From contig JAHCKS010000001.1 in NCBI GenBank assembly GCA_026125665.1, positions 1-64,000 of the forward strand: a stretch of DNA of 64,000 nt. The letters run 5' to 3'. This stretch comes from Rubrivivax sp. Its GTDB lineage: Bacteria > Pseudomonadota > Gammaproteobacteria > Burkholderiales > Burkholderiaceae_C. The stretch's first letter is position 1; each line of letters starts with the position of its first letter. The position numbers and the translations under genes are program-made. Positions 1 through 64,000 of this stretch are shown piece after piece. The notes below the pieces were generated by a model. It did no database searches and was not told where the DNA came from. It worked only from the letters and a program-made list of their open reading frames with translations.

Positions 1-152
1 CCGCTGCGCACGCCGACGTCGTGCCGACGCTCGACCAACACACGCGGCAGACCATCCGCCGGGTCGTCGACGAGTGCGGCGGCAACCTCTCGGCGGCGGC
101 CCGGCGGCTGGGCGTCTCGCGCGGGTTGCTCTACCGGCGCCTGCGCGGCTGA
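1..152 (+). CDS. C-terminal end of a Fis-type HTH transcriptional regulator (partial)
   Basis: The gene enters from the left edge and is read in the frame whose codons start at base 3, ending at TGA 150-152. The visible 49 residues form a Fis-family helix-turn-helix: a helix ending in IRRVVDECGGNLSAAARRLG, then VSRGLLYRRLRG at the C-terminus. This arrangement is typical of the DNA-binding end of sigma-54-dependent enhancer-binding proteins (AcoR, NtrC and similar) and of Fis-like response regulators. The effector domain lies outside the window, so the signal sensed is unknown. Its target could lie on either side; the next gene downstream runs the opposite way. Confidence 0.75.
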   Translation, partial: AAHADVVPTLDQHTRQTIRRVVDECGGNLSAAARRLGVSRGLLYRRLRG

Positions 153-204
153 GGACCGCAGCTGGGCGGCGGCGCGCAACCGCGGCCCCGTCTCGACGCC
201 GGGG

Positions 205-1326
205 TCAGCGCGGCCTGGCGGCATGCGGGCCGCTGCGGAAGCGCCACCAGGGCAGGGCGCGTGTCAACGACAGCACCTTGCCGGCGTCGGCGCTCGGCGC
301 ATAGCCGGGCAGCGCGCGCAGCGCGTCGGCCCAGCCCGAAGCGGCCAGCGCATCCCGCAATGCGCGCACCGCGGGCTGCTCCAGCGCATCGGCCAGGCAG
401 ACGAGGAAGTAGTCCTCGTCGACCAGCGGCACGAAGCCGAGCCCGAGTTGCGCCGCGGCGGCCCGCAGGCCCAGCCCGGCATCCGCGCGGCCCTCGGCCA
501 CGGCGTGCGCGACGGCGAGATGGCTGTTCTCCCGCGCCACCACCTGCAGCGTGGCGAGATCGGTGCCGGCTCCCTCGGTGAGATGGCGCGCCAGCAGTTC
601 GGTGCCGGAGCCCGCCTCGCGGCTGGCGAAGCGCACGCCCGGCCGCCACAGGTCGGGCCAGCCTGCGAGCGTGAGCGGATTCCCGGGCGCGACGATCAGC
701 CCCTGGGTGCGCCGCATGCAGCCGATCAGCTTGTGCCGGCCCGGCACGAGCAGCGGCTTGAGCGCACGCGCGTAGGGCTGCATCCGCTCGACCTGCATCG
801 GCACGTGGAAGCCGGCAACGAGACAACGCCCCTCGGCCAGCGCGCGCAGCGCGTCGAGGCTGCCGGCGAAGCGCAGCTCGACGTGCAGCCCGTGGTCCCG
901 GCCGGCCATCGCCTGCAGCGCGGGCAGCGCGAGGTCATGGCTGGCGTGCACGCGCAGCACCTGGCGCGAGCCGTCCACGGCCTCGTCGAGCACGCGCTGC
1001 AGCTCGCCGCGCAGCGCCTCGATGTGCGGTGCCAGGCGCGCGCGGGCACGCCGCTCGGCCCACAGCAGCCGCTCGGCGAAGGGCGTCAGGCGCGCCGGGC
1101 GGCCGCGCACCCAGTGCACCAGCGGCTCGCCGAGCGTGGTCTCCCAGCCCTTCAGCGAGCCCCACAGGTGGCGGTAGCTCTGGCCCAGGCGCTGCGCCGC
1201 CTGCTGGATCGACCCCGCCTCGGCCAGCGCCGAGAGCAGGTCGAACAGCGGGTTGTCGATCGCCGCGCCGCGCTGCACGTCGCCGGCGCCGAAGCGGTAC
1301 TGGAGCTGGACGCCGCGGTGCTTCAC
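205..1326 (-). CDS. ModE-like HTH regulator with a periplasmic-binding-protein-like ligand domain
   Basis: A 373-residue protein whose residues ~20-110 form a ModE/LysR-type winged helix (AEAGSIQQAAQRLGQSYRHL, then the wing). Residues ~120-350 resemble a PBP-like domain of the PBP_like_2 kind, with the ligand-loop pattern SREAGSGTELLARHL. Proteins with this architecture commonly sit beside molybdate or tungstate transporters and sense the oxyanion with the PBP-like half. Here it is the last gene of the tup operon, 69 bp after tupA, which suggests it regulates oxyanion uptake. The start is a GTG (1324-1326) preceding KHRGVQLQY; no strong Shine-Dalgarno is visible, so the start is uncertain. 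Whether it represses or activates cannot be read from sequence. Confidence 0.75.
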   Translation of the reverse strand: MKHRGVQLQYRFGAGDVQRGAAIDNPLFDLLSALAEAGSIQQAAQRLGQSYRHLWGSLKGWETTLGEPLVHWVRGRPARLTPFAERLLWAERRARARLAPHIEALRGELQRVLDEAVDGSRQVLRVHASHDLALPALQAMAGRDHGLHVELRFAGSLDALRALAEGRCLVAGFHVPMQVERMQPYARALKPLLVPGRHKLIGCMRRTQGLIVAPGNPLTLAGWPDLWRPGVRFASREAGSGTELLARHLTEGAGTDLATLQVVARENSHLAVAHAVAEGRADAGLGLRAAAAQLGLGFVPLVDEDYFLVCLADALEQPAVRALRDALAASGWADALRALPGYAPSADAGKVLSLTRALPWWRFRSGPHAARPR

Positions 1327-1395
1327 GTTGCGCGCATGATGCCGCCCCCGCGGGCCGGCCGCGCGCGCTTCACCCGCCGGCGAGCGCTGCGCCGC

Positions 1396-2289
1396 TCACT
1401 GGCCGGCGTTCGGGAAGAACAGCGTCTGGCCGCCGACGCGATGGCTCGCGATGGCGGCCTGGCCGGCCGGCGAGACGATCCAGTCGGCGAACTGCTGCGC
1501 CAGCGCCGCCTTGACGTGCGGATGTTTCGCCGGGTTGACCACCATCACGCCGTACTGGTTGAAGAGGCCGCGGTCGCCCTCGACGACGATGCCGAGCTCG
1601 CCGCGGTTGCGGAAGGCGAGCCAGGTGCCGCGGTCGGCCAGCACGTAGGCGTTGGTGGCCGAAGCCATGTTCAGCGCCGGCCCCATGCCGCAGCCGCACT
1701 CGCGGTAGCCGGCCGGCCTGGCGGCCGCCAGCTCGATGCCGGCCGCCTTCCACAGCCGCAGCTCGGCGGCGTGCGTGCCGCTCTTGTCGCCGCGCGAGAC
1801 GAACGGCTGCGTGCCCGCGGCGAGCTTCTTCAGCGCCGCGGCGATGTCCTTGCCCTTCACGCCGGCCGGGTCGGCCTTCGGGCCGACGAGCACGAAGTCG
1901 TTGTACATGACGTCGCGCCGCGCCTTGGCGAAGCCGGCGGCGACGAACTGCTCCTCGGCAGCCGTGTCGTGCACGAAGACGATGTCGGCGTCGCCGCGCC
2001 GGCCGGTCTCGAGCGCCTGGCCCGTGCCGACGGCCACCACGCGCACGTCGATGCCGGTGGCCTGCTTGAACTGCGGCAGCAGGTGGCCGAACAGCCCCGA
2101 CTGCTCGGTGCTCGTGGTGCTGGCCATGACGATGAACCGCTGCTGCGCCAGCGCCGCAGCAGCGGGCAGCATCGCGGCGACCAGCGCGACCACGCCGGCG
2201 GTCAGCGCCCAAGCGGCGCCCGGCCTGCGGGCGAAGGCACGGCACGCCGGGCGGCGCGGTGGCGCGGCGGTGGCTCTCAGGTCGTCCAT
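1396..2289 (-). CDS. tupA: Tungstate ABC transporter substrate-binding protein TupA
   Basis: A 297-residue periplasmic binding protein. After a basic N-terminus there is one hydrophobic stretch (residues ~27-48) ending in a signal-peptidase-type AAALAQQ. The mature start ASTTSTEQSG matches the TupA/WtpA ligand loop (TTSTxxSGL). GDADIVFVHD and SRGDKSGTH are the other conserved oxyanion-contact segments. It should bind tungstate (possibly molybdate) and deliver it to TupB/TupC. The ATG at 2287-2289 is preceded by AAAGGAG with good spacing and overlaps the end of tupC by 13 bp, so the genes are translationally coupled. A longer in-frame upstream extension lies inside tupC and is not credible. 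Confidence 0.9.
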   Translation of the reverse strand: MDDLRATAAPPRRPACRAFARRPGAAWALTAGVVALVAAMLPAAAALAQQRFIVMASTTSTEQSGLFGHLLPQFKQATGIDVRVVAVGTGQALETGRRGDADIVFVHDTAAEEQFVAAGFAKARRDVMYNDFVLVGPKADPAGVKGKDIAAALKKLAAGTQPFVSRGDKSGTHAAELRLWKAAGIELAAARPAGYRECGCGMGPALNMASATNAYVLADRGTWLAFRNRGELGIVVEGDRGLFNQYGVMVVNPAKHPHVKAALAQQFADWIVSPAGQAAIASHRVGGQTLFFPNAGQ

Positions 2290-3059
2290 GGCAGTTCTCC
2301 TTTCAGGAACCGGCGCGCCGTCTCCGGCAGCCCGTCGCCGGCGAAGAAGCGGTCCACAGGCAGGTCGGCGACCAGCCGGCCGGCGTCGAGGCAGGCCACG
2401 CGGGACGCCAGGCGCTTGGCCTGACCGAGGTTGTGCGTGCTCATCACGAGCGTCATGCCGTCGTCGGCGAAGCCGCCGATCAGCGCCTCGACCTCGCGCT
2501 TGGCGCCCGGGTCGAGGCTGGCGGTCGGCTCGTCGAGGAACAGCACGTCCGGGGCCAGCGCCCAGGCACGCGCCAGCGCCAGGCGCTGCTGCTGGCCGCC
2601 CGAGAGCTCGCGCGCGCGCCGTCGCGCCAGGCTGGCCAGGCCGACGCGCACGAGCGCACGCTGGCATCGCTCGGCGCGCTGCGCGGCCGGCACGCCTTGC
2701 AGCCACAGGCCGACGAGCACGTTCCAGCGCACGCTGAGATTGAGCAGGAACGGGCGCTGGCAGACCATCGCCGCGCGCCAGGGCCGGCCCTCCGGCGCGA
2801 GGACATGGGCGACCCGCGCGCCCTCGAGGGCCACGCGGTCGGGCAGGCCGTGCAGCAGCCGCAGCAGCGTCGTCTTGCCCGAGCCGTTGGCGCCGACCAG
2901 GGCCAGCCGCTCGCCGCGGCGCAGTGTGAGATCGATGCCCCGCAGCGCCGGTACCGGCCCGTAACGCACGCCGATGGCGCGCAACGTGATCAACGCCGGC
3001 TGCCGCAGGCCCCGGAGCCCGGCATGCGCGGCATGCGCCGCAGGCCCGCTGGCCCCCAT
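2277..3059 (-). CDS. tupC: Tungstate ABC transporter ATP-binding protein TupC
   Basis: A 260-residue single-domain ABC ATPase. Walker A is GANGSGKTT (~residue 55), the signature is LSGGQQQRLALARA, and Walker B is VLFLDEPTASLD, followed by the switch histidine in MSTHNLGQA. It powers oxyanion import with the TupB permease. It lies 4 bp after the tupB stop codon and overlaps tupA, which fixes it as the middle gene of a tupB-tupC-tupA-regulator transcript. The first ~20 residues are Ala/Gly-rich and not family-like, so translation might begin a little downstream. Assignment to tungstate rather than molybdate rests on the neighbouring TupA, not on this protein. Confidence 0.88.
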   Translation of the reverse strand: MGASGPAAHAAHAGLRGLRQPALITLRAIGVRYGPVPALRGIDLTLRRGERLALVGANGSGKTTLLRLLHGLPDRVALEGARVAHVLAPEGRPWRAAMVCQRPFLLNLSVRWNVLVGLWLQGVPAAQRAERCQRALVRVGLASLARRRARELSGGQQQRLALARAWALAPDVLFLDEPTASLDPGAKREVEALIGGFADDGMTLVMSTHNLGQAKRLASRVACLDAGRLVADLPVDRFFAGDGLPETARRFLKGELPWTT

Positions 3060-3063
3060 CGCG

Positions 3064-3786
3064 TCAGGCCCACGCCTCGGCCGGTGCGCCCTGCCGTTGC
3101 TGGCGCAGCTGCACGATGCCGATCAGCGCGTTGAGCGCCGCCACCACCGCCAGCAGCACGAGGCCGAGCGCCAACGCGAGGGGCAGGTCGCCCTTGCTCG
3201 TCTCCAGCGCGATGGTGGTCGTCATCACACGCGTGACGCCGTCGATGTTGCCGCCGACGATCATCACCGCGCCGACCTCGGCGATGGCGCGGCCGAAGGC
3301 CGTCAGCACGACGGTGAGCACGCCGTAGCGTTCGTGCACCAGCAGCAGCAGCGCGCTGGCTGCCGGGCCGGCGCCGAGCGAGCGCAGCTGGTCGCCGCCC
3401 TCGGCCAGCGCCGAGAGCACCAGCCGCCGCGCCAGCGCCGCCACCAGCGGCACGACGAGCAGGCTCTGCGCGATGACCATCGCCGCCGGCGTGAACAGGA
3501 TGCCCCAGTGCCCGAGCGGCCCGGCGCGCGAAAGCAGCAGGTACACCACCAGCCCGAGCACGACCGAAGGCATCGCCAGCAGCGTGTTGAGCACGCCGAC
3601 GAGCACCTGGTGGCCCGGGAAGCGGGCCACTGCCAGCAGCGCGCCGAGCACGAGCGCGATCGACGCGCCGATCAACGTGGCGGTGCCGCTGACCTGCAAG
3701 GACAGCGCCACCGTCTGCACGAGGCGCGGCTCGGCATCGACGATCAGCGCGGCGGCGGTGGCAAGGCTTTCCGAGAAGGCGGGCAT
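3064..3786 (-). CDS. tupB: Tungstate ABC transporter permease TupB
   Basis: A 240-residue inner-membrane permease with about five to six hydrophobic segments. The EAA-like cytoplasmic loop reads ALAEGGDQLRSLGAGP, followed by the second conserved segment GRAIAEVGAVMIVGGNI, both characteristic of the TupB/WtpB family of the binding-protein-dependent permeases. It is the first gene of the tup operon, starting at ATG 3784-3786. The intergenic region to its right (3787-4068) therefore holds the operon promoter. Together with TupA and TupC it should import tungstate, used for molybdopterin/tungstopterin enzymes; no such enzyme is encoded in this window. Confidence 0.88.
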   Translation of the reverse strand: MPAFSESLATAAALIVDAEPRLVQTVALSLQVSGTATLIGASIALVLGALLAVARFPGHQVLVGVLNTLLAMPSVVLGLVVYLLLSRAGPLGHWGILFTPAAMVIAQSLLVVPLVAALARRLVLSALAEGGDQLRSLGAGPAASALLLLVHERYGVLTVVLTAFGRAIAEVGAVMIVGGNIDGVTRVMTTTIALETSKGDLPLALALGLVLLAVVAALNALIGIVQLRQQRQGAPAEAWA

Positions 3787-3854
3787 CGAACGGCGCGGCG
3801 GGCAGGCACGAACCTGCCGCGGCCGCGGATTGTCGGGAGCCGGCCGGGCCCTGG

Positions 3855-3878
3855 CGATATGTTGCGTGCTTCATACCG
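3855..3878. promoter_or_regulatory. Candidate ModE-like operator upstream of tupB
   Basis: An imperfect inverted repeat CGATAT-N12-ATACCG lies about 70 bp upstream of the tupB start. ModE-type operators contain CGnTAT half-sites, and a ModE-like regulator ends this operon, so autoregulation is a reasonable inference. The match is short. Further left at 3924-3938 there is a perfect GCGCTG-ACA-CAGCGC palindrome, flanked by two copies of CTAAGCGC, that could serve the same or another regulator. Confidence 0.3.
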
Positions 3879-4068
3879 CGGCGGCGCCGGCCCGCTGCTT
3901 AAACCGATCGGCGCGGCGGCTAAGCGCTGACACAGCGCCCGCTAAGCGCCGCCCCCGAGACTGCGCGGCACAGGAGTCCATCCTGTCCTTCGCCACGAGC
4001 CACCGCCTCTTCCGGGGTTCGGCGGTTCGGCGCGAGGGCCCTCGATCGTTCCAGCCAAGGAGGCCGCT

Positions 4069-4509
4069 ATGAGTGCCATCGAATGGGGTGTGTACCCCCA
4101 GCAAAGCGCGATGGGGATGTTCGCGCACGACAACACGGCGTCTCCGCCGACGTCGATCCTCGACGCCAGCACGCCGTTCTTCCTGCACGTGTACTGGGAA
4201 GTGCCGCAGCCGATCGCCAGCGTGGCCGGCGGCTCGTTCCGCATCCGTGCGTTCGCCGAGAGCATGGGGCCGGGCCAGGAGAAGCAGCTCGGCGCCACGC
4301 TGACGGTGCCGGTCGTTCCGAACCAGACCCGCTACGACGTGCACATCACGGTGCCGGCCGGCACCCTGCTGGGCGAGGGCGAGCTCTTCAACGGCGTGCC
4401 CGTCTCGGGCATCTACAAGTTCGTCAGCGCCCTGCAGCACATGAACCCGGGGCCCAACCAGGTCTCGGGCTACTGCGAAGGCCCGCTGGTGCAGATGAAG
4501 ACGCCCTGA
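4069..4509 (+). CDS. Hypothetical 146-aa protein, probably beta-rich
   Basis: I do not recognise this protein. It starts at ATG 4069 after a strong Shine-Dalgarno (CAAGGAGG, 6-nt spacing) and encodes 146 residues with no signal peptide or membrane segment. The sequence alternates short hydrophobic strands (FFLHVYWEVP, SFRIRAFAE, ATLTVPVVP, YDVHITVPAG, GIYKFVSALQ), which suggests a compact beta-sandwich. A single Cys lies near the C-terminus (SGYCEGP). It is divergent from the tup operon and convergent with the SARP/BTAD regulator 207 bp downstream. That arrangement invites, but does not prove, a functional pairing. The strong ribosome-binding site suggests efficient translation. Confidence 0.7.
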   Translation: MSAIEWGVYPQQSAMGMFAHDNTASPPTSILDASTPFFLHVYWEVPQPIASVAGGSFRIRAFAESMGPGQEKQLGATLTVPVVPNQTRYDVHITVPAGTLLGEGELFNGVPVSGIYKFVSALQHMNPGPNQVSGYCEGPLVQMKTP

Positions 4510-4716
4510 GCGGAAGCCCCGCCCGGCGTTGCGGCGCCTGAGCGAGCCCGCGGTCGGTCCGACTTCCCCGGCGAGGGGGGCGGCGGCCGCGGGCATCCGC
4601 GCCGAGAGATGCCGCGGCCTGCGCGCTGCCCGCCGAGGTGGCGCTCGCACCCGTGCGCAGGCGGGCTCGCGAGGTCGTGCGAACGGTGAAGCGGCCGGCA
4701 CCGATCCGCCGGGGCG

Positions 4717-5712
4717 TCAGATCGCCTGCCTCTGCCGCAGCTGCCGCGACAGCGCCACCGTCGGCGGACCGGGGATCAGGTCCAGCTCGCGCGCCAGCGT
4801 GTCGACGCAGAAGTGGTACTGGCGCAGCGCCAGGTGGACGTGGCCCATGCGGCTGTAGCAGCGCATCAGCAGCCGGTGCGCCTGCTCGTCGCAGTTGTCG
4901 ACCTCGAGCAGCTTGTGGGCGAAGGCGACGCAGGTCTCGAAGTCGCCTTGGTCGAAGGCGTGCTCCGCCAGGCGGTTCAGCAACTCGACGCAGCCGCCGC
5001 GCAGCCGCTGGCGGTGGGGCACGAGCCAGCTCTCGTAGCGGTCCTCCACCAGCAGCGGCCGGTGGTGGATCGCCTGAGCGATGCGGTACTCGGCCATCGC
5101 GGCGGCGGTGTCGCCGCGTTGCTCCGCGGCGCGGCCGCGCTGCAGGTGGGCGATGAACGCCTCGGCGTCGATCCACAGCCGCAGCGCCGGGTCGAGCGAG
5201 TAGCAGCCCTGGGCGAACAGCACGAAGGCGTGGTCCGCGTCGGCGCGGGCCAGCGCCTTGCGCAGCCCGTGGATCGCGACGTTCAGGTTGTTGCGTGCCG
5301 CACCGGGCCCGGCGTCGGGCCAGAACACGTCCATCAGCACCTCGCGGGGCACCGGCCGGGCGCGGTGTGCGGCGAGGTACTTGAAGATCGCCTTGCCCTT
5401 GCCGTGAGGCCACTCGTCGATCGCGCGGTCGTTGGCGAAGACGCGGAACGGGCCGAGCATGTACACCTCGACCACCGGCGCCGAGGCGGCCGCCGGCAGT
5501 GTCGGCTCGGCGATGGCGGAGCCGGCAATGTCGAACTGCGGCCGGTACCCCGCGCCCGCGCGATCGGCCGCGGCGTGCCCGTGCAGCGCGCCCTGCGCCG
5601 GCCCGGATGGCGAGCGACCTGGCCACGACACCGAGGCACGCGCGGACACCAGCGCTGCCGCGCCGGCCGCACGGGCAAGCACGGCTGCGGAGCCCGGCTC
5701 GAGGGTCAGCAT
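4717..5712 (-). CDS. SARP/BTAD-family transcriptional activator
   Basis: A 331-residue protein. Residues ~80-170 are an OmpR-type winged helix of the SARP class (VEVYMLGPFRVF, KGKAIFKYLAAHR, LMDVFWPDAGPGAARNNLNV, IHGLRKAL). Residues ~180-325 are the bacterial transcriptional activation (BTAD/TPR-like) domain (FIAHLQRGRAAEQRG, then LPGPP-like DLIPGPPTVALSRQL). The first ~75 residues are low-complexity Ala/Gly-rich and do not look conserved, so translation may start further in. SARPs are best known from Streptomyces antibiotic clusters and are less common in Proteobacteria. It has no NB-ARC module, so it resembles small SARPs. Targets are unknown; adjacent candidates are the unrecognised protein at 4069 and the small Cys protein at 5871. 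Confidence 0.82.
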   Translation of the reverse strand: MLTLEPGSAAVLARAAGAAALVSARASVSWPGRSPSGPAQGALHGHAAADRAGAGYRPQFDIAGSAIAEPTLPAAASAPVVEVYMLGPFRVFANDRAIDEWPHGKGKAIFKYLAAHRARPVPREVLMDVFWPDAGPGAARNNLNVAIHGLRKALARADADHAFVLFAQGCYSLDPALRLWIDAEAFIAHLQRGRAAEQRGDTAAAMAEYRIAQAIHHRPLLVEDRYESWLVPHRQRLRGGCVELLNRLAEHAFDQGDFETCVAFAHKLLEVDNCDEQAHRLLMRCYSRMGHVHLALRQYHFCVDTLARELDLIPGPPTVALSRQLRQRQAI

Positions 5713-5812
5713 GCCGCACCCACCGCCGGCGGTGCGCCCGCGGCGCGTGATCCACGTCGGCCACCCGCCGCCGAAGGTGCCTGCCGCGACAGGCGCGGCC
5801 GACGCCGCTCGC

Positions 5813-5818
5813 TATGAT
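5813..5818 (+). promoter_or_regulatory. Candidate -10 box for the small Cys-motif gene
   Basis: TATGAT stands out in otherwise GC-rich sequence 53 nt before the ATG at 5871. No good -35 hexamer is visible at the usual distance, so this may be an activator-dependent promoter. The divergent SARP gene starts about 100 bp to the left. Confidence 0.35.
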
Positions 5819-5870
5819 GGTTTGCGCCGGGCCGCAAGCGCCCGCCTTCGCCGACTGCCGGAGAATCGCC

Positions 5871-6089
5871 ATGCGCCAGCCCGAAGTCCACCCGATGCAC
5901 GCAGAGCTGAGCGACGACCGCGCCACGATGCGCTACAGCTGCCCGATCTGCGAGCGCTGCGTCGAGGACGGCCCCGAGGGCCTCGTCGTCGTGCACTCCG
6001 GCGACATGCAGGCCGTCCATCGCGGTGGCGCACTGGCAACCTTCGAGCACGACGTCGAGCAGGCACCGCCGCGCGGTCGGCTGCACTGA
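5871..6089 (+). CDS. Small Cys-motif protein (72 aa), possible metal-binding
   Basis: The ATG at 5871 follows GGAG at a 6-nt distance. The 72-residue product is soluble and begins MRQPEVHPMHAEL. It carries CPICERC (two CxxC-type pairs sharing a Cys) near residues 25-31, then an acidic EDGPEG turn. It has several His residues, including MHAEL and VHRGGALATFEH. The pattern resembles small zinc-ribbon-like proteins but has only three Cys, so a metal site would need His or a dimer. It is divergent from the SARP gene with a -10-like box between them. I do not recognise a family; function unknown. Confidence 0.6.
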   Translation: MRQPEVHPMHAELSDDRATMRYSCPICERCVEDGPEGLVVVHSGDMQAVHRGGALATFEHDVEQAPPRGRLH

Positions 6090-6464
6090 CCCCGCCGGGC
6101 CAGGCGCGCAGCCGGACCGCGAGCGCACGAGCGCAGGCCGGCCGAAGCAGCCACGTTGCCGAACGGGCGCCGGCCGCGTGGCCGCGACAAGCGCAGGTGT
6201 CTCGCTTCGATGCATGTTCCGATGCACGTGAGCTCCCCTGGCAGCCGCGCGAGCAGGGCGTGTTGTCGAGCCGCCTGCCTGGCTCGCGCCGGCGAAGGCC
6301 CAGTCTAGGAGGCAGCCCGCGCCGGTGCCGGTGCGCTGGCGCACACCCCGGAGCAGGTCGGCGCGGGTGTTCCCGCTGCGATCGACGAAGCCGCGCGACG
6401 TCCGACCATGCAGCGGTGCCCCGATGCACACGAAGCGCGCCACCGAGGTCCCCACGGTGCGTGG
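6090..6464. other. 375-bp intergenic stretch without a supported gene
   Basis: This lies between the small Cys protein and the end of the DUF364 gene, which converge. The only structure seen is a small perfect hairpin GTGCGC-TG-GCGCAC at 6331-6344, without a T-run on either strand. Open frames here are GC-driven and show no recognisable protein. Confidence 0.5.
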
Positions 6465-7355
6465 CTACAGGCGTGCGAGCAGCGCACGCCAGCCCGGCCA
6501 CTCTTCGGCCGCCAGCGTGAACTTGCGCGCCGCGCCGCCGCTTTCCTGCCCGGCGACGAGGGCCTGCACGAAGGCCGCGGGCTGATCGACCCACGTGCCG
6601 CCCAGCACGTGCACGCCGCGCGCGAACAGCGCATCGGGCAGCCCGCCCACCGTCGGGCCGACGATGGCCACGCGCTCGGCGCGGCGCGTGTGCGCGAGCA
6701 CCACGTCGAGCGTGTCGTTGATCAGCAGCGTGCCGGTGGCGAGCACCTTGTTGCACGCGGCGAGCGCCGACGTGTCCAGCGTCACCTCGTAGCCGTCGTG
6801 GCGGCCGACGAGCTCGGGCCGCAGCTCGACGACGGTGATGCGCGCGCCGCTTCGCACCAGCCGCTCCATCAGCGGGCCGAACAGGCCGACGAGGCCGAGG
6901 TGGTCGCGCGGCCCCGGCGCGAGGCCGCCGAGCGAATCACCGGCCGGCGGGGGCTGCCAGCGGGCGCGGCGCATGAGGCTGTGTGCCAGCGCCTGCGCGA
7001 CCGACCAGCCGAGGGTGCGGCGGATGCCGCACGGGCCGTCCATCCAGGCGGCCACCTGCAGCGCGGGCACGCCGACGAGGTCCGGGAGCACCTCGCCGGC
7101 ACGCAGGCGCGCCAGCGTTCGCTCGAGCAGCACGTAGACGAGGCCGACCGCCCCGTCGTCCAGCTCGACGGCGGCGAACTCGCCGCGCCGCGAGCCGTCG
7201 GCCGGAGGCGGCGGCAGGTGCAGCGCCTCGACGCGCGGTGCCCCGAGCGCCGGAGCGATCTCGCGCAGCGCGGCCAGCGTGGCGGCGGCGACGCTCTCGC
7301 AGCCACCGAGGTCGTCGCGGTCGCTCACGGCGCCGACGCGCACGGTCGGCGCCAC
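6465..7355 (-). CDS. DUF364/DUF4213 protein (putative heavy-metal chelation domain)
   Basis: The C-terminal half (residues ~170-296) matches the Rossmann-like DUF364 domain, with TGTLLINDTLDVVL and VAIVGPTVGGLPDALFARGV. The N-terminal half looks like its usual partner DUF4213 (SAVAAATLAAL-like helix, a GFAAVEL-type strand and GVPALQVAAWMDGP). Members are often linked to metal or cofactor metabolism, but no reaction is established. I chose the GTG at 7353-7355, giving 296 residues, because a longer frame would run back into the end of the Crp/Fnr gene. The weak AAGGGCAG ahead of it leaves the start uncertain. The gene follows the Crp/Fnr stop by about 40 bp on the same strand and may be co-transcribed. 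Confidence 0.75.
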   Translation of the reverse strand: MAPTVRVGAVSDRDDLGGCESVAAATLAALREIAPALGAPRVEALHLPPPPADGSRRGEFAAVELDDGAVGLVYVLLERTLARLRAGEVLPDLVGVPALQVAAWMDGPCGIRRTLGWSVAQALAHSLMRRARWQPPPAGDSLGGLAPGPRDHLGLVGLFGPLMERLVRSGARITVVELRPELVGRHDGYEVTLDTSALAACNKVLATGTLLINDTLDVVLAHTRRAERVAIVGPTVGGLPDALFARGVHVLGGTWVDQPAAFVQALVAGQESGGAARKFTLAAEEWPGWRALLARL

Positions 7356-7395
7356 TGCTGCCCTTCGCGCTGCATGCGCGCCATTCTGCGCGGCC

Positions 7396-8154
7396 CTACA
7401 GATCCGCGGGCAGCGATTCGATGTGCTCAGCCAGCCGCCGCAGGTCCTCGATGACGAGCGCCTCGCCCGCCGGTTCACGTTGGCGTTGCACCAGGCCCTG
7501 CCGTGCCAGCTCGCTCATCTCGCGCGCCACCTGTTCGCGCGTGCAGCTGATGCGCATCGCCAGCTCGCCGTGGGCCGGTGGCGGGGCCAGCACCACCCGC
7601 ACCGCGCCGTCCTGCGGCTGGCCGTCGGCCTGGCGGCCGGCCAGCGCGCGCCGCAGCAGCTCGGCGCACAGGCGCTGGTGCACGTTCAGCGTCGAGAGCT
7701 CGTAGACGCGCTCGGTGAGCATGCGTGCCGTGCGGGCCAGGTGCTGCAGCAGACGTTCGCAGATGACCCAGTGGCGGGCCAGCAGCTGCTTGAGGTCCGG
7801 CGCGCCGATGCGCGCCAGCAGCGACTCCTGCAGCGCCACGACGGTCGCCGAACGCGGCCGGCCGTCGAGCGCCGCCATCTCGCCGATCGTCTCGCCGGCA
7901 CCGGCGTCGCGGAAGCTCACCTCGCGCCCGCCCGGCGACAAGGCCACCACGCGCAGGCGGCCCGAGACGATGAAACAGCAGTCCTGGCCCTGGTCGGCGC
8001 GCGTCATCACCGTCTGCCGGGCGCGCACGAGCTGGAACCGGCAGGCCCGCGCCACCTCGGCCAGCACGGTGTCCGGCAGGCCGTGCAGCAGCGTGATGCC
8101 GCGCAGGCCCGTGAGGGCGGCGGGCGGATCGGTGCGAGGGGGTGCGGTGGCCAT
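7396..8154 (-). CDS. Crp/Fnr-family transcriptional regulator
   Basis: A 252-residue regulator from the ATG at 8152-8154. Residues ~20-130 form a cyclic-nucleotide-binding-like jelly roll (SGRLRVVALSPGGREVSF, GETIGEMAALDGRPRSATVVA). Residues ~165-235 form the Crp-type winged helix (HGELAMRISCTREQVAREMSELARQGLV). The binding pocket has GEMAALDGRPRSATV, so it keeps the GE and R-S-A-T elements of nucleotide binders. It has no N-terminal Cys cluster of the FNR oxygen-sensing type. The upstream extension is low complexity, so the shorter start was chosen on family length. It is divergent from the acetoacetyl-CoA synthetase operon across 203 bp and may control it, which is inference. Confidence 0.85.
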   Translation of the reverse strand: MATAPPRTDPPAALTGLRGITLLHGLPDTVLAEVARACRFQLVRARQTVMTRADQGQDCCFIVSGRLRVVALSPGGREVSFRDAGAGETIGEMAALDGRPRSATVVALQESLLARIGAPDLKQLLARHWVICERLLQHLARTARMLTERVYELSTLNVHQRLCAELLRRALAGRQADGQPQDGAVRVVLAPPPAHGELAMRISCTREQVAREMSELARQGLVQRQREPAGEALVIEDLRRLAEHIESLPADL

Positions 8155-8357
8155 CCTAGGCGCGAACGGCGCGGGCAGCCCGGCGCCGGGGGGCGCGAGT
8201 CTGGCACTGCCCGCACCACCCAGCCATCCCTTGCCTGCTGCCGCGCCGTCAGCGCCAGCGGGCCGGCTCATCCCGTGGGGGGATGGCCTGCGGGAATTGC
8301 CGCATCATGCAGCCCGAAAGGGCCCGCCAGGCGGCGGGCGCATGCATCAGAGAGGCG

Positions 8358-10412
8358 ATGGACAACCCGAGCGCTCGACGCACCGGCCCAGGGCCGGCGA
8401 ACACCGTGCGGTTGCGCCAGTGGCTGGCGCGCGAGCGCGGCGTGCACCTCGCCGACTACGAGGCGCTGCGCCAGTGGTCGGTGGCCGACATCGCGCGCTT
8501 CTGGCAGGCGATGTGGGACTACTTCGACCTGCGCTCGCCGACACCCGTGCGCGCCGTGCTCGCCTCGGCCGGGATGCCCGGTGCGCGCTGGTTCGAAGGC
8601 GCCGAGCTCAACTACGCGGCGCAGGTGGCGCGCCATGCGGCCGCGGCCGACGCGGCCGGGGTGCCCGCCATCGTCTTCCGCAACGAGCGGCTGATGGCCG
8701 AGGACCGCACGGTCGAGATCGGCTGGGGCGAGCTCGTCGAAGAGGCCGCGGCGCTGGCGGCGTCGCTGCGCGCGCTGGGCGTCGAGCGCGGGGACCGTAT
8801 CGCCGCCTACCTTCCCAACATCCCGGAGGCGGTGGTCGCGTTCCTCGCCTGTGCGTCGCTCGGCGCGATCTGGAGCGTCGCCGCGCCGGACATGGGCGTG
8901 GGCACGGTGCGCGACCGTTTCCGGCAGATCGAGCCGAAGGTGCTGATCGCCTGCGACGGCACGGTGTACGGCGGCAAGGTGGTGGACCGGCGGGCGCTGG
9001 TGGCGCAGCTTGCCGGCGAGCTGCCGAGCGTGCAGACGCTCGTGCTCGTGCCGTACCTCGAGCGCGCCGGCGGGTCGGCCGCCGTTTTCGACACGGCGGG
9101 CGTGCGCGCACGCGTGCACTCGTGGGACCGCCTGCTCGCCACCTCGGCGCGCGTCGCGCCCGAGCCGCTGCCGTTCGACCACCCGCTGTGGATCGTCTAC
9201 AGCAGCGGCACCACCGGCCTGCCCAAGGCCATCGTGCACGGCCACGGCGGCATCGTGCTCGAAATGCTGAAGGGCGAGACCTTCCACCTCGACCTGCAAC
9301 CTTCGGTGGTCGACGGCCGGGCCGGCGGCGAGCGGCTGCTGTGGTACAGCAGCACCGGATGGATCATGTGGAACCTCGCGGTCTCGGTGCTGCTCTCGGG
9401 CACCACCGCGTGCATCTACGAAGGCCACCCGTCGCACCCGGGGCCGCAGACGTTGTGGCGCTATGCCGACGCCGTGCGCGCCACGTTCTTCGGCGCCGGG
9501 GCGGCCTACTACAGCGCCTGCATGAAGGCGGGCCTGTCGCCGCGCCGCGTGGCCGACGTGTCGCGGCTGCGTGCGCTCGGCGCCACCGGCTCGCCGCTGC
9601 CGGCCGAGGCCTACGCGTGGGGCTGGCGCGAGGTGCGACCCGACATCTGGTGGGCGGTGGTCTCCGGCGGCACCGACATCTCGGGCTCGTTCCTGGCCGG
9701 CACGCCCGAGCTGCCCACCGTGCCCGGCGAGATGCAGGCGCGTGCGCTCGGCAGCGACGTGCAGGCGTGGGACGAAGCGGGCCGGCCGCTCGTCGACGAG
9801 GTGGGCGAGCTCGTCTGCGCGCAGCCGATGCCGTCGATGCCGCTCTTCTTCTGGGGCGACGCCGACGGCCGGCGCTACCGCGAGAGCTACTTCGACATGT
9901 ACCCCGGCGGAAGCGGCAGGCCTGCGGCCTGGCGGCACGGCGACTGGCTGCGCATCACGCCCTCCGGAGGTGCCGTCATCTACGGCCGCAGCGACGCCAC
10001 CCTCAACCGGCATGGCCACCGCCTGGGCACGAGCGAGCTCTACCGGGTCGTCGAGGCCGTGCCCGAGGTGCTCGACAGCCTCGTCGTCGACATCGAGTTC
10101 CTCGGCCGGCCGAGCTTCATGCCGCTGTTCGTCGTGCTGCGCGACGGGCTCGTGCTCGACGAGCCGCTGCGCGAGACGCTGCGCCAGCGCATCCGCGGCG
10201 AGCTCTCGCCGCGTTTCGTGCCCGACGAGATCGTCCAGGCGCCCGAGGTGCCGCGCACGCTCACCGGCAAGAAGCAGGAGCTTCCGGTGAAGAAGCTGCT
10301 GCTCGGCCGCGCACTGGCCGACGTGGTGAACCCGGACGCCTGCGCCAACCCGCGGGCCTTCGACTGGTATGGCGACTATGCGGCGCGGCACGCCGCGGGA
10401 GGTTCGGCATGA
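8358..10412 (+). CDS. aacS: Acetoacetyl-CoA synthetase (acetoacetate--CoA ligase)
   Basis: A 684-residue ANL-superfamily adenylating enzyme. The AMP-binding motif is YSSGTTGLPKAIVHGHGG (~residue 280), the A5-type region contains SGGTDISGSF, and the C-terminal catalytic lysine region is LTGKKQELPVKKLL. The N-terminal WSVADIARFWQAMWDYFDL and the STTGWIMWN-like segment are typical of acetoacetate--CoA ligases rather than acetyl-CoA synthetase. It activates free acetoacetate with ATP and CoA in the cytosol, linking ketone bodies or polyhydroxybutyrate breakdown to central metabolism. Its stop codon overlaps the ATG of the next SDR gene. I chose ATG 8358; in-frame ATGs at 8283 and 8307 add residues that do not look conserved. 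Confidence 0.9.
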   Translation: MDNPSARRTGPGPANTVRLRQWLARERGVHLADYEALRQWSVADIARFWQAMWDYFDLRSPTPVRAVLASAGMPGARWFEGAELNYAAQVARHAAAADAAGVPAIVFRNERLMAEDRTVEIGWGELVEEAAALAASLRALGVERGDRIAAYLPNIPEAVVAFLACASLGAIWSVAAPDMGVGTVRDRFRQIEPKVLIACDGTVYGGKVVDRRALVAQLAGELPSVQTLVLVPYLERAGGSAAVFDTAGVRARVHSWDRLLATSARVAPEPLPFDHPLWIVYSSGTTGLPKAIVHGHGGIVLEMLKGETFHLDLQPSVVDGRAGGERLLWYSSTGWIMWNLAVSVLLSGTTACIYEGHPSHPGPQTLWRYADAVRATFFGAGAAYYSACMKAGLSPRRVADVSRLRALGATGSPLPAEAYAWGWREVRPDIWWAVVSGGTDISGSFLAGTPELPTVPGEMQARALGSDVQAWDEAGRPLVDEVGELVCAQPMPSMPLFFWGDADGRRYRESYFDMYPGGSGRPAAWRHGDWLRITPSGGAVIYGRSDATLNRHGHRLGTSELYRVVEAVPEVLDSLVVDIEFLGRPSFMPLFVVLRDGLVLDEPLRETLRQRIRGELSPRFVPDEIVQAPEVPRTLTGKKQELPVKKLLLGRALADVVNPDACANPRAFDWYGDYAARHAAGGSA

Positions 10413-11326
10413 ACCGCTTGCTGCAAGGCAAGGTGGCACTCGTCACCGGCGGTGGCCGCGGCGTGGGGCGCGGCATCGCGCTGGCGCTCGCGCAGGCCGG
10501 CGCGAAAGTGGTGGTGAACGACCTCGGCGCGGCGCTGGACGGCACCGCCGGCGGCGGCGAGCAGCCGGCGCACGAGGTGGTGGCGGCCATCCGTGCCGCC
10601 GGCGGCGAGGCCATCGCCGACGGCGGCTCGGTGGCCGAGTGGAACGCCGCGCACGCCATGGTCGGGCGCGCGGTCGAGACCTTCGGCCGCATCGACGTCG
10701 TCGTCAACAACGCCGGCATCCTGCGCGACGCGATGTTCCACCGCATGAGCGAGGCGGAGTTCGACGCCGTCGTCGCCGTGCACCTGAAGGGTGCGTTCAA
10801 CGTCAGCCGCGCCGCGGCACCGCACTTCAAGCAGCAGCAAGGCGGCTGCTACGTGCACATGACGAGCACGTCGGGCCTCGTCGGCAACATCGGCCAGGCC
10901 AACTACGCGGCGGCCAAGCTCGGCATCGCCGCGCTGTCGAAGTCGATCGCGCTGGACATGCAGCGCTTCGGCGTGCGCTCCAACGCCGTGGCGCCGTTCG
11001 CGTGGACGCGCATGATCGAGAGCATCCCGGCCGAGACGCCCGAGCAGCAGCGGCGCGTCGATCGCCTGAAGCAGCTCGTGCCCGAGAAGGTGGCGCCGCT
11101 CGTCGTGGCGCTGGCGGCCGACGCGGCGAGCGGCGTCACCGGCCAGATCTTCGGCGTGCGCAACAACGAGATCTTCGTCTTCAGCCAGCCGCGGCCCGTG
11201 CGCCAGGCGCACCGAGCCACGGGCTGGACCCCCGAGGACGTGCTGGCCAGTGGCCTGCCGGCGCTGCGCAGCGGCTTCCACGCGCTGGATGTGTCGGCCG
11301 ACGTCTTCGGCTGGGACCCGGTCTGA
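10409..11326 (+). CDS. Short-chain dehydrogenase/reductase (hydroxyacyl-CoA type)
   Basis: A 305-residue SDR with the Rossmann fingerprint TGGGRGVG near residue 13, NNAG, a catalytic Ser in STSGLVG and a catalytic YAAAK. The insertion after the first fold (NDLGAALDGTAGGGEQ) is characteristic of the SDR domain of HSD17B4/multifunctional-enzyme-2-type (3R)-hydroxyacyl-CoA dehydrogenases. The C-terminal extension (residues ~250-305) is also seen in that group. It overlaps the synthetase stop by ATGA, so the pair is coupled; the likely substrate is a CoA thioester made nearby. The exact substrate is not deducible. Confidence 0.82.
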   Translation: MNRLLQGKVALVTGGGRGVGRGIALALAQAGAKVVVNDLGAALDGTAGGGEQPAHEVVAAIRAAGGEAIADGGSVAEWNAAHAMVGRAVETFGRIDVVVNNAGILRDAMFHRMSEAEFDAVVAVHLKGAFNVSRAAAPHFKQQQGGCYVHMTSTSGLVGNIGQANYAAAKLGIAALSKSIALDMQRFGVRSNAVAPFAWTRMIESIPAETPEQQRRVDRLKQLVPEKVAPLVVALAADAASGVTGQIFGVRNNEIFVFSQPRPVRQAHRATGWTPEDVLASGLPALRSGFHALDVSADVFGWDPV

Positions 11327-11372
11327 AGGGCACCGGGTAGAGGCCGCCGAGGCAACGAGGAGAACGGGAACG

Positions 11373-12176
11373 ATGGACCTGCAACTGCAAGGCAAGCGTG
11401 CGCTCGTCACCGGCGGCAGCCGCGGCATCGGCAAGGCGGTGGCGCGCTTGCTGGCGGAGGAGGGCGCGGCGGTGGCGCTGCTGGCGCGCGACCGCCAGCG
11501 GCTGGAGATGGCCGCCACCGAGCTCGGCTCGGCGGTGGGCACGCGCGTCTTCGCCGTCTCGGCCGACACGACCAGCGACGCCGCCGTGCAGGCGGGCGTG
11601 GCCGAAGCCGTGCGCCAACTCGGCGGCCCCATCGACATCCTCGTCAACGCCGCGGCCGAGCCGGCCGGCTTCGCCGCGCCGCCCAGACTCGGCGAGATCC
11701 GCGCCGAGTACTTCCACGCCGAGCTCGACACCAAGGTCATGGGCTACGTGCGCTGCGCGCGCGAGGTGGTGCCGGGCATGAAGGCCGCCGGGTGGGGGCG
11801 CATCGTCAACATCAGCGGCCTGGCGGCGCGGCAGACCGGCAACACGGTGGGCAGCATTCGCAACGTCGCCGTGGCCGCGCTGACGAAGAACATGGCGGTG
11901 GAGCTTGGGCCGCACGGCATCCAGGTCACCGTCGTGCACCCGGGCCTCACGCGCACCGAGCGCACCGCGCCGCTGGTGGCGCAGCGCGCGCTGGCCTCCG
12001 GCCGCAGCGAGGCCGAGGTGGAAGCGCAGATGGCGGCGCAGAACTCGATCCAGCACCTCGTCACCGCCGACGAGGTGGCGTGGGTCGTCGCGTTCCTGTG
12101 CTCGCCGCGTTCGCGCGCCATCAACGGCGACGCCATCGTGGCCGGCGGCGGTGCGCCGGGCAGCATCCACTACTAG
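11373..12176 (+). CDS. SDR-family protein lacking the catalytic Tyr/Lys pair
   Basis: A 267-residue SDR fold starting at ATG 11373 after GAGGAG. It has a normal cofactor loop (TGGSRGIG) and the Ser of NISGLAA. The NNAG motif is changed to VNAAAEPA. In the active-site helix, where classical SDRs have YxxxK, it reads GNTVGSIRNVAVAALTK. There is no Tyr in the stretch, and Asn or Val occupies the Lys position depending on alignment. The gene lies 46 bp downstream of a catalytically intact SDR in the same operon. It may bind a nucleotide without classical hydride transfer, use an alternative acid, or act as a partner subunit. Fold confidence is high; function is open. Confidence 0.8.
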   Translation: MDLQLQGKRALVTGGSRGIGKAVARLLAEEGAAVALLARDRQRLEMAATELGSAVGTRVFAVSADTTSDAAVQAGVAEAVRQLGGPIDILVNAAAEPAGFAAPPRLGEIRAEYFHAELDTKVMGYVRCAREVVPGMKAAGWGRIVNISGLAARQTGNTVGSIRNVAVAALTKNMAVELGPHGIQVTVVHPGLTRTERTAPLVAQRALASGRSEAEVEAQMAAQNSIQHLVTADEVAWVVAFLCSPRSRAINGDAIVAGGGAPGSIHY

Positions 12177-12310
12177 CCGGCGTCTCACATCGGCGGCCCG
12201 GCGCCCGGGCGGCCGCGTGCCGGCACGCCACGCAGCGGCGAGGCGGCGAAATGCCGCCAGAATGCACGGCACCTTCGCCCGATCCGCACCCGTCCCGCAC
12301 CGACCCCGCC

Positions 12311-13096
12311 ATGCCCTTCGCGCGCCGCACGCCGCTCGACGCTTTCCCCATCACCGGCAAGTGGCCGCCGCGCCACCCCGAACGGCTGCAGCTCTATTCG
12401 CTGCCCACGCCCAACGGCGTGAAGGTGTCGATCATGCTCGAAGAGACCGGGCTGCCCTACGAGGCGCACCGCGTCGCGTTCGACACGGGCGACCAGCACT
12501 CGCCGGAGTTCCGCTCGCTGAACCCGTACGGCAAGATCCCGGCCATCATCGACCCTGACGGTCCCGGTGGCCCGAACGGCCGGCCGCTGCCGCTGTTCGA
12601 GTCCGGCGCGATCCTCGTCTACCTCGCCGGCAAGGCCGGCCGCCTGCTGCCCGAAGACCCGGGGGCACGCTTCGAGACGCTGCAGTGGCTGATGTGGCAG
12701 GTGGGCGGCGTCGGGCCGACCTTCGGCCAGGTGGGCTTCTTCCACAAGTTCGCCGGCAAGGACTTCGAGGACAAGCGCCCGCGCGACCGCTACGTCGGCG
12801 AGGCGCGGCGGCTGCTCGGCGTGCTCGACGACCGGCTCGCGGGGCGCACGTGGATCATGGGCGAGGAGTTCACCATCGCCGACATCGCCGTCTTTCCGTG
12901 GGTGCGCAACCTCCTCGGCTTCTATGGTGCGGGCGAGCTGGTGCGCATCGGCGACTTTCCGCAGGTGACGCGCGTGCTGCAGGCCTTCGTCGAGCGGCCC
13001 GCGGTGCAGCGCGGGCTCACGATCCCGGCGCCGCCGGCCGCGCCCGCGGTGCCGACCCCCTCACCCGTCGCGCCCGCCGCGCCCGCGGCACGATGA
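12311..13096 (+). CDS. Glutathione S-transferase family protein, YghU/YfcG (nu-class) type
   Basis: A 261-residue protein. The thioredoxin-like N-domain (residues ~25-115) has SLPTPNGVKVSIMLEETGLPYEAHRV, NPYGKIPAIIDPDG and FESGAILVYLAGKAG. The helical C-domain (~125-240) includes WQVGGVGPTFGQVGFFHKF and FTIADIAVFPWVRNL. The TPNGxKV motif is diagnostic of the YghU/YfcG group, which act as glutathione-dependent disulfide-bond oxidoreductases and peroxidases. The C-terminal ~25 residues are Pro/Ala-rich and not conserved. It lies 134 bp after the Tyr-less SDR on the same strand. Its physiological substrate is unknown. Confidence 0.85.
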   Translation: MPFARRTPLDAFPITGKWPPRHPERLQLYSLPTPNGVKVSIMLEETGLPYEAHRVAFDTGDQHSPEFRSLNPYGKIPAIIDPDGPGGPNGRPLPLFESGAILVYLAGKAGRLLPEDPGARFETLQWLMWQVGGVGPTFGQVGFFHKFAGKDFEDKRPRDRYVGEARRLLGVLDDRLAGRTWIMGEEFTIADIAVFPWVRNLLGFYGAGELVRIGDFPQVTRVLQAFVERPAVQRGLTIPAPPAAPAVPTPSPVAPAAPAAR

Positions 13097-13148
13097 GCCA
13101 GAGCGGCAGGCCGACCCCGCGAAGACAAGAGGAACAAGGAGACCTTCG

Positions 13149-14204
13149 ATGCGAATGCGCTGCATGTGCCTGGTGATCCACGCGCCCGAGGACCTGCGCC
13201 TCGAGGAACGCGAGGTGGACGAGATGGGCCCGGGGCAGGTGCTGGTGCGCGTGGGCATGGGCGGCATCTGCGGCTCCGACCTGCACTACTTCCACGACGG
13301 CGGCTTCGGCACCGTGCGCATCCGCGAGCCGATGGCCCTCGGCCACGAGGTGGCCGGCACGGTGGCCGCGGTGGCGCCGGACGTGACGACGCTCGCCATC
13401 GGCGACCGCGTCGCCATCAACCCGAGCCGCCCCTGCGGCGCCTGCCGCTACTGCTGGGAGGGCCTGCCCAACCAATGCCTGGAGATGCGCTACTACGGCA
13501 GCGCGATGCGCTTCCCGCACGTGCAGGGCGCCTTCCGCGACCTGCTGGTGTGCCACGCCGTGCAGTGCCACAAGGTGGCCGAGGGGGTGCCGCTTTCGAT
13601 CGCGGCGCTGGCCGAGCCGTTCTCGGTCGGCCTGCACGGCGTGTCGAGGGCTGGCTCGCTGCTCGGCAAGCGCGTGCTGGTGTCGGGCTGCGGGCCGATC
13701 GGCGTGCTGGCCATCGCCGCGGCGCGGCTGCACGGCGCGGCCGAGATCGTGGCCACCGACATCGTCGACGAGCCGCTGGCGATTGCCGCACGCATGGGGG
13801 CCGAGCTCACGCTCAACGTCGCGCGCGACACCGGCTGGGTCGGCCGCTACTCGGCCGACAAGGGCACCTTCGACGTCATGCTCGAGTGCTCGGGCAACCA
13901 GCGCGCGCTGCGCGACGGCCTGGAGGTGATGCGCCCGCGCGGCATCGTGGTTCAGCTGGGCCTGGGCGGCGACGTCAGCGTGCCGCAGAACGTCGTCGTG
14001 GCCAAGGAGCTGTCGATCACCGGCTCGTTCCGCTTCCATGCCGAGTTCGCCGTGGCGGTGAAGATCCTCAACGAGCGGCGCATGGACTTCTCGCCGGTGG
14101 TCACGCAGACCTTCCCGATGAGCGACGCCGTGCGCGCCTTCCGGCTGGCCGGCGACCGGCAGCGCGCGATGAAGGTGCTGCTCGACTTCGCGCAGCCCGC
14201 CTAG
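13149..14204 (+). CDS. idnD: Zinc-dependent alcohol dehydrogenase, L-idonate 5-dehydrogenase type
   Basis: A 351-residue medium-chain dehydrogenase. The catalytic zinc site is built from Cys of GGICGSDLHYF and the GHEVAGTV segment. The structural zinc cysteines lie in RPCGACRYCWEGLPNQC. The Rossmann motif is VSGCGPIGVLAIAAARL. HYFHDGGFGTVRIREPMALGHE is a good match to L-idonate 5-dehydrogenase, which oxidises L-idonate to 5-ketogluconate; sorbitol-type dehydrogenases are the alternative. The ATG at 13149 follows AAGGAG. No kinase or 5-ketogluconate reductase of a complete idonate pathway lies nearby, so the actual polyol or sugar acid is uncertain. Confidence 0.82.
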   Translation: MRMRCMCLVIHAPEDLRLEEREVDEMGPGQVLVRVGMGGICGSDLHYFHDGGFGTVRIREPMALGHEVAGTVAAVAPDVTTLAIGDRVAINPSRPCGACRYCWEGLPNQCLEMRYYGSAMRFPHVQGAFRDLLVCHAVQCHKVAEGVPLSIAALAEPFSVGLHGVSRAGSLLGKRVLVSGCGPIGVLAIAAARLHGAAEIVATDIVDEPLAIAARMGAELTLNVARDTGWVGRYSADKGTFDVMLECSGNQRALRDGLEVMRPRGIVVQLGLGGDVSVPQNVVVAKELSITGSFRFHAEFAVAVKILNERRMDFSPVVTQTFPMSDAVRAFRLAGDRQRAMKVLLDFAQPA

Positions 14205-14333
14205 CGCGCCTCGCTCGGGCCGGCGCAACGGCCGGGCATTGCCCTTCGTGGATGCAGGTGGTTGCAACCTCGCGGCTGGTGCCCCAGGCGGCGGCAGGCC
14301 AAACTCCGCGGCGGAATCGCTTGCGTCGGCCCC

Positions 14334-14951
14334 ATGTCCGCCCGTCCACCATCGCCAGGCCTCTCCTCGGAGCCGCCATCGTCGGTGCCGGACTGGATCG
14401 ACGAGCCGCTGCCGGCCGAGCGGCACTGCGCGATGTTCGACACCGCCATCGGCCCCTGCGGCCTGGCCTGGCGCGACGAGGCGTTGACCGCCGTCGTGCT
14501 GCCGCTGGCCGACCGCGAGGCGACGCTGGAGGAGCTGCGCTGGACCAGCAGCGCCGAGCTGCTGCCGCCGCCATGGCCGGCGTTCGTCGGCACCGCCGTG
14601 GCCGGCATGCAGGCGTTGCTGCGCGGCGAGGCACCGCAGGGGCTCGAGACGATCGAGCTCGACTGGGCCGGCATCGGCAGCTTCGAACGCCGCGTCTACG
14701 AGGCCGCGCGGCTCGTCCCGCACCGTGCCGTGACGACCTGCGGCGAGCTGGCGGCGCGCGTGGAGGCGCCCGGCGAGGAGCGCGCGGTCGACGTGGCGCT
14801 GGCGCGCAACCCGTGGCCGCTGGTCGTGCCGAGCCACCGCGTGCTGCCGCTGCGCGACGAGCAGGACACGCTGCCAGCCACCGGCGGCGCTGCGGTCAAC
14901 CGGCGCCTGCGCGGGATCGAGGCCGGCGCCGCCCCGGGCAACGCACGCTGA
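14334..14951 (+). CDS. Methylated-DNA--protein-cysteine methyltransferase-like protein with Ser at the active-site Cys
   Basis: A 205-residue protein resembling Ogt/MGMT. The N-terminal ribonuclease-H-like domain begins MFDTAIGPCGLAWRD. The DNA-binding domain contains FERRVYEAARLVPHRAVTTCGELAARV, the asparagine hinge RNPWPLVVP and the C-terminal LRGIEAG. The invariant PCHRV acceptor reads PSHRV: codon AGC encodes Ser where the alkyl-accepting Cys should be. It therefore cannot do the canonical suicide transfer. Alkyltransferase-like proteins (ATLs) have Trp there instead, and this could be an analogous damage-sensing binder or a decayed enzyme. The frame is intact. The gene lies 129 bp after idnD. 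Confidence 0.8.
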   Translation: MSARPPSPGLSSEPPSSVPDWIDEPLPAERHCAMFDTAIGPCGLAWRDEALTAVVLPLADREATLEELRWTSSAELLPPPWPAFVGTAVAGMQALLRGEAPQGLETIELDWAGIGSFERRVYEAARLVPHRAVTTCGELAARVEAPGEERAVDVALARNPWPLVVPSHRVLPLRDEQDTLPATGGAAVNRRLRGIEAGAAPGNAR

Positions 14952-15094
14952 GCGACGCCCCCGCGGCCTGGCCCGTTCGGGCCAGCGGCGGGTGATTTCG
15001 GGCCACGCGGCGCATCGGCGCCTTGCCCGCCGCCCGGCGTTGATGCATGCTCGCCCGGCGACATCCCTCACCACCTTCGACGCAGGTGCATGCC

Positions 15095-15769
15095 ATGAAG
15101 CTCTACTACCACCCGGCCTCGACGACGAGCCGCCCGCTGATGATGTTCATCGCCGACCACAGCCTGCCGGTGCAGATGCAGGTCGTCGACCTCTTCACCG
15201 GCGAGCACTACGGCGAGGCGTACACCGCCATCAACCCGAACCGGCTGGTGCCGGTGCTGGAGGATGGCGACTTCCGCCTGACGGAGAGCTCGACGATCCT
15301 GAAGTACCTGGCCGACAAGATCGACTCGCCGCTGTACCCGAAGGGGCTGCGCGAACGCGCCCGGGTCAACGAGATGATGGACTGGATCAACACGCAGCTG
15401 AACCGCGACCTCGCCTACGGCACCGTGTACTCGCAGGTGTTCCCGCACCACAAGCGGCCCACCGACGAGGGCCAGCGCGTCGCCGTGCAGTGGGGCCAGG
15501 AGCGCGCCAGGATCTGGCTGCAGGTGCTCGACGAGAAGCTGCTCGGACCGGACAAGACCTTCCTCTGCGGTGCCGAGCTGACGATCGCCGACTACTACGG
15601 CGCGTCGTTCGTGCACCTGGCCGAGGTCATCGGCTCCGACCTTTCGAAGTATCCGAACGTGCAGCGCTGGCTCGGCCGCATGAAGAAGCGCTCGACCTGG
15701 GACAAGGTGTACGAGGCCATCAACGGCTTCGCCAGCCAGCTGCCCAAGGGGCAGCTGGCCACCGTGTAG
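15095..15769 (+). CDS. Glutathione S-transferase, theta/dichloromethane-dehalogenase-like
   Basis: A 224-residue GST. The N-domain is MKLYYHPASTTSRPLMMFI with the cis-Pro motif NRLVPVLEDGDF and the gamma-glutamyl-binding ESSTILKYLAD. The C-domain has FLCGAELTIADYYGASFVHL. The early Ser/Thr cluster (ASTTSR) suits theta- and beta-type GSTs, including DcmA-like proteins, rather than Tyr-type enzymes. It is followed after 26 bp by a VOC-fold protein, so the two are probably co-transcribed and may act in one glutathione-dependent detoxification or aromatic-compound step. The specific substrate is unknown. Confidence 0.85.
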   Translation: MKLYYHPASTTSRPLMMFIADHSLPVQMQVVDLFTGEHYGEAYTAINPNRLVPVLEDGDFRLTESSTILKYLADKIDSPLYPKGLRERARVNEMMDWINTQLNRDLAYGTVYSQVFPHHKRPTDEGQRVAVQWGQERARIWLQVLDEKLLGPDKTFLCGAELTIADYYGASFVHLAEVIGSDLSKYPNVQRWLGRMKKRSTWDKVYEAINGFASQLPKGQLATV

Positions 15770-15795
15770 CGTGCGGCGCGGCGAAGGAGAGGGCG

Positions 15796-16287
15796 ATGAT
15801 CAAGGGCCTGCACCACAACGCCTACCGCTGCCGCGACTCCGAGGAGACCCGCCGCTTCTACGAGGGCTTCCTCGGCCTGCCGCTGGTGAACACGCTGGAG
15901 ATCCGCGAGACCAAGAGCGGCCGCAAGACCGAGACGCTGCACACCTTCTACCGCATGGACGACGGCTCGTGCCTCGCCTTCTTCGAGGCGCCGGACATGC
16001 CCTTCGAGTTCAAGCCGCAGCACGACTACGACCTGCACATCGCGCTCGAAGTCGACCGGCCGGCGCTGGAGGCGATGTTCGCCAAGGGCCCGGCCGCCGG
16101 CATCGAGACGCGCGGCGTGTCGAACCACGGCTTCATCGACTCCATCTACTTCCGCGACCCCAACGGCTACGTCATCGAGCTGACCTGCAAGCGCGAAGGG
16201 CACGACGCGGCGATGGACCCGGTGCGCAACGAGGCGCGCGCCAAGCTCGAGCGGTGGACCGCGGCGAAGGCCGCGCGGGTGGCCTGA
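15796..16287 (+). CDS. VOC-family (glyoxalase/bleomycin-resistance/dioxygenase) protein
   Basis: A 163-residue protein with two paired beta-alpha-beta-beta-beta modules. The metal-site residues expected of the VOC fold are present: His in GLHHNAYRC, a second His in DYDLHIALEV and a Glu in GYVIELTCKRE. The ATG at 15796 follows GAAGGAG. VOC enzymes include glyoxalase I, extradiol dioxygenases and glutathione transferases of the FosA type. The tight linkage to a GST 26 bp upstream favours a glutathione-linked role, which is inference. It ends the long plus-strand run that starts with the acetoacetyl-CoA synthetase. Confidence 0.83.
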   Translation: MIKGLHHNAYRCRDSEETRRFYEGFLGLPLVNTLEIRETKSGRKTETLHTFYRMDDGSCLAFFEAPDMPFEFKPQHDYDLHIALEVDRPALEAMFAKGPAAGIETRGVSNHGFIDSIYFRDPNGYVIELTCKREGHDAAMDPVRNEARAKLERWTAAKAARVA

Positions 16288-16371
16288 CACGCGCCGCCGC
16301 CGGGCCCGTCCTGGCGGCGCGAACGCCGCTGCACCGCGCCGCCGCGCGCGCTGCGGCCACCGCGCGCCACG

Positions 16372-17331
16372 TCAATCCACCTGCGCCGGCGCCTCGCGCG
16401 GTGGCCCGCTGCTCGCGATTTGCGCCCAGGCCACGCCGGCCAGCGTGACGGCGGCACCGAAGAGCTTGACGGCGCCGAAGCGCTCGCCGGTGAAGACCCA
16501 GGCACCCAGCCCGGCGACGAGCGGCATCAGGTACATCAGCGGCGCCGTGCGGCCGACGCCGCGGCGTTCGTTCACCCAGCCCCACACCAGCCAGCCGAGG
16601 AAGGCCGAGACGAACGAGGCCCACAGCAGCAGGAACCAGTGCACCGCGCCCATCGCGGCCCACGGCGCCTGTGACGCCGGCCACGCGCTCACAAGCACCA
16701 CCGGCACGCTGCCGGCGAGCGTGGCATAGGCCATCACGGCCACGCCGCCGTGGCGCTGGATCAGCGGCTTGGTCATCACCGTGTAGTACGAGAAGAGCGA
16801 GGCGGAAAACAGCAGCACGAGGTCGCCGCCGGTGGCCGCCCACTGGCGGCCGAGCAGCTTGTCGGAGAGGAAGACGAGCACCCCGGCGCAGGCCAGTGCC
16901 ACGCCGAGCACCTGACCGCGCGTGAGCCGCTCGATGCGCGCCACGTGCAGGATGAGCAGCGTGAACACCGGCCCGCAGGCCAGGATGAGGGCGCTGGAGA
17001 ACGCCGTGGACCAGTGGATGCCGTAGGTGACGAGGCCGACGTGCAGCCCGTGCGCGACGACGCCCAGGCCGGCAAGGCGCCACGCGTCGGCGCGCGGCAG
17101 ATGCAGCCAGCGCCCGCGCGTCACCACCAGCAGCAGCGCCGCGGCGCAAGCCGGCATCACGAGGTAACGCACGAACAGGAAGCCCGACGGAGGCAGCACG
17201 ACGAAGAGCGCCTTCTGCACCGCGAAGTTGGCGCCCCACACCACCACGGTGACGAGGCCGGCAAAGAGCGCGAGCTGCTGCGCGCTGCCCGCACCGGCGG
17301 CCGGCAGCGCCGGCGAGGACGGGATGGACAT
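16372..17331 (-). CDS. EamA/DMT-superfamily transporter
   Basis: A 319-residue inner-membrane protein with about ten hydrophobic segments arranged as two EamA repeats. The first is around VTVVVWGANFAVQKALF; the second contains LFSASLFSYYTVMTKPLI and FTGERFGAVKLFGAAVTLAGV, the characteristic DMT closing motif. Members export amino acids, metabolites or drugs. The ATG at 17329-17331 was chosen over an upstream in-frame start because CACAAT lies 6 nt before it and the extra residues are not membrane-like. It is convergent with the VOC gene and neighbours the dispersed repeat on its 5' side. Substrate not inferable. Confidence 0.85.
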   Translation of the reverse strand: MSIPSSPALPAAGAGSAQQLALFAGLVTVVVWGANFAVQKALFVVLPPSGFLFVRYLVMPACAAALLLVVTRGRWLHLPRADAWRLAGLGVVAHGLHVGLVTYGIHWSTAFSSALILACGPVFTLLILHVARIERLTRGQVLGVALACAGVLVFLSDKLLGRQWAATGGDLVLLFSASLFSYYTVMTKPLIQRHGGVAVMAYATLAGSVPVVLVSAWPASQAPWAAMGAVHWFLLLWASFVSAFLGWLVWGWVNERRGVGRTAPLMYLMPLVAGLGAWVFTGERFGAVKLFGAAVTLAGVAWAQIASSGPPREAPAQVD

Positions 17332-17396
17332 GCGGCCATTGTGGGCCGCGCCGCGCCAGGCCGTGCCGCCGCAGGACATTCACCGGCCGGCTCACA

Positions 17397-17671
17397 AGAA
17401 GCTCTGCCTTTGCTTCATGCCGAATCGCGGCGCGCCAGTCCGAGGCCGCGGGGGGCCACTCAGGGCTCGGCATCCGAACACACGGACTGACGCCGCCTGC
17501 GCTCCAAGGTCGGTGGCCGCGCCTCGGGTGCCGAGCCCTGAGCGGCCCCCCACGACCTCGGACCTGCTCGAGGCGCCCGTGGTCTTCGCGCACGAACACT
17601 CGAACCGCGGCACAGCGCCGCGAGTCCCCGCCCGTATGCCACCCAGGTGCTTCGAGGGCCGATGCCGTGGG
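17397..17671 (-). repeat. Dispersed ~280-bp repeat, copy A (inverted relative to copy B at 39095)
   Basis: Read on the minus strand this segment matches 39095-39378 (plus strand) along nearly its whole length. Shared blocks include CACGGCATCGGCCCTCGA, ACCTGGGTGGCA, GCGCGAAGACCACG, a long palindrome, and ATGAAGCA near the end. The palindrome (17439-17562) has two 39-bp arms that agree at 35 of 39 positions, separated by 46 bp. Short open frames inside are not conserved as proteins. No transposase, terminal duplication or tRNA target was seen. It could be a non-autonomous element or a structured regulatory or terminator sequence. Confidence 0.8.
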
Positions 17672-17778
17672 GCCGCTCAGGGCATGGCACCCGAGGCGCG
17701 GCGGCGACGTTGGCAATCGCCCGGACCTTTGTCGTGTGTTCGGGTGCCATGCCCTGAGCGGCCCCACGGCATCGGCCC
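17656..17778. repeat. Perfect 39-bp inverted repeat (second palindrome of the repeat family)
   Basis: Bases 17656-17694 are exactly reverse-complementary to 17740-17778 (39 of 39), with a 45-bp spacer. The arms share the core TCGGGTGCC, GCCCTGAGCGGCCCC with the palindromes at 17439-17562 and 39207-39332. The spacer begins GGCGCGG and ends GTGTGT, as in those two. The perfect match of the arms indicates recent formation, active correction, or selection on a stem-loop. Confidence 0.9.
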
Positions 17779-17829
17779 GGCGCGCCGTGCGTGAGATCGG
17801 GACGCGCAGCAGGTTCGTTCACACCTCCT

Positions 17830-18045
17830 TCAGGGTGCGAAGCCGACGGTGAACACGCCCGGGCCCTGCACCGACAGGCGGGCCTCGTCGGGCGGTACCA
17901 GCACGAAGTTGTGATCGGCCTCCAGCTCGCTGAACGCGAGCGGGTTCTCGAAGAAGGTCCAGCCGGCGTACTGCGGTTGCGCGATCAGGGCCGCGAGCTT
18001 GGTGGTGTCTTCCGCGAACAGGACGCGGTATCGGCGTGTGGCCAT
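17830..18045 (-). CDS. Hypothetical 71-aa protein downstream of a lipoprotein
   Basis: The ATG at 18043-18045 is preceded by GAGGAG with 7-nt spacing. The product begins MATRRYRVLFAEDTTKLAALI and ends in GPGVFTVGFAP; it has no signal peptide or membrane segment and looks like a small alpha/beta domain. It starts 11 bp after the stop of the 469-aa lipoprotein on the same strand, so the two are almost certainly one transcript. I recognise no family. The pair is bounded on one side by the palindromic repeat and on the other by a divergent transporter. Confidence 0.65.
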   Translation of the reverse strand: MATRRYRVLFAEDTTKLAALIAQPQYAGWTFFENPLAFSELEADHNFVLVPPDEARLSVQGPGVFTVGFAP

Positions 18046-18056
18046 GGTCGTGCTCC

Positions 18057-19466
18057 TCAGGGTTGGGTGGCGGCCCGGATCAGGTCCTGACGGCGGAACG
18101 ACACCAGGCCGAGGAAACACTCGCGCGTCGCCTCCTTGGTGCCGGTTTCCGTGAAGCACGCCGGCCAGCGCATGACCTTGGCCGCCTTCTCCCTGACGCG
18201 CTGGAACCTGGCGGCATCGATCGCGGTGCCGGCGTCGTTGCTGATCGTCTTCCAGAACCCGTCGAACTCGTCACCTGCCATCGATTGAAGCCTGGACACT
18301 TCGTTCAGGAGGCGTTCCTGCTGCAGCGCGCGCTCCTGGGTGGCCGCGCCGAGGCTCGCCTTGATGTAGTCCAGGCAGCTGGTCTTCAGGTTGTCGGCGA
18401 CCGCACTGCCCGGCTGTCCGTCGGGCAGCGTCTTGAGGCACAGGAACAGGAACTCGTCCTGCGTGAAGTTCGACTGCACGATGAACTTGACGACCTCCGC
18501 CACGCTCTCGACCGACGACGCGCCACCGACGCGCTCGAGCGCCGGGCCGGCCGTCGGTGTCGCGACCTCCGCCTTGCCGCCCACCGGGACACCGGCTTCC
18601 CTGGCGGCCTTGCCGATCGACTCGTAGTGGTCCCTGGCCTCCTTGAACTGGTCTTCCTTCTTCTGCAGGTCGTCCTTCTTCGTCCTGCACTCGTCGGCCC
18701 TGGCCTTGATGTCCGCATGAAGCGCGGCCTTCGCCTCGTCGGTCGTCGCCTTGTCGATCTCGGTGCAGGCCTCGACCTTCTTGCCGTCGATCGTCACGCT
18801 CACGCCCTTGCGCGCCGCAAGCGCGGCGTCACGCGCCTTCTCCTTCGCGAGGACCTCGTCGCGGGCCTTGCCCAGCTCGGCGACCACACCGGCGGCCGAC
18901 GCGCCGGCATTGGCCTGCGCGATGGCGCCGAGCGCCACGGACCTCGACGCCACCGCCCCCGTCAACTGCTCGATGGCCAGGATGGACACCATCAACCGCT
19001 GGTCACGGATGGCCTGGAGCGGCAGTTCGAGCGACGTGATGCCGCCGTTCAGGTAGCGCTCGCAGGTGCGATACATCAGCTCGCGCAGCATGTTGATCGT
19101 CTGCGTGCGCGGGATCGTCGACCCCTGCTCCGACGAGGCGAAGGCCGCGCTGAGCGCCAGCTCGATCGCCTTGGGGTCTGCCTGCTGGCCGAACGTCCCG
19201 CCGACCGACAGCGACTGCGCAATGACGGAGAACACGTCCGGGCTGGGTTCGGCGCAGAAGCGCTGCACCGTCCCGGTCCTCTGGGCCCCGGCTGTTGATT
19301 CGTTGTTGGACACGATCGCCCGCTGCTTCGCGTCGGTCAGCGTGATCGACGCCCCCGCTGCCACGGCCTCGTGCCTGTAGATCGACTTGTGGTTCGCGCT
19401 GCAGGCCGCCACGAGCGAAGCCAAGGCCACGATGCCTGCGCGCAACCCCAGTGCCCGGATGTCCAT
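18057..19466 (-). CDS. Hypothetical lipoprotein with a coiled-coil middle (469 aa)
   Basis: The N-terminus has a lipoprotein signal (hydrophobic LRAGIVALASLVAACS with lipobox LVAAC, acylated Cys ~22), and the ATG follows GGGGGAGAG. Residues ~100-200 are helical. Residues ~195-290 are rich in Ala, Lys, Glu and Asp (ARDEVLAKEKARDAALAAR, KKDDLQKKEDQFKEARDHYE), consistent with a coiled coil. The C-terminal ~150 residues are helical with several Cys. I do not recognise the family. It is probably anchored to the periplasmic face of a membrane and co-expressed with the 71-aa protein just downstream. Base composition looks slightly less GC-rich than its neighbours, so acquisition is possible but not shown. 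Confidence 0.8.
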   Translation of the reverse strand: MDIRALGLRAGIVALASLVAACSANHKSIYRHEAVAAGASITLTDAKQRAIVSNNESTAGAQRTGTVQRFCAEPSPDVFSVIAQSLSVGGTFGQQADPKAIELALSAAFASSEQGSTIPRTQTINMLRELMYRTCERYLNGGITSLELPLQAIRDQRLMVSILAIEQLTGAVASRSVALGAIAQANAGASAAGVVAELGKARDEVLAKEKARDAALAARKGVSVTIDGKKVEACTEIDKATTDEAKAALHADIKARADECRTKKDDLQKKEDQFKEARDHYESIGKAAREAGVPVGGKAEVATPTAGPALERVGGASSVESVAEVVKFIVQSNFTQDEFLFLCLKTLPDGQPGSAVADNLKTSCLDYIKASLGAATQERALQQERLLNEVSRLQSMAGDEFDGFWKTISNDAGTAIDAARFQRVREKAAKVMRWPACFTETGTKEATRECFLGLVSFRRQDLIRAATQP

Positions 19467-19689
19467 CGCTCTCCCCCTTGCCGACGGCGTCCGAGCCGCT
19501 CACGGGGATTCTGCGCACGAGCCGCATGGGCGCATCGTCAGACCGTAGGAGCCGCCGGTGCGCGGCGTCCTGCTCCACGCCGCCGCGTCTGCCCCGTTCG
19601 CAACCCCGGCCGCCCCGGCCGATCGATCGCGAGCCGGAGCACCCCGGCGACCACGGAGCTACGGGAGCACCTTCGGCACAATCCCCACG

Positions 19690-20928
19690 ATGCCGCTAGA
19701 ACGCACGCACGGGCCGCCGAGCCTGCGCCAGCTGGTCGCCGACTCGGGCACCCTGTACGTTGCCAACGCCCTCATCGGCTTCATCTTCGCCGCGTCGGGC
19801 CCGGTGGCCATCATCCTCGCCGTCGGCGCGCAGGGCGGCCTGAGCGAAGCGCAGCTGTCTTCGTGGATCTTCGGCTCGTTCTTCCTCAACGGGCTCGTCA
19901 CGCTGCTGTTCTGCACGCTGTACCGGCAGCCGCTGGTGTTCTTCTGGACGATCCCGGGCACGGTGCTGGTGGGCCCCGCGCTCGGGCACCTCGCCTGGGC
20001 CGAGGTCGTCGGCGCCTTCCTGGCCACCGGGGCACTGATGTTCGTGCTGGGCCTGTCGGGGCTCGTGCGGCGCGCCATGCACGCCGTGCCGATGCCCATC
20101 GTGATGGGCATGGTGGCGGGCGTGTTCCTGCGCTTCGGCCTGGGCCTGGTGCACGCCGTGCGCGACGACTTCCGGATCGCCGCGCCGATGGTCGCCGTGT
20201 TCCTGGCGCTCAGCGCCTCGGCGGCGTGGTCGCGCCGGCTGCCGCCGCTCATCGGCGCGCTCGCCGTCGGCGCGGCGGCCGTGGCGCTGTTCGGCCAGTT
20301 CCAGCCGGGCGGCGGCGGGCCGGCCGGGGGGCACGTGCTTGCCCGTCCCGAGTGGGTGATGCCCGCATTCTCGTGGCGCGCGATGGTCGAGCTCGTCGTG
20401 CCGCTGGCCATCACCGTGCTCGTGGTGCAGAACGGCCAGGGCTTCGCCGTGCTCGACGCCGCCGGGCACAAGGCGCCCATCAACGCCATCACGGTGGCCT
20501 GCGGCGCGGGCTCGATGCTCGCGGCGCTGGTGGGCACGGTGTCCACCTGCCTCACCGGGCCCGTCAACGCCATCATCTCGGCCTCGGGTGAGCGGCACCG
20601 GCACTACACCGCAGGGCTCGCGGTGGGCGTGCTGGCGCTGGCGTTCGGGCTCTTCGCGCCGGTGTTCACGCGGCTGTTGCTGGCCACGGCGCCGGCCTTC
20701 ATCGCCGCCCTCGCCGGGCTCGCGATGCTGCGCGTGCTGCAGACGGCGTTCAACGTCAGCTTCCGCGAGCGCTTCACGCTCGGCGCGCTCGTCACCTTCC
20801 TCGTCACCGTGGCCGACGTGCCCATCTTCCACATCGGTGCGCCGTTCTGGGGCCTGGTGATCGGCTACGCCGTCTCGCGGTTGCTCGAGCGCAAGGACTT
20901 CGGGGCCGCCGGGCCGGCAGGCGCCTGA
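19690..20928 (+). CDS. benE: Benzoate/H+ symporter BenE family transporter
   Basis: A 412-residue membrane protein with about 11-12 hydrophobic segments. It opens LYVANALIGFIFAASGPVAIILAVGAQGGLS and contains FWTIPGTVLVGPAL and PINAITVACGAGSMLAALVGTVSTCLTGP, all of which fit the BenE (NCS2-like) family. BenE imports benzoate with protons, but no benzoate catabolic genes lie nearby, so another aromatic acid or purine-like substrate is possible. ATG 19690 was chosen: CACAAT lies 7 nt upstream and the preceding frame is not conserved. It converges with the galM gene, whose stop lies only 14 bp beyond. Confidence 0.82.
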   Translation: MPLERTHGPPSLRQLVADSGTLYVANALIGFIFAASGPVAIILAVGAQGGLSEAQLSSWIFGSFFLNGLVTLLFCTLYRQPLVFFWTIPGTVLVGPALGHLAWAEVVGAFLATGALMFVLGLSGLVRRAMHAVPMPIVMGMVAGVFLRFGLGLVHAVRDDFRIAAPMVAVFLALSASAAWSRRLPPLIGALAVGAAAVALFGQFQPGGGGPAGGHVLARPEWVMPAFSWRAMVELVVPLAITVLVVQNGQGFAVLDAAGHKAPINAITVACGAGSMLAALVGTVSTCLTGPVNAIISASGERHRHYTAGLAVGVLALAFGLFAPVFTRLLLATAPAFIAALAGLAMLRVLQTAFNVSFRERFTLGALVTFLVTVADVPIFHIGAPFWGLVIGYAVSRLLERKDFGAAGPAGA

Positions 20929-20941
20929 GCGCGGGGCGTGT

Positions 20942-22009
20942 TCAACCCGCCGTGCGGAAGCGGTGCACGGTGCTGCTGCGGAACACCTCGCCCGGGCGCA
21001 GCACGGTGGAGGGGAACTCCGGGCGGTTGGGCGCGTCGGGAAAGTGCTGCGTCTCCAGGCACACCGCGTCGCCCTGGCGGTAGGCGCAGCCGCCGCGGCC
21101 TCCGAGCCGGCCGTCGAGGAAGTTCCCCGAGTAGAACTGCAGGCCCGGTTCGGTCGTCTCGATGTCCAGGCAGCGGCCCGAGCGCGGGTCTTCCAGCGTC
21201 GCGGCCCGGGCCAGGCCGTGCCGGCCGGGGCGGTCGATGACGAAGCAGTGGTCGTAGCCACCGGCGGCCAGCAGTTGCGGATGGGCGGTGCGGATGCGCG
21301 CGCCGATCGGCTGCGCCTCGCGGAAGTCGAACGGCGTGCCCGCGACCAGCGCCATGCCGCGTGGGATCAGCGCGGCGTCGATCTCGAGGTAGCGGCTCGA
21401 CGCCAGGGCCAGGTGGTGGTCCATCGCCGTGCCGCCACCGGCCAGGTTGAAGTAGCCGTGGTGCGTGAGGTTGAGCACCGTGGCGCGGCTCGTCACGGCC
21501 TGGTAGTCGATGCGCCAGGTGTCGTCGGTGCCGAGCGTGTAGCGCACCTCCACGTCGAGGCGGCCGGGGTAGTGGCCGTCGCCGTCTTCGCTGGTCAGGC
21601 GCAGCACGATGCCGGCCGCCGTGTCGCCCACGGGCGGCAACGGCTCGATCGCCCACCACCGGCGGCCGAAGCCCTCCGCGCCGCCGTGCAGCGCATTCGG
21701 CCCGTCGTTCGGCACGAGCTGGTGCGTCTCGCCGTCGAGCTCGAAACGGGCGCGGGCGATGCGGTTGGCGTAGCGCCCCACCAGCGTGCCGAAGTGCGGA
21801 TGCGGCGCGGCGTAGCCGGCGAGGTCGTCGAAGCCGAGCACGACGTTGGCGTGGCGGCCCTCGCGGTCGGGGCACTCAATGGCGGTGACGATGCCGCCCA
21901 GGTTGATGGCGCGCAGCCGCAGTCCGCGCCCGTTGTCGAGCGTGTACTCGTCGACCTCGCGGCCGTCGGCCAGGCGGCCGAAGGGCCGCACCGTGACGCC
22001 GGCGGCCAT
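20942..22009 (-). CDS. galM: Aldose 1-epimerase (mutarotase)
   Basis: A 355-residue galactose-mutarotase fold. Diagnostic elements are GRYANRIARARFELDG, GPNALHGGAEGFGRRWW with the catalytic His, and LNLTHHGYFNLAG with the second His pair. The terminal catalytic Glu lies in CLETQHFPDAPNRPEFPS. It interconverts alpha and beta anomers of aldoses in the cytosol, supplying the anomer used by sugar dehydrogenases. It is the last gene of the minus-strand transporter operon and follows the XylB-like dehydrogenase by 14 bp, which fits an oxidative aldose pathway. The ATG at 22007-22009 was chosen; the upstream extension overlaps the dehydrogenase gene. Confidence 0.88.
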   Translation of the reverse strand: MAAGVTVRPFGRLADGREVDEYTLDNGRGLRLRAINLGGIVTAIECPDREGRHANVVLGFDDLAGYAAPHPHFGTLVGRYANRIARARFELDGETHQLVPNDGPNALHGGAEGFGRRWWAIEPLPPVGDTAAGIVLRLTSEDGDGHYPGRLDVEVRYTLGTDDTWRIDYQAVTSRATVLNLTHHGYFNLAGGGTAMDHHLALASSRYLEIDAALIPRGMALVAGTPFDFREAQPIGARIRTAHPQLLAAGGYDHCFVIDRPGRHGLARAATLEDPRSGRCLDIETTEPGLQFYSGNFLDGRLGGRGGCAYRQGDAVCLETQHFPDAPNRPEFPSTVLRPGEVFRSSTVHRFRTAG

Positions 22010-22023
22010 GGGGCCCGGCCGGC

Positions 22024-22791
22024 TCAGGTCCAGCCGCCGTCGACGACGAAGTCCTGCGCCGTGCACATGGCGCTGTCGTCGGCGGCCAGGAACAGGGCCA
22101 TCGCCGCGATGTGCACCGGCTGCAGCGGCCGGGCGATGCACTGGCCGCGGCGGATGTCTTCCCGGGCCTGCTCGTTCACCCACAGGCGCAGCTGCTTTTC
22201 CGTCATCACCCAGCCGGGCACCAGCGTGTTGACGCGGATGTTGAACGGGCCGAAGTCGCGCGCCAGGCTGCGCGTCAGGCCCTGGATCGCCGCCTTGGAG
22301 GTGGTGTAGACGGGCATGCCGCCCTGCTTGAGCTTCCAGCTGATGGAGCCGAAGTTGACGATCGAGCCGCCGCCGGCAGCGCGCATGTCCTCGGCCACCT
22401 GCCTGGCGGCGAAGAACTGGTGCTTCAGGTTGACCGCCACGCCGGCGTCCCAGCTGGCCGGGGTCGTCTCGTCGATCGTGTGGCGCTGGTCGTTCGCGGC
22501 GTTGTTCATCAGCACGGTGAACGGGCCGACCTGGCCACGCAGCGTGGCGACGGCCGACTCGAGCGCGGCAATGTCCGTCAGGTCCGCCTCGACGAAGACG
22601 GGGGCGTGCCGGGCGCCGGCGGAGGCACGTGCCACCACGGCCTGTGCGGACGCGACATCGATGTCGATGAAACCCACGCGCGCGCCCTGCGCGGCAAAGC
22701 TCTCGACCAGCGTGGCACCGATGCCGCTGGCGCCGCCGGTGACCAGCACGGCACGGTCCTGCAGGCTGGGATAGCAGGCGTTGATGTTCAT
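22024..22791 (-). CDS. Short-chain sugar dehydrogenase, D-xylose 1-dehydrogenase (XylB)-like
   Basis: A 255-residue classical SDR: TGGASGIG cofactor loop, D at the end of beta2 (GFIDID, favouring NAD), NNAA, Ser in NFGSISW and YTTSK. The start (ACYPSLQDRAVLVTGGASGIG), the motif NAANDQRH and the C-terminal CTAQDFVVDGGW follow Caulobacter XylB closely. XylB oxidises D-xylose to D-xylonolactone; L-arabinose and D-galactose dehydrogenases of the same subfamily are alternatives. The gene sits between a CUT2 permease and galM, so the transported sugar is probably epimerised and oxidised here. A lactonase candidate lies at 32549. The start at 22789-22791 is by family length; its ribosome-binding site is weak. 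Confidence 0.85.
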   Translation of the reverse strand: MNINACYPSLQDRAVLVTGGASGIGATLVESFAAQGARVGFIDIDVASAQAVVARASAGARHAPVFVEADLTDIAALESAVATLRGQVGPFTVLMNNAANDQRHTIDETTPASWDAGVAVNLKHQFFAARQVAEDMRAAGGGSIVNFGSISWKLKQGGMPVYTTSKAAIQGLTRSLARDFGPFNIRVNTLVPGWVMTEKQLRLWVNEQAREDIRRGQCIARPLQPVHIAAMALFLAADDSAMCTAQDFVVDGGWT

Positions 22792-22849
22792 GGAAGGATG
22801 ACCTCGGGCGTCGGGGTGGTCGGGGTGGGGATCGGCGCGCACGACGGTG

Positions 22850-23938
22850 TCATGGCAGAGCCTCGCCGGTGCGCTCGGTGGAGGCGGCGGCGGCCGGGGA
22901 GGGTGCGGCAGGTGCCCCTTCGGCCCGTGAACGCCGGGCGAGCGATCGCCTGCGGTACTCGGCGAACTGGCGGTCGGCCAGCACCCCGAGCAGGATCACC
23001 GAGCCCATGACGGCGAAGTTCAGCGAGCTGGGGATGCCGAGCAGGTTGACGAGGTTCTGCAGCACCTGCAGCAGCACCGTGCCGAGCACCACGCCGAGCA
23101 CCGAACCCTCGCCGCCGCGCAGCGAGAAGCCGCCCAGCACCGCCGCGGCGATCGCGTACAGCTCGTAGAAGTTGCCGTGCACCGCCGGCGAGATCGAACG
23201 TGTGTACATCGCGAACAGCACCGCGCCGAGCGCCGTCAGGCCGCCGCAGATCACGTAGGCCGCCACGGTGGTGCGGACCGTGGCGATGCCCGAGTAGCGC
23301 GCCGCCTCCTCGTTCTTGCCGATGGCGAAGAGGTAACGGCCGAGCACCGAGTGGTGCAGCACGACGCCGGCGACGACGGTGACGACGGCCAGCGCGATCA
23401 GCGTGTGCGGCACGGCGATCGTCGGCCCCTCGTGCCCGAACAAGCGTGCCAGCGGGGCGAAGATCTCCGAGCGCCCCGCCATGAGCCACTCCAGCGTCGG
23501 GAAGCTGGCGCCGAAGCCGAAGCCGACCGTGGCGTCCTCGGTGTAGTAGCGCGCCGCGCCGCGGTAGATGAGCAACGCGCACAGCGTCACGACGAAGGGC
23601 TGCAGGCCCACCTTGGCCACGAGGGTGCCGTGCAGCAGGCCCATCAGCATGCCCGCCCCGCCGACCAGCGCCAGCGCCACCCCCCAGTGCACGTCCTGGT
23701 TGGCGATGAGGTCGATGAAGAGCACGCCGAGCAAGGCCACGACGGCGCCCGCCGAGAGCTCGATGCCGCCGACGAGGATGACGAAGGCCTGCGCGATGGC
23801 GACGATGCCGAACATGCCGATCTGGTTGGCCGTGTTCGACAGGTTGGCCGGCAGCAGGAAACGCGGGTTGATGACGGCGACGATGGTGCCGATCACGACG
23901 ATCAGCACGAGCAGGCCGATGTCCTTCTTGAAGATCAC
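22850..23938 (-). CDS. CUT2-type sugar ABC transporter permease (system 1)
   Basis: A 362-residue RbsC/XylH-like permease with about ten membrane segments. The conserved block FVILVGGIELSAGAVVALLGV and the later GRYLFAIGKNEEAARYSGI and GGFSLRGGEGSVLGVVLG are family signatures. Translation starts at GTG 23936-23938, which overlaps the TGA of the upstream ATPase (GTGA), giving tight coupling; the codons before it lie inside that ATPase gene. The C-terminal ~30 residues are a charged Arg/Ala-rich cytoplasmic tail. It forms the channel for the sugar bound by the protein at 25493. Confidence 0.88.
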   Translation of the reverse strand: MIFKKDIGLLVLIVVIGTIVAVINPRFLLPANLSNTANQIGMFGIVAIAQAFVILVGGIELSAGAVVALLGVLFIDLIANQDVHWGVALALVGGAGMLMGLLHGTLVAKVGLQPFVVTLCALLIYRGAARYYTEDATVGFGFGASFPTLEWLMAGRSEIFAPLARLFGHEGPTIAVPHTLIALAVVTVVAGVVLHHSVLGRYLFAIGKNEEAARYSGIATVRTTVAAYVICGGLTALGAVLFAMYTRSISPAVHGNFYELYAIAAAVLGGFSLRGGEGSVLGVVLGTVLLQVLQNLVNLLGIPSSLNFAVMGSVILLGVLADRQFAEYRRRSLARRSRAEGAPAAPSPAAAASTERTGEALP

Positions 23939-25467
23939 GCCGCCGCCTCGTGCAGCGCCCGGGCGCCGGCGCCGAGGCCGACGGCAAGGCGCAGCACGTT
24001 CTGCTCGCTGAAGTCGGGCCGGTCGAGCCAGCCGGCGATGCCGCCTTCGTGCATCACGGCGAGGCGGTCGCACACGCCGATCACTTCCTCCATGTCGGAG
24101 GAGATCATCAGGATGGCCACACCCTCGTCGGCCAGCCGGCGCAGCAGGTCGTAGACGTCGTTCTTGCTGCCCACGTCGATGCCGCGCGTCGGCTCGTCGA
24201 GCACGATGACACGCGGCGCCATCGACAGCCACTTCGCCAGCACCACCTTCTGCTGGTTGCCGCCGGAGAGCACGCCGGTGGCCGTACCGACGTCGGGCAC
24301 GCGGATGTCCAGCTGCTGGCGCTGGCGCTGTGCGGCCGCGCGCTCGGCCGCCTCCGACACGAGCATCAGCCGCGCGTGGGCGCGCAGGTTGGGCAGCGAG
24401 ATGTTCCCGGCCACCGGGAGGTCGAGCAGCAGGCCGGCCTGCTTGCGGTCCTCGGGCACGAGCACGAGGCCGGCCTCGATGGCCGCGCGCGGCCGGCCCG
24501 GTTCGACGGCCTTGCCGCCCACGCGCACCGTGCCGCCGAGCAACCGGTCGATGCCGAACAGCGCGCGTGCCAGCTCGGTGCGGCCCGAGCCGACGAGGCC
24601 GGCCAGGCCGACGATCTCGCCTTCGCGCACGGCGAGGTCGACGCGGCGTGCCGGCTTGGCGGTGGTGCGGGCCTGCACGACCTCGAGCGCCGGCGCACCC
24701 GGGGCGCGAGCCGGCGCGCGGTACTGGCCCTTGAGGTCGCGCCCGATCATCAGGCGGATCATCGCGGCGTGGTCGATGTGCTCGCGTGCGAGCTGCCCGG
24801 CGACACGGCCGTCGCGCAGCACGAGCACGCGCGCGGCGCAGCGCTCCACCTCGGTCAACCGGTGCGAGATGAAGATCACCGCCACGCCTTCGGCGCGCAG
24901 CGCGTCGACGACGCGCAGCAGGCGTTCGGTCTCCGCCAGCGTCAGGCTCGAGGTCGGCTCGTCCATGATGACGAGGCGCGCGCGCAGCGACAGCGCCTTG
25001 GCGATCTCGACCAGCTGGCGCTGGGCCAGCGACAGGTCGGCCACCGGTGTGCCGGGCGCGAAGTCGCAGCCCAGGCGGTCGAGCAGCGGCTGCACGCGCG
25101 CGTGCATGGCGCGCGTGTCCAACAGGCGCAGCCAGCCGCCGCGCAACGGCTCGCGGCCGATCAGCACGTTGGCCGCCACGTCCAGGTTCTCGAACAGGTT
25201 GAGCTCCTGGTGCACGAAGGCGATGCCGGCGGCGAGCGCGTCGGCGACGGTGAGGCGAGGGCGCTCGTGGCCATCGAGGCGGATCACGCCCGTGTCGGGC
25301 GCGACCACGCCGCCGAGCACCTTCATCAGCGTCGACTTGCCGGCACCGTTCTCGCCGACGAGGCCGATCACCTCGCCGGCGGCCACCGCGAGGTCGACGC
25401 CGGCGAGCGCGACGACCCCGGGGTAGCGCTTGCCGATGCCGACCAGCTCGAGGAACGGGGGCGCCAT
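23935..25467 (-). CDS. CUT2-type sugar ABC transporter ATPase, two NBDs (system 1)
   Basis: A 510-residue protein with two fused nucleotide-binding domains, as in RbsA/XylG/AraG. NBD1 has GENGAGKSTLMK, LSLAQRQLVEIAKAL and VIMDEPTSSLT. NBD2 has the degenerate Walker A GLVGSGRTELARALFG, LSGGNQQKVVLAKWL and VIVLDEPTRGIDVGSK. The degenerate second P-loop is usual in this family. It energises sugar uptake with the permease whose GTG start overlaps its stop, and lies 25 bp after the binding-protein gene. Which sugar is carried depends on the binding protein, not on this subunit. Confidence 0.9.
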   Translation of the reverse strand: MAPPFLELVGIGKRYPGVVALAGVDLAVAAGEVIGLVGENGAGKSTLMKVLGGVVAPDTGVIRLDGHERPRLTVADALAAGIAFVHQELNLFENLDVAANVLIGREPLRGGWLRLLDTRAMHARVQPLLDRLGCDFAPGTPVADLSLAQRQLVEIAKALSLRARLVIMDEPTSSLTLAETERLLRVVDALRAEGVAVIFISHRLTEVERCAARVLVLRDGRVAGQLAREHIDHAAMIRLMIGRDLKGQYRAPARAPGAPALEVVQARTTAKPARRVDLAVREGEIVGLAGLVGSGRTELARALFGIDRLLGGTVRVGGKAVEPGRPRAAIEAGLVLVPEDRKQAGLLLDLPVAGNISLPNLRAHARLMLVSEAAERAAAQRQRQQLDIRVPDVGTATGVLSGGNQQKVVLAKWLSMAPRVIVLDEPTRGIDVGSKNDVYDLLRRLADEGVAILMISSDMEEVIGVCDRLAVMHEGGIAGWLDRPDFSEQNVLRLAVGLGAGARALHEAAA

Positions 25468-25492
25468 GCGAGGATCCGCGCGACCGGCGGCC

Positions 25493-26479
25493 TCACTTGC
25501 CCATCATCGCCTTCAGGTCCCTGGTGAAGGCATCGACGTTGGACTTGTCGATCACCTTGCCCGGCACGATGATGATGCCGCTCTTCGGCACGCCGGACTT
25601 GTTGCCCTCGAGGTAGGAGGCCATCAGCTTCATGCCACGGTAGCCCCACTCGAAGGGCTGCTGCACGACGGTGCCGACGATCGTGCCCTCCTTGACGCCG
25701 CCCAGCGTGATGGGGTCCTCGTCGAAGCCGATGACCTTGATCTTGCCGAGCTTGCCCGTCTCCTTCAGCACCTCGTAGATGCGTGGCGTGTTGTAGGAGT
25801 AGAAGCCGACCATGCAGGCGATGTCGGGGTTGGCGGCGAGCGCGTCCTCGACGTTGCGCTTGGCGCGGCCCTGGTCGATCTCGTCGCCGCGCACGTCGAC
25901 GAGCTCGACCTTGGAGCCCTTGATCGTCGCGCGCACGCCTTCGATGCGCTCGCGCGCGTTGTCGGCACCGGGCAGGCCGACGAAGCCGATGCACTTGCCG
26001 CCCTGCGGCAGCGCCTTGAGCATCAGCTTGCCGGCGTCCTTGCCGAGCTCGACGTTGGACGAGCCGATGTAGCCCACGCGCCTGGACTGCGGCGCGTCGG
26101 AGTCGGTCGTGAACAGCAGCGTCTGGCTCGCCACCTTGTCCAGGCCGGCGGTCTGGTTCTTCGGGTCGACCGCGCTCACCATGATGCCGGCCGCGCCGGC
26201 GGCGACCAGGTCCTCCATCACGCGCTGCTGCGCCGCCGCGGCGGCCTGCTCGGGGTAGCGGAACTGCAGCGTGTACTTCGGCAGCTCGCCCTGCGCCTTC
26301 CTGACACCGGCCTCGGCGATCTTCCAGAAGTCCGAGGCGCCGTTGACGACGAACACCAGCGTCTTCTTCGGCTGCGCGGTGGCCACGCCGGCGGCACCGG
26401 CGGCGAGGGCGAGGGCCGCCGCGACGGCCAGGGCCAGGCGCGTGGCGGGAAGGGGCAGGGGACTCCAACGAATGCTCAT
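25493..26479 (-). CDS. Sugar ABC transporter substrate-binding protein (system 1)
   Basis: A 328-residue periplasmic binding protein with a signal peptide (hydrophobic RLALAVAAALALAAGAAG, cleavage likely after ATA). The mature part is a Peripla_BP_4-type fold: KTLVFVVNGASDFWKIAEAGV, IMVSAVDPKNQTAGLDK, GFVGLPGADNARERIEGV and GFDEDPITLGGVKEGTIVGTVVQQP. It is the first gene of the minus-strand operon 25493-20942. The ATG at 26477-26479 follows GAGGAG. A LacI-type operator-like palindrome sits 122 bp upstream. The ligand is probably a monosaccharide, most simply the substrate of the XylB-like dehydrogenase encoded downstream. Confidence 0.88.
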   Translation of the reverse strand: MSIRWSPLPLPATRLALAVAAALALAAGAAGVATAQPKKTLVFVVNGASDFWKIAEAGVRKAQGELPKYTLQFRYPEQAAAAAQQRVMEDLVAAGAAGIMVSAVDPKNQTAGLDKVASQTLLFTTDSDAPQSRRVGYIGSSNVELGKDAGKLMLKALPQGGKCIGFVGLPGADNARERIEGVRATIKGSKVELVDVRGDEIDQGRAKRNVEDALAANPDIACMVGFYSYNTPRIYEVLKETGKLGKIKVIGFDEDPITLGGVKEGTIVGTVVQQPFEWGYRGMKLMASYLEGNKSGVPKSGIIIVPGKVIDKSNVDAFTRDLKAMMGK

Positions 26480-26600
26480 GGCCAGGTTCTCCTCGACGAT
26501 GTCACGAGCAGGCGGCCCGCCTGCGAGGTGCACGAAGCCGGTCGGGGGGTGCCGTGGCGGGCGCCCGGCGGCCGACCGGGGACCCGATTGGGCCGCAGTT

Positions 26601-26617
26601 ATGAGGTGCGTACCTCA
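26601..26617. promoter_or_regulatory. LacI-type operator-like palindrome 1
   Basis: ATGAGGTGCGTACCTCA: 6-bp arms TGAGGT/ACCTCA around GCGT with a central CG, the usual design of LacI-family operators. It is identical to the site at 36461 except for the first base. It lies between the divergent system-1 operon and the operon starting at 26692. The regulator encoded at 37614 is the likely ligand because its own promoter carries a third copy. Confidence 0.75.
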
Positions 26618-26657
26618 GGATCTCTACCAATATGCGCAGCCTCACGGGTGGGGCCAA

Positions 26658-26674
26658 ATGAGGTTCGTACTTAA
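26658..26674. promoter_or_regulatory. LacI-type operator-like site 2 (degenerate)
   Basis: ATGAGGTTCGTACTTAA matches the palindrome at 26601 in 14 of 17 positions. It ends 17 bp before the ATG at 26692, so it would overlap the promoter or transcription start of the plus-strand sugar operon. With the site at 26601 it could allow binding to both operators across 57 bp. Confidence 0.6.
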
Positions 26675-26691
26675 GTCGCCCCATCGGTCCG

Positions 26692-27690
26692 ATGGAGTCC
26701 GCTTCCGACCCGCTGCTGCTCGTCACCGGCGCCACCGGCAAGGTGGGCCGGGCGTTCGTCGCTGCCTTCCTGCACGACGCGCGCTTCACCCGCTGGCGCG
26801 TGCGCGAGTTCAGGCACCTGCGCGGCGGACCCGAGCGTGCGCGTGTCGAGTCGGTCGTCGGTGCGATCCAGGACCGCGCGGCTGTTGCACGCGCGCTCGA
26901 AGGGGTGTCGCATGTCCTGCATCTCGCCACCAGCAAGGAGACGCCCGAAGACGCCATGGACGTGGCCGTGAAGGGCCTGTTCTGGCTGCTGGAAGGCTGC
27001 CGCTCGAGCCCGCACTTTCGCCAGTTCATCCTCGTCGGCGGCGACGCGGCCGTCGGCCACTTCCACTACCCGCATCCGGTGCCGGTGGTGGAGAGCCAGC
27101 CGCCGAGCGCCTACCCGGGGTGTTACGCGCTGTCGAAGGTGCTCGAGGAGACGATGCTGCAGCAGTACCAGATCCAGTACGGCCTGAACGGCTGCTGCCT
27201 GCGCGCGCCGTGGATCATGGAGAAGGACGACCTGCGCTACCACCTGAGCTTCGGCGAGGACGTCTTCGGTGCGCCGCGCTGGTGCGACCTCGTGGGCAGC
27301 GAGGTCGCGGCAGGGCACGCCGCGCGCGGCGCCGTGCCGGTGCTGCTGGACGCCGACGGTGCGCCGGTGCTGCGCAACTTCGTGCACGTGAAGGACCTCG
27401 TCGCGGCCATCCTCGCGGCCATCGACCATCCACGCGCGCGCCAGCAGCTGATGAACGTCGGCATGGACGAGCCGGTCGACTACGGCCGCCTCGGCGAGCA
27501 TCTGCGCCGGTCCCGGGGCTTGCCCGTGGTGCCGGTCCGCGCCGGGTTCCATTCGACCTGGCTGGACAACAGCAAGGCGAAGTTCCTGCTCGGCTGGCGC
27601 CCGCGCTACGACCTGGCGCGCCTCGCCGACGAGGCCTGGGAGTACCAGCGAAGCGCGGAGGATCCGCGCCGCGTCTGGTATCCGGGCTGA
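26692..27690 (+). CDS. NAD-dependent epimerase/dehydratase family protein (extended SDR)
   Basis: A 332-residue extended SDR: cofactor loop TGATGKVGRAF at the N-terminus, HLATS strand, LVGGDAAVGH with the catalytic Ser position replaced by Gly/Asp, and CYALSK supplying Tyr and Lys. The C-terminal part has NFVHVKDLVAAILAAI, typical of sugar-nucleotide epimerases and aldose or uronate dehydrogenases. It heads an operon of a CUT2 transporter and a lactonase, which favours a role on the free imported sugar or sugar acid rather than on a nucleotide sugar. The ATG has no obvious Shine-Dalgarno, and an operator-like site lies 17 bp upstream, so a very short leader is likely. Confidence 0.8.
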   Translation: MESASDPLLLVTGATGKVGRAFVAAFLHDARFTRWRVREFRHLRGGPERARVESVVGAIQDRAAVARALEGVSHVLHLATSKETPEDAMDVAVKGLFWLLEGCRSSPHFRQFILVGGDAAVGHFHYPHPVPVVESQPPSAYPGCYALSKVLEETMLQQYQIQYGLNGCCLRAPWIMEKDDLRYHLSFGEDVFGAPRWCDLVGSEVAAGHAARGAVPVLLDADGAPVLRNFVHVKDLVAAILAAIDHPRARQQLMNVGMDEPVDYGRLGEHLRRSRGLPVVPVRAGFHSTWLDNSKAKFLLGWRPRYDLARLADEAWEYQRSAEDPRRVWYPG

Positions 27691-27801
27691 CCGCACCCCG
27701 GGGCCGAACGCGCCCGGGCACGACATGGCAATGCCTGCGCGCGCGATGCGCCCGGCCCCTGCGGCGGCTGCACCGCCGTGTTCACCCCCGAAGGAGACCG
27801 C

Positions 27802-28920
27802 ATGAAACGCTCCCAAGCCCTGTTTGCCCTGGCCGGGCTCGTGGCCGCCGGCACCGCGCTGGGCGCCCCGCCGAAGGTCGTCACGGCGGCGGTCGCCGAG
27901 CCCGGCTGCTTCGTGCCCTGGTCGGCCGGCACGAAGTCGTTCCAGTACCCGGCCAAGAAGGGCCCGTACCGCATCGCGCTGGCCAACGGCTACATCGCCA
28001 ACACCTGGCGCATCCAGATGATCAAGACGGCCAAGGCCTATGCCGCGCAGCCCTCGGTCGCCGCCAAGCTGAAGGAGTTCAAGGTCGTCTCCACCGGCGA
28101 GGACGTGGCCGCGCAGATCGCCGCCATCAACAACTTCATCGACTCCGGCTACGACGCGATCGTCGTCAACGCGCAGAATCCCGCCGCCTTCAAGCCGGTG
28201 ATCAAGCGCGCCAACGACGCCGGCGTGGTGCTGGTGGCCTTCGACAACATCCTCGACACCGAAGAGGCCATCAACGTCAACGTCGATCAGAAGGGCCTGG
28301 GCATGTACTGGGCCGAGTGGCTCGTCAAGCACCTGCCCAACGGCGGCAAGGTGCTCGAGGTGCGCGGCGTGTCGGGCACCTCGGTCGACCGCGACCGCCA
28401 CGAGGGCATCCACGAGGTGTTCAGGAAGAGCGGCAAGATGTGGGACGTGGTCGAGGTGATCGGCAAGTGGGACGACCCGACGGCGCAGAAGGTCACCGCC
28501 GACGCGATCGCCGTGCACAAGAAGTTCGACGCCATCACGGCGCAAGGCGGCGACACCGGTGTCGTGCAGGCGATGCTCGATGCCAGGCATCCGTTCGTGC
28601 CCTTCGGCGGCGAGACGGAAAACGGCTTTCGCAAGTTCTGCGCGAAGTACGGCGCGCAGGGCCTGAAGTGCGCCTCGGCCGGCACCGGACCGGCGCAGGT
28701 GGCGGTGGCATTGAAGGTGGCGATCGCGGCGCTGGAGGGCAAGGTGCTGCCGCAGGCCATCAAGCTGCCGCTGGCCAAGGCGGAGCACCCGAACCTGAAG
28801 GACGGCACCGACTTCTACGCCGGGCAATCGGACAACTTCTTCGTCGGCAACTCCTTTCCCACCTGCGGCATCAACTTCTCCGCGCAGGAGATCATGGGCC
28901 AGACCGAAGCCAACAAGTAA
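27802..28920 (+). CDS. Sugar ABC transporter substrate-binding protein (system 2)
   Basis: A 372-residue binding protein starting at ATG 27802 after AAGGAG. It has a signal peptide (FALAGLVAAGTALGAP). The mature region has ANGYIANTWRIQMIKTAKAYA, DSGYDAIVVNAQNPAAFKPVIKRANDAGV, GVSGTSVDRDRHEG and an aromatic-rich C-terminus. This is the variant of Peripla_BP_4 proteins common in Burkholderiales sugar systems, longer than RbsB by about 60 residues. It lies 111 bp after the epimerase and 45 bp before its ATPase. The ligand is unknown; the operon also encodes a lactonase, so an aldose or aldonolactone is likely. Confidence 0.87.
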   Translation: MKRSQALFALAGLVAAGTALGAPPKVVTAAVAEPGCFVPWSAGTKSFQYPAKKGPYRIALANGYIANTWRIQMIKTAKAYAAQPSVAAKLKEFKVVSTGEDVAAQIAAINNFIDSGYDAIVVNAQNPAAFKPVIKRANDAGVVLVAFDNILDTEEAINVNVDQKGLGMYWAEWLVKHLPNGGKVLEVRGVSGTSVDRDRHEGIHEVFRKSGKMWDVVEVIGKWDDPTAQKVTADAIAVHKKFDAITAQGGDTGVVQAMLDARHPFVPFGGETENGFRKFCAKYGAQGLKCASAGTGPAQVAVALKVAIAALEGKVLPQAIKLPLAKAEHPNLKDGTDFYAGQSDNFFVGNSFPTCGINFSAQEIMGQTEANK

Positions 28921-28965
28921 CCCGACAGCCCGCCGCGCGCACCGCCGCCGAACCGGGACTCGCCC

Positions 28966-30516
28966 ATGAGCCTGTTCTCGATGCAGGGCATCAGCAAGCG
29001 CTACGGCGGCGTGCACGCGCTGCAGGGAGCCGACCTCGCCGTCGAGGCCGGACGCATCCACGCGGTGCTCGGCGAGAACGGCGCCGGCAAGTCCACGCTG
29101 ATCAAGATCATGGCCGGCGTGGTGGCCCCGGACGAAGGCCGCATGCTGCTCGACGGCCGGCCGGTGTCGTTCGCTTCGCCCGCCGCGGCGGGCGCGGCGG
29201 GCATCGTGTGCATCTTCCAGGAGCTGTCGCTGATTCCCGACCTCTCGGTGGCGGACAACATCGGCATCAGCCGTCCGCCGCGCCTGCTCGGACCTCTTGG
29301 CCTCATCGACCGCAAGGCACAGCGGCGCCTCGCCGAGGAAGCACTGGCGCGCGCCGGGGCCGAGGACATCCATCCGCTGGCCCTCGTCAAGGACCTGTCG
29401 CTCTCGCGCCGCCAGATGGTCGAGATCGCCAAGGCGCTGGCGCGCCGGCCGCGCATCCTCATCCTCGACGAGGCCACGTCGGCGCTGACCGCCGCCGACG
29501 TGACGCGCATCACCGCCGTGCTCAAGCGCCTGCGCGCCGAGGGCCTGGCGCTCGTCTACATCTCGCACCGCATGCACGAGATCGCCGAGCTGGCCGACGA
29601 GTGCACGGTGTTCCGCAACGGCCGCAGCGTCGCCAGCTACGCCGCCGGCACGAAGACCGACCAGGAAGTGGTCGAGCTGATGATCGGCCGCGACTACACA
29701 CAGGCCTTCCCGCCGAAGTCGAACACCTCGCGCGCCGCCGGCGCGGTGCCGCGGCTGGAAGCGCGCGGGCTTTCGTGGGACGGACGCCTCGACGACATCT
29801 CGCTCAGGGTGCACGCCGGCGAGGTCGTCGGCCTCGGCGGCCTCGACGGCCAGGGCCAGCGCGAGCTGTTGCTGGCGTTGTTCGGCGTGCTGCGCGGCAC
29901 GACCGGCGAGCTGCTCGTCGACGGCAAGGCCGTGCGCATCGGCGGCCCGGGCGCGGCGAAGCGGCCCGGGATCGGCATGGCGCTGATCCCCGAGGACCGC
30001 AAGACCGAAGGGCTGATGCTGCCGATGTCGGTGGGCGAGAACCTGTCGTTCGCCGCACTCACGCAACTGTCACGCTTCGGCATCGTCGATCGTGCCGCCG
30101 AGAAGACCGCCATCGAGCTCGTGATGCGGCAGCTCGCCGTGCGCAGCGAGGGCACGGCGCCGCCGGCGGGTTCGCTCTCCGGCGGCAACCAGCAGAAGCT
30201 CGTCATCGGCAAGTGGCTGCTGACCGCGCCGCGCATCATCCTGCTCAACGACCCCACGCGCGGCATCGACGTCGGCACCAAGCAGGAGCTGTATCAGCTG
30301 TTGCGACGCTTGGCCGACGACGGTGCCGCCATCCTGCTCTACTCCACCGACTACGACGAGCTCATCGGCTGCTGCGACCGCGTGCTCGTGATGGTCGAGG
30401 GCGCCGTCCGGCGCGAGCTCGTCGGCGACGAGATCACCGAGCACGCGCTCGTCAGCAGTGCGTTGAACATCGCGGCGGCACCGGCCGGCCCTGGCGCCAC
30501 GAGGGCGGCGGCATGA
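28966..30516 (+). CDS. CUT2-type sugar ABC transporter ATPase, two NBDs (system 2)
   Basis: A 516-residue double-NBD ATPase. NBD1: GENGAGKSTLIKIM, LSLSRRQMVEIAKALA, ILILDEATSALT. NBD2: GGLDGQGQRELLLALFG (degenerate P-loop), LSGGNQQKLVIGKWLL and IILLNDPTRGIDVGTK, in which the Walker B Asp-Glu pair reads Asn-Asp. The Asn for Asp change is uncommon but occurs in some paralogues, and the first NBD is intact. It drives uptake of the sugar bound by the protein at 27802. Its stop overlaps the next permease start (ATGA). Confidence 0.9.
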   Translation: MSLFSMQGISKRYGGVHALQGADLAVEAGRIHAVLGENGAGKSTLIKIMAGVVAPDEGRMLLDGRPVSFASPAAAGAAGIVCIFQELSLIPDLSVADNIGISRPPRLLGPLGLIDRKAQRRLAEEALARAGAEDIHPLALVKDLSLSRRQMVEIAKALARRPRILILDEATSALTAADVTRITAVLKRLRAEGLALVYISHRMHEIAELADECTVFRNGRSVASYAAGTKTDQEVVELMIGRDYTQAFPPKSNTSRAAGAVPRLEARGLSWDGRLDDISLRVHAGEVVGLGGLDGQGQRELLLALFGVLRGTTGELLVDGKAVRIGGPGAAKRPGIGMALIPEDRKTEGLMLPMSVGENLSFAALTQLSRFGIVDRAAEKTAIELVMRQLAVRSEGTAPPAGSLSGGNQQKLVIGKWLLTAPRIILLNDPTRGIDVGTKQELYQLLRRLADDGAAILLYSTDYDELIGCCDRVLVMVEGAVRRELVGDEITEHALVSSALNIAAAPAGPGATRAAA

Positions 30517-31499
30517 CACGGGGCGACTGGCCCTACCGCCTGCGCGAGCACCGCGGCACGCTGCTGGCGCTGGCGGCCTTCCTCGTGATGTTCACGATCT
30601 ACGCCTCCAACCACCCGGCCGGGCTCACGGCCAACGTCGCCAACACCGCCGCCAACAAGGGCGTGCTGCTGGCCATCGTGGCGATGGCGCAGACGCTCGT
30701 CGTGCTCACGTCGGGCATCGACCTCTCGGTGGGCATGGTGCTGGTGCTGGCCAATTGCCTCGCCTCGACCATCGTCGTCGGCTCGCCGCTGCAGGTGGCG
30801 CTCGGCACCGTGGGCGTGCTCGCCGCCGGGGCGCTGTGCGGCGCGATCAACGGCCTCATCGTCATCTTCGGCCGGCTGCAGCCCATCGTCACGACGATCG
30901 CCACCGGTGCCGTCTACTACGGCGTCGCGCTGGCGCTGCGGCCGGTGCCCGGCGGCGACATCGACGGCACGCTCGGCAATGCGCTCACCGGCAAGCTTGC
31001 GGGCTGGCTGCCGGCGAGCCTGGTGCTGCTGCTCGCGCTGGTCCTCTTCGTCTGGGTGCCCTTTCGCCGCTCGGAGGTGGGGCGCGCCGCCTACGCCATC
31101 GGCTCGGCCGAGGTGGCCGCGTACATGTCGGGCGTGCCGATCCGGCGCGCCAGGTTCATGGCCTACACGCTCTCGGGCCTGCTGGCTGCCGTGGCCGGCC
31201 TCTTCCTCACGTGTGTGACGTCGTCGGGGGAAGCATCGGCGGCCAACGGCAACACCTACACGCTGTATTCGATCGCCGCGGTGGTGCTCGGCGGCGTGTC
31301 GCTCTTCGGCGGCTCGGGCAGCGCCATCGGCGCGATCTTCGGCGCGTTGATGTTCCGCACCATCGGCGACCTGCTGTTCGTGTTCGACCTCGAGCCGCTG
31401 TGGCAGCCGTTGTTCCAGGGCCTGGTGCTGGCGGCGGCGGTGTGCCTCGGCGCCTGGCGCCTGCTGCGCGTGCGCAACCGGCTCGACCTGTATGGCTGA
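30513..31499 (+). CDS. CUT2-type sugar ABC transporter permease (system 2, first)
   Basis: A 328-residue membrane protein with about nine to ten hydrophobic segments. It has the RbsC signature block TLVVLTSGIDLSVGMVLVLANC, GRAAYAIGSAEVAAYMSGVPI and VVLGGVSLFGGSGSAIGAIFGA. Its ATG overlaps the ATPase stop and its own stop overlaps the second permease by 8 bp. This operon thus carries two different permeases, so a heterodimeric channel is likely rather than the homodimer of ribose-type systems. Confidence 0.87.
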   Translation: MTRGDWPYRLREHRGTLLALAAFLVMFTIYASNHPAGLTANVANTAANKGVLLAIVAMAQTLVVLTSGIDLSVGMVLVLANCLASTIVVGSPLQVALGTVGVLAAGALCGAINGLIVIFGRLQPIVTTIATGAVYYGVALALRPVPGGDIDGTLGNALTGKLAGWLPASLVLLLALVLFVWVPFRRSEVGRAAYAIGSAEVAAYMSGVPIRRARFMAYTLSGLLAAVAGLFLTCVTSSGEASAANGNTYTLYSIAAVVLGGVSLFGGSGSAIGAIFGALMFRTIGDLLFVFDLEPLWQPLFQGLVLAAAVCLGAWRLLRVRNRLDLYG

Positions 31500-32538
31500 G
31501 GCCACCACACCGGCCGCGCCGGCAGCGCCTGCCGTGACTGCCGCACCTGTGGCGCCGCCGCCCGCCCCGGCCGCCCGCTCCCCGTGGGAGCCGCTGCTGC
31601 GCCACATCGACGGGCCGACGCTCGCCGCCTTCGCCTGCGTCATCGGGCTGCTGCTGGTGGGCAGCCTGTACTCGCGCAGCTTCCTCTCGGCCGAGTACCT
31701 GCTGCAGCAGCTGAAGGTGGCGGCCTTCCTCGGTGTCATCGCCACCGGCGCGATGATCGTCATCCTGCTCGGGCACATCGACCTCTCGGTGCCCTGGGTG
31801 GTCGCGGTGGGCGGGATGATGGCCACCGCCGCCACGGCCTGGGGCCCCGTCGGCCAGGCCCTGGCGATTCCGTTCGGTGTCGGCTGCGGCGTGCTGCTGG
31901 GGCTGCTCAACGGCGCGGGCGTGGCCTGGCTGCGCCTGCCCTCGATGGTGGTGACGCTGGCCGTCAACGCCGTGGCCCAGGGCCTGATGGTCGTGCACAC
32001 CGGCGGCTTCTCGCCGCAGGACGCTGCCTCGCCGGCGATGCGCACGCTCGCCACCGGGCAGTCCGCGTTCGGCATCCCGAACGCGCTCCTGGTGTGGGGC
32101 GTCATCGGCGTCGCGGCCGTGTGGCTGCTCACCCGCACGGTGTTCGGGCGCACCGTGTACGCCATCGGCAACCGCGAGCGTGCGGCCTACCTGTCGGGCG
32201 CGCCCACGCAGGCGGTGGTGCTCACGGCATTCGCGCTGGCCGGTGGCCTCTCGGCGTTCGGCGGCGTGCTGCTGGCGGGCTACGCGAGCAAGGCGGCGCA
32301 GGCGATGGGCGACCCCTACCTGCTGCCTGCGATCGCCGCCGTCGTGCTCGGCGGCACGTCCATCCTCGGCGGGCGCGGCAAGTACCTCGGCACCGTGGCG
32401 GGGGTGATCCTCGTCACGCTGCTGCAGTCCATCCTGTCGGTGATGCAGATCGAGGAGTACGCGCGCCACATGATCTACGGGGCCGTGATCATCATGATGC
32501 TGCTGGTGTACGGGCGCGGGCGGCGCCTGTCGGAGTGA
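31492..32538 (+). CDS. CUT2-type sugar ABC transporter permease (system 2, second)
   Basis: A 348-residue permease with an Ala/Pro-rich cytoplasmic N-terminus (~35 residues) and about ten membrane segments. The conserved blocks are GAMIVILLGHIDLSVPWVVAVGG, GRTVYAIGNRERAAYLSGAP and AAVVLGGTSILGGRGKYLGTVAG. The usual SGGIDLS is GHIDLS, which is tolerated in this family. It overlaps the first permease gene by 8 bp and is followed after 10 bp by the lactonase, so uptake and hydrolysis are coupled at the transcript level. It probably pairs with the preceding permease. Confidence 0.86.
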   Translation: MAEATTPAAPAAPAVTAAPVAPPPAPAARSPWEPLLRHIDGPTLAAFACVIGLLLVGSLYSRSFLSAEYLLQQLKVAAFLGVIATGAMIVILLGHIDLSVPWVVAVGGMMATAATAWGPVGQALAIPFGVGCGVLLGLLNGAGVAWLRLPSMVVTLAVNAVAQGLMVVHTGGFSPQDAASPAMRTLATGQSAFGIPNALLVWGVIGVAAVWLLTRTVFGRTVYAIGNRERAAYLSGAPTQAVVLTAFALAGGLSAFGGVLLAGYASKAAQAMGDPYLLPAIAAVVLGGTSILGGRGKYLGTVAGVILVTLLQSILSVMQIEEYARHMIYGAVIIMMLLVYGRGRRLSE

Positions 32539-32548
32539 GGGAAGCGAC

Positions 32549-33478
32549 GTGGCCATCGAGTTGACGGCGAGCTTCGAGGTGGTCGACCGGCGCTTCCGCG
32601 CGCTGGCGTTCCCGAACGTGCACCTGGAGAAGCTGTACACGGGCTGCCGCTGGGCCGAAGGGCCGGCCTGGTTCGCCGCGGGGCGCTACCTCGTGTGGTC
32701 GGACATCCCGAACGACCGCATGCTGCGCTGGGACGACACCGACGGCTCGGTGTCGGTGTTCCGCCAGCCGGCGATGAACACCAACGGCCACACCGTCGAC
32801 CGCGAGGGCCGCCTCGTGAGCTGCGAGCACCGCGGCCGCTGCATCTCGCGCACCGGCTTCGACGGGCGGCGTGAGGTGCTGGCCGAACGCTACCAGGGGC
32901 GGCGCTTCAACTCGCCGAACGACGTGGTCGTCAAGTCCGACGGCAGCATCTGGTTCACCGACCCGAGCTACGGCATCGACAGCGACTACGAAGGCGACGC
33001 CGCCGCCGGCGAGATCGGCGGGAGCCACGTCTACCGGCTCGACCCGGCCAGCGGCCGCGTCGACATCGTCGCCGACGACTTCGTGCAGCCCAACGGCCTG
33101 GCCTTCTCGCCCGACGAGGCGCTGCTGTACCTCGTCGACACCGGCCTCACGCACCGCGCCGACGGGCCGCACCACGTGCGCCGCTTCGCCGTCGCGCCGG
33201 ACGGGCGCAGCCTGTCGGGCGGCGAGGTTTTCGCGACCTGCCCGGCCGGCCTCTACGACGGCCTGCGCGTCGACGCGGCCGGCCACCTGTGGCTCTCGGC
33301 CGGTGACGGCGTGCACTGCCACGCCCCCGACGGCACGCTGCTCGGCAGGATCCGCGTTCCCGAGACGGTGGCCAACCTGTGCTTCGGCGGCGCCAAGCTG
33401 AACCGCCTGTTCATCTGCGCCACGACCTCGTTGTACGCGGTGTACCTGAACACGCGCGCCGCGCCGCGCGGGCGGTAG
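32549..33478 (+). CDS. SMP-30/gluconolactonase-family sugar lactonase
   Basis: A 309-residue six-bladed beta-propeller enzyme. The metal ligands expected of SMP-30 lactonases can be placed: Glu in GCRWAEGPAWF, Asn in FNSPNDVVVKSDGSIWFTDPSYG, a second Asn in QPNGLAFSPDE, and Asp in YDGLRVDAAGHLWLS. It hydrolyses sugar 1,5- or 1,4-lactones to aldonates in the cytosol (no signal peptide). The GTG at 32549 follows GAGGGAAG and lies 10 bp after the permease stop. It is the natural next step after the XylB-like dehydrogenase at 22024, which belongs to a separate operon carrying the same type of operator. Confidence 0.87.
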   Translation: MAIELTASFEVVDRRFRALAFPNVHLEKLYTGCRWAEGPAWFAAGRYLVWSDIPNDRMLRWDDTDGSVSVFRQPAMNTNGHTVDREGRLVSCEHRGRCISRTGFDGRREVLAERYQGRRFNSPNDVVVKSDGSIWFTDPSYGIDSDYEGDAAAGEIGGSHVYRLDPASGRVDIVADDFVQPNGLAFSPDEALLYLVDTGLTHRADGPHHVRRFAVAPDGRSLSGGEVFATCPAGLYDGLRVDAAGHLWLSAGDGVHCHAPDGTLLGRIRVPETVANLCFGGAKLNRLFICATTSLYAVYLNTRAAPRGR

Positions 33479-33490
33479 CCGCTCGCCTGC

Positions 33491-34558
33491 TCAGTCGTTG
33501 GCGCTGCGCGCCCGCAGGCGGTCGAACAGCACCGCCACGACGATGAAGCTGCCGACGAAGGTGCCTTGCCAGAAGGTGCTGATGCCCAGTAGCGTCAGGC
33601 TGTTGCGGATGACCTCGATCAGCGACGCGCCGACCACCGCGCCGAGCGCGGTGCCGATGCCACCCGACAGGTTGGCACCGCCGATCACCGCGGCGGCGAT
33701 GACGGTGAGCTCCATGCCCTGCCCGAGGCCGGTGGTGATGGTGCCGAGCCAGCCCACCTCGAGGATGCCGGTGATGCCGGCGCACAGCGCGCTGAACATG
33801 TAGACGCTGAGCTTGACGGCCTTCACCGGCACGCCGGTGAGCAGCGCCGCGCGTTCGTTGCCACCGATGGCGAACAGGTAGCGGCCCCAGCGCGTCCAGC
33901 GGAAGGCCAGGCTCGTCAGCGCCAGCAGCGCCAGCAGGAACAGCAGCGGGTTGGGGATGCGCACCGTGTCGACGAAGGGCAACGGCAGGTCGAGGAAGCC
34001 GCCGCCCAGCGCCAGCAGCACGGGCTGGTCGGGGCCGAACTCGTAGACCATGCGGTTGTCCGACAGCACCATCGCCAGGCTGCGCGCGATCGACAGCGTG
34101 CCCAGGGTGACGACGAACGGCGGCACGCCGACGTAGGCGATGAGCAGGCCGTTGAAGGCGCCGACGGCCAGCGACACGGCCAGCGCCAGCGGCACCGCGA
34201 GCCAGATGGACATGCCCGAGTGCATCGTCATGCCGGTCACCATGCCCGCCAGCACGAGCACCGCGCCCACCGAGAGGTCGATGCCGCCGGTGACGATGAC
34301 GGCCGTCATGCCGATGGCGATGATGGCGACGAAGGCGAAGTTGCGCGCCACGTTGAACAGGTTCTGCTGCGTGGCGAAGACGTCGCTCGCCAGCGTCAGC
34401 CCGACGAAGGCGAGCACCGCCGCCACGCACACCCAGAACGTCTGCTGGCTGGCGGCCCAGCGCAGCCAGTGGCCATGCGTGTGGCCGGCGATGGCCTCGT
34501 GCAGGCCGGTGTCCGTGGGCGTGGCTGGCGCGGCGGGGCTGGTGGCGGACATGTGCAT
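33491..34558 (-). CDS. CUT2-type sugar ABC transporter permease (system 3)
   Basis: A 355-residue RbsC/FrcC-like permease. A ~40-residue His/Thr-rich N-terminus precedes about ten membrane segments with GMTAVIVTGGIDLSVGAVLVLAGM, GRYLFAIGGNERAALLTGVPV and AAVIGGANLSGGIGTALGAVVG. Its ATG (34556-34558) overlaps the ATPase stop. It is the last gene of the minus-strand operon and converges with the lactonase gene 12 bp away. With a single-domain ATPase partner this system resembles the FrcBCA fructose/mannose/ribose type. Confidence 0.87.
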   Translation of the reverse strand: MHMSATSPAAPATPTDTGLHEAIAGHTHGHWLRWAASQQTFWVCVAAVLAFVGLTLASDVFATQQNLFNVARNFAFVAIIAIGMTAVIVTGGIDLSVGAVLVLAGMVTGMTMHSGMSIWLAVPLALAVSLAVGAFNGLLIAYVGVPPFVVTLGTLSIARSLAMVLSDNRMVYEFGPDQPVLLALGGGFLDLPLPFVDTVRIPNPLLFLLALLALTSLAFRWTRWGRYLFAIGGNERAALLTGVPVKAVKLSVYMFSALCAGITGILEVGWLGTITTGLGQGMELTVIAAAVIGGANLSGGIGTALGAVVGASLIEVIRNSLTLLGISTFWQGTFVGSFIVVAVLFDRLRARSAND

Positions 34559-35298
34559 CAGGCCGTGGCGATGGCCCCGGTGATGAGCCCGGTCACTTCC
34601 TCGGGCGAGCTCAGCGCCACGGGCTTGTCGGCCACCTTCTCGCCCCGCCGCAGCACGACGACACGGTCGGCGACGCTGAACACGTCGGGCATGCGGTGGC
34701 TGATGAGCACCACCGCGATGCCGTGGTCGCGCAGGCGCCGGATCAGCCCCAGCACTTCGGCGACCTGGCGCACGCTGATGGCGGCCGTGGGCTCGTCCAT
34801 CAGCACGATCTTCGGGTCCGACAGCCGCGTGCGCGCAATGGCGACCGCCTGGCGCTGCCCGCCGGACATGCGGCGCACCAGGTCACGCGGCCGGGTCTCG
34901 GACTTCAGCTCGGCGAACAGCTCGGCGGCGCGCTGGCGCATCGTGCCGTAGTCGACCCAGCGCAGCGGGCCGAAGCGGCGCATCGGCTCGCGGCCGAGGA
35001 ACACGTTCTCCGCCGCGCTCAGGTTGTCGCAAAGCGCGAGATCCTGGTAGACGATCTCGACGCCCTGGTCGCGCGCGTCGGAGGGCTTGTGGAAGGCGAC
35101 CGCGCGGCCGCCCATCTTCATGGTGCCGCTGCTGGGCGGGAAGTTGCCGGCGATGATCTTCACGAGGGTCGACTTGCCGGCGCCGTTGTCGCCCATCAGG
35201 CCCACCACCTCGCCGCCCCGCAGCGACATCGACACGCCCGTCAGCGCATGGATCGCGCCGAAGCGCTTGGAGATCGAGCTCAGCTCCAGGGCGGACAT
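34558..35298 (-). CDS. Single-domain sugar ABC ATPase, FrcA-like (system 3)
   Basis: A 246-residue ATPase with one NBD only: Walker A GDNGAGKSTLVKII, signature MSGGQRQAVAIARTRL, Walker B IVLMDEPTAAISV, switch His in ISHRMPDVF. Most CUT2 systems have two fused NBDs; single-NBD versions such as FrcA act as homodimers. It lies 9 bp after the binding-protein gene and overlaps the permease. The length matches the FrcA type, so it is not a truncation of a double ATPase. Confidence 0.88.
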   Translation of the reverse strand: MSALELSSISKRFGAIHALTGVSMSLRGGEVVGLMGDNGAGKSTLVKIIAGNFPPSSGTMKMGGRAVAFHKPSDARDQGVEIVYQDLALCDNLSAAENVFLGREPMRRFGPLRWVDYGTMRQRAAELFAELKSETRPRDLVRRMSGGQRQAVAIARTRLSDPKIVLMDEPTAAISVRQVAEVLGLIRRLRDHGIAVVLISHRMPDVFSVADRVVVLRRGEKVADKPVALSSPEEVTGLITGAIATA

Positions 35299-35307
35299 GA
35301 CCGCCGG

Positions 35308-36300
35308 TCACTTCGCCGGGCAGCTGCCCAGGTTGGCGGCCGTGCACTCGTCCAGGCCGGTGTAGAGCGGGTCGGCCACCTTCTTGCCGTTGATGAGGTC
35401 GATCATCACCGAAGGCGCACGGTAGCCCATCTCGAACGGCCGCTGGCCGATCTGCGCGTGGCTGCGCCCGGCCTTCAGCGCGTCGAGCTGCGGCGGCAAC
35501 GTGTCGCCGGCGATGATGACGAGCTCCTTGCTCTTCAGCTTGGGCATCACCTGGCCGGTGACCTGCGCATAGGCCTGCGGCCCGAACTGCGCCCAGCCGC
35601 CGACGAGGATGAAGGCGTCGAGCTTCGGGTTCTTGGTGAAGACGTCGGCCATCTGCTGGTTGGCGAGGTCGATCTGGTCGTTGGTGAAGAGTGGGCAGCC
35701 GGCGATCTCCGTCCAGCCGCCTTCACCCTTGAGCCGGGCGGTGCCCTTCTTGCCGCTGATGGTGTCACGGAAGCCGGCGGCACGCGCATTGATGTTGTCG
35801 GCGGCCACGTTGCCCAGTTGCAGGCAGACGGTGCCGCCCTTGGGCTTGTGCTGCCTCAGGTGCTTCGCCATCAGCACCCCCATGTCGTAGTTGTTGGTGC
35901 CGAGGTAGGTCTGGCGCAGCGCGCGGTCGGCGGCGGCCAGGTCGGCATCGATCGTCATGATCGGCATCTTCGGCTTCTTCGCCTTCAGCATGTTGCCCAT
36001 GGCCGGCGCGTTCGAAGGCGAGATGGCGATGGCAGCCGCGCCCTTGTTGATGAGGTCCTCGACCATCTGCACCTGGCCGGCCTCGTCGGCGCTGGAGGCG
36101 GGCCCCGTGTACAGGCAGGTGTACTCGGAATTGGGGTTCTCCTTGTTCCACTTCGCGCAGCCGTCACCGAGCACGGTGAAGAACGGGTTGTCGACCCCCT
36201 TGACGACCACCGCCAGCGTCTTCTTCTGTGCCCAAGCCGGTCCGGCGACGAGCACAGCGGCCAGCGCGGCGAGCGCCATCGTGCGAATCCACTTGTCCAT
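35308..36300 (-). CDS. Sugar ABC transporter substrate-binding protein (system 3)
   Basis: A 330-residue binding protein with a clear signal peptide (MALAALAAVLVAGPAWAQ) and ATG 36298-36300 preceded by TTGGAG. The mature fold shows KTLAVVVKGVDNPFFTVLGDGC, AIAISPSNAPAMGNML, TIDADLAAADRALRQTYLGTNNYDMG and LDECTAANLGSCPAK at the end. The extra Cys residues (GDGCAKW, YTCLYTG, GGTVCLQ, IAGCPLF, DECTAANLGSC) suggest structural disulfides. It heads the third CUT2 operon; an operator-like palindrome lies about 160 bp upstream. Ligand unknown. Confidence 0.87.
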   Translation of the reverse strand: MDKWIRTMALAALAAVLVAGPAWAQKKTLAVVVKGVDNPFFTVLGDGCAKWNKENPNSEYTCLYTGPASSADEAGQVQMVEDLINKGAAAIAISPSNAPAMGNMLKAKKPKMPIMTIDADLAAADRALRQTYLGTNNYDMGVLMAKHLRQHKPKGGTVCLQLGNVAADNINARAAGFRDTISGKKGTARLKGEGGWTEIAGCPLFTNDQIDLANQQMADVFTKNPKLDAFILVGGWAQFGPQAYAQVTGQVMPKLKSKELVIIAGDTLPPQLDALKAGRSHAQIGQRPFEMGYRAPSVMIDLINGKKVADPLYTGLDECTAANLGSCPAK

Positions 36301-36460
36301 GTCTCCAAGCTCCTGTAGTCGGATGCGCTGCGACGCAGCGCTTGTCGGTGCCGGGTCGAGACCGAGTGCGGTCGCCGAGGTGCACGACCCGACGACACGG
36401 CCCGGGTTTGCCTGCGCAGGCACCACGCGACGACGGCGATCGGCACCGGGCACGGCCATT

Positions 36461-36477
36461 GTGAGGTGCGTACCTCA
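36461..36477. promoter_or_regulatory. LacI-type operator-like palindrome 3
   Basis: GTGAGGTGCGTACCTCA, 16 of 17 bases identical to the site at 26601, located between the system-3 binding-protein gene (start 36300) and the stop of the Gfo/Idh/MocA gene (36525). It is positioned to control the system-3 operon. Confidence 0.75.
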
Positions 36478-36524
36478 GAATGCCTCTGCTGGTTTCCCCT
36501 GAAGCGCGTGGAACTGACGAACGG

Positions 36525-37526
36525 TCACCCCACGGCCTCCCAGCGGTCGCTGCGCTCGGAACGCCACAGCGCGTCGATCACCTCCATCTGGGCCACGGCG
36601 TCCTCGAGCCCCCAGGCGGGCGCATCGAGCCCGCGCACGAGGCGCGAGAAGGCCTCGACCTGCAGGCGGTACTGGTCGGCGGCCGGCATCGTCTCGGTCA
36701 CGATGCCGCTGCCGTCGAGGGCGCCGCCGGTGTCGATCGACAGCCGCATCTGTCCGCCCTGGGGTGCGTTGAACGGGATCTCCAGCTCGATGCGGCCGGT
36801 CGTCCCGACCGCCTGCACGCGCTGGTAGGGGCAGCTCTGCGTGGACACCGTGAACACGAGGTGGCGCGCCTGGCCGAAGTCGACGAGGGCACTGGTCGTG
36901 CGGTCGGTGCCCAGCGCCGGGTCCCGGTCGACGAGGGCCACGGCGCGGAAGGGCTGCGCCTCGAAGAGGTGGCGTGCCGCGAGGATGGCGTAGCAGCCGA
37001 TGTCGTAGAGTGCGCCGCCGCCGGCCTGCGGCTGGTTGCGGATGTTGGCCGGGTCGTCGTTGAAGTACGAGAAGAACACCTGCACCGTCCGCAACCGTCC
37101 GATGCGCCCCGCGCGCACGAGCTCGCGCGCGCGCTGCCACTGCGGGTGGTGCCGGACCATGAACGCCTCTTCGATGTGCACGCGGGTCGCCGCTTCGCGC
37201 AGCGCCCGGGCCTCGTCGGCGTGCAGCGCGAGCGGCTTCTCGCAGAGCACGTGTTTGCCCGCCGCGGCCGCCGCCAGCGTGAGCGGCACGTGCAGATGGT
37301 TGGGCAGCGGGTTGTAGATTGCCTCGATCTGCGGGTCCGCGATGAGCGCCTCGTACGAACCGTAGGCCCGCTCGATGCCATGCGCCTGCGCGGCGTCGAG
37401 GGCCGCGGCCTCGGAGCGCGACGCGATGGCGCGCACGTCGACCGCTGCGCTCAGCCGCATGGCAGGGAGCACCTTCTCGAGACCGATCTTCGCCGTGCCC
37501 AGCACGCCCCACACCACGGGTTTCAT
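36525..37526 (-). CDS. Gfo/Idh/MocA-family oxidoreductase
   Basis: A 333-residue NAD(P)-dependent sugar oxidoreductase. The Rossmann motif is GVLGTAKIG at the N-terminus, the conserved catalytic-lysine segment is CEKPLALHADEA, and the C-terminal GFO domain contains GGGALYDIGCYAI with the usual catalytic His position. The N-terminal GTAKIG variant is typical of the D-xylose/dihydrodiol-dehydrogenase branch. Translation starts at ATG 37524-37526 after AGGAGG. It is divergent from the LacI regulator with a shared operator between them. An oxidising role on an imported aldose or an inositol-like substrate is likely; the exact substrate is unknown. Confidence 0.86.
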   Translation of the reverse strand: MKPVVWGVLGTAKIGLEKVLPAMRLSAAVDVRAIASRSEAAALDAAQAHGIERAYGSYEALIADPQIEAIYNPLPNHLHVPLTLAAAAAGKHVLCEKPLALHADEARALREAATRVHIEEAFMVRHHPQWQRARELVRAGRIGRLRTVQVFFSYFNDDPANIRNQPQAGGGALYDIGCYAILAARHLFEAQPFRAVALVDRDPALGTDRTTSALVDFGQARHLVFTVSTQSCPYQRVQAVGTTGRIELEIPFNAPQGGQMRLSIDTGGALDGSGIVTETMPAADQYRLQVEAFSRLVRGLDAPAWGLEDAVAQMEVIDALWRSERSDRWEAVG

Positions 37527-37574
37527 CACACCTCCTCGCGTGTCCGGCGCGACCGACCGGCCGGGCTCAGTGCC

Positions 37575-37591
37575 TGAGTAACGCACCTCAT
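37575..37591. promoter_or_regulatory. LacI-type operator-like site 4 (LacI/oxidoreductase divergent promoter)
   Basis: On the minus strand this reads ATGAGGTGCGTTACTCA, 15 of 17 matching the site at 26601. It ends 10 bp upstream of a TATCAT -10-like box (37602-37607) of the LacI gene, so it would cover the -35 region and allow autoregulation. It also lies about 50 bp before the divergent oxidoreductase start. Confidence 0.7.
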
Positions 37592-37613
37592 CCGTCGTCG
37601 GTATCATAGTCCG

Positions 37614-38648
37614 ATGTCGTCCGACGAACGCGCCACACTGCACGACGTTGCCCGCGCGGCGGGCGTCAGCCTGGCCACGGTCGACCGTGTGCTGCACGGT
37701 CGTGGCGGCGTGCGCACGCGCACGATCGAGCGCGTGCAGTCCGTCGTCGAGCGGCTCGGCTACCGCCCCGACCCGGCCGCCGCGCGGCTCGCGCGCAAGA
37801 ACCAGTCGCGCCTGGTGTTCGTGCTGCCCGCGGGCACCAACACCTTCGTCGACATGCTCGACCGGCAGGTCCGGTCGATGGCGCCGTGGCTCGCCGAACA
37901 GCGCGCCACCGCCGTGGTGCAGCGCGCCGACGTGTTCTCGCCGCAGGCGCTGGCGGGCCATCTCGCCGGGCTGCACGGCCGCTTCGATGCCGTCATCGTC
38001 ATGGGACTCGACCACCCGCTGGTGCGGGCCGCCATCGACGACCTGGTCGCCGACGGCATCGTCGTGATGACGCTGGTCTCCGACGTGCCGGGGTCGCAGC
38101 GCAGCCGCTTCGTCGGCATCGAGAACGTCACGGCGGGGCGCACGGCGGCGTCGCTGCTGGGCCGCTTCGTCGGGCCCCGACCGGGCAGCGTGGGCATCGT
38201 CATGGGCAGCCGGGGCCTGCGCGATCACGCCGAACGGCTGTTCGGATTCGAACAGGTCATGGGTGCGGAGTTCGGCACCCTGAAGCTGTTGCCGCCGATC
38301 GAAGGCCAGGACCGATCGGATCGCACGGAGCCGCTCGTCGGGCAACTTCTCGCGCACCACCCCGAGCTCGTGGGCCTGTACAGCATCGGCGCCGGCAACC
38401 GCGGCATCCAGGCCGCACTCGAGCGCAGCGGGCGCGCGGCGAAGATCGTCTGGGTCTGCCACGAACTGACGCCGCATGCCCGGCAGGCACTGCTGACGGG
38501 CGTCGCGGACGCGGTCATCAACCAGGACGCCGGCCACGAGGTGCGCTCGTCCTGCCGCCTGGCGCTGGCCGCGCTGTCGGGCGAGCGCGTGCTGCCGGAG
38601 CAGGAGCGCATCCGCATCGACATCTTCCTGCGCGACAACATGCCGTGA
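37614..38648 (+). CDS. LacI-family transcriptional regulator of the sugar block
   Basis: A 344-residue regulator. The N-terminal HTH and hinge helix read LHDVARAAGVSLATVDRVLHG and GYRPDPAAARLARK. Residues ~60-340 form a Peripla_BP-like sensor (LVFVLPAGTNTFVDMLDRQV, VMGLDHPLVRAAIDDLVADGI, FVGIENVTAGRTAASLLGRF). The sensor resembles those of CUT2-linked regulators that bind free sugars. Its promoter contains one of four copies of a shared palindrome, the other three lying at CUT2 operons, so it is the obvious local regulator. The leader is only ~6 nt after the -10-like box, suggesting a leaderless or nearly leaderless transcript. Confidence 0.88.
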   Translation: MSSDERATLHDVARAAGVSLATVDRVLHGRGGVRTRTIERVQSVVERLGYRPDPAAARLARKNQSRLVFVLPAGTNTFVDMLDRQVRSMAPWLAEQRATAVVQRADVFSPQALAGHLAGLHGRFDAVIVMGLDHPLVRAAIDDLVADGIVVMTLVSDVPGSQRSRFVGIENVTAGRTAASLLGRFVGPRPGSVGIVMGSRGLRDHAERLFGFEQVMGAEFGTLKLLPPIEGQDRSDRTEPLVGQLLAHHPELVGLYSIGAGNRGIQAALERSGRAAKIVWVCHELTPHARQALLTGVADAVINQDAGHEVRSSCRLALAALSGERVLPEQERIRIDIFLRDNMP

Positions 38649-38661
38649 GCGACTGCGGCGC

Positions 38662-38688
38662 GGGGGGGGGGGGCCGCGCCGCTATGCT
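38662..38688 (+). promoter_or_regulatory. Candidate promoter with a G12 homopolymer in the spacer
   Basis: A run of twelve G (38662-38673) is followed by CCGCGCCGC and a TATGCT -10-like box (38683-38688), 29 bp before the ATG at 38717. A -35 element 17 bp upstream of the box would lie at 38660-38665, so the G-run falls in the spacer. Such tracts can vary in length by slippage and alter promoter strength. Confidence 0.45.
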
Positions 38689-38716
38689 GCCGGGCCTCGA
38701 TGAAGGAGCCCTGTCC

Positions 38717-39082
38717 ATGGAACTCGATGCAAAGGGCCTGGCCACGCGCCGGGCCGTGCTCGGCGACGCCTACGTCGACAACGCGCTGGCCAAGGCCACT
38801 TCGTTCTCGGCCCCGCTGCAGGAGCTGGTGACGCGCCACGCCTGGGGCAACACCTGGCAGCGCCCGGGCATCGACCTGCGCACGCGCAGCATCGTCACCG
38901 TCTCGATGCTCGTGGCGCTCGGGCGCATGCACGAGCTGAAGATCCACGTGCGGGGCGCACTGAACAACGGCGTGACGAAGGAAGAGCTGCAGGAGATCTT
39001 CCTGCACGCCAGCGTGTACTGCGGCTTCCCGGCGGCGGTGGACGCGTTCCGCAACGCGGCCGAGGTGATCGACGCGGCTTGA
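38717..39082 (+). CDS. Carboxymuconolactone-decarboxylase-family protein (PcaC-like)
   Basis: A 121-residue all-helical protein: WGNTWQRPGIDLRTRSIVTVSMLVALGRMHELKIHVRGALNNGVTKEELQEIFLHASVYCGFPAAVDAFR. This matches the CMD/AhpD-like family, in particular 4-carboxymuconolactone decarboxylases that act in the protocatechuate branch of the beta-ketoadipate pathway. The CxxC of AhpD peroxidases is absent; only one Cys (VYCGFP) is present. AAGGAG precedes the ATG. No other protocatechuate genes are adjacent, so the true substrate is uncertain. It is downstream of, but probably independent from, the LacI gene. Confidence 0.85.
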   Translation: MELDAKGLATRRAVLGDAYVDNALAKATSFSAPLQELVTRHAWGNTWQRPGIDLRTRSIVTVSMLVALGRMHELKIHVRGALNNGVTKEELQEIFLHASVYCGFPAAVDAFRNAAEVIDAA

Positions 39083-39094
39083 GAGCATCCCGGG

Positions 39095-39378
39095 CCCACG
39101 GCATCGGCCCTCGACATACCTGGGTGGCACACGGGCGGGCGGCGATCGCGGCGCCCGTGCCGCCGTTCGGGTGTCGGCGCGCGAAGACCACGAGCGCCTC
39201 GAGCGAGTCCGAGGTCGTGGGGGCCGCTCAGGGCTTGGCACCCGAGGCGCGGCCACCGGCCTGGGGGCGCAGGCGGCGGTGCGCCGTGTGTTCGGGTGCC
39301 GAGCCCTGATTGAGCGGGCCCCCGCGGCCTCGGGCTTGCGCGCTACGATTCCCCATGAAGCAGGGGTTCAGCTTCTCG
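39095..39378 (+). repeat. Dispersed ~280-bp repeat, copy B
   Basis: This segment fills most of the gap between the CMD-like gene and the CoA-transferase gene and matches copy A (17397-17671, opposite strand) over almost its full length. Its palindrome has arms near 39207-39244 and 39292-39332 with a ~47-bp spacer starting GGCGCGG and ending GTGTGT. One arm carries a few extra bases, so this stem is less perfect than those at 17.5 kb. It ends CTACGATTCCCCATGAAGCA. Open frames in it are not supported as genes. Confidence 0.8.
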
Positions 39379-39438
39379 AGAGGCCGAAGGGCCCGGCGCC
39401 GCACCGGCGGGTGACGCCGGCCGCCGCCAGCGACGGAT

Positions 39439-40635
39439 TCATGCCACCACCTTCCTGACGCGCAGGGCGGCGATGTCGTCGGCGGACAAGCCGATCTCGC
39501 GCAGCACCGCGTCGGTGTCGTCGCCGAGCTTCGGCGCCGACGAGCGCACCCGCCCCGGCGTGCCCATGAGCTTGGGCACGATGCCGGGCACGTCGACCTC
39601 GTAGCCGTCGCGCGTGGCCTGCTTGAGGATCATGTCGCGCGCGCGGTAGTGCTCGTCTTCGGCGATGTCCTTGGCGGTGTACACCCGGCCGGCCGGCACC
39701 ATGGCCCGGCCGAGCAGGGCCAGCACGTCGGCCGAGGGGCGCCGCAGCGTCCAGGCCTCGATCGCCGCGTCGATCTCGCCGACGCGCCGCACCCGGCCGG
39801 CGTTGTCGGCCAGCGCCGGGTCGCGGCCGAGGTCCTCGCGGCCGATGGCGCTCATCAGCCGCTTGAAGATGCTGTCGCCGTTGCCGGCGATCAGCACCAC
39901 GGCGCCGTCGCCGCAGCGGTAGGCATTGGAGGGTGCGATGCCCGGCAACGCCGAGCCGCCCGGCTCGCGCACGGCGCCGAACGCGCTGTACTCCGGGATC
40001 AGGCTCTCCATGACGTTGAACACCGCCTCGTGCAGCGCGACGTCGATGACCTGGCCCTTGCCGCCGTTGACCTTGCGGTGGTACAGGGCCGTCAGCACGC
40101 CGATCGTGCCGTGCAGCGCCGCCAGCGTGTCGCCGATGGAGATGCCGCAGCGCACGGGCACGCGGCCGGGCTCGCCGGTGAGGTGTCGCAAGCCGCCCAT
40201 CGCCTCGCCGATGGCGCCGAAGCCGGGCAGGTCGCGGTAGGGGCCCGTCTGTCCGTAGCCGCTGATGCGCAGCATGACGAGGCCGGGGTTGTCCTTCGCC
40301 AGCGCCTCGTAACCCATGCCCCAGGCCTCCAGCGTGCCGGGGCGGAAGTTCTCGATCAGCACGTCGGCCCGGGCGACCAGCTTCCTCGTGATGTCCTGGC
40401 CTTCCCGGCTGCGCAGGTCGAGCGCGATCGAGCGCTTGTTGCGCGACTGCACCTGCCACCACACCGAGGTGCCGTCCTTCAGCAGCCGCCAGCCGCGCAG
40501 CGGGTCGCCGGTACCCGGCGGCTCGATCTTGATGACCTCGGCGCCGAAGTCGCCGAGCGTCTTGCCGGCGAAGGGGCCGGCGATGAGCTGGCCCATCTCG
40601 ACGACCTTCAGGCCGGCCAACGCGTCGGGTGCCAT
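39439..40635 (-). CDS. CaiB/BaiF-type (family III) CoA transferase
   Basis: A 398-residue enzyme: VVEMGQLIAGPFAGKTLGDFGAEVIKIEPPGTGDPLR at the N-terminus, NKRSIALDLR, ENFRPGTLEAWGMGYEAL and GGLRHLTGEPGRVPVRCGISIGD. The catalytic Asp of family III CoA transferases lies in the conserved GxGAI–D region (GISIGDTLAALHG). It moves CoA between a donor such as succinyl-CoA and a carboxylic acid acceptor. The ATG at 40633-40635 follows GGAGG. It is divergent from an FAD oxidoreductase with only ~25 bp between starts. Formyl-CoA, carnitine and citramalate substrates are all possible; the acceptor is not determinable. Confidence 0.87.
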   Translation of the reverse strand: MAPDALAGLKVVEMGQLIAGPFAGKTLGDFGAEVIKIEPPGTGDPLRGWRLLKDGTSVWWQVQSRNKRSIALDLRSREGQDITRKLVARADVLIENFRPGTLEAWGMGYEALAKDNPGLVMLRISGYGQTGPYRDLPGFGAIGEAMGGLRHLTGEPGRVPVRCGISIGDTLAALHGTIGVLTALYHRKVNGGKGQVIDVALHEAVFNVMESLIPEYSAFGAVREPGGSALPGIAPSNAYRCGDGAVVLIAGNGDSIFKRLMSAIGREDLGRDPALADNAGRVRRVGEIDAAIEAWTLRRPSADVLALLGRAMVPAGRVYTAKDIAEDEHYRARDMILKQATRDGYEVDVPGIVPKLMGTPGRVRSSAPKLGDDTDAVLREIGLSADDIAALRVRKVVA

Positions 40636-40660
40636 GGGCTGTTCCTCCGGACAGGGCGCG

Positions 40661-42148
40661 ATGCGCGATGATCACACGATGCGAAGAACCCCCGAGCGCA
40701 CGGACGAGCGCATCTTCACCTCGGACATCTTCGTGCGCGACGACGCGCGGCCGCCGCGCCCCGACCACGGGTTCTGGGACGAGCCCGCGCAGCGCATCCC
40801 CGTCTACCACCGCTGCGACGTGCTGGTGGTCGGTGGTGGGCCCTCCGGCACGGCGGCTGCGGCTGCGGCGGCGCGCGAAGGCGCCGACGTCACGCTGCTG
40901 GAGCGCTACAACCACCTGGGCGGCCTCTCCACCGGGGGGCTCGTGATCTGGATCGACCGCATGACCGACTGGCAGGGCCGGCTGGTCATCCGCGGCTTCG
41001 CCGAGGAGTTGATGGACCGGCTGCCGCCCGATGCGGTGGCCGGTCCGGCGCCCGCCGACTGGGGCAGCACCGACGCGGCGAAGGCCGCGTACTGGACGCA
41101 GCGCACGGCCGCCTATCACGGCATCGTCACCTGGTCGCCGACCATCGACCCCGAGCGGCTGAAGCTGCTGTCGCAGGAGCTGGTCATCGAGCGCGGCGTC
41201 AAGCTCGTCTACCACTCCTGGGCGGCGCGCCCGATCGTCGAAGCGAACGGCGCCTCGCCGGCCGTGCGCGGCGTGGTCTTCGAGAGCAAGGAAGGGCGCC
41301 TGGCCGTGATGGCCAGGGTGGTGGTGGATGCCACCGGCGACGGCGACCTCTTCGCGCGCGCCGGTGCCGCCTTCGACAACGACATCGAGGCCGCCGACAT
41401 CCACCACTGCATGAACACGTCCTGGCTGTTCGGTGGCGTGGACATGAACCGCTGGATCGAGTTCCGCACCCGCGAGCCGCAGCGGTTCGCGGCCTTCATG
41501 GCGCAGGGGCGCGAGACCTGCGGCCTGTTCGAGCGGCCGTTCGTCTCGTGGCGCAACGACATCGCGCTGTTCATGGGGCCGCGGCAGACGGGTTACTCGG
41601 CGCTCGACGTCGACGACCTGACGCTGGTGGAGGTGCGCTCGCACCGCGCGATGCAGGCGCACCTGGAGCACTACCGCGCGCACGCGCCGGGCTTCGAGGG
41701 CGCCTACATGCTGCTGTCGGCGCCGCAGCTGGGCGTGCGTCACGCGCGGCGGCTGAAAGGCGTGGACGCCGTGCTGCGCCGCCGCTGGCCCGAGGGCACG
41801 CCGCTGCCCGACGAGATCGGCGTCACGCCGGCGGTGAGCCCGAAGTTCCCGAACATCTCCATCCCCTACGGCGCGCTGGTGCCGGTGCAGCTGGACGGCC
41901 TGCTCGCCTGCGGCCGCCACGTCAGCTGCGACACCAGCTCGCACGGCTTCATGCGCGAGATTCCGCAATGCTGGATCACCGGCCAGGCGGCCGGCGTCGC
42001 CGCCGCGCACGCGGTGGCGCAGGGCGTGCAGCCGCGCCACGTGGACGTGCGCGGCGTGCAGCGGGCGTTGCTCGGGCAGGGCGTGTTCCTGCGTTCCGCC
42101 GACGGCGCCGCAAGCGCGCCGCAGGCGCAGGCCCAGGCGGCCCGGTAG
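40661..42148 (+). CDS. FAD-dependent oxidoreductase (FAD_oxidored family)
   Basis: About 495 residues. The dinucleotide-binding motif VLVVGGGPSGTAAAAAAAREGADVTLLERYNHLGG follows a ~40-residue leader. A second conserved element, VVVDATGDGDLFARAGA, is typical of the FAD_oxidored (PF12831) group. The C-terminus has GLLACGRHVSCDTSSHGFMREIPQCWITGQAAGVAAA, which contacts FAD. Two in-frame ATGs (40661, 40679) could start it and neither has a strong ribosome-binding site. Its divergent partner is a CoA transferase, so both may belong to one catabolic route whose substrate I cannot name. No signal peptide is present. Confidence 0.82.
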   Translation: MRDDHTMRRTPERTDERIFTSDIFVRDDARPPRPDHGFWDEPAQRIPVYHRCDVLVVGGGPSGTAAAAAAAREGADVTLLERYNHLGGLSTGGLVIWIDRMTDWQGRLVIRGFAEELMDRLPPDAVAGPAPADWGSTDAAKAAYWTQRTAAYHGIVTWSPTIDPERLKLLSQELVIERGVKLVYHSWAARPIVEANGASPAVRGVVFESKEGRLAVMARVVVDATGDGDLFARAGAAFDNDIEAADIHHCMNTSWLFGGVDMNRWIEFRTREPQRFAAFMAQGRETCGLFERPFVSWRNDIALFMGPRQTGYSALDVDDLTLVEVRSHRAMQAHLEHYRAHAPGFEGAYMLLSAPQLGVRHARRLKGVDAVLRRRWPEGTPLPDEIGVTPAVSPKFPNISIPYGALVPVQLDGLLACGRHVSCDTSSHGFMREIPQCWITGQAAGVAAAHAVAQGVQPRHVDVRGVQRALLGQGVFLRSADGAASAPQAQAQAAR

Positions 42149-42391
42149 CCGGTCGCGAACGGGCGACCACCCTGCACATCACGCGCCGCCGTTTGGTCGC
42201 CGGCGCTGCCGCGGGCGCAGACATCGTGCGCACGGCGAAGGTGGCACGGGGCTGACGCGCGACGCCGCGCCGGCGCGCCGCGCGCCGGTTCCAGCCCCAC
42301 CGAGGGATGAGGCGCCGAGGTCTTCGGGGGTTGCCTCGCGCGGCACCGGCACGCACCATCGCGGCCTTCGCCCACAGCAAGGATCTGTCCC

Positions 42392-44554
42392 ATGCCCAAG
42401 GTGTACTTCGGCCGCAAAGGCGAGCCCGGTGTCGACCTCGAACTGGCGAGCGACCTCATCGCCGTGCGCACGCGCAGCGGCCGTCCGGTGACACGCGGAG
42501 CGGGCCCCGTGGCCACGCCGCACAGCGCGCAGCTCGGCGACGCGCAGCTCGTGCTGGCCTTCCCGGAGGCAGGCGTGGAGGTCTATCGCGTGCCGGTGAC
42601 GCGTGGCGGGCGCACGCTGGAAGCGCGCAAGGCCGAGCTGCGCAAGCTGCCCGACGTGCGCTTCGCCGGCGGCGTGCTCGTCGACCCGGCGACGCGGGCA
42701 CCGGTGCTGTACACGGAGAACCTGTTCGTCAAGTTCGCCGACAACGCCGACACCGACGACTGCCGCGCCGTGCTGCGCGAGCTGGGCCTGGCCGTCAAGT
42801 CCGAGCCGACGTACGCGACGAACGCCTTCTTCGTCGAGGCGCCCGAGGGCATCGGCCGAAAGGTGTTCGAGCTCGCCGACACGCTGCGTGCGCGCGACGA
42901 CGTCGAATACTGCCACCCCGAGCTCGTGCGCGAGCGGCGCGCCAAGCTCATCTTCGCGCCGCAGTGGCACCTGAAGAAGACGACGGTCGCGGGCATGACC
43001 ATCGACGAGAGCGCCAACGTCGAGGCGGCGCACGCGGTGACGAGGGGCGAGGGCATCACCATCGCCGTCATCGACGACGGCGTCGACATCGACCACGCCG
43101 AGTTCGGTGGCACGGGCAAGATCGTCGCGCCGCGCGACGTGCTGGGCGGCAACGACAACCCGCGCCCCCGCCGCAGCTTCGAGAACCACGGCACCGCCTG
43201 CGCCGGCGTGGCCTGCGCCAACGGCACCGTGGGCGCGAGCGGCGTGGCGCCGGCGGCCCGGCTGATGCCGATGCGGCTGGCCGCGGGCCTCGGCTCGCAC
43301 GCCGAAGCCGAGGCCTTCCGCTGGGCCGCCGACCAGGGCGCCGACATCATCAGCTGCAGCTGGGGCCCGCCCGACGGCGACTGGTGGAACCCGAACGACC
43401 CGCAGCACGCGTCGGTGGACCAGCCGCCGGCGCACACGCGGCTGGCCATCGAGTACGCGGCGACGCAGGGGCGTGGCGGCAAGGGCTGCCTCGTGCTCTT
43501 CGCCGCCGGCAACGGCAACGAGAGCGTCGACAACGACGGCTACGCCAGCCACCCGATGGTGCTGGCCGTGGCGGCGTGCAACGACCGCGGCCGGCGCTCG
43601 ATCTACAGCGACTTCGGCCACGCCGTGTGGTGCTGCTTCCCGAGCAACGACTTCGAGCTGCCCGAGCAGAACCACCCGGCGCCGCTGACGAGCGGCATCT
43701 GGACCACCGACCGCACCGGCAGCCCCGGCTACAACGCCGGCCGCACCGCCGACGGCGACGCCGCCGGGCACTTCACGAACAGCTTCGGCGGCACGTCGAG
43801 CGCCTGCCCGGGCGCGGCCGGCGTGGCCGCGCTCGTGCTCTCGGTGAACCCGGCACTCAGGCGCGAAGAGGTGAAGGACATCCTCAAGCGCGCCGGCGAG
43901 CGCATCGACCCGCAGGGCGGCCAGTACAGCGCGGCCGGCCGCAGCAGGTTCTACGGCTGGGGGCGGCTGAACGCGAAGACGGCCGTCGACCTGGCCAGGC
44001 CGCAGCCGCGCGACGAAGTGACCGTGAGCCGGCGTTTCGACGCACCGATCCCCGACCTGCAGACGGTGAGCTTCTCGCTCGACGTGCCCGACACGCAGGT
44101 GGTGGCCGCGGTGAGCGTGGCGGTGGACCTGGCGCACACCTACATCGGCGACCTCGTGCTGACGCTCGAGCCGCCGCCGGCCAGCGGCGTGGCACCGGTG
44201 GTCCTGCACAACCGCACCGGCGGGACGCGCAACAGCATCAAGAAGGTGTACGACAAGGCAAACACACCGAAGCTCGGCGCCTTCGCCGGCAAGGCCGGCA
44301 ACGGCCGCTGGACGCTGCGCATCAAGGACGCGGCGGCGCAGGACAGCGGCACGCTTGCGACGTTCTCGGTGCGGCTTGTCTTCGCCGCACCAGGCGCGGC
44401 GGCTCCGGTGCTCGTGGCGGCGAAGAAACGCCAGGCCACCGCGAAGGCTGGGGAGGGCGCGCCACGCAACGGCGTGCGCCGCACGAGCGCGCCGGCGAAG
44501 AAGAAGACGGCGCGCAAGGCGCCGCCCAGGAAGAGCCGGGCAGCAGCCGGCTGA
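42392..44554 (+). CDS. Kexin-like S8 serine protease with P domain and basic tail
   Basis: A 720-residue protein. Residues ~1-190 are a propeptide-like region. The subtilisin domain (~200-520) has catalytic Asp228 (AVIDDGVDIDH), His266 (ENHGTACAG), the oxyanion Asn (LFAAGNGNES) and Ser469 (GGTSSACPG). Residues ~525-650 form a P/proprotein-convertase domain (VSFSLDVPDTQVVAAVSVAVDL, GRWTLRIKDAAAQDSGTL). The C-terminus (~665-720) is Lys/Arg/Ala/Pro-rich like a histone-H1-type tail. No signal peptide is visible, so export would need another route. AAGGA precedes the ATG. The catalytic set is intact, so it should be active. A nucleic-acid-binding role of the tail is inference. Confidence 0.87.
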   Translation: MPKVYFGRKGEPGVDLELASDLIAVRTRSGRPVTRGAGPVATPHSAQLGDAQLVLAFPEAGVEVYRVPVTRGGRTLEARKAELRKLPDVRFAGGVLVDPATRAPVLYTENLFVKFADNADTDDCRAVLRELGLAVKSEPTYATNAFFVEAPEGIGRKVFELADTLRARDDVEYCHPELVRERRAKLIFAPQWHLKKTTVAGMTIDESANVEAAHAVTRGEGITIAVIDDGVDIDHAEFGGTGKIVAPRDVLGGNDNPRPRRSFENHGTACAGVACANGTVGASGVAPAARLMPMRLAAGLGSHAEAEAFRWAADQGADIISCSWGPPDGDWWNPNDPQHASVDQPPAHTRLAIEYAATQGRGGKGCLVLFAAGNGNESVDNDGYASHPMVLAVAACNDRGRRSIYSDFGHAVWCCFPSNDFELPEQNHPAPLTSGIWTTDRTGSPGYNAGRTADGDAAGHFTNSFGGTSSACPGAAGVAALVLSVNPALRREEVKDILKRAGERIDPQGGQYSAAGRSRFYGWGRLNAKTAVDLARPQPRDEVTVSRRFDAPIPDLQTVSFSLDVPDTQVVAAVSVAVDLAHTYIGDLVLTLEPPPASGVAPVVLHNRTGGTRNSIKKVYDKANTPKLGAFAGKAGNGRWTLRIKDAAAQDSGTLATFSVRLVFAAPGAAAPVLVAAKKRQATAKAGEGAPRNGVRRTSAPAKKKTARKAPPRKSRAAAG

Positions 44555-44633
44555 CGGCCGCCGCCGCGCCGTGCGCCGGCGTCGCCCGGCAGGCGACGCG
44601 GGCCGCCACCGGCCGCAGCGGCGACACGTGCGG

Positions 44634-45359
44634 TCAGAGCCTGCGGCGCAGCGCCTCGAAGAACAGGTCCGACTGCATGCGCTCCCCCAGCGTCTGCTCG
44701 CCGACATGCCGCGCGACCTCCGGCGCCACCGGTGCGAGTGGCCGGCCGGTGCCCGCGGCGAGCACCTGCACGAGGCAGGCGCGCTCGAGGTAGTACAGGT
44801 CGTCGTAGGCCCAGGCGACCCGTTCACCGCAGACGACGACACCATGGTTGCCGAGAAAGGCGACGTCGGCGAAGCCGCCGGCGAGCTGCATCGCCCGCGC
44901 GATGCGTTCACCCTCGCCCGCGTCGAGCGCGAGGCCGCCGTAGCGGGCGTCCGCGGCAACGCGGCCGTGGAAGCGCATCGCGTTCTGGCTCAGCGTCGTG
45001 TCGAGCGCGCGGTCGGCCGTCAACGTCAGCGCCGTCGCGTGCGGCATGTGCGTGTGCAGCACCACGCGCTTGCCGGCGACGCGGTGCACCGCCGCGTGGA
45101 TGAACATCGCCGTCGGCTCCACCTCGTGCCGGCCGGCGAGCTTCGTGCCCGCGGCGTCGACGAGCACGATGTCGTCGGCCTGCACCTCGGCCCACAGCAA
45201 CCCGCGCGGGTTCAGCAGGAAGCGGCCGCTGCCGTCGGGCAGCTCGGCGCTGAAATGGTTGCACACGCCCTCGGCCAGGCCGTGGTGCGCGGCGGCGCGC
45301 AAGGCGAGCGCGAGGTCGGCGCGCAGCGCGCGCACGGTCGGATGGTCGAAGTCGAGCAT
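44634..45359 (-). CDS. Class II aldolase/adducin-family protein
   Basis: A 241-residue enzyme: EGVCNHFSAELPD with substrate-loop residues, RGLLWAEVQADDIVLVD, VLHTHMPHATALTLTAD supplying two zinc His, and FLGNHGVVVCGERVAWAYDDLYYLERAC with the third His. These are the metal ligands of fuculose-1-phosphate- and ribulose-phosphate-type aldolases and epimerases. Non-aldolase relatives, including decarboxylases and dehydratases, share the fold, so the reaction is uncertain. The ATG at 45357-45359 was chosen by family length; CACCAT lies 6 nt before it. It converges with the S8 protease gene. Confidence 0.85.
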   Translation of the reverse strand: MLDFDHPTVRALRADLALALRAAAHHGLAEGVCNHFSAELPDGSGRFLLNPRGLLWAEVQADDIVLVDAAGTKLAGRHEVEPTAMFIHAAVHRVAGKRVVLHTHMPHATALTLTADRALDTTLSQNAMRFHGRVAADARYGGLALDAGEGERIARAMQLAGGFADVAFLGNHGVVVCGERVAWAYDDLYYLERACLVQVLAAGTGRPLAPVAPEVARHVGEQTLGERMQSDLFFEALRRRL

Positions 45360-45548
45360 GGGGCGATGGTGCCACGCCGTGCGACCGCCCGGCGCGCCGG
45401 CAGGCAGCGCGCGGCGGCGCGGCATCCCCGCCGACCCGACGATTGCATCTGACACGCGCGGCATCGGCGCTGAAATGCGCCGCGTACTTGCGCGGCCGAG
45501 CATCCCGCCATCCGAACCCGGCCCGCCCGCAACTCTTGGGAGACACGC

Positions 45549-45746
45549 ATGAAGATCACGGCCCGCACGCTGGAGAAGACCTCGCATCGCGCCCGCACCG
45601 GCCGCGTCGAGCGACTGTCGGAGATGCTCGAAGACGACGACTTCGACGACGAGGGCGACTGGATGGACACCGACACGCTGCACGACGTCGGCCTGGGAAG
45701 CCGCGGCGCCCTGGGCAGCGACGACACGGCGCGGCCCTGGCGCTGA
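45549..45746 (+). CDS. Small acidic hypothetical protein (65 aa)
   Basis: The ATG at 45549 follows GGGAG. The 65-residue product has a basic start (MKITARTLEKTSHRARTGRVERL) and an acidic middle (MLEDDDFDDEGDWMDTDTLHD), ending GLGSRGALGSDDTARPW. No signal peptide or membrane segment is present, and it is likely disordered. I recognise no family. The good ribosome-binding site and strong charge organisation favour a real gene over chance, but not firmly. Confidence 0.5.
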   Translation: MKITARTLEKTSHRARTGRVERLSEMLEDDDFDDEGDWMDTDTLHDVGLGSRGALGSDDTARPWR

Positions 45747-45861
45747 AGCGGCGGCCGAACGGCGCGCCCTCCGCCTTGGGCGTGGCGCGTGCGGGTCTCG
45801 CACGCCTCGCGCCACGCACGCCTGGCGGCTCTCGCGCGTCTACCCCTGGCGGGCCGCCACC

Positions 45862-47211
45862 TCAGAGCCCGAAGCGCGCCGGCGCGAACGGCGCCGGGTC
45901 GATCGGCGGCGCGTGCCGCGTCACGGCGCAGGCCAGCAGCTCGCCCGAAGCCGCGGCGGTGGTCCAGCCGATCTGCCCGTGCCCGGTGTTGAGGAAGAGG
46001 CCGGCGACGCGAGTGGCACCGACGAGCGGCTTGCCGTCGGCGCACATCGGCCGCAGGCCCGTCCACTCCTGGCGCGGCGCGCGTGCCGCGTGCCCGGCGA
46101 GCGCCGGATAGACCTGCAGCAGCAGACGCAACAGGTTGCCGATGCGCGCCGGGTCGATGCGCCGGTCCTCGCCGCAGAACTCGGCCGTGCCGGCCACGCG
46201 CAGCCGGTCGCCCACCACGGGCACCACGGCCACGTGCAGGTCGTGGTCGACGACCGGCGTGCGCGGGTGCGGATGCTGCTGCGGCGCCAACGACGCGGTG
46301 GGTTGGATCGCGTAGAGCGGCGCGGTCGCCTCGGGCACGGCCCCGGGCAGCGGCAGCGTGACCGAGTAGCCCTTCACCGGCCGCACCGGCAGGGCCAGGC
46401 CGAGCGGCGCCGACAACGCCACGCTCCACCATGCGGCGGCGAGCACGACGGCGTCGAAATCCTCCGCGGCCCCGTCGGCCGGGAGCAGGCTGGTGACACG
46501 GTCGACGACACGGCCGCCGCCCGCCGTGAGAACCCGACGCACTTCCTCGGCCCAACGAAAGCGCACGCCGCGCGCCTCGAGCTGCGCCGCCAGCGCCAGG
46601 CAGAAGCGGTAGGCGTCGCCGGACTCATCGGCCAGGTTGTGCAGCGCGCCGGCCAGCGACGCCGCCACCGGCTGCAGGGCCGGCTCTCGCGCGACGAGCT
46701 CGTCGCGCGACAGCACGCGCACCAGCACGCCGTGCTGCTGCAGCCAGGTCGCATGCGCCTGCGCCTTCGCGAAGGCGGCCGCATCACGGTGCAGCGCCAG
46801 CGAGCCGTGCTGCGCGGCGCCGTAGTCGAGCCCTTCGCCCCGCAACGTCTTCATCAGCTGCACGCTGCGCAGCGCCAGCGCGACGTTGGCGAGCGTGTGC
46901 GCGCGGTGCCGCGCCGGCGACGACTCGCGCACGAAGCGCCAGCCCCAGCCGAGCAGCGACGGCAGGGCCGACAGGCGCAGCAGCACCGCCGCCTGCTCGT
47001 TGCCGAGGTTGGCGAGCAGCAAGCGCAGGATGCCCGGCGAGTTCCACGGGTCCACCGCGCTCGGGTGCAGCAGCGCGCCGTTGGCGTGGCTCGTCTCGAG
47101 CGCCGGCCCGACGTGACGGTCGAAGACGGTGATGTCGCCCGCGCCGGCGTCGAGCAGGCTCTTCGCGGCACAGAGGCCGGCGAGGCCGGCGCCGACGATG
47201 GCGATCTTCAT
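45862..47211 (-). CDS. dadA: D-amino-acid dehydrogenase-like FAD oxidoreductase (DadA family)
   Basis: A 449-residue DAO-family flavoprotein. The FAD-binding motif IAIVGAGLAGLCAAKSLLDAGAGDITVFDRH opens the protein, and the DadA-like segment ETSHANGALLHPSAVDPWNSPG follows. VKGYSVTLPL and TGLRPMCADGKPLVGATRVAGLFLNTGHGQIGWTTAAASGELLA close the active site and FAD contact. DadA oxidatively deaminates D-amino acids (D-alanine best) at the inner membrane, passing electrons to quinones. No alanine racemase is adjacent. The ATG at 47209-47211 is preceded by CACAAT 8 nt upstream. The symbol is by family; paralogues with other substrates are common. Confidence 0.8.
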   Translation of the reverse strand: MKIAIVGAGLAGLCAAKSLLDAGAGDITVFDRHVGPALETSHANGALLHPSAVDPWNSPGILRLLLANLGNEQAAVLLRLSALPSLLGWGWRFVRESSPARHRAHTLANVALALRSVQLMKTLRGEGLDYGAAQHGSLALHRDAAAFAKAQAHATWLQQHGVLVRVLSRDELVAREPALQPVAASLAGALHNLADESGDAYRFCLALAAQLEARGVRFRWAEEVRRVLTAGGGRVVDRVTSLLPADGAAEDFDAVVLAAAWWSVALSAPLGLALPVRPVKGYSVTLPLPGAVPEATAPLYAIQPTASLAPQQHPHPRTPVVDHDLHVAVVPVVGDRLRVAGTAEFCGEDRRIDPARIGNLLRLLLQVYPALAGHAARAPRQEWTGLRPMCADGKPLVGATRVAGLFLNTGHGQIGWTTAAASGELLACAVTRHAPPIDPAPFAPARFGL

Positions 47212-47299
47212 GGCCGCGCATTGTGTGCGGCGTGCGCCGCCAGCCGGACACCGCGGCGGGCGCATGCAGTGCTGGGCCTCGTGAGGCGACCGCGGCGGC

Positions 47300-48655
47300 T
47301 CACGCGAAGGCCGGCAGCCAGGCCGAGCCGACCACGGCCGAAGCAGCCGCGACGAGGCTGGCCACCAGCGGCACCGCGACGCGGCGCGCGAAGGCGCCGC
47401 CGCCGGTGGCCGTGGCCACGACGAGCCGCGAGGCCGTGTTGGTGCCGACGGCGACGAGCAGGCCCCAGCCGAGCATCGGCGGCGCCAGCGTGCCCGAGCG
47501 CACGAGCGAGGCCAGCGCGGCGACGGCCGCGTGGGCGTCCGCCAGGGCTGCCAGCGCGGCGCCGGGCAGGGCCGCCGACGGGCCGACCCAGCCGGTGAGC
47601 ATGGCCACGGCCGCCGAGATGCCAAGCAGCAAGGCCGCGAGCACGAGCGCTTCGCGCAGGCGCAGCGGCCCTCGTGACGGCGCCTGGGACGCCGACGCAG
47701 CGGCTTCGTGCACCGGGGCAGGGCTCGTCGCGCGGCGCGCGAGCCACCACGACGCCGCGGCGGCGACGGCGGCGGCCACGGCGGCAGCCGCCGCGATGAT
47801 CGGCACGAGAGCCGGTGCGATGGCGCCGACGACGACCACGGCCAGCACCCACGTGGCCGCGCCGGACATGCCCGCTCCGGCGGCGCAGGCTTGCGCGTGC
47901 TCGGGCTCGCTGCGCGCGCGCCGCCCCATCGTCGCCACCGTCGCCGTGCTGGACACGAAACCCGACAGGAAGCCCACCAGCAGCAGGCCGCCGCGCGCCC
48001 CCAGCAGGCGCAGCGACACATGCGCCACGGCCTGCAGCACGAGGATGAGCACGACGAGGAAGGCGAGCGGCCGCAGCTGGATGCCACCGAGCACCGGCAG
48101 CGGCCCGGCCGGCACCAGCGGCAATGCGATCAGCGCCAGTGCGGCGAGCAGCAGGCCGTCGTGCAGCTCGCTCTCGCTCAGCCAGTGGGTGGCGAAGCGA
48201 TGCAGCCGGTCGCGTGCGGCGAGCAGCGCCGCGAGCGCAACACCGCAGGCCGCACCGAGCGCCGGCGCGCGCACTGCGACGACGCCGACGAGGTAGGTGG
48301 CGAAGAGCGCGATCTCGGTCGTGAGCCCGGGGTCCGCATCCGGCGCCGGGCCGTCGCGCGTGCTGCGCAGGTAGGCCACCGTCGCCAGCGCCGCGACCAG
48401 CACCGCGCCGACGACGACGAGCCCCGGCAGGTCGATCCACTGCGCCGCGCCACCGCAGGCCGCGACGATGGCGAAGGTGCGCAGCCCGGCGGCCTCGCGC
48501 CGCGGACCCTGGCCTTTGCGGCGCTCGCGCTCCACGCCGATGAGCAGGCCGCAGCCCAGCGCGACCACGAGGCCGAGCGTGGCGGGATCGAAGCTGAGGA
48601 GGTTGCCCAGTGCGCGCTCCGGGCGATCGCTGGGAAGATGCCGCGACCGGTGCAA
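47300..48655 (-). CDS. MgtC/SapB and DUF4010 domain membrane protein
   Basis: A ~450-residue membrane protein with about 12 hydrophobic segments. The N-terminal half is MgtC-like (ALGCGLLIGVERERRKGQGPRREAAGLRTFAIVAACGG). The C-terminal half is DUF4010 (LLGARGGLLLVGFLSGFVSSTATVATMGRRARSEPEHA and VGTNTASRLVVATATGG). Function is not established; MgtC relatives are linked to Mg limitation and membrane energetics. The TTG at 48655 gives the longest frame; a start a few codons in, near LSFDPATLGL, is equally possible because no good ribosome-binding site is visible. It sits downstream of the tRNA-Asn terminator. Confidence 0.75.
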   Translation of the reverse strand: MHRSRHLPSDRPERALGNLLSFDPATLGLVVALGCGLLIGVERERRKGQGPRREAAGLRTFAIVAACGGAAQWIDLPGLVVVGAVLVAALATVAYLRSTRDGPAPDADPGLTTEIALFATYLVGVVAVRAPALGAACGVALAALLAARDRLHRFATHWLSESELHDGLLLAALALIALPLVPAGPLPVLGGIQLRPLAFLVVLILVLQAVAHVSLRLLGARGGLLLVGFLSGFVSSTATVATMGRRARSEPEHAQACAAGAGMSGAATWVLAVVVVGAIAPALVPIIAAAAAVAAAVAAAASWWLARRATSPAPVHEAAASASQAPSRGPLRLREALVLAALLLGISAAVAMLTGWVGPSAALPGAALAALADAHAAVAALASLVRSGTLAPPMLGWGLLVAVGTNTASRLVVATATGGGAFARRVAVPLVASLVAAASAVVGSAWLPAFA

Positions 48656-48660
48656 AGAAG

Positions 48661-48682
48661 AAGGCCTTCCGAGGAAGGCCTT
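48661..48682 (-). terminator. Rho-independent terminator after tRNA-Asn
   Basis: A perfect 10-bp hairpin AAGGCCTTCC-GA-GGAAGGCCTT, followed on the minus strand by CTTCTTTG, lies 12 bp downstream of the tRNA 3' end. It would end the tRNA transcript ahead of the DUF4010 gene. Confidence 0.8.
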
Positions 48683-48693
48683 GCTTGTCGATC

Positions 48694-48769
48694 TGGCTCC
48701 CCGACCTGGGCTCGAACCAGGGACCTACGGATTAACAGTCCGGCGCTCTACCGACTGAGCTATCGGGGA
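48694..48769 (-). tRNA. tRNA-Asn (anticodon GTT)
   Basis: A 76-nt cloverleaf ending in an encoded CCA. Acceptor stem TCCCCGA pairs with TCGGGGA before GCCA. The D-arm is GCTCAGTCGGTAGAGC, the anticodon loop ACTGTTAATC carries GTT, and the T-arm has GGTTCGAGCC. All stems pair. It is the only tRNA recognised in the window. Confidence 0.97.
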
Positions 48770-48865
48770 ATGAAGCCGCGCATTCTAGCCCGAAGCCGCG
48801 GCCTGCCCTGGTGGGGAAGGAGTGCCGGGTTCACGGCGCCGACCTCGTTTCGCAGCGGCGCACGA

Positions 48866-51052
48866 TCACGACGCCACCTGCAGCGACAGGCGCCACGTGC
48901 GCGGCGCGAGTGCGTACAGGTAGGCGTGCCCGAACTGGTACGGCGACTCCTTCCACGCGCGGCGGTCGGTGGCGTTATCGACGCCCAGGCGCCAGGTCCA
49001 GGCGCTGCCGAACGCTTCGTGCCGCCAGCGCGCGCCGAGGTCGAGCACCGACCAGCCGGCGATGCGCAGGCTCTCGTTGCCCGGCAGGGTCGTGCGGTCG
49101 CTCTCGGCGCTGAGGCGCGCCTGCAGCACCAGGCCCTCGACGAACGGCGCGCGCCACTCGCCGGCCGCCCGCAGCGTGGCGCGCGGCACGTTCACCGGCC
49201 GCGTGCCGTCGATGCCGGCCTGGGCCGAGCCGCGGCGCTCGGCATCGAGCCACATCGCCGAGAGGCTCCAGCCCCACGGGCCGGCCTGTCCCAGCCAGCT
49301 CGCCTCCGCGCCGCGGTGGCGCGCGGTGCCGTCGAGGGCCCGCGTGCAGCTGCCCGGCACGTCGCAGGCACCGAAGTCGGCGCTTTGGTCGCGGTCGATG
49401 CTGAACAGTGTCAGTGACGCCTCGACGGTTTCGGTGCCGTGTTTCACGCCGAGCTCCGCCTGGCGGCTGCGCAAGGCGATCGATTCGCCGGCGTTGAGGT
49501 AGCGCGCGCGGTTGGGGGCGACGTCGGTCTCGAGGCCCCGGCCGGCGCTCGCGTAGACGAGCGTCTTGGCGGTGAGCCGGGCCGACACCGCGAGCCACGG
49601 CGTCGTCTCGCTGCGCTCGAAGGCGGTGGGGCGCAGGCTGCCGTCGCCGTCGGGGCTGGTGCGCACGGTGCTTCGCTCGAGCCGCGTCGTGCGCAGGCCG
49701 GCCCACAGCTGCCAGGTCTCGCCGAAGGCCATCGCGTCGCGCACGAACCACTCGGTGCTGCGCTCGTCGCGGTTCGTGTTGGCATCGGTGAAGCCGGCCG
49801 AAGGCGGCGTGACGAGGCTGCCATCGATGCGGCCGGTGCCGGCGATGTCGAACACCTGGTCCTGGAAGCGGCCGGTGTGATGCGTGCCGAGCACGCCGGC
49901 CTCGACGCCGTGCCGCACCGCACCGGTGTCGAAGCGGCCGGCCAGCAGCACCTGCCAGGCGTCGGTGGTGCGGCGCTCGTTGTCGCTGATGTACTCCCAG
50001 TAGGCGAAGGTGCCGTCGGCGGCGAAGCGGTCGCAGAACGTGCAGGCGAACGTCGCCGGGTCGTAGTCGCCGAACGGAAACGCGGTGCGGTCGTCGGTGA
50101 CGAGGCGCTGCCGCATGCCGTGCAGCGTCAGGCGCCAGTCGGGGCTCAGCTGCTGCTGCCAGCGCAGCGACGCGGTGTCGCCGTCGAACACCACGGGTTG
50201 GCGCCACGGCTGGTCGTTCAGGTTGCGTTTCGGGTCGACCTCGGTGGGCGCCGGCACGCGGTCGCCGAGCAGGCTGTAGCCGGCGACGCTCGGCTGCTGC
50301 TGGTGGCTCGTCTCGATCTCGGCCTGCAACAGCGCGTCGGGCGTGAGCCGCCAGTCGGCCGCCACGGCCAGCATCGAGCGCCGACCCCGCGTGTTTCGCA
50401 CCGGCGCATCGAGCTCCTCGTGGCTGGCGTTCACGCGCACGGCCACCGCGTCGCCCAGGCGCCGGCCGAGGTCGAGCGCGAGCGCCAGCGAGCCGGCCTC
50501 GCGCGCCTCGACGGTGACGACGCTGCGCTCGCCGCCCGGGCGCTTGACGACCAGGTTCAGCAGGCCGGCGGGCGAGCTCGTGCCGGCCTGGATGCCGCTC
50601 GTGCCCTTGATGAGCTCGAAGCGCTCCTTGTTGGCCAGTGCGATGGCCGTCTCGCCGTTGATCGGCAGGCCGTCGCGGCGCAGGTTGTAGCGGTTGTCGA
50701 GCGCGTAGCCGCGCACCGCGAGGCTCGACCAGTAGCCTTCGGCGTTGTAGGCCTCGCCGACGCTGGCATCGACCTTCGGCAGGCCGGCCAGCTGTGCCAT
50801 GCCGAGGTCGGCCACCAGGGCCGCACCGTACACGCCCACCTGCAGCGGCGAGCGGGCGAGGGACACGTCACCGAAGCCCGCAACGCCGGAGCTGCCGACG
50901 CTGCGGCCGATGACGACGATGGACTCCTGTGCCTGCGCGGCCGTGGCGGGCAGCAGCACGAGCGCCGCGGCCAGCGCCACGGGCGTGGCGCGGCCGGTCC
51001 TCGCCGGCCTGTGCCGGCGCGCGGAGCGAACGAAGGGTTGGGTTCTTGCCAT
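48866..51052 (-). CDS. TonB-dependent outer-membrane receptor, probably thiamin-regulated
   Basis: A 728-residue TonB-dependent receptor. A long basic signal peptide ends ALVLLPATAAQAQ. The plug domain (~55-190) has GYALDNRYNLRRDGLPINGETAIALANKERFELIKGTSGIQAGTSSPAGLLNLVVKRP, the siderophore-receptor form. A 22-strand-type barrel follows, ending in the aromatic/hydrophobic ...WRLSLQVAS. By homology it would be called a siderophore receptor, but a TPP riboswitch lies in its 5' leader, so thiamin or a thiamin precursor is the likelier ligand. No TonB box was identified with confidence. No other genes of thiamin biosynthesis lie nearby. Confidence 0.85.
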   Translation of the reverse strand: MARTQPFVRSARRHRPARTGRATPVALAAALVLLPATAAQAQESIVVIGRSVGSSGVAGFGDVSLARSPLQVGVYGAALVADLGMAQLAGLPKVDASVGEAYNAEGYWSSLAVRGYALDNRYNLRRDGLPINGETAIALANKERFELIKGTSGIQAGTSSPAGLLNLVVKRPGGERSVVTVEAREAGSLALALDLGRRLGDAVAVRVNASHEELDAPVRNTRGRRSMLAVAADWRLTPDALLQAEIETSHQQQPSVAGYSLLGDRVPAPTEVDPKRNLNDQPWRQPVVFDGDTASLRWQQQLSPDWRLTLHGMRQRLVTDDRTAFPFGDYDPATFACTFCDRFAADGTFAYWEYISDNERRTTDAWQVLLAGRFDTGAVRHGVEAGVLGTHHTGRFQDQVFDIAGTGRIDGSLVTPPSAGFTDANTNRDERSTEWFVRDAMAFGETWQLWAGLRTTRLERSTVRTSPDGDGSLRPTAFERSETTPWLAVSARLTAKTLVYASAGRGLETDVAPNRARYLNAGESIALRSRQAELGVKHGTETVEASLTLFSIDRDQSADFGACDVPGSCTRALDGTARHRGAEASWLGQAGPWGWSLSAMWLDAERRGSAQAGIDGTRPVNVPRATLRAAGEWRAPFVEGLVLQARLSAESDRTTLPGNESLRIAGWSVLDLGARWRHEAFGSAWTWRLGVDNATDRRAWKESPYQFGHAYLYALAPRTWRLSLQVAS

Positions 51053-51136
51053 CCTGCACTCTCGAAGATGGCAGGTCGGCGAGGCGGGCTCCGCGGCTCG
51101 CTCGTGCCTGGCGGCACGGCGGCCCGGAGCCGGACG

Positions 51137-51230
51137 CTGCTTCCCTGCGCGAGGATTACCTCAGTCAGGTTCAAAGGGACTTTCTCAGTCGGCCTTCGCG
51201 CGATCTGCGCGCAGGCCAACACCCCTAGCG
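51137..51230 (-). ncRNA. TPP riboswitch (THI element)
   Basis: On the minus strand the conserved THI elements appear in order: CTAGGGGTG, then a variable arm, GACTGAGAAAGT, then CCCTTTGAACCTGA, and GAGGTAATCCTCGCGCAGGGAAGC. CTGAGA and CCTTTGAACCTGA are the invariant pyrimidine-sensor parts. The 3' end lies about 85 nt before the ATG of the TonB receptor, so TPP binding would repress its transcription or translation. Confidence 0.93.
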
Positions 51231-51421
51231 AATGGCCGCAGCACTGCGGCCGGGCGGCATGTTAGCCGATGCGCGGCGTCTGCCGTCCTGATCGACGGCC
51301 GGGCGCGGAGCGACTCCACTTTGGCCCGCCGCGGCCGATATGCACGACAGCCCGCGCGGCCGGGGGCAACGCGCTGGCCGCCGTGCCTGCCCGCCCCGCA
51401 ACCCGCAACGAAAGGAAACCC

Positions 51422-51709
51422 ATGCGACTGGCTTCGCTTCGCATCCCCGCCGTGCTCGCCGCACTGAGCCTCGCCCTGCCGCTGATGGCGGCGCTTCCGG
51501 GCGAGAAGCTCGACTCGGGTCTCGGCGACCTTCCGCACTACCGCCACTGGGTGGACAAGACGGGCCGCGCCCCGATGGGCAGCCACGTGGCCGGCGAGTC
51601 GCTCGACAACGGACTCGGAAGCCTGCCGCACTACCGCCACTGGGTCGACAAGAGCGGCCGTGACCCGATGGGCGAGCGCGCCGAGCACCTCGCGCAGGCG
51701 CCCCGCTGA
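51422..51709 (+). CDS. Small exported protein made of two 27-residue repeats
   Basis: A 95-residue protein from ATG 51422 after AAAGGA. It has a signal peptide (LRIPAVLAALSLALPLMAA). The mature part is two tandem copies of the block GE(K/S)LD(S/N)GLG(D/S)LPHYRHWVDK(T/S)GR(A/D)PMG, with 22 of 27 positions identical, then a short tail. The invariant PHYRHW cluster suggests metal or ligand binding, perhaps by the paired His. I know no function. It is divergent from the TonB receptor and converges with the ferredoxin reductase gene. A periplasmic location is likely. Confidence 0.75.
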   Translation: MRLASLRIPAVLAALSLALPLMAALPGEKLDSGLGDLPHYRHWVDKTGRAPMGSHVAGESLDNGLGSLPHYRHWVDKSGRDPMGERAEHLAQAPR

Positions 51710-51779
51710 GCGGATGCGGCGCGCCCGGGGGTGCGTCCGGGAAGAGTGAGGGCCGCGCTGGTGCGGCTCTCGCTGCCCG

Positions 51780-52880
51780 TCAGTCGAACACCGGCGTCTC
51801 GACCCCGAGCACCTTGTGCAGCTTCGGGCTCGTGGTCGTGTACTGCAGCAGCACGCGCTTGTCGGGGAAGACGATCGGGCTGGCGCCGAAGGCGGCGAGC
51901 GCCGCCTCGTGGAAGCCCGAGAGGATGAGCTTCTTCTTGCCCGGGTAGGTGTTGATGTCGCCGACCGCGAAGATGCCGGGCACGCTGGTCTGGAACTTCT
52001 CGGTGTCGACGACGATCTGCTTGCGCTCCAGGCCCAGGCCCCATTCGGCGATCGGGCCGAGCTTGGGCGACAGTCCGAAGAAGACGAGCAGCATGTCCAG
52101 CGGCATGACGCGCGTGACGCCGTCGCTGCCGGTGACCTTCACCGCGGCGAGGCGGCCGCCGCTTTCCTCGATGCCGGTGATCTGCCCGACCACGAACTGC
52201 ATCTCGAGCGCCTCGCACAGCTCGCGCATCTTCGCCACGCTGGCCGGCGCGGCACGGAAGCCGTCGCGCCGGTGCAGCAGGATCACGCTCTCGGCCTTGT
52301 GCGGGCCGTCCTGCACGAAGTTCAGCGTCCAGTCGAGCGCCGAGTCGCCGCCGCCGACGATGACGAGGTTCCTGCCGGCGAACTGCGCCGGGTTCTTCAC
52401 GCGGTAGAAGAGCTGCGTGCCGTCGTACTTCTCGATGCCCTCGACCTTCAGCAGGCGCGGCTGGAAGCTGCCCACGCCGCCGGCGATGAACACCGTCTTG
52501 GTGAGCAAACGCGTGCCCTTGCTGGTTTCGACGTGGAAACGGCCGTCGGGCTCCTTGCGCACCACCGTCACCTCCTGGCCGAGGTGGAAGGTGGCGCCGA
52601 AGGGCTCGATCTGCTTGAGCAGGTTGTCGGTGAGCTCCTTGCCGGTGCACACGGGCACGGCCGGGATGTCGTAGATCGGCTTGTCGGGGTACAGCTCGAT
52701 GCACTGGCCGCCGGGGTAGGCGAGAGAGTCGATGATGTGCGCCTTGATCTCGAGCAGGCCGAGCTCGAAGACCTGGAACAGGCCCACCGGGCCGGCGCCG
52801 ACGATGACGGCATCGGTCTCGATCGGGCCTTCGTGGTGCTGGGCGGTTTCGGTCACCGCGGGGTTGGGGTCGGGTTGCAT
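51780..52880 (-). CDS. Ferredoxin--NADP+ reductase, thioredoxin-reductase-like type
   Basis: A 366-residue flavoprotein with the FAD motif [20 protein letters not shown], the NAD(P) motif [16 protein letters not shown] and the late FAD contact [30 protein letters not shown]. It lacks the CxxC of thioredoxin reductase. That places it in the type-2 FNR family found in many Betaproteobacteria and Bacillus. It transfers electrons between NADPH and ferredoxin or flavodoxin. The FdxA ferredoxin gene lies just upstream on the same strand (68 bp), so the pair is probably functional together. The ATG at 52878-52880 was chosen over a longer frame that overlaps fdxA. Confidence 0.88.
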
Positions 52881-52947
52881 CGGGGTCGGGCCGCGAAGGG
52901 CGCGCGGCGGCGGTGGGGCGGCCAGCGGCGCGGCCGCCGTCGGGTCG

Positions 52948-53271
52948 TCAGCGTTGCAGCTGATCGAGCTTGTTCTTCTTGTCCTTCCACTCGTCGGCAT
53001 CGGCCGGCGGCGGCTTGCGCTTCGTGATGCTCGGCCACTTCTTGGCCAGGTCGGCATTGATCTTGACGAAGGCGAGCTGGTCGCCAGGCACGTCTTCCTC
53101 GGGCAGGATGGCGTTCACCGGGCACTCGGGGATGCACACCGCGCAGTCGATGCACTCATCGGGGTCGATGACGAGCATGTTCGGGCCCTCGCGGAAGCAA
53201 TCGACGGGGCAGACATCGACGCAGTCGGTGTACTTGCAGCGGATGCACGATTCGAGGACGACGTGGGTCAT
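52948..53271 (-). CDS. fdxA: 7Fe ferredoxin FdxA
   Basis: A 107-residue ferredoxin. The first cluster motif is [20 protein letters not shown] (3Fe-4S type) and the second is [17 protein letters not shown] (4Fe-4S). It ends in a Lys-rich helix. The length and Cys spacing match the Azotobacter-type FdxA that is essential in several bacteria. The start MTHVVLES at 53269-53271 was chosen; an upstream extension is not conserved. It sits between the cysN end (167 bp away) and the reductase gene, so it could carry electrons to sulfite reductase; that is inference from position only. Confidence 0.92.
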
Positions 53272-53438
53272 GGTGGGCGGTCGAGGACTCGTCACGCCGG
53301 CGCGCACGGGCCGGCAGGGCGGGGCAAGGCGCGGGAATTCTAAGGTGAGGGCGCTTCGCCGCCCGCTTGCGGCACGTCAACGAAAAGGTCTAAACGGCCT
53401 GCGCGGTGGATGCGCAGCCTGCGAACGTGGCGTGCCGA

Positions 53439-54878
53439 TCACGCCACGTCGCCGTGCGCCGTCGACTCGACCAGCAGCGCGCCGCTGGTGCGGTGGCTGG
53501 CCGGATCGACGAGGACCAGCGCACCGCCGACGCGGCTTTGCGCATACGGCACGAGCGGCAACGGCTGCTGCAGGCGCACGACGACGCGGCCGATCTGGTT
53601 GACGCCCAGTTCTTCTGCCGGTGTCGTCTGCAGCGTCTGGATGTCGAGCCGATGGGCGATGCGCTCGATGCGCGCCTGCACCCAGCGGTGCGCGTGGCGC
53701 ACCCAGTAGCGCCGGCCGGGCACGGCGGCTTCGCTGTCGAGCCAGGCGAGCGTGGCCTCGAACTGCGCGACCGGTGCCTGGCCACCGGGCACGCCGAGCC
53801 AGTCGCCACGCGAGATGTCGAGCTGGCGGTCGAGCACGACGCCGGCCGAGCGGCCGGCGGCGACGCGCTCGACGCTGCGCCCCGCGTGGCGCAGCTCGAC
53901 GATGCGAGCGCGCTGGCCGGAGGGGAAGACCTGCACTTCGGTGCCAACCGCAGCGGCGCCCTCGGCCACGCGGCCCCAGTAGGTGCGCGGCTGTTCACCC
54001 GCCCCGGGCTGCGCGCCGCTCGCGCGGGCCACGTACTGCACCGGCAGGCGCAGCGGCGCAGCGGCCGCGTCGGTGCCGGGGTGCCCCGGGGGGGCCGCGA
54101 TCAGGTCGGCGGCGGCCGGCAGCGACTCCAGCAGCTGCAGCAGCGAGGGGCCCGTGTACCACGGCGCGACGAGCGGCTCGGCGACGTTCATGCCACGCAG
54201 CGCGGACACCGGCACGATGCCGGCCGGCTGGATGCCGGCCTCGCGCGCGAAGCCCTCGATGGCATCACGCACGGCAGCGTAGGCGCGGCCGGCGTCGGGC
54301 ACGGCGTCGAGCTTGTTGACCGCGAACACGATGTGCGGCACGCGCAGCAGCTGTGCCAGCAAGGCGTGGCGGCGCGTCTGCGGCAGCAGCGCCACCGGCG
54401 ACGGCACCGAGTCCGAGTGCGCCGCAGGCAGGTCGAGCTTCGTCACGTCGACGAGCACCACCGCCGCGTCGCTGCCGGCGGCAGCGGTGACCATGTTGCG
54501 CGTGTACTGCTCGTGCCCGGGCGCGTCGGCGATGATGAACTTGCGCCGGCGCGTCGCGAAGTAGCGGTAGGCGACGTCGATGGTGATGCCCTGCTCGCGT
54601 TCGGCCTCCAGGCCGTCGGTGAGCAGGGAGAGGTCGGGCGCGGCCTCGTCGGCCGCGCGGCCGCGGATCGCGTCGAGCTGGTCGGCGAGGATGGCGCGGC
54701 TGTCGTAGAGCAGGCGGCCGATGAGCGTGCTCTTGCCGTCGTCCACGCTGCCGGCGGTGAGGAACCGCAGCGCGCCGGCGGGCGCGGCGCGCGGCTCGGC
54801 GGCAGCCGATGCGGCGGCGATGGCCGACACGGCCGGAGTCGCCCGGCTTTCGAGTTCGAGTTCGACGGCGGCGCTCAT
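53439..54878 (-). CDS. cysN: Sulfate adenylyltransferase subunit 1 (GTPase)
   Basis: A 479-residue EF-Tu-like GTPase: G1 GSVDDGKSTLIGRLLYDSR, the EREQGITIDVAYRYF effector region, G3 IIADAPGHEQYTRNM, G4 AVNKLDAV. Two beta-barrel domains follow. With CysD it activates sulfate to adenosine 5'-phosphosulfate (APS), using GTP hydrolysis to drive the reaction. An Ala-rich ~35-residue leader precedes the G domain. It starts 2 bp after the cysD stop and is the last gene of the operon. No CysC kinase fusion is present, which agrees with the APS-reductase type of the encoded CysH. Confidence 0.93.
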   Translation of the reverse strand: MSAAVELELESRATPAVSAIAAASAAAEPRAAPAGALRFLTAGSVDDGKSTLIGRLLYDSRAILADQLDAIRGRAADEAAPDLSLLTDGLEAEREQGITIDVAYRYFATRRRKFIIADAPGHEQYTRNMVTAAAGSDAAVVLVDVTKLDLPAAHSDSVPSPVALLPQTRRHALLAQLLRVPHIVFAVNKLDAVPDAGRAYAAVRDAIEGFAREAGIQPAGIVPVSALRGMNVAEPLVAPWYTGPSLLQLLESLPAAADLIAAPPGHPGTDAAAAPLRLPVQYVARASGAQPGAGEQPRTYWGRVAEGAAAVGTEVQVFPSGQRARIVELRHAGRSVERVAAGRSAGVVLDRQLDISRGDWLGVPGGQAPVAQFEATLAWLDSEAAVPGRRYWVRHAHRWVQARIERIAHRLDIQTLQTTPAEELGVNQIGRVVVRLQQPLPLVPYAQSRVGGALVLVDPASHRTSGALLVESTAHGDVA

Positions 54879-54880
54879 GC

Positions 54881-55843
54881 TCAGAAGTACCCTTCCTTCT
54901 TGCGCCGCTCCATCGCGGCGTCCGAACTGCGGTCGTCCATGCGCGTGGCGCCGCGTTCGCTGACGGTGACGGTCAGCGTCTCGGCCACCACGTCGGCGGC
55001 GCTGCCTGCCAGGCTCTCCACCGGGCAGGTGCAGGTCATGTCGCCGACGGTGCGAAAGCGCACCGGCAGCCGCTCGACCGTTTCGCCGTCGCGCGGCGGC
55101 GTGACCTCGGTGCGCGGCACGAGCAGGCCGCGCCGGCGCATCACCTCGCGCTCGTGCGTGTAGTAGATCGGCGGCAGCGCGATGCCTTCGCGCGCGATGT
55201 ACAGCCACACGTCGAGCTCGGTCCAGTTGCTGATCGGGAAGGCGCGGAAGTGCTCGCCCGGCTTCAGCCGCGTGTTGAACAGCGTCCACAGCTCGGGCCG
55301 CTGCTCCTTCGGCTGCCACTGGCCGAAGCCGTCGCGGTGGCTGAAGATGCGCTCCTTGGCGCGCGCCTTCTCCTCGTCGCGGCGGGCGCCGCCGACCAGG
55401 CAGTCGAAGCGATGTTCGTCGATGGCCTCGAGCAGCGTCACGCTCTGGTGCGCATTGCGCGACTCGAGCGGGTCGGCCAGGCGCACGGTGCCGCGCGCGA
55501 TGCTGTCTTCGAGGTGGGCGACGACGAGGCGGTCGCCGCTGTCGGCGACGAGCCGGTCGCGGAAGGTGATGACCTCCGGGAAGTTGTGCCCGGTGTCGAC
55601 GTGCAGCAGCGGGAAGGGCAGCGTGCCCAGCCAGCGGCCGGTGGTGCTGTCGCGGTGCTTGAACGCCTTCGTCGCCAGGTGGTGCACGACGCACGAGTCC
55701 TTGCCGGCGGAGAACAGCAGCGCCGGCCGCTCGAAGCTGGCCGCCACCTCGCGCAGGATGAACAGCGACTCCTCCTCGAGCGCGTCGAGGTGGCCGTGGT
55801 CGATCTCGGGCAGCAGGTGGGCCGCCGCGGTGCGCGCGTTCAT
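54881..55843 (-). CDS. cysD: Sulfate adenylyltransferase subunit 2
   Basis: A 320-residue PAPS-reductase-fold protein: ESLFILREVAASFERPALLFSAGKDSCVVHHLATKAF contains the PP-loop SAGKDS. LHVDTGHNFPEVI and VGGARRDEEKARAKERIFSHRDGFGQWQPK follow, and the C-terminus is SSDAAMERRKKEGYF. It forms ATP sulfurylase with CysN. Its ATG overlaps the cysH stop (ATGA), so translation is coupled. Together the two subunits commit sulfate to reduction. Confidence 0.94.
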   Translation of the reverse strand: MNARTAAAHLLPEIDHGHLDALEEESLFILREVAASFERPALLFSAGKDSCVVHHLATKAFKHRDSTTGRWLGTLPFPLLHVDTGHNFPEVITFRDRLVADSGDRLVVAHLEDSIARGTVRLADPLESRNAHQSVTLLEAIDEHRFDCLVGGARRDEEKARAKERIFSHRDGFGQWQPKEQRPELWTLFNTRLKPGEHFRAFPISNWTELDVWLYIAREGIALPPIYYTHEREVMRRRGLLVPRTEVTPPRDGETVERLPVRFRTVGDMTCTCPVESLAGSAADVVAETLTVTVSERGATRMDDRSSDAAMERRKKEGYF

Positions 55844-56649
55844 GCCTGCGCCTCCGCTGCCAGGCGCTCCGCGGGCGCCGGCGCATCGGCGCGGTGCTGC
55901 GGGAGCGCCTGCGCCACGTGCAGCCCGCACTCCTTCGCCCCTTCCTGCTCCCACCACCAGCGGCCGGCACGCGGGTCTTCGCCCAGCGCCACGGCTCGCG
56001 TGCACGGCGCGCAGCCGATGCTCGGGAAGAAGCGGTCGTGCAGCGGGTTGTAGGGCACGCCGTGTTCGCCGATGTAGTGCCACACGTCGGCGTCGCTCCA
56101 GTCGGCCAGCGGGTTCAGCTTGACGCGGCCGCTTTCGTCCACCTGCTCGAACGGCACTTCGGCACGCGCCGCCGATTGCGCGCGCCTGAGCCCGGTCACC
56201 CAGGCGGTGCGGCCGGCCAGCAGGCGAGCCAGCGGCTCGAGCTTGCGCAGCGCGCAGCAGGCCTTGCGCTGCTCGATGCTCTCGTACATCGAGCGCTCGC
56301 CGTGGCGGCGCACGAAGTTGACCACCGCCTCGGCCGCCGGCGCGAAGCGCTCGATGGCCAGGCCGTAGTGCGACTCGGCCTGCGCCACGAGCGCCAGCGT
56401 CTCGGCGTGCAACGCGCCGGTGTCGAGCGTGGCGACGGCGATCGGCAACCGGTGGCGGGCGATGAGGTCCGTCAGCACCATGTCCTCGGCGCCGAGGCTC
56501 GTCGCGAGCACGATGCGCGGCGCATGCGCCGCGGCGGCCTGCTCGAGGCGTTCGAGCGCCGCGGCCACGCGCCCGGCATGGCCCGGGGTGGCGCGGGCGT
56601 GCCGCTGCACGGCGGTGGTCTCGCGGGCGGAGGGGGTCAGGGGGTTCAT
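55840..56649 (-). CDS. cysH: APS reductase (assimilatory, iron-sulfur type)
   Basis: A 269-residue reductase. The substrate loop is VLATSLGAEDMVLTD, then TLDTGALHAET. The cluster cysteines KACCALRKLEPL and GCAPCTRA mark the [4Fe-4S] APS-specific class rather than the PAPS-specific E. coli CysH. It reduces APS to sulfite and AMP with thioredoxin. Overlapping start and stop codons link it to DUF934 upstream and cysD downstream. The APS specificity fits the absence of cysC. Confidence 0.92.
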   Translation of the reverse strand: MNPLTPSARETTAVQRHARATPGHAGRVAAALERLEQAAAAHAPRIVLATSLGAEDMVLTDLIARHRLPIAVATLDTGALHAETLALVAQAESHYGLAIERFAPAAEAVVNFVRRHGERSMYESIEQRKACCALRKLEPLARLLAGRTAWVTGLRRAQSAARAEVPFEQVDESGRVKLNPLADWSDADVWHYIGEHGVPYNPLHDRFFPSIGCAPCTRAVALGEDPRAGRWWWEQEGAKECGLHVAQALPQHRADAPAPAERLAAEAQA

Positions 56650-57020
56650 GGCTGGCGGGCCTGGCCGGCGTGTCGCTCGGCCAGCGAGTGCTGGTAGTGG
56701 GCGTGGAAGTGGCCGAGCGCGCGCTCGGCCGTCTCGGTGCGCTGGTCGGCGCGCAACTGCGCGCTGTCGAAGCCGCAGCGGCGCAGCAGCGGCGCCATGT
56801 CGGCGACCACGTCGCCCGTGGCGACGATGTCACCGGCGTAACGCAGTCGGCCGCGCAGCAGCACGGCCTGCGAGTAGGCGCGGCCGTCGGTCCACCTGGG
56901 GAACTGCAGCACGACGGCAGCATGGGCGCGGATCTCGCGCGCGTGCGCCAGCACGTCGGCGGTGTTGTCGAGCACGAGCGCGCCCGCGGGCAGCGGGTCG
57001 GCGGCGGCAAGGAAGTTCAT
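56646..57020 (-). CDS. DUF934 protein, sulfite-reductase-associated
   Basis: A 124-residue protein matching DUF934: VVLQFPRWTDGRAYSQAVLLRGRLRYAGDIVATGDVVADMAPLLRRCGFDS and an end rich in Arg/Gln. The family is found almost only beside cysI-type sulfite reductases of Proteobacteria and is proposed to assist or act with the reductase, but no activity is established. The ATG at 57018-57020 has GGGAG at good spacing. An in-frame ATG at 57051-57053 overlaps the cysI stop exactly as at the other junctions here and would add 11 residues. Confidence 0.85.
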   Translation of the reverse strand: MNFLAAADPLPAGALVLDNTADVLAHAREIRAHAAVVLQFPRWTDGRAYSQAVLLRGRLRYAGDIVATGDVVADMAPLLRRCGFDSAQLRADQRTETAERALGHFHAHYQHSLAERHAGQARQP

Positions 57021-57049
57021 TGGCGGGCTCCCTTCGTGAAGTCGCGTCG

Positions 57050-58777
57050 TCATGCCGCTTCCGGCAGCGCCTCGGCACGCGCGGTGCTGCGGCGCACCGC
57101 GTCGGCGGCGGCGCGGAACGGTGCCAGGCCGAGCCGGCGCGCGGCGTGCACGAAGCGTTCGCCGGGGCGGCGCTCGCGCAGGTAGGTGTCGATCAGCGCC
57201 TCGACCACGTCGGGCACCTCGTCGGCGGCGAACGACGGGCCGATCACCTTGCCGGGCAGCGCGGCGCCGGCGATGGCGCTGCCATCGCTGCCGCCGAGCG
57301 TCACCTGGTACCACTCGGTGCCGTCCTTGTCGACGCCGAGGATGCCGATGTGGCCGCTGTGATGGTGGCCGCAGCTGTTCATGCAGCCGCTGATGTGCAG
57401 CGCGAGGTCGCCGATGTCGTGCTGGAGGTCGAGGTCCTCGAAGCGCTCCGTGAGGGCGGCGGCGATCGGGATCGAGCGCGCGTTGGCCAGCCCGCAGAGG
57501 TCGCCGCCCGGGCAGGCGATCATGTCGGTGACGAGGCCGATGTTCGGCGTGGCGAAGCCGGCCTCGCGCGCGGCGGTCCACAGCGTCGCCAGCTCGGCCT
57601 CGCGCACCCAGGGCAGCAGCAGGTTCTGCTCGTGCGTGACGCGCGCCTCGCCGGCGCTGAAGCGCTCGGCCAGCGCCGCGGCGGCCTCGAGCTGCGCGGC
57701 GGTGACGTCGCCCGGCGGCTGGCCGGCGCGCTTCAGCGACAACGTCACCGCGCGGTGGCCGGGCAGGCGGTGCGCGTGCACGTTGCGCTCGAGCCAGCGG
57801 CGGAAGGCCGGCGGATGGTCGGTGGTGCCGGCGCCGCCGTTGGCATGCTCGCGCGTCGGCGCCGCGGGCACCGGGTCGGCAAAGCAGGCGGCGACACGCG
57901 CCAGCTCGCTGTCGGGAATCAGCGGCGTCGCCGGGTCGGCCAGCAGCGCCGCGAACTCCTCGTGCACGGCGCGCACGAAAGCTTCGCCCTCGGCCTTGAC
58001 GAGGATCTTGATGCGTGCCTTGTAGGCGTTGTCGCGGCGGCCGGCGAGGTTGTAGACGCGCACGATGGCCTCGATGAAGGCGAGGATCTGCGCCCATGGC
58101 ACGAAGTCGGCGACAGGCGTGCCGATGACTGGCGTGCGCCCCATGCCGCCGCCGACGAGCACGCGGAAGCCGACGGCGCCGTCGGCGTTCTTCACCAGCG
58201 CCAGGCCGATGTCGTGCCAGCCGATGGCGGCGCGGTCCTCGCTCGCTCCGGTGACGGCGATCTTGAACTTGCGCGGCAGGAAGGCGAACTCCGGATGCAG
58301 CGTGCTCCACTGACGCAGGATCTCGCAGTACGGGCGCGGGTCGACGATCTCGTCGGGCGCGATGCCGGCCAGCGCGTCGGTGGTGATGTTGCGGATGCAG
58401 TTGCCGCTGGTCTGGATGCCGTGCAGGTCGGCTTCGGCGAGCAGGTCCATCACGTCGGCGCTGCGCGCCAGCGGGATCCAGTTGAACTGGATGTTCTGCC
58501 GGGTCGAGAAGTGGCCGAAGCCGCCGCGCGGGTCGGCGCCGTCGAAGTCGCGCGCCACGCGCGCCAGCGTGCGCAGCTGGCGCGCCGAGACCTCGCCGTA
58601 CGGGATGGCGACGCGCAGCATCGGCGCGTGGCGCTGCACGTACCACCCGTTCTGCAGGCGCAGCGGGCGGAAGAGCTCGTCGGGCAGCTCGCCGGCCAGG
58701 TGCCGCCCGAGCTGGTCGCGGTACTGCGCGGCGCGCTGCCGCACTTGCTGGCGGTCGAAGAGGGTGTAGCGGTACAT
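57050..58777 (-). CDS. cysI: Nitrite/sulfite reductase, siroheme hemoprotein (CysI-like)
   Basis: A 575-residue siroheme/[4Fe-4S] reductase with two ferredoxin-like and two catalytic repeats: GHFSTRQNIQFNWIPL, RNITTDALAGIAPDEIVD, GGGMGRTPVIGTPVADFVPW, and the cluster ligands ACPGGDLCGLA and CMNSCGHHHSGHIGILG. It reduces sulfite to sulfide with six electrons. No CysJ flavoprotein is encoded in the window, so it probably takes electrons from ferredoxin or another donor, as in many Burkholderiales. It is the second gene of the operon, starting at ATG 58775-58777, 37 bp after the TauE gene. Confidence 0.92.
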   Translation of the reverse strand: MYRYTLFDRQQVRQRAAQYRDQLGRHLAGELPDELFRPLRLQNGWYVQRHAPMLRVAIPYGEVSARQLRTLARVARDFDGADPRGGFGHFSTRQNIQFNWIPLARSADVMDLLAEADLHGIQTSGNCIRNITTDALAGIAPDEIVDPRPYCEILRQWSTLHPEFAFLPRKFKIAVTGASEDRAAIGWHDIGLALVKNADGAVGFRVLVGGGMGRTPVIGTPVADFVPWAQILAFIEAIVRVYNLAGRRDNAYKARIKILVKAEGEAFVRAVHEEFAALLADPATPLIPDSELARVAACFADPVPAAPTREHANGGAGTTDHPPAFRRWLERNVHAHRLPGHRAVTLSLKRAGQPPGDVTAAQLEAAAALAERFSAGEARVTHEQNLLLPWVREAELATLWTAAREAGFATPNIGLVTDMIACPGGDLCGLANARSIPIAAALTERFEDLDLQHDIGDLALHISGCMNSCGHHHSGHIGILGVDKDGTEWYQVTLGGSDGSAIAGAALPGKVIGPSFAADEVPDVVEALIDTYLRERRPGERFVHAARRLGLAPFRAAADAVRRSTARAEALPEAA

Positions 58778-58814
58778 GAACGAGGGCTCCGTTGGGCCGG
58801 CGCGAGTGGCCCGT

Positions 58815-59582
58815 TCAGGCGAGGACCTTCAAGCCGGCAGCGGTGAGCGACAGGCACAGCGCCGAGCGCACCCAGACCTCGGGCAACGCGCGGGTCAGTC
58901 GGGCGCCGAGCCAGATGCCGGGCAGCGAGCCGACGAGCAGCGTGGCCAGCAAGGGCCAGTCGACGTGGCCGAGCGTCGCGTGGCCGATGCCGGCCACCAG
59001 CGTCAGCGGCACGGCATGCGCGATGTCCGTGCCGACGATGCGCTGCGGCTCGAAGCGCGGGTAGAGCAGCAGCAGCAGCGTCGCGCCGAGCGCGCCGGCG
59101 CCGATCGAGCTGAGCGACACCAGCACGCCGAGCACCACCCCCGCGGCGACGGTCAGGCGGTCGCGGCGGGCGGGCGGCAGCCAGCGCTCCAGGCGCCGGC
59201 CGAGGCGCGCCCAGGCCTGCCGGTACGCCACCGAGACGGCAGTGAGCAGCAGGGCCACGCCAAGCGCCAGCGTCAGCGCGTCGTTCCACGCCGGGCGGCT
59301 GCCGCTGGCATGCATCCAGCCGATCATCACGAGCGTCGCCGGCAGGCTGCCGGCAAGCAGCAGCAGCGTCACGCGCCGATCGACGTGCCCCAGCCGGTGG
59401 TGCGACCAGCTGCCGCCGGCCTTGGTGATCGCCGCGAACCACAGGTCGGTACCGATGGCGGTGGCCGGATGCAGCTTGAAGACGCCGATCAGCAGCGGCG
59501 TCATCAACGAGCCGCCGCCCACGCCGGTGAGACCGACGATGGCGCCGACGATGAAGCCGCTGAGGATGGCGAGGAGGTCCAA
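58815..59582 (-). CDS. TauE/SafE-family sulfite exporter (TSUP)
   Basis: A 255-residue membrane protein with about eight hydrophobic segments and two TauE repeats: GFIVGAIVGLTGVGGGSLMTPLLI with ATAIGTDLWFAAITK, and SSIGAGALGATLLLLLYP with IVGTDIAHAVPLTLVAGI. It opens the cys operon, so export of sulfite or another sulfur anion, or sulfate uptake, is likely. Its apparent start is TTG (59580-59582), because no in-frame ATG lies before the first membrane segment; a rare start codon would keep expression low. Confidence 0.83.
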   Translation of the reverse strand: MDLLAILSGFIVGAIVGLTGVGGGSLMTPLLIGVFKLHPATAIGTDLWFAAITKAGGSWSHHRLGHVDRRVTLLLLAGSLPATLVMIGWMHASGSRPAWNDALTLALGVALLLTAVSVAYRQAWARLGRRLERWLPPARRDRLTVAAGVVLGVLVSLSSIGAGALGATLLLLLYPRFEPQRIVGTDIAHAVPLTLVAGIGHATLGHVDWPLLATLLVGSLPGIWLGARLTRALPEVWVRSALCLSLTAAGLKVLA

Positions 59583-59725
59583 GGGAGCACCACGGGCGTG
59601 TTGGGTGACGTGCCGGGACTCTATGAAGCGGCCTTCATTTCGAGAACGAATTTGTCGTCGCTTGGATATGCCAAATGGATATGAGCGGTCGGAGCCGGCC
59701 TCCTCGGCACCCTAGAATCCCTCGG
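59583..59725. promoter_or_regulatory. Divergent promoter region of the cys operon and patatin gene
   Basis: The segment 59630-59695 is markedly AT-richer than its surroundings and contains two GGATATG copies (59661-59683). It must hold the promoter for the minus-strand sulfur operon, where a CysB-type activator would be expected to bind; no clear -35/-10 pair was assigned. TAGAAT at 59713-59718 lies 7 nt before the patatin ATG. Confidence 0.5.
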
Positions 59726-60721
59726 ATGCGAGAGCGCCCCAGCCGCCCAGTCGGCCGCCGATCGGTGCTGCTGGCAGCGCTGGCCGCTGCGCTGGCGGCT
59801 TGTCAGACGCCGCCGGCCGGCCCGGCCGCGCCACCTGCACCGCCCGCACCGCCCTCAGGGCCGGGTGCACCGCCGGCCACTGCGCCTGCGGGAACAGTGG
59901 CTGCCGCGGCGCCGGCCGTGGAGCCGCTGCCGCGGCCACAGCCGCGCCCACCGCGCATCGGCCTGGCGCTCGGCGGCGGCGCGGCGCGCGGTTTTGCCCA
60001 CATCGGCGTCATCCAGGTGCTCGAGGAGGCCGGCATCAAGCCCGACCTCGTCGTCGGCACGTCGGCCGGCAGCCTTGTAGCGGCGCTCTACGCCAGCGGA
60101 CGCAGCGGCCAGGACCTGGCGGCCACCGCGCTGACGATGGACGAGGGCGCGATCACCGACTGGGCCTTCCCGTGGCGGGGCGTCATCCGCGGCGAGGCGC
60201 TGGCGCGCTACGTGCGCGAGCAGACCGGCGGGCGGCTGATCGAGCAGATGAAGATGCCGCTCGGCATCGTCGCGACTGACCTGGACAGTGGCGCGCCGGT
60301 GCTGTTCGAGCGCGGCGACACCGGCGCGGCGGTGCGTGCGTCGAGCGCGGTGCCGGCCGTCTTCCAGCCGGTGCGCATCGGCGAGCGCGAGTACGTCGAC
60401 GGCGGGCTCGTCTCACCCGTGCCCGTGCGCTACGCCCGCCAGATGGGCGCCGAGATGGTGATCGCCATCGACATCTCGTCGCCGCCGGAGGGCAACCCGA
60501 CCAGCGATTCGTTCAAGCTGCTGATGCAGACGGTGGCGATCATGATGCGCAGCATCAACCGCTTCGAGCTGCGCGAAGCCGACATCGTGCTGCGCCCGAC
60601 CCTCGTGGGCGTGGCCAGCAGCGACTTCAACAGCCGCGTGCGCGCCATCCGAGCCGGGCGCGAGGTGGCCACGCAGATGCTTGCCGACGTGAAGGCGAAG
60701 ATCGCCGCGCTCAGCCGCTGA
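59726..60721 (+). CDS. Patatin-like phospholipase lipoprotein
   Basis: A 331-residue protein with a lipoprotein signal (LLAALAAALAACQTPP, lipobox LAAC), then ~60 residues of Pro/Ala-rich linker. The patatin domain has GGGAARGFAHIGVIQVL (oxyanion loop), catalytic Ser in VGTSAGSLVAAL and catalytic Asp in YVDGGLVSPVP. It is an acyl hydrolase anchored in the envelope, as in RssA-like outer-membrane patatins. TAGAAT 7 nt before the ATG suggests a very short leader. It is divergent from the cys operon but unrelated to it in function. The ATG at 59726 was chosen because it starts just before the basic end of the signal peptide. Confidence 0.88.
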   Translation: MRERPSRPVGRRSVLLAALAAALAACQTPPAGPAAPPAPPAPPSGPGAPPATAPAGTVAAAAPAVEPLPRPQPRPPRIGLALGGGAARGFAHIGVIQVLEEAGIKPDLVVGTSAGSLVAALYASGRSGQDLAATALTMDEGAITDWAFPWRGVIRGEALARYVREQTGGRLIEQMKMPLGIVATDLDSGAPVLFERGDTGAAVRASSAVPAVFQPVRIGEREYVDGGLVSPVPVRYARQMGAEMVIAIDISSPPEGNPTSDSFKLLMQTVAIMMRSINRFELREADIVLRPTLVGVASSDFNSRVRAIRAGREVATQMLADVKAKIAALSR

Positions 60722-60788
60722 CCGGGGCCGACCGGCTTGCCCCGGGCGCCGCAGGACCCGCAGCGCCCGCGCAAAGTGAAAAAGAAAA

Positions 60789-60810
60789 GGCCCGGTCCGA
60801 GGACCGGGCC
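60789..60810 (-). terminator. Rho-independent terminator, minus strand
   Basis: A perfect 10-bp hairpin GGCCCGGTCC-GA-GGACCGGGCC, followed on the minus strand by TTTTCTTTTTC. It lies 167 bp beyond the phasin stop and would end that transcript. On the plus strand no T-run follows, so it is not a patatin terminator. Confidence 0.85.
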
Positions 60811-60977
60811 TGCAATGGCACCGAAATACGGGATTTGCGAGTGCCGAGGAGACAACCTTCCACACGAGAGACGCGCGGCTTGCGGCCACGCGCCTTGCAT
60901 TGAGGGCGGGCGACCGGAAAAGTTCCGGCCCGCGCCCTGCCGTGCGATCAGCCGTCGCGCCCGAAGGCGCCCGGCGC

Positions 60978-61532
60978 TCAGGCAGCGCGCTTGGCCTTGG
61001 TCGCCGATTGCGTGGCGCGCACGGCCGTGGCGGTCATCGCCTGGAAGTTGGCTTCGGCCACTTCACCGGCCTGCTTGGCGGCCTTGTTGACCGTCTCGTA
61101 GGCGTTGTTGGCGGCGGCGACGGCCGACTTGACGAGTGCGACGGCGTTCTCGGTGCCCGCCGGCGCGTTCTTCACGGCGTTGTCGACGAGCGCCAGGACC
61201 TTCTTCTGGCCGTCGGCGATGGTCGACTCGGCGACGCGCGTCACCTCGGCGTTCGTACCGGCAACGATCTCGTAGACGTGGCGGCCGTAGGCGGCGGCCT
61301 TCTCGGCACCCGGCTGCACCAGGCTCGCCTGCAGGGCGAAGAACTCCTGCGGGTCCTTGATCGACAGCACGGCCTGGGCCGTCTCGGCGGCTTCGGCCAG
61401 CGAGGTCTTGGCGACCTGCAGGTTCAGCGCCACCAGCTTCTCGACGCCTTCGAAGGCCTTGTTGGACAGGCCGAAGAGGGTTTCGACGTTCGCCTTGTGG
61501 GCGGCCACCAGTTGTTCGGCGGTGTAGGTCAT
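60978..61532 (-). CDS. phaP: Phasin (polyhydroxyalkanoate granule protein)
   Basis: A 184-residue, almost wholly helical protein with a typical phasin start (MTYTAEQLVAAHKANVETLFGLSNKAFEGVEKLVALNLQ). The core is NKAAKQAGEVAEANFQAMTATAVRATQSATKAKRAA, with alternating hydrophobic faces. It coats polyhydroxybutyrate granules and sets granule number and size. AAGGAG precedes the ATG. A strong sigma-70-like promoter with flanking palindromes lies upstream, as expected for a PhaR-controlled phasin gene. No PHA synthase lies in the window. Confidence 0.93.
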   Translation of the reverse strand: MTYTAEQLVAAHKANVETLFGLSNKAFEGVEKLVALNLQVAKTSLAEAAETAQAVLSIKDPQEFFALQASLVQPGAEKAAAYGRHVYEIVAGTNAEVTRVAESTIADGQKKVLALVDNAVKNAPAGTENAVALVKSAVAAANNAYETVNKAAKQAGEVAEANFQAMTATAVRATQSATKAKRAA

Positions 61533-61619
61533 GAGGGGCTCCTTGCTTGAATCGTGAGGGGACGGGGATGGAAATCGGAACTACCCGCTGCAGCGCCGGC
61601 TCAGGCTCACCCGGGCTTC

Positions 61620-61636
61620 TTTGCTGCGCTGCAACA
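61620..61636. promoter_or_regulatory. PhaR-like palindrome downstream of the phasin -10
   Basis: TTTGCTGCGCTGCAACA: TGC and GCA-type half-sites. It resembles the second copy at 61680 and lies between the phasin -10 box and start codon, a position suited to repression. PhaR binding is inferred from the gene's identity and the TGC/GCA pattern. Confidence 0.45.
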
Positions 61637-61644
61637 TGGACGCC

Positions 61645-61672
61645 AGTATAGGGTTCGCCCAGGGCATTGCAA
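61645..61672 (-). promoter_or_regulatory. Sigma-70-like promoter of phaP
   Basis: On the minus strand TTGCAA (61667-61672) is followed after 16 bp by TATACT (61645-61650). It lies about 115 nt before the phasin ATG and stands out in GC-rich surroundings. Confidence 0.75.
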
Positions 61673-61679
61673 GCACTTT

Positions 61680-61696
61680 TTGCTGCGGCGCAACAA
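61680..61696. promoter_or_regulatory. PhaR-like palindrome upstream of the phasin -35
   Basis: TTGCTGCGGCGCAACAA: the outer 4 bp (TTGC.../...CAACAA) form an imperfect palindrome like the site at 61620. It abuts the phasin -35 and lies 27 bp before the TAGAAT box of the divergent gene at 61737, so it could affect both. Confidence 0.45.
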
Positions 61697-61736
61697 TCTA
61701 GGGGGCTCCGCCTAGCGGTTCCTAGAATCCGCCGCC

Positions 61737-62804
61737 GTGCTGGCCTTCCACTCGGACCACTTCGTGCTGCCGCTGCCGGCGGGGCACCCGTTCCCGATGG
61801 GCCGCTACCACCTGCTGCGCGAGGCGGTGCGGGAGAGCCTGCCCGGCGTGCGCCTGCGCGAGGCCGAATCCGCCACCGACGGCGAACTGGCGCTGGCGCA
61901 CGAGCCGGCCTGGATCGGCGCCGTGGCCGAAGGCACGACGAGCGCCGCCGACCAGCGCGAGATCGGCTTTCCATGGAGCGAGCGCATGGTGCAGCGCGCC
62001 CGCCGCTCGGTGGGCGCGACGATCCAGGCGGCACGCGCGGCACTCTTCGGAGCCGGCGCCGGAGGTCGCGCCGATGAACGGGCCGGCGACCCGGCCGGTG
62101 ATGGCGTGGCGGCCAACCTGGCGGGCGGCACGCACCACGCCTATGCCCACAAGGGTTCGGGCTACTGCGTCTTCAACGACGTGGCCGTGGCGGCGCGCCT
62201 GATGCAGGCCGAACACCACCGGCGGCAGATGGGTCGACGCGCCGCTGCGGCCCGCGGGCTGCGGGTGCTCGTCATCGACCTCGACGTGCACCAGGGCAAC
62301 GGTACCGCCGCCATCTTCCGCGACGACCCGAGCGTCTTCACGCTGTCGATGCACGGCGCACGCAACTTTCCCTTCAGGAAGGAGGCGAGCGACCTCGACG
62401 TCGAGTTGCCCGACGGCTGCACCGACGAGCCCTACCTGGCGGCGCTGGACCGGGCGCTGGCCGAGGCCTTCGGGCGCTGCGCCGCGCACCCACCGGGCCT
62501 GGCCTTCTATCTGGCCGGCGCCGACCCGCACGAACACGACCGGCTCGGCCGCCTGAAGCTCACCGCCGAGGGTTTGGCCGAGCGCGACCGGCGCGTCCTC
62601 GCAGCCCTCGCGACGCGCCACATTCCCATGGCGTTGACCATGGCCGGCGGCTACGGGCGCGACATCCGCACCACGGTGGCCGTGCAGCGGCGCACCATCG
62701 AGCTGGCCCACGCCTCCTGGCGCGAATGGCAGCGGCGCGCCGGCAACACCTCGGGGCCGGCGTCCGCGGCCGCGGCGATGCCGGTGGAACAATCACCGGC
62801 ATGA
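61737..62804 (+). CDS. Histone-deacetylase-family protein
   Basis: A 355-residue zinc hydrolase of the HDAC/acetoin-utilisation/AphA family. It has the His pair GGTHHAY, the zinc ligands in VIDLDVHQGNGTA and AGADPHEHDRLG, and the catalytic-Tyr-type GGY in MAGGYGRDI. Bacterial members deacetylate polyamines or lysines; the substrate here is unknown. It starts at GTG 61737 with TAGAAT 8 nt before it. Its stop overlaps the ATG of the hydroxyacid dehydrogenase (ATGA). It is divergent from phaP across 204 bp. An insertion around residues 110-120 (GAGAGGRADERAGDP) is unusual but leaves the active site intact. Confidence 0.88.
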   Translation: MLAFHSDHFVLPLPAGHPFPMGRYHLLREAVRESLPGVRLREAESATDGELALAHEPAWIGAVAEGTTSAADQREIGFPWSERMVQRARRSVGATIQAARAALFGAGAGGRADERAGDPAGDGVAANLAGGTHHAYAHKGSGYCVFNDVAVAARLMQAEHHRRQMGRRAAAARGLRVLVIDLDVHQGNGTAAIFRDDPSVFTLSMHGARNFPFRKEASDLDVELPDGCTDEPYLAALDRALAEAFGRCAAHPPGLAFYLAGADPHEHDRLGRLKLTAEGLAERDRRVLAALATRHIPMALTMAGGYGRDIRTTVAVQRRTIELAHASWREWQRRAGNTSGPASAAAAMPVEQSPA

Positions 62805-63844
62805 CCGGCCCGCACAGCAGCACCCACGCACCCCGATCCCCCAACCGGCCCGCGGTGCTCGTCGCCCGCGCCGTCTTCCCCGAAACGATCGAGCGCCTGC
62901 GCCGCCACTTCGAGGTCGAGGACAACCCGGCCGACCACATCTTCGACAAGGCGACACTCGCCGCGCACCTGGCCGGCAAGGCCGGCGCCTTCACCACCGG
63001 CAGCGAGCGCATCGACGCCGACGTGCTGGCGGAGAACCCGCAGCTGCGCGTCGTGGCCAACATGGCGGTCGGCTACAACAACATCGACGTCCCCGCCTGC
63101 ACGGCGCGCGGCGTGCTCGCCACCAACACGCCCGACGTGCTGACCGAGACCACGGCCGACTTCGGCTTCGCGCTGATGATGGCCGCGGCACGGCGCATGG
63201 CCGAGAGCGAACGGTTCTTGCGCCGCGGCGAGTGGACGCGCTGGGCCTACGACATGTTCACCGGCAGCGACGTGCACGGCGCCACGCTCGGCATCCTCGG
63301 CATGGGGCGCATCGGCCAGGCCATCGCGAGGCGCGGCGCGCTCGGCTTCGGCATGCGGGTCGTCTACCACAACCGCAGCCGCCTCGCGCCCGAGGTGGAG
63401 GCGTCGCTGCGCGCGCGCTACCTGGACAAGGCGACGCTGCTGCGCGAGGCCGACCACCTGGTGCTCGTGCTGCCGTACTCGGCCCAGAGCCACCATGCCA
63501 TCGGCGCGGCCGAGCTGGCGCTGATGAAGCCGACGGCGACGCTGACGAACGTGGCGCGCGGTGGCATCGTCGACGATGCGGCGCTCGCCGCGGCCCTGCG
63601 CGGCAAGCGCATCGCCGCCGCGGCACTCGACGTGTTCGAGGGCGAGCCGCAGGTGCACCCGGACCTGCTTGCCGTACCCAACGTCGTGCTGACGCCGCAC
63701 ATCGCCAGCGCCACCGTGCGCACGCGCCGTGCCATGGCCGACCTGGCCGCCGACAACCTGATCGCCGCGTTGACCGGCGAGCGACCGCCGACGCCGGTCA
63801 ACCCCGAGGTGCTGGCCGCCGGCGGCGTGCTGCCCCCCAGGTGA
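62801..63844 (+). CDS. D-2-hydroxyacid dehydrogenase (glyoxylate/hydroxypyruvate reductase-like)
   Basis: A 347-residue D-isomer-specific dehydrogenase: the cofactor motif GILGMGRIGQAIARR (~residue 165), catalytic Arg in LTNVARGGIVDDAAL, Glu in VFEGEPQVHP and His in TPHIASAT. The N-terminal GYNNIDVPACTARGV is typical of the glyoxylate reductase GyaR/GhrB branch. It reduces glyoxylate or hydroxypyruvate with NAD(P)H. Its ATG overlaps the deacetylase stop. AACAAT lies 7 nt before it, so it might also be read from its own promoter. The C-terminus runs on as PTPVNPEVLAAGG. Confidence 0.9.
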   Translation: MTGPHSSTHAPRSPNRPAVLVARAVFPETIERLRRHFEVEDNPADHIFDKATLAAHLAGKAGAFTTGSERIDADVLAENPQLRVVANMAVGYNNIDVPACTARGVLATNTPDVLTETTADFGFALMMAAARRMAESERFLRRGEWTRWAYDMFTGSDVHGATLGILGMGRIGQAIARRGALGFGMRVVYHNRSRLAPEVEASLRARYLDKATLLREADHLVLVLPYSAQSHHAIGAAELALMKPTATLTNVARGGIVDDAALAAALRGKRIAAAALDVFEGEPQVHPDLLAVPNVVLTPHIASATVRTRRAMADLAADNLIAALTGERPPTPVNPEVLAAGGVLPPR

Positions 63845-63920
63845 GGCGCACCACGGCACGCGTCGCGCAGCCCTCGCCGCGCGGCCGGCCGGGCGCAGGC
63901 CGCCTGACACAATGCCGCCC

Positions 63921-64000
63921 GTGCCGGAGTGGATCGTCGTCGTCGTTGCGCTGGCGCTGGCGCTGAACCTGGCCGGGTTGCTGTGGCTGGCGCTGCGCCC
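63921..64000 (+). CDS. N-terminus of an unidentified membrane-anchored protein (partial)
   Basis: A GTG at 63921, preceded by CACAAT 7 nt upstream, opens a frame reading MPEWIVVVVALALALNL, then AGLLWLALRP at the window edge. This is a single N-terminal transmembrane anchor. RmuC-type recombination proteins begin this way, but so do many others; the rest of the protein is outside the window. Confidence 0.45.
   Translation, partial: MPEWIVVVVALALALNLAGLLWLALR

Follow-up and report, generated by a model that had tools for sequence, protein, structure and literature searches.

Several families of dispersed palindromic repeats resemble the element described here. The palindrome-associated transposable elements (PATEs) of Haloquadratum (PMC3119063) are, according to the part of their description available to us, too short to encode a transposase, lack terminal inverted repeats and carry similar palindromes near their ends; no target duplication was seen, a short terminal oligonucleotide is conserved and core deletions have arisen through repeats. 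REPs of the GTAG and CGTC types and REPINs are depicted, in the available portions of three reports (PMC3733652, PMC8266576, PMC6006769), as dispersed palindromes located 3' of genes between convergent or unidirectional open reading frames (ORFs), often as dimers of opposite orientation. Some of them supply stop codons, as reported for GTAG REPs in the accessible part of PMC3733652, and E. coli TnpAREP cleaves at CT beside the REP (PMC8266576, likewise available in part). Class 3 HuH endonuclease-associated repeats, as outlined in the accessible section of PMC6006769, are high-copy structures with a CnGA foot.

The repeat analysed here, designated M1, occurs twice in the window, i.e. the whole stretch of 64,000 nucleotides of Rubrivivax sp. 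DNA under study. It shares with PATEs the lack of coding capacity for a transposase, the lack of terminal inverted repeats, the similar near-terminal palindromes (hairpin H2 begins some 75 nt into the sense strand), the conserved short terminal oligonucleotide and the core deletions through repeats; as to target duplications, no variable one was seen at the ends compared. It differs from the published account of PATEs, as far as this was available, in its arms of at least 39 nt, in its stop-codon address, which is absent from that account, and in that no IS605-type parent was found here. M1 lies 3' of convergent or unidirectional ORFs as do REPs and REPINs, and most of its starts are located behind C-T, which recalls the cleavage by TnpAREP. 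However, its tag is TGAG instead of GTAG or CGTC and its unit measures about 465 bp instead of 20–40 bp; in place of GT[AG]G at the foot of a 20–40 nt palindrome, M1 starts with (C)TGAGCATCCC and H2 follows about 75 nt downstream. No RAYT was found in the assembly to which the window belongs, which is 88.6% complete. The position of M1 and of a second repeat, M2, mostly behind CTGA is comparable to the CnGA foot of class 3 HuH-associated repeats; unlike these, as partly described, M1 has its large hairpin away from the foot, and no such endonuclease gene was found here. In the best reading, M1 is a PATE/REP-like element of a generally known kind with an unusual address. The preliminary description of this DNA had recognised no known family, which was right by the sequence searches made; it is the architecture of M1 that recalls PATEs and tagged REPs. 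Among the top-ranked results from the open PMC literature, obtained without the host genus as a search term, we recognised neither a repeat identical with M1 nor a TGAG-tagged stop-codon family.

Architecture of M1

Two palindromes were recounted in the window. Positions 17656–17694 are the exact reverse complement of 17740–17778 (39/39), and 17439–17477 match 17524–17562 in inverted orientation at 35 of 39 positions, with arms that extend to 43/52 over 17426–17477/17524–17575. These values and the spacers of 45 and 46 nt agree with the preliminary description, which had assigned the palindromes to a dispersed family with 39-bp arms and one of them to a 280-bp element. The dispersal was borne out, but neither unit was correct: the palindromes form the two halves of a single element, M1, which measures about 465 bp and at 17397–17778 runs, in its sense direction, against the window strand. 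This unity and the stop-codon address are the two features that go beyond the earlier account.

The alignment of long copies revealed the order of parts in sense direction. M1 starts with TGA|GCATCCCAGGCCC (TGA|GCATCCC...), followed by about 75 nt, H2, a linker of about 95 nt and H1; behind H1 stand a small hairpin, GAAGC-AAGGTTCA-GCTTC, and the terminus TYGAGAG(C), the element ending in ...GCTTCTYGAGAG. H1 and H2 differ in their outer arms, have a common inner arm and contain loops inverted with respect to each other, so that M1 over most of its length aligns with its own reverse complement at about 71%. Judged from these sequences, the two hairpins go back to a single unit in inverted orientation.

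Copy 1 occupies 17390–17789 with its sense on the minus strand and comprises H2 (17656–17778, with the perfect 39-bp palindrome), the linker (17576–17655, as defined by the alignment of 14 copies) and H1 (17426–17575, with the 35/39 palindrome). At the sense 5' end of this copy, some 60 nt have been replaced by a repeat designated M3, half of which (17790–17832, minus strand) lies between copy 1 and the stop codon of the host gene, a TGA at 17830–17832 belonging to the minus-strand ORF 17830–18159. The best full-length copies elsewhere are 84–90% identical to copy 1. Copy 2 (39083–39382, sense on the plus strand) is located directly behind the TGA (39080–39082) of the plus-strand ORF 37886–39082, its docking site; it has lost H2 and kept H1 (39200–39337). 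It contains the inverted copy noticed earlier, which is indeed present at 39091–39376 and matches query positions 1–279 at 84%.

Shortened copies elsewhere consist of H1 only, of H2 only or of an H1 arm joined to the loop and arm of H2. They are joined at the repeated arms, as expected of slippage or recombination. No coding frame is kept among the copies, and the earlier proviso that copies might fall inside genes with a conserved frame did not apply: relative to the full copy at L034, 13 of 13 other full copies carry at least one gap whose length is not divisible by three. Open frames of more than 100 codons occur frequently in M1, which the GC content leads one to expect, and an overlapping long frame was flagged at 7 of 52 places (L032, L033, L041, L042, L045, L047 and L071).

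Copy number and distribution

The assembly of the host (6.28 Mb in 268 contigs) was searched with positions 17397–17800, which yielded 91 matches, many of them representing one copy that matches also in reverse. From 48 loci fetched in this genome, 51 two-armed palindromes were extracted, those of the window included. M1 occurs, whole or in part, at 52 places, two of them in the window, and the further copies which the preliminary description had asked for were thus found. The arm core TCGGGTGCCRWGCCCTGAGCGG matched 59 times in forward and 58 times in reverse direction with at most 3 mismatches, as compared to 0 and 1 matches of a reversed control pattern, and hence the palindrome family is not a product of chance. 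The 52 places, the existence of M1-less sites in a congener and the docking behind other repeats support the mobile element suggested earlier.

In 80 congeners, 10 genomes contained one arm-core match each, every one with 2 mismatches, and the control pattern gave 7 matches in 6 genomes. No M1 was detected there beyond this background, likewise in keeping with a mobile element, and M1 appears to have spread within the present lineage. Six weak matches of 30–40 nt in relatives were rejected, none having an inverted repeat of at least 13 nt at the match; at two of these relatives' loci (L009 and L012), unrelated inverted repeats of 13–17 nt lie away from it. Plasmid records contained no match to M1. 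Two arm-core matches in GTDB genomes and two in viral contigs were judged to be chance because inspection by eye revealed no second arm within 120 nt on either side; in these collections, the host genome or its near kin may be absent.

Contigs of the host assembly end inside M1 or at most 15 nt away from it at 14 loci (L040, L044, L051, L054, L057, L064, L068, L070, L072, L073, L075, L076, L078 and L097). M1 seems to be a main cause of the fragmentation of this assembly.

Insertion behind stop codons

Among 37 sense starts of M1, 9 are located behind M2 and 3 behind another M1, always in the same orientation, and 25 are direct. A gene stop codon lies at most 8 nt from 19 of the 25 direct starts, and 13 begin exactly at TGA|. 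For four others (L032, L040, L070 and L063) the nearest stop codon is 26 to 133 nt away, and for two (L071 and L054) none was found. At 38 of the 52 places a gene was scored on each side; these contexts comprise 18 convergent arrangements, 15 unidirectional ones with the sense gene, 5 opposite and no divergent ones. The upstream gene is in sense orientation in 33 of the 38 according to a rough ORF caller, as L077 and window copy 2, counted among the five opposite cases, do have a sense gene.

Where TGA immediately precedes a direct start (n = 17), it is preceded by C in 15 cases and followed by G in 16. Within the window, 39 of 148 TGA sites outside coding interiors are at a stop codon, compared with 26 of 56 CTGA sites and 13 of 19 CTGAG sites, the latter taken as tolerated targets. 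The observed 19 of 25 is far above expectation for TGA alone as the target (P = 3e-7), above expectation for CTGA (P = 0.003) and as expected for CTGAG (P = 0.28). Since a CTGAG target alone accounts for such a proportion, a special stop-codon sensor is not needed; this motif together with the loss of in-gene insertions suffices for the address. The data are compatible with the presence as well as with the absence of a stop-codon preference beyond the motif.

We consider it probable, with some reserve, that M1 is a mobile element which bears palindromes, is non-autonomous, uses C-TGA(G) as its target and enters it in one orientation. Its dispersal, orientation and address, the M1-less sites in a congener, the chaining and the shortening through repeated arms are demonstrated. 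According to this model, M1 would insert one-way behind C-TGA(G) sites, which outside coding interiors of a compact high-GC genome would mostly be existing stop codons; M1 would consequently form the 3'UTR of the preceding gene, in most cases with no change to the protein. Its own terminus carries TTGAG or GTGAG, behind which a further M1 or M2 can dock. The element is presumably tolerated as a 3'UTR hairpin with a mild or neutral effect, for example protection of the mRNA 3' end. In this manner, the combination of a short target motif with a compact genome could make a mobile repeat the 3'UTR of dozens of genes, with a single orientation and with the protein mostly untouched.

Repeats M2 and M3

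M2 is a GC-rich hairpin repeat of 80 bp with the ends TGAGC...TTGAGAG, which starts mostly at TGA stop codons. Matches were obtained in 28 of 37 genomes of the genus, the host included, and in 1 of 24 others, over 25 nt. The loci studied are L093, L094 and L096–L099 in the host and L100–L112 in congeners. Eight of the 13 congener loci start exactly at the stop of a gene and two lie 6 and 17 nt behind it; for three, none was found. Many M2 host genes end with ...TTC TGA and thus encode a C-terminal phenylalanine, a feature of outer-membrane proteins.

M2 stands between a stop codon and M1 at L036, L037, L041, L045, L055, L056, L058, L064 and L067, and in all nine pairs it begins at the stop codon. 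M2-like sequence was also detected behind M1, at L047 and L069 by BLAST and at L074 by eye. In most starts both repeats begin behind CTGA; they end in TTGAGAG and chain with each other. One may speculate that a single undescribed, non-Y1 machinery of the genus, docking at stop codons, serves M1, M2 and possibly also M3 as mutually unrelated hairpin repeats, an idea to which we give little credence at present. M1 and M2 are unrelated in sequence, have common end motifs and a common address, and occur in genomes in which no Y1 transposase was detected. This likeness makes it possible to test, in a single genus, what mobilises orphan REP-like repeats.

M3, a third repeat with the ends AGGAGGTGTGAA/TTCACACCTCCT, measures about 84 bp in L070 and is found beside stop codons or M1. 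Stretches of it were located at 17790–17832 of the window, L070:849–931, L063:1189–1301 and L078:1400–1430.

Pairing of the hairpin arms

The preliminary description had offered a structured RNA, or selection on DNA secondary structure, as an explanation of the palindromes, which the data support in part. A rival to the mobile element can be derived from this: M1 may be a functional 3'UTR RNA, a terminator or mRNA stabiliser, that is selected at stop codons and for which mobility is secondary. Its oriented 3' placement fits, and so does the highly stable fold predicted for the L034 copy as RNA (−331.6 kcal/mol, z = −13.4). In 38 hairpins, retained from 51 after 13 hybrid or broken units were left out and with the G/C run re-registered by a script, 97.3% of the arm cells are paired. 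Cells changed on both sides number 75, as compared to at most 49 in 500 shuffles, which ignore relatedness. The arms do covary, and we take their pairing as maintained; palindromic arms could, however, copy each other and in this way also give rise to covariation.

In sense direction, the 38 hairpins contain 52 G.U and 24 A.C cells, a difference resting on three positions with frequent wobble pairs, and no position has frequent A.C. The numbers of distinct pair types, 11 for G.U and 14 for A.C, favour neither strand and count against an RNA. Among all 51 units, the counts for G.U, A.C and 'other' amount to 23, 18 and 20 in the core and to 54, 15 and 40 in the outer arm. Further observations speak against a selected RNA: by eye, no T run follows the hairpins; three loci (L034, L036 and L093) gave no Rfam family at the gathering score; many copies are shortened; orthologous genes of congener G012 manage without M1; and a CTGAG target with loss of coding insertions accounts for the placement. 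A search of positions 17300–17900 yielded 11 Rfam matches, all below the gathering score and mostly microRNA hairpins, which were judged to be chance. Taken as the primary role of M1, a functional 3'UTR RNA is unlikely.

Origin of the stop codons

Congener G012, whose genome is 99% complete and without M1, enabled a comparison of occupied and empty sites. At the sites of L060 and L034 both flanking genes are joined in G012 without M1, and the gene upstream of window copy 2 terminates in this congener at an unchanged TGA that no M1 follows. The comparison bears on a second rival, namely that M1 brings its own TGA, landing near gene ends where its tag becomes the stop codon, as with GTAG REPs. 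Nine M1 sites were readable (L062, L048, L049, L068, L038, L043, L074, L060 and window copy 2); the first seven come from 15 orthologue rows, of which those of L077, L044, L039, L065, L053, L035 (two rows) and L073 were dropped as non-orthologous or out of frame, and L034, aligned on both flanks, was left uncounted owing to the divergence of its gene end. At 7 of the 9 sites the G012 gene stops at an identical codon position; at L043 the orthologue has one additional codon, and at L060 it has two, where G012 reads AAGGTC GAG GTG TAG and the host gene AAGGTC TGA. L060 alone looks like a stop supplied by the element. For M2 (16 genes, 14 matches, 12 rows used, 10 past the filter), the position of the gene end agrees in 9 of 10 cases.

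TAG or TAA is used by 4 of 9 orthologues at M1 sites, which would suit a TGA carried by the element. TGA is nevertheless also the stop in 5 of 9 M1 and 9 of 10 M2 orthologues (14 of 19 in all), as compared to 16 of 21 for TGA genes of the window serving as controls (36 genes, 32 matches listed, 23 rows used, 21 past the score and tail filter). These proportions give no sign of an element-supplied stop, and together with the unchanged stop positions they render a TGA brought by M1 distinctly improbable.

Mode of transposition

M1 would move as single-stranded DNA, with a transposase acting in trans that reads the hairpins, of the HUH type known from IS200/IS605 derivatives and REPs; the enzyme is probably encoded elsewhere. 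Termini that are not inverted repeats, the lack of a variable target duplication, the single orientation, the short target, the similar motif at the 3' end and the hairpins near the ends fit an insertion of this kind. The start of H2 about 75 nt behind the TGAG tag was counted against this model, the palindrome of tagged REPs being located at the tag itself. A classical MITE with a DDE transposase, terminal inverted repeats and target duplications, for which the high copy number, the lack of a kept coding frame and the inverted similarity of the two halves could be quoted, is very improbable in view of the single orientation relative to genes and of ends that, compared by eye, have neither terminal inverted repeats (TGAGCATCCC at the sense start as against CTCTYRAGAAGC for the complemented end) nor a variable target duplication. 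The ends of M1 are located with less than single-base accuracy, and a constant duplication contained in TGAG/GAG would escape notice. Subterminal inverted similarity exists, with AAGAAGCTG and ATCRCGGCGCGC on both sides, and would be compatible with an enzyme that reads inverted repeats in M1.

By eye, no transposase was found between the M1 ends at four loci (L094, L071, L046 and L052). The Y1 transposase profile PF01797 gave no match in the host assembly, which at 88.6% completeness is not decisive. A search with PF04986 lacked power, as the control genomes gave no match. PF01797 matched in 33 of 81 genomes of the genus (E ≤ 0.001) and gave no match in congeners G017, G014 and G021, where M2 is abundant. 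Twenty congener Y1 loci of about 3 kb each contained no convincing M1 or M2, the weak matches having E values of 0.007 (32 nt) and 0.044. The RAYT-like Y1 loci L117, L118, L121 and L124 of congeners carry inverted repeats of the GGGGTCAGGTCTTGCC type, variants of which are present at L116, L128 and L129.
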